Shown: positions 1-14,986 of the stretch, one piece after another
Layout: every line of letters begins with the position of its first letter
Position numbering within the stretch: position 1 is the stretch's first letter
From: Oscillospiraceae bacterium
Lineage (GTDB): Bacteria; Bacillota_A; Clostridia; Oscillospirales; Oscillospiraceae
Direction: 5' to 3'
NCBI GenBank assembly: GCA_902789835.1
Contig: CADAPN010000035.1
Span: 1 to 14,986, forward strand
Length of the DNA: 14,986 nt
Program-made: the position numbers and the translations under genes
The notes under the pieces: generated by a model
The model's database searches: none
Told to the model about the DNA's origin: nothing
What the model saw: the letters and a program-made list of their open reading frames with translations, nothing else

Positions 1-59
1 GTTGCCCAGGATGGTCAGCAGTTCAGACAGATCTTCTTCTGTGACCTTGTCCTTCTCCG
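1..59. repeat. Terminal direct repeat, left copy (identical to 14928-14986)
   Basis: The first 59 bases equal the last 59 bases of the window without mismatch. The repeat lies inside the S41 peptidase coding sequence, and joining it keeps the reading frame open. Such an exact end overlap is what a circular contig from a k-mer assembler shows. A true duplication of the S41 gene would look the same. Confidence 0.97.
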
Positions 60-177
60 CCAGTTCGCTCAGGAAGGTTTTCAGATCCGGCTCGTCCTTT
101 TCTCCTTCGGCAAAGGCGGTCGCGCCGAGGGAGAAAACTATTGCCAGAATCAGGAGGATGCTGAGAAGTTTTTTCAT
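1..177 (-). CDS. 5' end of secreted S41-family peptidase gene (signal peptide; continues across the window ends)
   Basis: This is the first 59 codons of a gene that runs off the left edge. The protein starts MKKLLSILLILAIVFSLGA and continues TAFAEGEKDEPD, a classic Sec signal peptide: Lys-Lys, a hydrophobic core, then an A-F-A cleavage site before residue 24 or so. A charged helical stretch follows. The ATG at 177 has AAAGGA about 12 nt upstream, somewhat far but acceptable. Bases 1-59 repeat exactly at 14928-14986. If the ends are joined, reading goes on in frame (codon 59 Asn, then Arg at 14927-14925) into the large S41 frame ending at 13224, giving one 626-residue protein. The CPBP protease gene lies 106 nt upstream on the same strand, so co-transcription is plausible. 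Alternatively this is the start of a second, near-identical S41 copy whose remainder is not shown. Confidence 0.85.
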   Translation of the reverse strand, partial: MKKLLSILLILAIVFSLGATAFAEGEKDEPDLKTFLSELAEKDKVTEEDLSELLTILGN

Positions 178-211
178 TTCTTGTCTTTTTCCTTTCTTTT
201 TGATTATGTTT

Positions 212-228
212 TCCGGGTTGTCCCCGGA
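212..228 (-). other. Small GC hairpin between CPBP gene and S41 gene
   Basis: TCCGGG at 212-217 pairs with CCCGGA at 223-228 around a 5-nt loop, within the 106-nt spacer between the CPBP stop (284) and the S41 start (177). In the minus-strand transcript no U-run follows directly, so it is a weak terminator at best. It could be an mRNA-processing or stabilising stem separating the two genes. Confidence 0.4.
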
Positions 229-283
229 TAACTGCCATATGGGGTTGGTCTTTCAGCCGTTCTTCAGGGAGGATTTGCAGCCC

Positions 284-1141
284 TTACCACTCTCTGCGGA
301 TCTTTTCAAAGTCGATGGTCTTCAGCACCTTCAAGAGCACGAGGATAAAGATGATAAAGACAACGGTTTGGACAGCAAACACAGCAATCTGTGCTCCGCC
401 CATATTGACGCTGACGCCGTCAACTGCTGTCGTCTCTTCCGTCACATAATTGCCGACCTTGGCGCCGGTATCAAACAGACTTGCCGCGAGAAGAGGTACC
501 GAATCGAAAAGCGCATGAGCAATCGAGACCGCCCAGAAATTGCGCGTTTTCCAATACAGGATCAAAAGCCCAAATCCCATCAGACCTGTAGACACGGTCT
601 TCAGCACAGCCTGTGCTGCCGCAATCGGTGTGTTCACACTTACGCCGGCAACATGAATCCATCCAAACAGCAGCGTCGAAATCACACCGATCCAGACAAA
701 AATGTGTTTGTTCTCGCGGAACTGATACAGCAGCCCGTCGTTGATGATCACACGAAAGCACAGTTCCTCGAACAGACCGACAAAAATGAGTTCAAGGATT
801 ACAAGGCACAGCACCTTCGGCCATCCGCTGACCAGAGGTGCACCCCCGGCAACAGCCGTAATTATACTGAAAATGCCCAACAGCCCCGAAAAGACGAGAA
901 AACCGCTGTACTTGCGAAGTACATATCCTATATCTTTGTCAAGATTCTCAAAGGATTTGGGGCCGGAAACAGCATACAGCACGGCTCCGCAGACGATGCT
1001 GAGCAGGATCCTCAGGAGCACGCTGCCGGTCTCGTCTTCCGTCGCCCCGTCAAGCAGCTTGACGGATGCAAAGCATAATGCGACTGTAAGCGCAGCCATC
1101 AGCGCCGGGTTTTTTTTCAAAAATAATAACAGTTTTTTCAT
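284..1141 (-). CDS. CPBP-family intramembrane metalloprotease (CAAX/Rce1/Abi type)
   Basis: The 285-residue protein is almost entirely membrane-embedded, with about eight hydrophobic segments (near 11-29, 41-60, 79-100, 109-133, 147-166, 174-196, 202-223, 251-273). It carries the three family motifs: Glu-Glu-x3-Arg (E125, E126, R130 in EELCFR), Phe-x3-His (F159, H163 in FGWIH) and His-x3-Asp (H209, D213 in HALFD), which supply the metal-binding and catalytic residues. In bacteria these enzymes process membrane or secreted peptides, often in bacteriocin maturation or self-immunity; the substrate here is unknown. I chose the ATG at 1141, which has AGGA four bases upstream. A GTG at 1159 would add six residues but lies inside the repeated intergenic segment. 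It is followed by the S41 peptidase gene after 106 nt. The repeat directly upstream also precedes the NRPS gene, so both genes may share a leader. Confidence 0.9.
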   Translation of the reverse strand: MKKLLLFLKKNPALMAALTVALCFASVKLLDGATEDETGSVLLRILLSIVCGAVLYAVSGPKSFENLDKDIGYVLRKYSGFLVFSGLLGIFSIITAVAGGAPLVSGWPKVLCLVILELIFVGLFEELCFRVIINDGLLYQFRENKHIFVWIGVISTLLFGWIHVAGVSVNTPIAAAQAVLKTVSTGLMGFGLLILYWKTRNFWAVSIAHALFDSVPLLAASLFDTGAKVGNYVTEETTAVDGVSVNMGGAQIAVFAVQTVVFIIFILVLLKVLKTIDFEKIRREW

Positions 1142-1203
1142 AGCTTCCTGTTTCCTCACTTTTATGATGCTTTCGGTTTTCTGCGCATCACGCCCGGCCT
1201 GCG

Positions 1204-1235
1204 CCGGGGACGGTTGTACGCACAGCCGCCCCCGG
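1204..1235 (-). ncRNA. Conserved strong hairpin in repeat copy A (possible structured leader or terminator)
   Basis: CCGGGGACGG at 1204-1213 faces CCGCCCCCGG at 1226-1235. Read as minus-strand RNA this gives ten consecutive pairs including one G-U wobble; read as plus-strand RNA the same position is an A-C mismatch. This fits a minus-strand transcript, like the genes. The 12-nt loop can add a 3-bp UGU/ACA inner stem. The same hairpin lies at 13144-13175. No U-tract follows, so it is not a standard intrinsic terminator. A role as 5' leader structure of the CPBP and NRPS mRNAs is inference. Confidence 0.5.
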
Positions 1236-1274
1236 TGGCCCGTGTCTCAGGATTTGCGGTTCTGACGAACACAA

Positions 1275-1319
1275 TCAGCGAATGCTGTTGATGGTATCGG
1301 TCAGGGCTGCGCGGTCATA
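1275..1319 (-). pseudogene. Remnant of an S41 peptidase gene: last 14 codons and stop
   Basis: The minus strand reads YDRAALTDTINSIR and then TGA, exactly the C-terminus of the S41 peptidase ending at 13224. Upstream of this point (1320 onward) the sequence is unrelated to S41. It is therefore either a truncated duplicate left by a rearrangement or a contig junction formed by assembly. The whole shared block (1261-1319) is exactly 59 nt, the same length as the overlap of the window ends. Confidence 0.75.
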
Positions 1320-1323
1320 CTAT

Positions 1324-1347
1324 GAAATCAGGTTTACCCCTGATTTC
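1324..1347 (-). terminator. Perfect 9-bp inverted repeat, possible terminator of the NRPS-STAS-phosphatase operon
   Basis: GAAATCAGG at 1324-1332 is perfectly complementary to CCTGATTTC at 1339-1347 with a 6-nt loop. The stop codon of the 16-codon ORF (1334-1336) lies in the loop. It sits about 70 nt after the phosphatase/kinase stop and directly before the point where repeat copy A begins. There is no U-run on the minus-strand side, so termination is only a guess. A recombination or attachment site is the other option, since a sequence junction lies a few bases away. Confidence 0.4.
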
Positions 1348-1384
1348 GCGGCACCACATCCCAGTACCAGCATACAACCGGCAT
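1334..1384 (-). CDS. Possible 16-residue aromatic-rich small peptide
   Basis: A short frame encodes MPVVCWYWDVVPRNQG and ends at TAA. It begins 33 nt after the stop of the phosphatase/kinase gene and is preceded by GGAGGAG at 1393-1399 with an 8-nt spacing to the ATG, as good a ribosome binding site as any in the window. The C-W-Y-W core is unusual. The stop falls inside a perfect hairpin, so the unit looks like a small translated tail of the operon. It has no signal peptide and I do not recognise the family. It could be a signalling peptide, a leader peptide, or the start of a gene cut off by the rearrangement at 1319/1320, although the frame closes before that point. Chance is possible because the frame is so short. 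Confidence 0.4.
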   Translation of the reverse strand: MPVVCWYWDVVPRNQG

Positions 1385-1417
1385 GTTCCAATCTCCTCCG
1401 CATTCCATTGAATCATG

Positions 1418-3454
1418 TCAAAGCGGAAAAATCATCGTAAACAGGTTTTTCCCATCCTTCTGTTCATATTGAAAAGACGACACCGTCTGGCGGATCAGGT
1501 TCAGGCCCATACCGCCGTTGTCCATATGCTCGAATTGCTTCTCTGAAGCAATTTCCGCTGTTGGATCAAAGGGAATGCCGTTATCCACGAAGACGATCTC
1601 CAGCCCGTCCTCCCGCTTTTCGCAGGCAAAAGACAGCTCCGTTGCCCCGGAATAGTTGACGATGTTCGCAAGCGCTTCATCACAGGCAAGCAGCGCTTTT
1701 CTTGTCTTCTCCGTATTCCCCGCACAGGCAAAAACGGTCTCACGGATGATGTCAAAGGAAGACAGCGCTGCAGGAATCGGGCGGAACCCGTTCCGGGCGC
1801 CCTCCCGGGCACATTCATCCTGCTCTTCTTCGGTGCCGGGCTCATTTTCCTCATCCTCCTGACAGATCATGAGCACCGCGATGTCGTCAAAGGGCTCCAC
1901 CCCTTCACAGAATTTGCCCACCGCCCGGCTGATCCGCATCAGGACCTCCTCTGCCGGATTCTCTCCGCCGAGATTCTCTCCGGCGGGCTCCTCCTTCAGT
2001 GTTTCAAGCAGGCGGCCCATCCCAAATGCCTCTCTCCGGGCGTTGATGGCCTCCGTCAGTCCGTCCGTGTAGAGCAGCAATCCCTGCCCCACCCCGATCG
2101 TCAGAGCTTCGTCCACAACCTCCGCATCGTCAAACAGGCCGAGGGCGATCCCGTTATTCGGTTTCAGGATTCTCGGTTCTCCGCCCAGCAGGACCGGATA
2201 GTTATGCCCTGCGTTGGCATAGCGCATCTCTCCCGTCCGCAGATTCACCTCAGCGGCGAACACCGTGGCGAACAGCCCCTCCGGGTTCTGCAGCATCACT
2301 TCCACATTTGCCCGGTTCAGCGCCTCCGCCGGGCTGAGTCCTACCGCAAGTTTTTCCCGGACCATGGTTTTGACCAGGGCCATGAAAATCGCACCGGAGA
2401 TCCCCTTTCCGGATACATCTCCGATCATCAGACAGATGTTCCCGTCATCCCGCCGGAAGCAGTCATAAAAGTCCCCTCCCACGCTTTTTGCCGGGCGGGT
2501 CAGGGCGCTGATCCAGAAGGCGCCGATTTTCAGATTTTTTCTTTCCGGGACCATTCCGAATTGAATTCTGCCCGCAACATTCATCTGAACATCGGTTTCC
2601 AGACGCTCCTGTGTCAGTCTTTCAATGTTCCGGACATAGGTGCTGATATCCGCAGTCATTTTTTCAAATGAGACTGCAATTTCCTCAATCTCATCCCCGG
2701 AATGAATGTTCAGCGGCTCCGGCTGAACCGTACTGTTCTTTGCGAAGCTCTTCATCCGTTCTGAAATACTGCGGATCGGCTCTGCCACCCGGCGCCGCAG
2801 CAGGACGACAAGAATCAGGAAAGCAAGCGACAGCACAATGGTCGGAGTCAGGATGTCAGTCAGAAAGTCCTCGCGGATTTGGCTTATTTCCATCTCGAGC
2901 CCGTCGGTCATGCAGATGACTGCAATCTCTCCGATCTCTTTCGGCCTGTACACCGCACGCCAGGAGATCTGCTTCCTTTCTGCTGACCATTCTCCCCGCT
3001 GGATTTCATTGCTTCCCTCCAGAAAGGCATTTTCCGCTTCGACCTGAAAGAGACTCTGCGCCGGCACAGTAAGTTTTCCCTGCTCCATCAGGGTGTCCGC
3101 TTCCGGGTTTGACGCAACCTCCAGCAGAATCTCGCGGTGACCGGTCTTCGGCTCCAGGCTGTAGATAATGATATAGATCAGCCTGAATCCCCTGCATTGA
3201 TTGCGCACGGATTGTCGGATCATGGTGTAATCATCGCTGCCCTTATCTCCCCGCAGGGCTTCCAGACCATAATTGTCCAGTGTGCCGGAAATCATCTTGG
3301 CGCAGGCTTCCATGTTCTCCGTTTCAACTTCAATAATGGCATCCCGCGTGCTGTAATAATTCCACAGTGTGGAAACCACAACGGTCAGCAAAAGGAGTCC
3401 CAGAAACCATGCGCCGATCTGCTTGCTCAAGGATTTTTTCATTGCCGTTCCCAT
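1418..3454 (-). CDS. Membrane sensor PP2C-type phosphatase fused to RsbW/SpoIIAB-like kinase
   Basis: A 678-residue regulator of the partner-switching type. Visible parts: TM1 near 13-33, an extracytoplasmic sensor near 34-198 (Cache-like by position only), TM2 near 201-220, a HAMP segment near 217-275 with a helical linker, and a SpoIIE/RsbU phosphatase near 290-530. The phosphatase keeps GGDFYD (326-331), GDVSGKG (345-351), NAGHN (414-418), YTDG (462-465) and FDDI (522-525), so its metal-binding acids are intact. An acidic linker leads to a GHKL kinase domain near 560-678 with its N box (D592, E593, N597, N600), G1 box DNG (624-626) and G2 box GGMGLNL (647-653). The phosphatase would dephosphorylate, and the kinase phosphorylate, the STAS protein encoded 48 nt upstream. 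The ATG at 3454 has AAGGA six bases upstream. No sigma factor gene is in the window, so the final target is unknown. Confidence 0.9.
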   Translation of the reverse strand: MGTAMKKSLSKQIGAWFLGLLLLTVVVSTLWNYYSTRDAIIEVETENMEACAKMISGTLDNYGLEALRGDKGSDDYTMIRQSVRNQCRGFRLIYIIIYSLEPKTGHREILLEVASNPEADTLMEQGKLTVPAQSLFQVEAENAFLEGSNEIQRGEWSAERKQISWRAVYRPKEIGEIAVICMTDGLEMEISQIREDFLTDILTPTIVLSLAFLILVVLLRRRVAEPIRSISERMKSFAKNSTVQPEPLNIHSGDEIEEIAVSFEKMTADISTYVRNIERLTQERLETDVQMNVAGRIQFGMVPERKNLKIGAFWISALTRPAKSVGGDFYDCFRRDDGNICLMIGDVSGKGISGAIFMALVKTMVREKLAVGLSPAEALNRANVEVMLQNPEGLFATVFAAEVNLRTGEMRYANAGHNYPVLLGGEPRILKPNNGIALGLFDDAEVVDEALTIGVGQGLLLYTDGLTEAINARREAFGMGRLLETLKEEPAGENLGGENPAEEVLMRISRAVGKFCEGVEPFDDIAVLMICQEDEENEPGTEEEQDECAREGARNGFRPIPAALSSFDIIRETVFACAGNTEKTRKALLACDEALANIVNYSGATELSFACEKREDGLEIVFVDNGIPFDPTAEIASEKQFEHMDNGGMGLNLIRQTVSSFQYEQKDGKNLFTMIFPL

Positions 3455-3502
3455 TCCGATTCCTTTTCGTTACAGCCTGGTCATGCTGTCTGATCCCGGT
3501 TT

Positions 3503-3814
3503 TTATTCCTGCTTTCCGCTCTCCTCTTCAAAGTGCAGCTTCTTCGCCAAGCCGGTCATGGTCAGCACGTCCATCACCTCAGGCCGGACATTGCGCATCG
3601 TCATCTCCCCGTTCATCTTCTTATGCGCGGCGACAATCTGCCGCACCCCTGCGGAAGAGGTGTATTCCAGGTCCTGCAGATTCAGAATCAGATGCTCTGT
3701 CTCCGGTGCCAGTTCAGCGAGCGCTTTTTCAAAATCCGGTGCGCTCTGCGTATCCATCCATCCGTTCAGGCTTAGTTCGGTCGTACTGCCTGCTGTTTTC
3801 TTTTCAATCGTCAT
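3503..3814 (-). CDS. STAS-domain anti-sigma factor antagonist (SpoIIAA/RsbV-like)
   Basis: A 103-residue protein, the usual size for a single STAS domain. The phosphorylation site region is DLEYTSSAGVR (residues 48-58), where Ser53 or Ser54 matches the serine phosphorylated in SpoIIAA/RsbV. In this family the dephosphorylated form binds the anti-sigma kinase and frees a sigma factor; phosphorylation reverses this. The gene lies 90 nt after the NRPS stop and 48 nt before the phosphatase/kinase gene, all in one direction, so the three are probably one operon. The start has AGAGGAG about nine bases upstream. Phosphatase and kinase acting on it are both in the downstream protein. What the switch controls is not shown; the NRPS itself is the obvious candidate. 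Confidence 0.9.
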   Translation of the reverse strand: MTIEKKTAGSTTELSLNGWMDTQSAPDFEKALAELAPETEHLILNLQDLEYTSSAGVRQIVAAHKKMNGEMTMRNVRPEVMDVLTMTGLAKKLHFEEESGKQE

Positions 3815-3904
3815 GTTATCTGACTCCTCTCGTATGTTTCATTCCTCATATGCTCTGATCCGGCGGCAGCACCTGGCGGTACTGCCGCCGATCTGATGCC
3901 TGCT

Positions 3905-6900
3905 TCAATGATTGTCAAAAGACTCGTCAAAATACCCGAATCCGTTCAGCAGTCCCATAAAGCGCCGGAAATAGTCCCACGAGGTCATCGGCCAGGTAAA
4001 GCCCAGCCGGTAGAGCACCTGCAGCGTATAATCCCGATTCACTTCGATCAGTTTCCGCTTCCGCTCCCCTTCCCCGAAGGTATAAGCCATCAGGCTGGTG
4101 AGCAGCTCCGCCCTCTTCGGGTCGCTCAGGGCGCTGGCCAGGTCCTCCTCGTAGGCCTCCCGCTCAACAAAGTCAATCTGATGTCCCATGGCGCGCATCT
4201 CGCCCAGCACATGCCCCAGGGGGATGGTGTGATCACTGAGCACGTGGAAGACCCTGCACTTTTCCGGCGTTGCTGCCAGCTTCACCGTGGCCTCGGCCAC
4301 TGCATCAATGGGCGAAAACTCCTGAGGCTTGTTCAGATCGTCAAAGGGGGCGCACTTCAGCGCCGCATAGGCCCGCAGATTTCCCATGGCAGAGTTCGAG
4401 CTCGAGTTAATCTGGAATTCCCCGTCCCTGTGTCTGGCCGCAAGGTTGCCATAGCGCATGATCTTCGCGTGGAGGCCTTTCGTCGCGGCCGCTTCCAGAA
4501 TCTCCCGATCCGAAAGGAACTTGGAATAGACATACTTGTTGGAGAGGTCCTGGCCAAAGAACAGGGTGTGCTCGTCCGGGGTTTTCTCCGGCAGGGAATC
4601 CTGAAATGCCACTTCCTGGACACTCATGGTGGAGGCCTGGATGAACATGATCTGCTTTTCCAGGCAGAAGCTGATCAGGTTGCGCACGCCACCCACATTG
4701 ACCTTCTCAATGCTGTTGTCCGCAGCGAAGTGCTTGACGCTGGCCGCACAGTTGATGACGGTGTCGATCGGGGTCTCCAAAAGCCCCTTCAGCGCTTCAA
4801 CATTCGTGATGTCGCCCTCCACGGGGAGAATTCTGTTTCCGAAGAGCTCCTGTTCAGGAGACTCAAAGTAATACATCAAAAGCTCTTTGAGCCTGCCTTC
4901 TGCGCCGCGCTTTCCGCCCCGGACAAGACAATACACTTTGCTGTCGGTGTTCTCAAGCAGCTCATGGAGGACGTGGATCCCAAGATAGCCGGTGGCGCCG
5001 GTCAGCAGAACCGTGCCCAGCGCCCGGGGTTCGCCTTTCAGGAATTCCTCCAGGGTGTTCTCCCGCAGCAGCTCGTAGATCCGGGTATAGTCATAGGAGG
5101 CAGGATCGTCTGACGCAGCGGCCGTTTCTGCCGGGGCAGACCCCTCTGCCGGGGCGGTCTGAGCCTTCGGCGCTCCCGGAGCATCCGTCGCATCCGTCGC
5201 CTTCCGGGTTGCCGCTTCCCTCTGCTCAAACAGCTCCGCCAGCTGACGGGGGGTCGGGTGGGTAAACACATCGCCGAACACGACGGGATAGCCTGCCTTG
5301 CCCGCCTCGATGCTCACCTGGGTCACCAGCAGTGAAGTACCTCCCAGATCAAAGAAGCTCTCCGTTGCCAGAACATGATCCAGATTGAGGATTTTGCCGA
5401 AAATGTCGCAAAATGCCTTCTCCGCCTTGCTCCGCGCCTCTTCGCCTTCCCCGCGGAATACCTCCGGCGTGGGAAGATTTTTCATGTCCAGCTTGCCGTT
5501 GGGTGTGTAAGGCATCTTTTCCATCTGCATATATGCGGTGGGTACCATGTACGGTGTCAGCGTTTTTCCCATCGCCGCCTTCAGCTCCGGAATACCCACC
5601 TGCTGCTCGTTGGTAAACCAGGCGCAGATGTGCTCAATGCCGTTGATCTTCTCGATCTTAACCGCCGTCTCCTTCATGCCCGGCTGCTGGGCGAGAACCG
5701 TCTCTACCTCGCCCAGTTCGATCCGCAGGCCGCGAAGCTTGATCTGGTGGTCCTTCCGTCCGAGAATTTCAAGGAAGCCGTCAGGCATCCACCGTCCGTA
5801 ATCGCCGGACTTGTAGATGCGGTCATCCCGATAGGGGATGAAGCGCTCCTCCGTCATCTCCGGCAGTTCGTTGTATCCCAGGCCGACGCCCCAGCCGCCG
5901 ATCCACACCTCGCCCACCAGGCCGGCGGGCAGCAGATTTCCATCGGTGTCAACAATGTATTCCCCGACGCCGGGCGTGGGCCGGCCGAGGGAAACCGCTT
6001 CGTCATCTGCCAGATCATGCTCGTTGCAGGAAATGGTGACCTCTGAGGGTCCGTAGATGTTAAACTGATGCGGAACAAGTTCCTTGAGCGTGGTCATCAG
6101 CTTCTCCGGATACTTTTCCCCGCCGCAGATCGTCATCTTCACCTGCCGCTTCAGCACCTCGCAGAAGATTTCCGAGTTCAGCAAAGCCTGCATCCGGGAA
6201 GGCGTTCCGCTGATGACGTCTGCCTTCGTCTCTGTTATTCTCTCTGCCAGCAAATCCGGATCGTTGCACTCCGCCTCGTTGGCGAAATACAGCGTCATGC
6301 CGTGGCTCAGTGCAAGGCCGTATTCCATGACGGAGACGTCGAAGGACAGCGTCGTGATGGCGCAGTAGACCGTGCAGTTTGCCCGCAGCGTATTGATCAT
6401 TTCTTTCCCCGGCATATCCGCAAAATAGTGCGCAGCGTTTCGGTGCGTCAGCATGACGCCCTTCGGCCGGCCGGTGGAACCGGAGGTATAGATCATATAA
6501 GAGATGTTCTCCGGCCTCAGGTCCACACGCGGCTTCATGCTGTCGGTCTCCCGGAGAAGCTCTTCGATGTCAACCGCCGGTTTGCCCGCAAAGCGGGGCA
6601 GCATCTCACTGTCGGTGATGACAAACTGCGCCTGCGAATCCTCGATGACCATGTTGACCCGCTCAGCCGGATATGCCGGGTCAAAGGGAATATAGCCCAG
6701 GCCGGCCTTGCTGGCGCCGAAGAAGGCGATCAGCGCACGTGAGGTGCGCGGCAGCAGTACAAGCGCCTTTCCGCCGGGTTTCGCGCCCCGGCGGATCAGG
6801 GCGTTCGCCACTCTGTCCGTTATGGTGTCAAACTCCCGGTAGGTAAGGCTCCCGTCCTTTGCGATCACCGCGGTCCTGTCGGGATACCGGGCTGCCATTT

Positions 6901-9900
6901 TCTCCATCGGTGTAAAGAAGAAGGTGTCGTCCGGAATTTCAACCGTTTCCTCTTCTCTGCTGAGCTGCAGCACAAGCTTTTCTTCCGCCTCATCCAGCAG
7001 AGAGACACCCCGAAGCGGCTTTGTCCCATCTTCAGCAAAGCGCGCAACCACAACCGCAAGGAACCGGCCGATCTTCTCCGCAAGCTCACGCGAGTACTTC
7101 GCATCGTCATATTCGATTTCGATGGCCGGCGCGTCCCCGTCATCCACGATGCGGATGAACATCGGGAACTTCAGCAGGTCCGCCTCGCCTTCCTCCACGC
7201 CGGTCAAACCCGGAATTTCAGAGCGCTGAACAATCCCGCGCTGATAGGCGTACATCAGCTGCACCGAAAAGCCCCACTGTGAGGCAACTGCAGCAAAGGG
7301 ATAATTCTCGTGCGCAATCGCCTGCCGGTAATCTTCCGCCGTGTTCCGGATATAATCGTCGATATTTCCCCTGGAAAGCACAGATGACAGCGGCAGCGTG
7401 TTGACAAACATGCCGTAGGTATCAGAGAAGCGGACATCTGAGCGCCCCGAAGAGATGGTGGACAGGTAAACGCTGTCCGAATTTGTCAGTCTTGCGGCCG
7501 TATAATACAGCGCACTGAGGAAGAATGCCGCCTCTGACACGCCGGTGCGGCCGACAGCCCGTTCCACATCCGCCTGGGAAACCGGCGTGCGCACAATGGA
7601 TGCTTTTCCCGCCTGTTCCGTTTTCGGCAGATCCGGCGTGATCTGGGTCGGGGATTCATAGTTCTCAAAGAGCGCAGCAAAATAACTGTCGTACTCCTTC
7701 GCGCCATCCCCGCTCATCATCGCCTGCTGCGCCCGGGTAAAGTCGGCATAGTCCGCGGTCTCCTCCTGGACCTGCTGCCCTGAGAGTGCGTTCTTCAAAT
7801 CCCGCAGGAAAAGGTCCATCGTGAAACCATCGAAAATCAGATGGTGAAAGTCCGCGTGCAGGCAGACTCGCTTCTTCGTCCGCGTGACAGCAAAGGAAAA
7901 CAGCGGTCCGCGATTCAGACGGAACGCGTGAATAAACTCGCTCCGGAATTTCTGTTCCTCTTCCTCTGTCATCTCATGGACAGGAATCGCCACATCGTCT
8001 GTCTCATTGGCAACTGCCATCACCTTGCTGTCCACCATGTCAAAATGCACATGTGCCGAGGGGTGCGCCTTCATGACCAGGCGAACCGCCCGGATGAGTG
8101 CCTCAGGGTCCGTCTCCGGTGTGAAGCACAGGGTCACCGGCATGTTGTATGCCATATTCTCCGGGTTCTTCACACATTCCATATAGACGCCCATTTGGGC
8201 AGCACTGAGGGGAACCGGCTCCTGAAAGCCGATTCTTCGCTCCTTCTCTTCCGCTTTCTTTCCGCTTCCCTCGCCTTTCATCCAGGCGGACAGAATCCGG
8301 TTTTCAATATCCAGCAGACTGGCTCCTCTAAACTCCGATGTGGGGATGTTGACACCAAACTGCTTGTACAGCAGCGCAGAAAAACGGATGACGCCGATGC
8401 TTGTCAGCCCGGTCTGATCCAATGGCACAGTAAGCGAAAGCTTTCCGCTTCCGGTGATTTCCGCGACCGCCGCTTTCAGTTTTTCTTCCAGAACGTTGTC
8501 CGCGCGGCTTTCATCTTCCGCAGTCTCCGCGCCGCGTTCCGGCTTCGGCAGCGCCTTCCGGTTGACCTTCTGGTTCTGGTTCAGGGGAATCGCATCGATC
8601 TGCATTGTCACTGCCGGGATCATGTAGGCAGGTTTCTGTCCGCCGATAAAGCGGTTCAGCCCGTCGACATCCACCTTTCCATCCGACACCACGTAGGCAG
8701 CGATGAACTTTTCGCCTGTCGCCTCGTCCTCAAATGCCTGAACGGTGGCGTCGGATATTCCCGGAAACTCACGGATCACCTTCTCGACTTCCGAAAGCTC
8801 AATACGGTATCCCCGCACCTTCACCTGGCTATCGCCCCGACCCAGGAAATCATATGTTCCATCGGGAAGCAGACGAACCCTGTCGCCGGTGCGGTAAACC
8901 CGGTCATAGTCCTGTTCACTGCAGAAGGGATTGGGGATGAAGGCCTTCTCCGTCGCCTCCGGGCGGTTCAGATAGCCTCTCCCGACGCCCCGGCCTGCCA
9001 CCAGCAGCTCTCCGGGAACCAAGGGGGGCAGCCGACGCAGCCCCTCGTCCACCACATACAGCTTGTGGTTGCGCACAGCCGGTCCGATGGGAACCCGATC
9101 GTACAGTTTTTTCACCGCCATGCCGGTAACATAAACCGTTGTCTCCGTCGGTCCGTAATGGTTGCAGAACTCCGGGCCCTTCTCCCGTGGTTCCACAGGC
9201 ACCAGCTTTTCTCCGCCCACGACAAGATACCGAAGCGTCTTCACCTCCGCCAGGCTGTAGAACTGGCGTCCCACCTGGGTGGTAAAGACAGCATGGGTGA
9301 TCTCCATCCGGTTAAACCATTCCTCCAGCGCCGGCAGATCGAGCCGGATGTCTTCCTCGACGATATACAGGGCGGCGCCGCTGGTGAGCGTCGGGTAGAT
9401 GTCCATCAGGCACGCGTCAAAGCCATAGGACGCATACGCCGCAACCCTGGCGTTCCCGTCCAGCCCGAATTTTTCACGGTTCATGGCGCAGAAATTTGCA
9501 AGGTTCCGATGCTCCAGCATCACTCCCTTGGGCACACCGGTGGTTCCGGAGGTGTAAAGCAGGATAAACAGGTCCTCCGGTGCGGGATGGCCGCTAAGCT
9601 TTTCACAGGCCGGAAGCATGGGGATTTCCTTCGTCAGAAGCACCTTCCCCCTGTATTCCGCCACCCTGTCCAGAAGTGACTCGTCGGCGATCAGCAGTCT
9701 GCAGTCCGCATCCTTCATCATGAAATTCAGCCGTTCAGAAGGATAGTTGGGGTCCAGCGGCTGATAGGCCGCGCCGGCCTTCAGCACACCGAGGGACGCA
9801 ATTGCCATATACTCGCAGCGCGGAATCAGGACGGAAACCACATCCCCCTTCCCGATGCCCTCGCTGCGAAGACGGCCTGCAATCCGTTCGGAGATTTCAT

Positions 9901-12900
9901 CCGTCTGCCGATAAGTATAGCTCCTGTCCCGGAAGACGACTGCCGTCCGTTCCGGATCGCTTTCCACCGCCTGCCGAAACAGGGAGACCACGTCCGTAAC
10001 GGGGTAGGGTGCCTCCGTTTCATTCCAAGCGTCCATCTCGCTCTGCGTCCCGACTGTCGTCAGCGGAATCCCGCACAGCTTCTGTCCTTCTGACAGGCCC
10101 GCAACGATTGCGCCGTAGACCTCCGCCATGCGCCGAACCGTGTCCTCGCGGAATTTTTCTGCCGCGTACTCAAAGCGCAGGCAGTAATCCCCGTCCTGCT
10201 CTTTCGAAATGTGCAGGGTCAGCGATGCCATGGACTCCTCCGGGGTCAGAAATTCCATGGGAACGTGTCGTCCGTCCATCTCCACACCGGAGAACATCAT
10301 GCCATGATATACGAAGCAGTTGTCCGGGCGGACCCCGTATTCTCCCATCAGGCCCGCTAAATCTGCGCCGTCGTGTCCCATCAGCGTGTGGAAGCGTTCC
10401 TGAACGTCCTTTACAAAGTCCCTGCCGGTGCAGCTGTCGTCCACGCGCAGGAATACCGGCAGGCTATGCACCATCATGCCCACCGTCCCTGCCAGCGCCG
10501 GGTCATGCCGTCCGTTCTCTCCGGCAAAGAAGAGAATCTCCTTCTGCCCGCAGAACATCCTCAGCAGGTATGCGTATGCCGCCATGAAGAGGCTGCCCTC
10601 CGTGAGGCCATCCACAGCAAGGCCGTCCGCAAGGTCCGCCTTCGTCCCCTGCCTGACTTCAGAAAGGCTCGTGATATAGACGCCGGCTTTCCCCTTCTTC
10701 TCCTCCAGGGACGGGTCGTCGTCCGTCCAGAGTGCGGTCTCGCCATCCACCTCGTCCAGCATCTTTCGGAACACTTCCGTGTCCGCTTTTTCCTGCTCCG
10801 GATGCTCTGCCTCATAAAGCGCCAGAGCAAAACTGCTGAGCTCTTCTCCCTGCGCCTCTCCGCCGTTGTATGCGGCGGCAATGCCTTGAGAAAGCAGGGA
10901 CAGGGATGTGCCGTCCGCGACGATATGGTGCACGCAGCAGACCAGATAAAGCCCCTCCGGCGTGTGGAAAAGCTTTGCCCGGCAGAGCGGTCCCTCTTCC
11001 AGTGCAAAGGGCGCGCTCAGTTCCCGTGCGACGGATTCCCGATCCCGCTGATCGGTCTCTCCTTCCTCCACTGCAATCCCATTGTTATTCAGCGGCACCA
11101 GACTCGGCACTCCGTCCACATTCCGTGCGGCAGTGTTCAGGACGGGATACCGGTTCAGCGTCACCTCGGCCGCACGCAGAAGTCTTCCTGCATCCGGCGC
11201 CGTCTCTTCAGGCAGGAACAGTCCAAAGGTGTTGTTATAGGCGGTCTCCCGTCCGGGCATCTGCCCGTCCAGGTATACGCTCATCTGCGCCTTTGTCAGA
11301 GGATAACTCGCAGCCTCGCGGCCACGGTATTCCGTCAGCGCCGAAGCGGCGTCTCCCTTTTCGGCAAGTGCCCGGGGCGTGGTGGCTTCAAAGAGGTCCC
11401 GCGAAGTCCGTTCGATGCCCGCTTTGCGCAGCTCTTTCTGCAGGATCATCAGCTTGATGGAGTCGCCGCCCAGCAAGAAGAAATCGTCGTCCAGGCCGAT
11501 CTCCCTGATCCCCAGCGTGTTCTCGTATGCCGCTGTGATCTTCCTCTGCCGTTCGTTTTCCGGTGCTGCATATGCCGCCCGGCGGCGTACCGTCTCCGGG
11601 CGGGGCAGCGCGCCGCGGTCCAGCTTCCCGTTCGCGTTGACAGGGAATTTCTCCAACCGGATGAATGCCGCGGGAATCATGTATTCCGGCAGGCTGCTTT
11701 TCAGTGTTTCCCGGATTCCCTTTTCATCCCAGTTTTCGCCGCCGATATAATAGGCTGCCAGCATAACCTGCCCGCCGGCGTCTGTGAAATCCCGTACCAC
11801 CGCGTCCCGTACGCCGTCCAGGCGCCGGATCTCCGCCTCGATCTCCCCGGGTTCCACGCGCTGGCCGTTGATTTTCACCATCCAGTCCTTCCGGTTCAGG
11901 TATACAAAGTTTCCGTCCGGCAGTCTCTTTCCAAGGTCGCCTGTGTGCAGCAGGGTTTCATACCCGTCTTCTGAACGGAAGGGATTGGGGACAAACGTGG
12001 CAGCGCTCTGCTCCGGTTTGTTCAGGTATTCCCGTCCCAGGTGTCCCGCCACGCAGATTTCGCCCTCGTCTGCCCTCTTTCCCTCCTCGTCAAGCAGGTA
12101 AAGCTGTACCCCGCACAGGGGCTTCCCGATCGGGGTGTTGTCATAGCAGCGTCTGACCTCAAAGCGTGTGACGGCAGAAAGTGTCTCTGTCATTCCGTAG
12201 CAGTTTACAAGCAGGAATCCCTTCGGTTCAATCCCCGTGAGGCGCTCGCTCCCGGTGAACACCGTGCGCAGACTGCTTCCTTTTTTCCGAAAATAGCGGA
12301 GCACCTTCGGTGGGATATACAGCACCGTGATCCCCTGCTCATCAATAAAGGATGCCAGTCCCTCCGGATCAGCGCGCAGTGCATCCGGTACAATCACGGT
12401 CGTAACCCCGTGAGCAAGGCAGGAAAGGCCACCCGCGCCAACAATGAAAAACAGCGGCGCGTTGAACCCGAACACATCTTCTTCCCGGAACGCCAGTACT
12501 TCGCCATGACGGCGCACAAATTCTCTCAGGCTAAGGTAGTCATGCACAACGCCCTTGGGGCTTCCGGTCGACCCGGACGTGTAGGCGATCAGAGCGCGGT
12601 CTTCGGGAGCACGCTCCACGGCTTTCTGCAGCGGCTCCTCCGCCTCCGCCTCCTGAAGGAACGCATCGTCCACCAGGATTTTCGCCCCGCAGTCCTCCCG
12701 GATCGTGTCGACCCGCTTCTGCGGATAATGGGTCGCCAGAGGCACATAAGCGCCTCCGGCCATGAGGATCCCCAGCATCGCCTCAATATATCCGATTCCC
12801 CGGGAAGCGGTGATGAGGACTGCATCACCCGGCTCCAGTCCCTCCCGAATCAGTTTTGCTGCAATCCGGCGTGCCTGCCTGTCAACCTCCTGAAAGCTGG

Positions 12901-12979
12901 CTTCCCTGCCGGCAAGGGGGTCGCGGATTGCCGCACGCTCGGGATGAAGCCGAACCTGTTCCTCAAACAGACGAATCAT
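3905..12979 (-). CDS. Three-module NRPS with terminal thioester reductase (A-T-C-A-T-C-A-T-R), predicted acyl-dipeptide aldehyde synthetase
   Basis: A 3024-residue single-chain synthetase. Domains by residue: A1 about 1-470 (YTSGSTG at 133), T1 (GGDS, Ser507), C1 about 555-985 (HHIVADG from His684), A2 about 990-1465 (YTSGTTG at 1142), T2 (GLTSI, Ser1527), C2 about 1588-2015 (HHLIFDG from His1712), A3 about 2025-2490 (YTSGSTG at 2164), T3 (GGTSL, Ser2549), an Ala/Pro/Thr-rich linker 2587-2630, and a reductase from about 2655 (GATGYLG at 2661; catalytic Tyr2816 and Lys2820). All catalytic residues are present; there is no epimerase or thioesterase. A1 has Asn173 (in FNAPLF) where amino-acid-activating domains have Asp, so it probably loads an acid without an alpha-amino group. 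A2 (Asp1188) and A3 (Asp2214) keep the Asp. NADPH-type reductive release should give a peptide aldehyde. I chose the ATG at 12979 (AAGGA seven bases upstream) over an in-frame TTG at 13042 that overlaps a promoter-like sequence. A phosphopantetheinyl transferase must be encoded elsewhere. Confidence 0.95.
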   Translation of the reverse strand: MIRLFEEQVRLHPERAAIRDPLAGREASFQEVDRQARRIAAKLIREGLEPGDAVLITASRGIGYIEAMLGILMAGGAYVPLATHYPQKRVDTIREDCGAKILVDDAFLQEAEAEEPLQKAVERAPEDRALIAYTSGSTGSPKGVVHDYLSLREFVRRHGEVLAFREEDVFGFNAPLFFIVGAGGLSCLAHGVTTVIVPDALRADPEGLASFIDEQGITVLYIPPKVLRYFRKKGSSLRTVFTGSERLTGIEPKGFLLVNCYGMTETLSAVTRFEVRRCYDNTPIGKPLCGVQLYLLDEEGKRADEGEICVAGHLGREYLNKPEQSAATFVPNPFRSEDGYETLLHTGDLGKRLPDGNFVYLNRKDWMVKINGQRVEPGEIEAEIRRLDGVRDAVVRDFTDAGGQVMLAAYYIGGENWDEKGIRETLKSSLPEYMIPAAFIRLEKFPVNANGKLDRGALPRPETVRRRAAYAAPENERQRKITAAYENTLGIREIGLDDDFFLLGGDSIKLMILQKELRKAGIERTSRDLFEATTPRALAEKGDAASALTEYRGREAASYPLTKAQMSVYLDGQMPGRETAYNNTFGLFLPEETAPDAGRLLRAAEVTLNRYPVLNTAARNVDGVPSLVPLNNNGIAVEEGETDQRDRESVARELSAPFALEEGPLCRAKLFHTPEGLYLVCCVHHIVADGTSLSLLSQGIAAAYNGGEAQGEELSSFALALYEAEHPEQEKADTEVFRKMLDEVDGETALWTDDDPSLEEKKGKAGVYITSLSEVRQGTKADLADGLAVDGLTEGSLFMAAYAYLLRMFCGQKEILFFAGENGRHDPALAGTVGMMVHSLPVFLRVDDSCTGRDFVKDVQERFHTLMGHDGADLAGLMGEYGVRPDNCFVYHGMMFSGVEMDGRHVPMEFLTPEESMASLTLHISKEQDGDYCLRFEYAAEKFREDTVRRMAEVYGAIVAGLSEGQKLCGIPLTTVGTQSEMDAWNETEAPYPVTDVVSLFRQAVESDPERTAVVFRDRSYTYRQTDEISERIAGRLRSEGIGKGDVVSVLIPRCEYMAIASLGVLKAGAAYQPLDPNYPSERLNFMMKDADCRLLIADESLLDRVAEYRGKVLLTKEIPMLPACEKLSGHPAPEDLFILLYTSGTTGVPKGVMLEHRNLANFCAMNREKFGLDGNARVAAYASYGFDACLMDIYPTLTSGAALYIVEEDIRLDLPALEEWFNRMEITHAVFTTQVGRQFYSLAEVKTLRYLVVGGEKLVPVEPREKGPEFCNHYGPTETTVYVTGMAVKKLYDRVPIGPAVRNHKLYVVDEGLRRLPPLVPGELLVAGRGVGRGYLNRPEATEKAFIPNPFCSEQDYDRVYRTGDRVRLLPDGTYDFLGRGDSQVKVRGYRIELSEVEKVIREFPGISDATVQAFEDEATGEKFIAAYVVSDGKVDVDGLNRFIGGQKPAYMIPAVTMQIDAIPLNQNQKVNRKALPKPERGAETAEDESRADNVLEEKLKAAVAEITGSGKLSLTVPLDQTGLTSIGVIRFSALLYKQFGVNIPTSEFRGASLLDIENRILSAWMKGEGSGKKAEEKERRIGFQEPVPLSAAQMGVYMECVKNPENMAYNMPVTLCFTPETDPEALIRAVRLVMKAHPSAHVHFDMVDSKVMAVANETDDVAIPVHEMTEEEEQKFRSEFIHAFRLNRGPLFSFAVTRTKKRVCLHADFHHLIFDGFTMDLFLRDLKNALSGQQVQEETADYADFTRAQQAMMSGDGAKEYDSYFAALFENYESPTQITPDLPKTEQAGKASIVRTPVSQADVERAVGRTGVSEAAFFLSALYYTAARLTNSDSVYLSTISSGRSDVRFSDTYGMFVNTLPLSSVLSRGNIDDYIRNTAEDYRQAIAHENYPFAAVASQWGFSVQLMYAYQRGIVQRSEIPGLTGVEEGEADLLKFPMFIRIVDDGDAPAIEIEYDDAKYSRELAEKIGRFLAVVVARFAEDGTKPLRGVSLLDEAEEKLVLQLSREEETVEIPDDTFFFTPMEKMAARYPDRTAVIAKDGSLTYREFDTITDRVANALIRRGAKPGGKALVLLPRTSRALIAFFGASKAGLGYIPFDPAYPAERVNMVIEDSQAQFVITDSEMLPRFAGKPAVDIEELLRETDSMKPRVDLRPENISYMIYTSGSTGRPKGVMLTHRNAAHYFADMPGKEMINTLRANCTVYCAITTLSFDVSVMEYGLALSHGMTLYFANEAECNDPDLLAERITETKADVISGTPSRMQALLNSEIFCEVLKRQVKMTICGGEKYPEKLMTTLKELVPHQFNIYGPSEVTISCNEHDLADDEAVSLGRPTPGVGEYIVDTDGNLLPAGLVGEVWIGGWGVGLGYNELPEMTEERFIPYRDDRIYKSGDYGRWMPDGFLEILGRKDHQIKLRGLRIELGEVETVLAQQPGMKETAVKIEKINGIEHICAWFTNEQQVGIPELKAAMGKTLTPYMVPTAYMQMEKMPYTPNGKLDMKNLPTPEVFRGEGEEARSKAEKAFCDIFGKILNLDHVLATESFFDLGGTSLLVTQVSIEAGKAGYPVVFGDVFTHPTPRQLAELFEQREAATRKATDATDAPGAPKAQTAPAEGSAPAETAAASDDPASYDYTRIYELLRENTLEEFLKGEPRALGTVLLTGATGYLGIHVLHELLENTDSKVYCLVRGGKRGAEGRLKELLMYYFESPEQELFGNRILPVEGDITNVEALKGLLETPIDTVINCAASVKHFAADNSIEKVNVGGVRNLISFCLEKQIMFIQASTMSVQEVAFQDSLPEKTPDEHTLFFGQDLSNKYVYSKFLSDREILEAAATKGLHAKIMRYGNLAARHRDGEFQINSSSNSAMGNLRAYAALKCAPFDDLNKPQEFSPIDAVAEATVKLAATPEKCRVFHVLSDHTIPLGHVLGEMRAMGHQIDFVEREAYEEDLASALSDPKRAELLTSLMAYTFGEGERKRKLIEVNRDYTLQVLYRLGFTWPMTSWDYFRRFMGLLNGFGYFDESFDNH
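5127..5198 (-). repeat. Short in-frame repeats coding the Ala/Pro/Thr-rich linker between T3 and reductase
   Basis: TCTGCCGGGGC occurs at 5127-5137 and again at 5145-5155 (18-nt period), and GCATCCGTC occurs twice in tandem at 5181-5198. All units are multiples of three, so length changes by slippage would keep the NRPS frame. The encoded stretch (around residues 2595-2620) is a disordered hinge that would let the last carrier domain reach the reductase. Confidence 0.7.
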
Positions 12980-13028
12980 GTGCTGTTCCTTCTTTCCATA
13001 TTCTATAAGCTCGCTGCCAGATCTTGGG

Positions 13029-13056
13029 AGATTAACAAGCAAAAATAATCAGGCAA
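13029..13056 (-). promoter_or_regulatory. Possible promoter of the NRPS operon
   Basis: On the minus strand TTGCCT (13056-13051) is followed after 16 nt by TAATCT (13034-13029), with TG one base before it (extended -10 form). It lies in the AT-rich stretch 13020-13090, about 50 nt before the NRPS ATG at 12979. The match to the housekeeping consensus is only moderate. I see no convincing sigma-B-type promoter here. Confidence 0.25.
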
Positions 13057-13091
13057 GAGCCCTTTTTCTTAGTAAAATATCGCGAAACCAA

Positions 13092-13268
13092 TTCCTCACT
13101 TTTATGATGCTTTCGGTTTTCTGCGCATCACGCTTGGGATGCGCCGGGGACGGTTGTACGCACAGCCGCCCCCGGTGCTCCCGGGCCGGGGATTTGAATA
13201 CGCAGGCTGTCTGACGAACACAATCAGCGAATGCTGTTGATGGTATCGGTCAGGGCTGCGCGGTCATA
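13092..13268 (-). repeat. Repeat copy B: S41 3' end plus structured intergenic segment (matches 1152-1319)
   Basis: This is the counterpart of copy A, here attached to the complete S41 3' coding end (stop at 13224) and placed before the NRPS operon. Three blocks are identical to copy A and two blocks in between are not. Identity stops at 13092, where copy A runs on into the CPBP ribosome binding site and this copy into the AT-rich NRPS leader. The arrangement looks like two S41-intergenic units, one followed by CPBP and the other by the NRPS operon. Confidence 0.9.
13123..13191 (-). ncRNA. Structured RNA region in repeat copy B with competing stems
   Basis: It holds the same strong stem as copy A (13144-13153 with 13166-13175, one G-U pair on the minus strand) and two further possible stems: GCGCATC 13123-13129 with GATGCGC 13138-13144 (7 bp), and CCCCGG 13170-13175 with CCGGGG 13186-13191. 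The last would use the same bases as the strong stem, so the two exclude each other. GCATC within 13125-13129 can instead pair with GATGC just beyond 13105. Mutually exclusive stems ahead of a coding region are typical of switch-like leaders, but I recognise no riboswitch class. Confidence 0.35.
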
Positions 13269-14986
13269 GAAGGATTCCGGGAACTGGAGAGGAATGTCCG
13301 GCGCCGCGCCCTGGTCGATATCGTAGAAGGAGCCGTTTTTGGTGAAGGCCAGCCGCATGGGGCCGGAGATCTGGAAGCCGGAACCGGCTGCCGTGCTCAT
13401 GGGAAGGACGATACAGCTTCCGCCGGCGGAAGTGCGGCCGATCAGCGTCACCTGGTTGGAATTCTTGAAAATGTTGGGCACCAGGTTGCCGCAGGAGAAG
13501 CTGTTGGGCGAGATCAGGCAGAAGAGCTTTTTCTCCGTCAGGCCGCGGTCCTTCTCGTCAAACTTTCCGTCGAGGTTCAGGTCGACATTGTAGACGCCGG
13601 TGGCAAGCGCGCCGGACATGGTGTTTTTCAGGCTGGCATAGCCGTCGCCCAGGAAGGCGGAGATCGCATAGACCGCCGCATCGGAGTCACCGCCGCCGTT
13701 GCAGGAGAGATCCATCACGACATTTTCAACGGGGCTGTTCTCGCGCATAATCTGGGAATAGGCATAACTCAAAACGCCGATTGTGTCCACTGCGTCCGCC
13801 GTGGGTGCGGTCTTCTGATAATCCACATCTTCCGGAGCCGCGATAAATTCATCAAAAGTGATATAGGCCGTGTTGCCGATCTCTTCATACCCCGGCACAC
13901 CTTCGGGATAAACCTCCGCACGGGCTCTCAGATAAGCCAGTTTCTGCGTGATGGCGGCAAGAATGGTACGTCCGTAACCGATGTTCTTATCCAGATCGTC
14001 CTTGAGGTCATCCCGGCTGAAGGGAGACGGTGCGGTGAAGCCGCTGTGCCGGTCATCCAGATGCCGGGAAATGATGTAGTAAAGGGCAGAGTCCGCGGTA
14101 TTGGTGTCCGTGCCCATCAGAGCGTCGCGGGCGTTGGTCTGATCGACCAGGTCTTCAAAACTTGTGATGCCGTGGGCATCCTTCAGGCCGTAGAGATTGT
14201 CAAACACCAGGCACAGTTCGGCATAACTGAACTTGCCCGTGGCCTCGCTGATTTCCTTCTTCTCCACGTCATAATAGAGATCGGCGACGGCATCCTCATC
14301 AAGACCGCCGAATTCCAGGAAATACAGCGCCTCCCCGTTGTAGAACAGGTTCACGTACTTCAGCGCCAGCAGGAAATCGGTAAGGGTCTGCGCGGGAACA
14401 TAGACGGCGTTTTCGTCCGCCACGAGGTCGATCCCGTAAGCCCCGAGGTCCAGCACCACTTCGTCACCGTAGCGCTCGTAGGAGCTTCCGCTGACGCGGC
14501 TGAAGAGCCCCGTTTCCTCCTCCGAATGGGGGCTGTCGGAATCCAGCACGTCCAGCAGCACTCTGTCTGCCTCCGGAAGGACAAAAGCATCGTAATCAAC
14601 AAAGGTAATCGTGTCAGCGGCACAGTCAACCGTCATGGTGTAGGGGTCGCCGTCCGTCCGCGTGAGCGTGCCGGTCTCTCCATCCTTGGAAAAGCTCAGA
14701 CCGAAGGTGATGTTCTGGTCCTTATTGATATATTCCTTCATCAGATAGGTCATCAGCTCGCCCCAGTCTTCGAGCGACAGATACGGTACATCCGAATCGC
14801 CGACAAAGTAGACCGGCTGCGTGCGGGTATCATCCACGCCGTACAGATAGAAGGTCATGTCCTTTGAAGTGATCTCCTGCTTCGCGTCGGCATCTGACAG
14901 ACCGGTGCCGATCTCTTCAGCAATACGGTTGCCCAGGATGGTCAGCAGTTCAGACAGATCTTCTTCTGTGACCTTGTCCTTCTCCG
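13224..14986 (-). CDS. Secreted S41-family serine peptidase (5' end cut by window edge; completes with 1-177)
   Basis: Residue numbers refer to the joined 626-residue protein. After the signal peptide comes a region starting VPYLSLEDW (about 104-112) that resembles a copper-amine-oxidase-N/stalk-type fold, inferred only. The catalytic part shows LDDRHSGF (His353, the S41 LxDxH motif), DLSCNGGGDS (around 465-473, the usual Gly-rich strand) and SPNSFSCGN with the likely nucleophile Ser537. There is no Lys at +25 from the Ser, so this is not a CtpA-type Ser-Lys processing protease but closer to the His/Ser tricorn/IRBP-like group. A Ca-binding-type loop DLNLDGKFDEKD (508-519) is inserted between the Gly-rich strand and the nucleophile. 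The stop lies in repeat copy B, about 245 nt before the NRPS ATG. The frame is open to the right edge and continues into 1-177 if circular. Substrate unknown. Confidence 0.88.
   Translation of the reverse strand, partial: EKDKVTEEDLSELLTILGNRIAEEIGTGLSDADAKQEITSKDMTFYLYGVDDTRTQPVYFVGDSDVPYLSLEDWGELMTYLMKEYINKDQNITFGLSFSKDGETGTLTRTDGDPYTMTVDCAADTITFVDYDAFVLPEADRVLLDVLDSDSPHSEEETGLFSRVSGSSYERYGDEVVLDLGAYGIDLVADENAVYVPAQTLTDFLLALKYVNLFYNGEALYFLEFGGLDEDAVADLYYDVEKKEISEATGKFSYAELCLVFDNLYGLKDAHGITSFEDLVDQTNARDALMGTDTNTADSALYYIISRHLDDRHSGFTAPSPFSRDDLKDDLDKNIGYGRTILAAITQKLAYLRARAEVYPEGVPGYEEIGNTAYITFDEFIAAPEDVDYQKTAPTADAVDTIGVLSYAYSQIMRENSPVENVVMDLSCNGGGDSDAAVYAISAFLGDGYASLKNTMSGALATGVYNVDLNLDGKFDEKDRGLTEKKLFCLISPNSFSCGNLVPNIFKNSNQVTLIGRTSAGGSCIVLPMSTAAGSGFQISGPMRLAFTKNGSFYDIDQGAAPDIPLQFPESFYDRAALTDTINSIR
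14928..14986. repeat. Terminal direct repeat, right copy (identical to 1-59)
   Basis: This is the exact 59-base counterpart of the window start, in the same orientation, within the S41 coding frame. It gives a unit length of 14,927 bp if the window is circular. Confidence 0.97.

What the first reader, a model, noticed from the sequence alone, without database searches (positions are those of the whole stretch)
3905..12979. Predicted N-acyl dipeptide aldehyde synthetase with an acid-loading first module
The domain order A-T-C-A-T-C-A-T-R with a complete reductase predicts release of an aldehyde. A1 has Asn (residue 173, in FNAPLF) at the position where amino-acid-activating domains carry the Asp that holds the alpha-amino group; aryl-acid-activating domains such as DhbE/EntE also carry Asn there. 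The first unit is thus probably an acyl or aryl acid that caps two amino acids. Reductase-terminated NRPSs of gut clostridia are known to give peptide aldehydes or pyrazinones that inhibit proteases; an N-capped chain cannot form the pyrazinone, so the free aldehyde would persist.
Basis: partly seen in the sequence, partly recalled or inferred. Interest (0 to 1): 0.75.

Follow-up and report, generated by a model that had tools for sequence, protein, structure and literature searches.

The report
Capped dipeptide-aldehyde synthetase with regulatory switch
A gut-type bacterium carries a three-module peptide-making enzyme whose first module appears to load a plain acid instead of an amino acid, so it probably makes a capped dipeptide aldehyde of the protease-inhibitor kind, and relatives of this enzyme often sit beside a protein-switch module that includes an exporter fused to a kinase-like domain.

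Summary
The 3024-residue NRPS is real (3905-12979, minus strand): A-T-C-A-T-C-A-T-R, key motifs intact. Asn173 is not at the amino-binding position: alignments with the protein's own A2/A3, EntF and EntE, and the AlphaFold model, put Ile179 there. The evidence is family-wide. Of 121 first A domains scanned, 118 lack Asp235 and the same 118 lack the Pro of YGPTE; 265 of 265 later A domains have the Asp, 264 the Pro. Forty sampled first A domains form one clade (support 0.997) with EntE outside. So A1 looks like an amino-acid-type domain turned to acid loading, not a DhbE-type aryl ligase. The acid is unknown. N-acyl dipeptide aldehydes from gut NRPSs are already known (N-octanoyl-Met-Phe-H, ruminopeptin). 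Not found in print with limited searches is the setting: STAS and SpoIIE-phosphatase/HATPase genes follow the NRPS, and many relatives add a MATE exporter fused to an RsbW-like domain. In 22 of 25 genomes that I picked, SpoIIE or this MATE type lies within 13 kb on the same strand (expected 0.7 and 0.2). A partner switch controlling peptide-aldehyde production or export is the boldest reading left.

The parts
3905..12979 (-). NRPS, 3024 aa, A-T-C-A-T-C-A-T-R
   Evidence: ORF, Pfam, AAGGAA before ATG, motifs
11543..12979 (-). A1, acid-type adenylation domain; code at GrsA positions IVGYFGCSAK
   Evidence: AlphaFold model mean pLDDT 85; close folds LgrA, Txo1, GrsA A domains; TIGR01733 267 bits, under its cut-off 317, while A2 and A3 pass it
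12443..12445 (-). Ile179, equivalent of Asp235 of GrsA
   Evidence: hhalign, MAFFT, start of helix 179-189 in model
12461..12463 (-).
12191..12193 (-). Met263 in YGMTE, where amino-acid A domains have Pro (YGPTE)
11318..11557 (-). T1, carrier domain (LGGDS)
10013..11317 (-). C1, HHIVADG
8543..10000 (-). A2, amino-acid type, code DAMVVGHVYK (substrate not assigned)
8273..8515 (-). T2, carrier domain (LTSIG)
6953..8245 (-). C2, HHLIFDG
5483..6952 (-). A3, amino-acid type, code DVMRIGIISK (substrate not assigned)
5243..5485 (-). T3, carrier domain (LGGTS)
3908..5125 (-). R, thioester reductase domain, NAD(P)H motif GATGYLG and YVYSK
3503..3814 (-). STAS protein (anti-sigma antagonist type), 90 bp after the NRPS
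   Evidence: PF01740 and TIGR00377; Ser in TSSAG, the second Ser present in 46 of 46 STAS hits of the loci scanned, window included; its role as phospho-acceptor is recalled from SpoIIAA/RsbV
1418..3454 (-). Membrane sensor with HAMP, SpoIIE phosphatase and HATPase_c_2 (RsbW-like) domains, 48 bp after the STAS gene
   Evidence: phosphatase and ATPase motifs and two hydrophobic stretches present

Best explanation
The enzyme is an assembly line for an N-capped dipeptide aldehyde. A1 activates a carboxylic acid without an alpha-amino group and loads it on T1; C1 joins it to the amino acid of module 2; C2 adds the amino acid of module 3; R cleaves the thioester with NAD(P)H and frees an aldehyde. 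With its N-terminus capped, the product cannot close to a pyrazinone and stays an electrophile fit to trap serine or cysteine proteases. The adjacent STAS and SpoIIE/HATPase genes form a phosphorylation partner switch that controls the pathway, by transcription or export. Shown: domain order, motifs, loss of the amino-binding Asp, family-wide conservation, gene order. Inferred: the acid (fatty, branched-chain, phenylpropanoid or alpha-keto), aldehyde release without further reduction, protease targets, that the neighbours form one operon, and what the switch controls.
For: Domains and motifs. First A domain non-Asp at 235 in 118 of 121 (V54 I43 A17 S2 G2) and non-Pro in the A5 motif in the same 118; 265 of 265 later A domains have Asp and 264 have Pro, one has a gap. 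The three exceptions are two N-truncated proteins in which the scan counted A2 first, and one unrelated NRPS. Forty sampled first A domains form one clade, support 0.997. Precedents: N-octanoyl-Met-Phe-H from a Clostridium NRPS cluster, and ruminopeptin, an N-acylated Leu-Glu aldehyde (PMC8518294 passages; PMC12327764 passages). Neighbouring genes.
Against: Loss of Asp235 is not proof: PMC11253843 reports Val at this position in McyG, crystallised as a Phe-activating domain (passages). No product, assay or expression data. The A1 pocket codes vary widely in the family, so the acid cannot be read off. Some reductase domains go on to the alcohol (recalled); motifs do not exclude it. The window has no MATE gene in view, and in G001 no MATE-HATPase lies near this NRPS.
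Confidence: 0.74

Rival explanations
1. A1 is an alpha-keto-acid (or alpha-hydroxy-acid) domain of the StsA kind, so the cap is an alpha-keto acyl group.
For: Window A1 has both marks that PMC11253843 gives for StsA: Ile at the 235 position and Met in place of the conserved Pro of YGPTE.
Against: No ketoreductase hit in or beside A1. The Pro position varies in the family (M39 L26 C14 Q13 A10 S9 T6 I1 of 118), so Met may only mark acid loading in general; FadD, a CoA ligase, has YGLTE there.
Confidence: 0.2
2. A1 is an aryl-acid domain (DhbE/EntE kind) and the cap is a benzoyl-type group.
For: N-x-P-L in FNAPLF looks like the Asn region of DhbE (recalled letters); the pocket lacks Asp.
Against: Asn173 is not at the pocket position; the A5 motif differs from the aryl motif; EntE is outside the clade.
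Confidence: 0.06
3. A1 still activates a hydrophobic amino acid without the Asp, as reported for McyG, and the product is a tripeptide aldehyde.
For: McyG has Val at the 235 position and was crystallised as a Phe-activating domain (PMC11253843 passages); the A1 fold is closest to amino-acid A domains.
Against: The loss is shared by the 118 non-Asp first A domains and coupled to loss of the A5 Pro, seen in none of 265 later domains (one of them has a gap at the Pro).
Confidence: 0.1
4. The STAS and SpoIIE genes are chance neighbours or a general stress switch unrelated to the NRPS.
For: SpoIIE genes are common in these genomes (119 in 25, summed); in 3 of 25 genomes neither SpoIIE nor MATE-HATPase is near, and 13 of 47 well-flanked loci have none of the three within 6 kb.
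Against: Same-strand SpoIIE within 13 kb in 18 of 25 against 0.67 expected, MATE of this type in 19 of 25 against 0.23 (one of the 19, G311, shows no HATPase domain); gene order differs between lineages while the parts recur.
Confidence: 0.15

Closest known systems
Gut-bacterial peptide-aldehyde NRPSs (47-cluster family; Guo et al. 2017, paper not held, known through passages of PMC12282076, PMC8518294, PMC12327764)
   Same: NRPS of gut bacteria, peptide aldehyde product; the terminal reductase is recalled
   Different: Sequences of the reference clusters were not available, so direct kinship was not tested; here the cap comes from a first A-T module with an acid-type A domain
Ruminopeptin (Ruminococcus bromii) and N-octanoyl-Met-Phe-H (BGC0001686)
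   Same: N-acylated dipeptide aldehyde as product class
   Different: Their loading architecture could not be read here; amino acids and acid of the window product are unassigned
StsA alpha-keto-acid A domain
   Same: Ile at the 235 position, Met at the YGPTE Pro position
   Different: No ketoreductase in the module; the window enzyme ends in a reductase and has no sign of being a depsipeptide synthetase
LgrA initiation module (linear gramicidin)
   Same: Closest solved structure to A1 by sequence and among the closest by fold
   Different: LgrA has a formylation domain (PDB titles) and takes L-Val; A1 here lacks the Asp and has no formylation domain
RsbU/RsbV/RsbW partner-switching modules
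   Same: STAS protein, SpoIIE-type phosphatase, HATPase_c_2 domain with motifs present
   Different: Lies beside an NRPS; in relatives an HATPase domain is fused to a MATE exporter; sigma factors were not searched for

Membership tests
Reductase-terminated gut peptide-aldehyde NRPS | NRPS modules ending in a thioester reductase with NAD(P)H and catalytic motifs | tested here: met
Reductase-terminated gut peptide-aldehyde NRPS | Relatives in gut or rumen Firmicutes | tested here: met
   80 loci listed of 206 confirmed, mostly uncultured Clostridia; where a title names a habitat it is rumen, gut or faeces (RUG read as rumen genomes, recalled)
Reductase-terminated gut peptide-aldehyde NRPS | Sequence kinship to the described clusters | not tested
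   Reference sequences and the 2017 paper not held
Reductase-terminated gut peptide-aldehyde NRPS | Aldehyde product | not testable with these tools
   Needs expression and trapping
Aryl-acid A domain (DhbE/EntE) | Asn at the 235 position | tested here: not met
   Ile179 there; EntE Asn aligns to Phe177 by sequence
Aryl-acid A domain (DhbE/EntE) | A5 motif QQVxFMAEGL | tested here: not met
   NCYGMTETL (motif from PMC11253843 passages)
Alpha-keto-acid A domain (StsA) | Hydrophobic residue at 235 and Met at the YGPTE Pro | tested here: met
Alpha-keto-acid A domain (StsA) | Ketoreductase in the module | tested here: not met
   No KR hit between A1 and C1
Alpha-amino-acid A domain | Asp235 | tested here: not met
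Alpha-amino-acid A domain | Lys517 | tested here: met
   Lys in 121 of 121 first A domains
Partner-switching module | STAS protein with conserved acceptor Ser | tested here: met
   Ser in 46 of 46 STAS hits; acceptor role recalled
Partner-switching module | PPM/SpoIIE phosphatase with metal motifs and RsbW-like ATPase | tested here: met
   GGDFYD, GDVSGKG, YTDG, DD; EALAN, DNG, GGMG
Partner-switching module | A cognate sigma factor or other target | not tested
   No search for sigma factors was made

The most novel reading that the evidence does not exclude
A large, gut- and rumen-wide family of capped peptide-aldehyde synthetases (2, 3 or 4 A domains) is controlled by its own phosphorylation partner switch, and the output is not a sigma factor but the exporter: a MATE pump with an RsbW-like, partly degenerate HATPase domain that is bound or released by the STAS protein, so that release of a protease inhibitor is gated by an outside signal sensed by the SpoIIE protein.
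Probability: 0.3. Interest if true: 0.78.

Novelty: new variant of a known kind. Interest (0 to 1): 0.56.

Why it matters
If right, many gut and rumen bacteria make capped peptide aldehydes, which cannot self-quench to pyrazinones and so are the stable protease-inhibiting form. The clade-wide A1 signature (no Asp235, no A5 Pro) gives a simple sequence rule to tell acid-loaded from amino-acid-loaded clusters. The recurrent partner switch with an exporter-kinase fusion would be a new way to control natural-product release, testable in named strains that carry it, such as Sporofaciens musculi WCA-9-b2 or Ruminococcus sp. FC2018.

Tried and rejected
Asn173 as pocket residue: rejected. Aryl-acid loading: rejected on motif and tree. 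Reading amino acids from the A2 and A3 codes: no match to the few codes seen in PMC11355689 passages; the PMC12283262 main text holds neither string, and its tables are supplementary and were not read. StsA-type keto acid as sole reading: kept as rival, since Met at the Pro position is not constant in the family. Circular plasmid or mobile element: the window ends share 59 identical bases, but matching sequence recurs in the nearest genome on contigs with repeated S41-like genes and the plasmid collection gave no match, so an assembly effect is likelier. Promoter and terminator scan of 3300-4000 and the Rfam scan gave nothing. Whether ruminopeptin or BGC0001686 share this A1: papers not held, sequences not identified. 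Searches for the operon link in print: listings only, showed no paper on it, nor did passages of PMC8256260 or the outline and abstract of PMC9137472; the library lacks most subscription papers, so absence is weak. In the fold comparison no aryl ligase and no StsA entry is among the 50 rows shown; that excludes nothing. Papers seen only as listings; passages of PMC11170972, PMC11448209 and PMC7804863 added nothing on this enzyme type beyond the count of dipeptide-aldehyde clusters in Lachnospiraceae.

Full report
What is there. Pfam finds three AMP-binding, two Condensation and three PP-binding domains and a C-terminal NAD_binding_4 reductase, i.e. A-T-C-A-T-C-A-T-R. Carrier serines, both HHxxxDG motifs, GATGYLG and YVYSK are present. 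A near-identical protein (P0001, two differences) stands for a cluster of 345 member sequences, and the nearest held genome, G001, has the locus at 99.7% over 11.9 kb.

The amino-binding position. The checks disagree. A MAFFT alignment with the protein's own A2 and A3, E. coli EntF, EntE and FadD puts Ile179 under the Asp, as does a larger one of 389 A domains. Profile-profile alignment pairs Ile179 with the Asp of A2/A3. Against EntE alone, the EntE Asn falls on Phe177; PMC11253843 warns that aryl domains are shifted here by a cis-proline (passages), and allowing for that shift the partner would be near Ile179, my inference. The AlphaFold model (mean pLDDT 85) has a strand at 169-172 and a helix starting at 179. 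Phe178 is invariant in 13 of 13 aligned relatives, while the Asn173 column is Asn in 28 of 121. No residue-by-residue structural alignment was available.

Acid loading nevertheless holds. In 121 proteins (the 120 listed, of 2776 matches, plus the window; P0001 and the window are nearly the same protein, so counted twice) the first A domain found has V54, I43, A17, S2, G2 or D3 at position 235; the 265 later A domains all have Asp. The Pro of YGPTE is lost in the 118 non-Asp first domains (M39 L26 C14 Q13 A10 S9 T6 I1) and kept in 264 of 265 later ones, one having a gap. The three exceptions are two N-truncated proteins whose remaining A1 pieces are of the acid type, and one unrelated NRPS. In a tree of 134 domains (39 sampled proteins of 120, the window, yardsticks and the exceptions), the 40 first A domains form one clade with support 0.997; EntE and FadD lie outside. 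Against PDB sequences and folds A1 is nearest to amino-acid A domains such as LgrA, Txo1 and GrsA. So an amino-acid-type A domain seems to have changed once to acid loading and was kept in a large family. Caution: PMC11253843 notes McyG with Val here, crystallised as a Phe-activating domain.

Which acid. Not settled. Window A1 has both marks given for the alpha-keto-acid domain StsA, Ile at 235 and Met at the Pro position (PMC11253843 passages), but no ketoreductase was found and the Pro position varies in the family. PMC10949194 passages say keto-acid domains typically keep the rest of the code of the matching amino acid; A1 codes here are diverse. Fatty acids have the best product precedent: N-octanoyl-Met-Phe-H from BGC0001686, and ruminopeptin as N-acylated Leu-Glu aldehyde (PMC8518294 passages). 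Whether those clusters use this A1 type I could not test.

The family. The 80 loci listed of 206 confirmed are mostly uncultured Clostridia, with a few Acholeplasmatales and Fibrobacter; habitats named in titles are rumen, gut and faeces. Forms with two A domains (about 1990 aa), three (about 3000) and four (about 4000) occur; L079 is A-T-C-A-T-R. Within the order of G001, 8 of 295 genomes match A1 at E 1e-60 or better; in the seven besides G001 the match fetched is either a domain with YGPTE or a frame in which my scan saw no such motif, so the three-module acid type is rare there.

The setting. Downstream of the NRPS, 90 bp on, lies a STAS protein, and 48 bp after it a membrane protein with HAMP, SpoIIE phosphatase and HATPase_c_2 domains, with the expected motifs. 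No promoter- or terminator-like site was found in 3300-4000. In relatives the neighbours recur: a MATE exporter fused to HATPase_c_2, SpoIIE-HATPase, STAS, and sometimes a CapA-like and an AMP-binding-like protein. Of 80 loci, 64 had an NRPS frame of at least 1900 aa and at least one flank of 2 kb; 16 were dropped. In the 47 with both flanks, same-strand neighbours within 6 kb were MATE-HATPase 32, STAS 29, SpoIIE 20, any of these 34; in the 17 with one flank 10, 6, 5 and 10. In 25 whole genomes (G001 and 24 that I picked, including several without such neighbours), SpoIIE lay within 13 kb on the same strand in 18 (0.67 expected if placed at random), a MATE matching the fusion over nearly its whole length in 19 (0.23 expected), either in 22. 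One of the 19 (G311, L039) shows only MatE in Pfam, leaving 18 of the fused kind; L018, counted as fused by phmmer, also shows only MatE in Pfam at 0.001. The expectation assumes uniform placement, and related genomes are not independent. The order of parts differs between lineages, which argues for function rather than plain descent. STAS has the second Ser in 46 of 46 hits; the MATE-linked HATPase (42 proteins) keeps the N and G1 boxes but shows no conserved GGxG. The fusion is a family: 119 of the 120 homologues listed (of 521 matches) carry both Pfam domains, with names such as ATP-binding protein or MATE family efflux transporter where a name is given. G001 has no MATE-HATPase beside this NRPS; its best match elsewhere shows only MatE in Pfam. 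It has a second locus with an A-T-C NRPS, a MATE, a STAS and a SpoIIE close together.

How it most likely works. A1 loads an acid, two amino acids are added, the reductase frees a capped dipeptide aldehyde; a membrane-sensed partner switch sets when it is made or let out. The chemistry follows from the anatomy; the acid, the amino acids, the aldehyde end state and the output of the switch are inferred.

Known or new. Capped dipeptide aldehydes from gut NRPSs are known, so the product class is not new. The family-wide A1 rule and the operon link I did not find in print (listings; passages of PMC8241843), but the key 2017 paper is not held and may describe either.

Noticed in passing
window 1-59 and 14928-14986: The two ends of the window are identical over 59 bases, so the contig looks circular; matching sequence recurs on contigs of the nearest genome that hold repeated S41-like genes, so this is probably an assembly effect.
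   Followed up: partly
window 1152-1319 and 13092-13268: A direct repeat of about 177 bases (87%) flanks the NRPS-STAS-SpoIIE block; the nearest genome has a different neighbour (an M13 peptidase) past SpoIIE, and its contigs end about 40 bases beyond each repeat copy.
   Followed up: partly
window 13224-14858: S41-type peptidase; the nearest genome carries several similar stretches on contigs C52, C69 and C70.
   Followed up: no
L120 2093-7071 (G001 contig C151): Second NRPS locus in the nearest genome: A-T-C protein, MATE, STAS, with a SpoIIE gene beside them.
   Followed up: partly
L079, L046, L051 and others: Two-A-domain members (L079: A-T-C-A-T-R) that should give capped single amino aldehydes, with MATE-HATPase, SpoIIE, CapA-like and STAS genes in a row.
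   Followed up: partly
G300 C84, G298 C9: Separate NRPS frames of about 1000 aa also lie next to MATE-HATPase-like and SpoIIE genes.
   Followed up: no
L012 5103-6473, L022, L023, L040, L030: A protein of about 456 aa, with weak AMP-binding similarity in L012, sits directly before the NRPS in these relatives.
   Followed up: no
L026, L033, L035: A DUF3089 protein ends within 16 bases of the NRPS frame in these relatives.
   Followed up: no
L017 20619-21368, L018 20700-21452: A triosephosphate-isomerase-family gene lies between the MATE gene and STAS.
   Followed up: no
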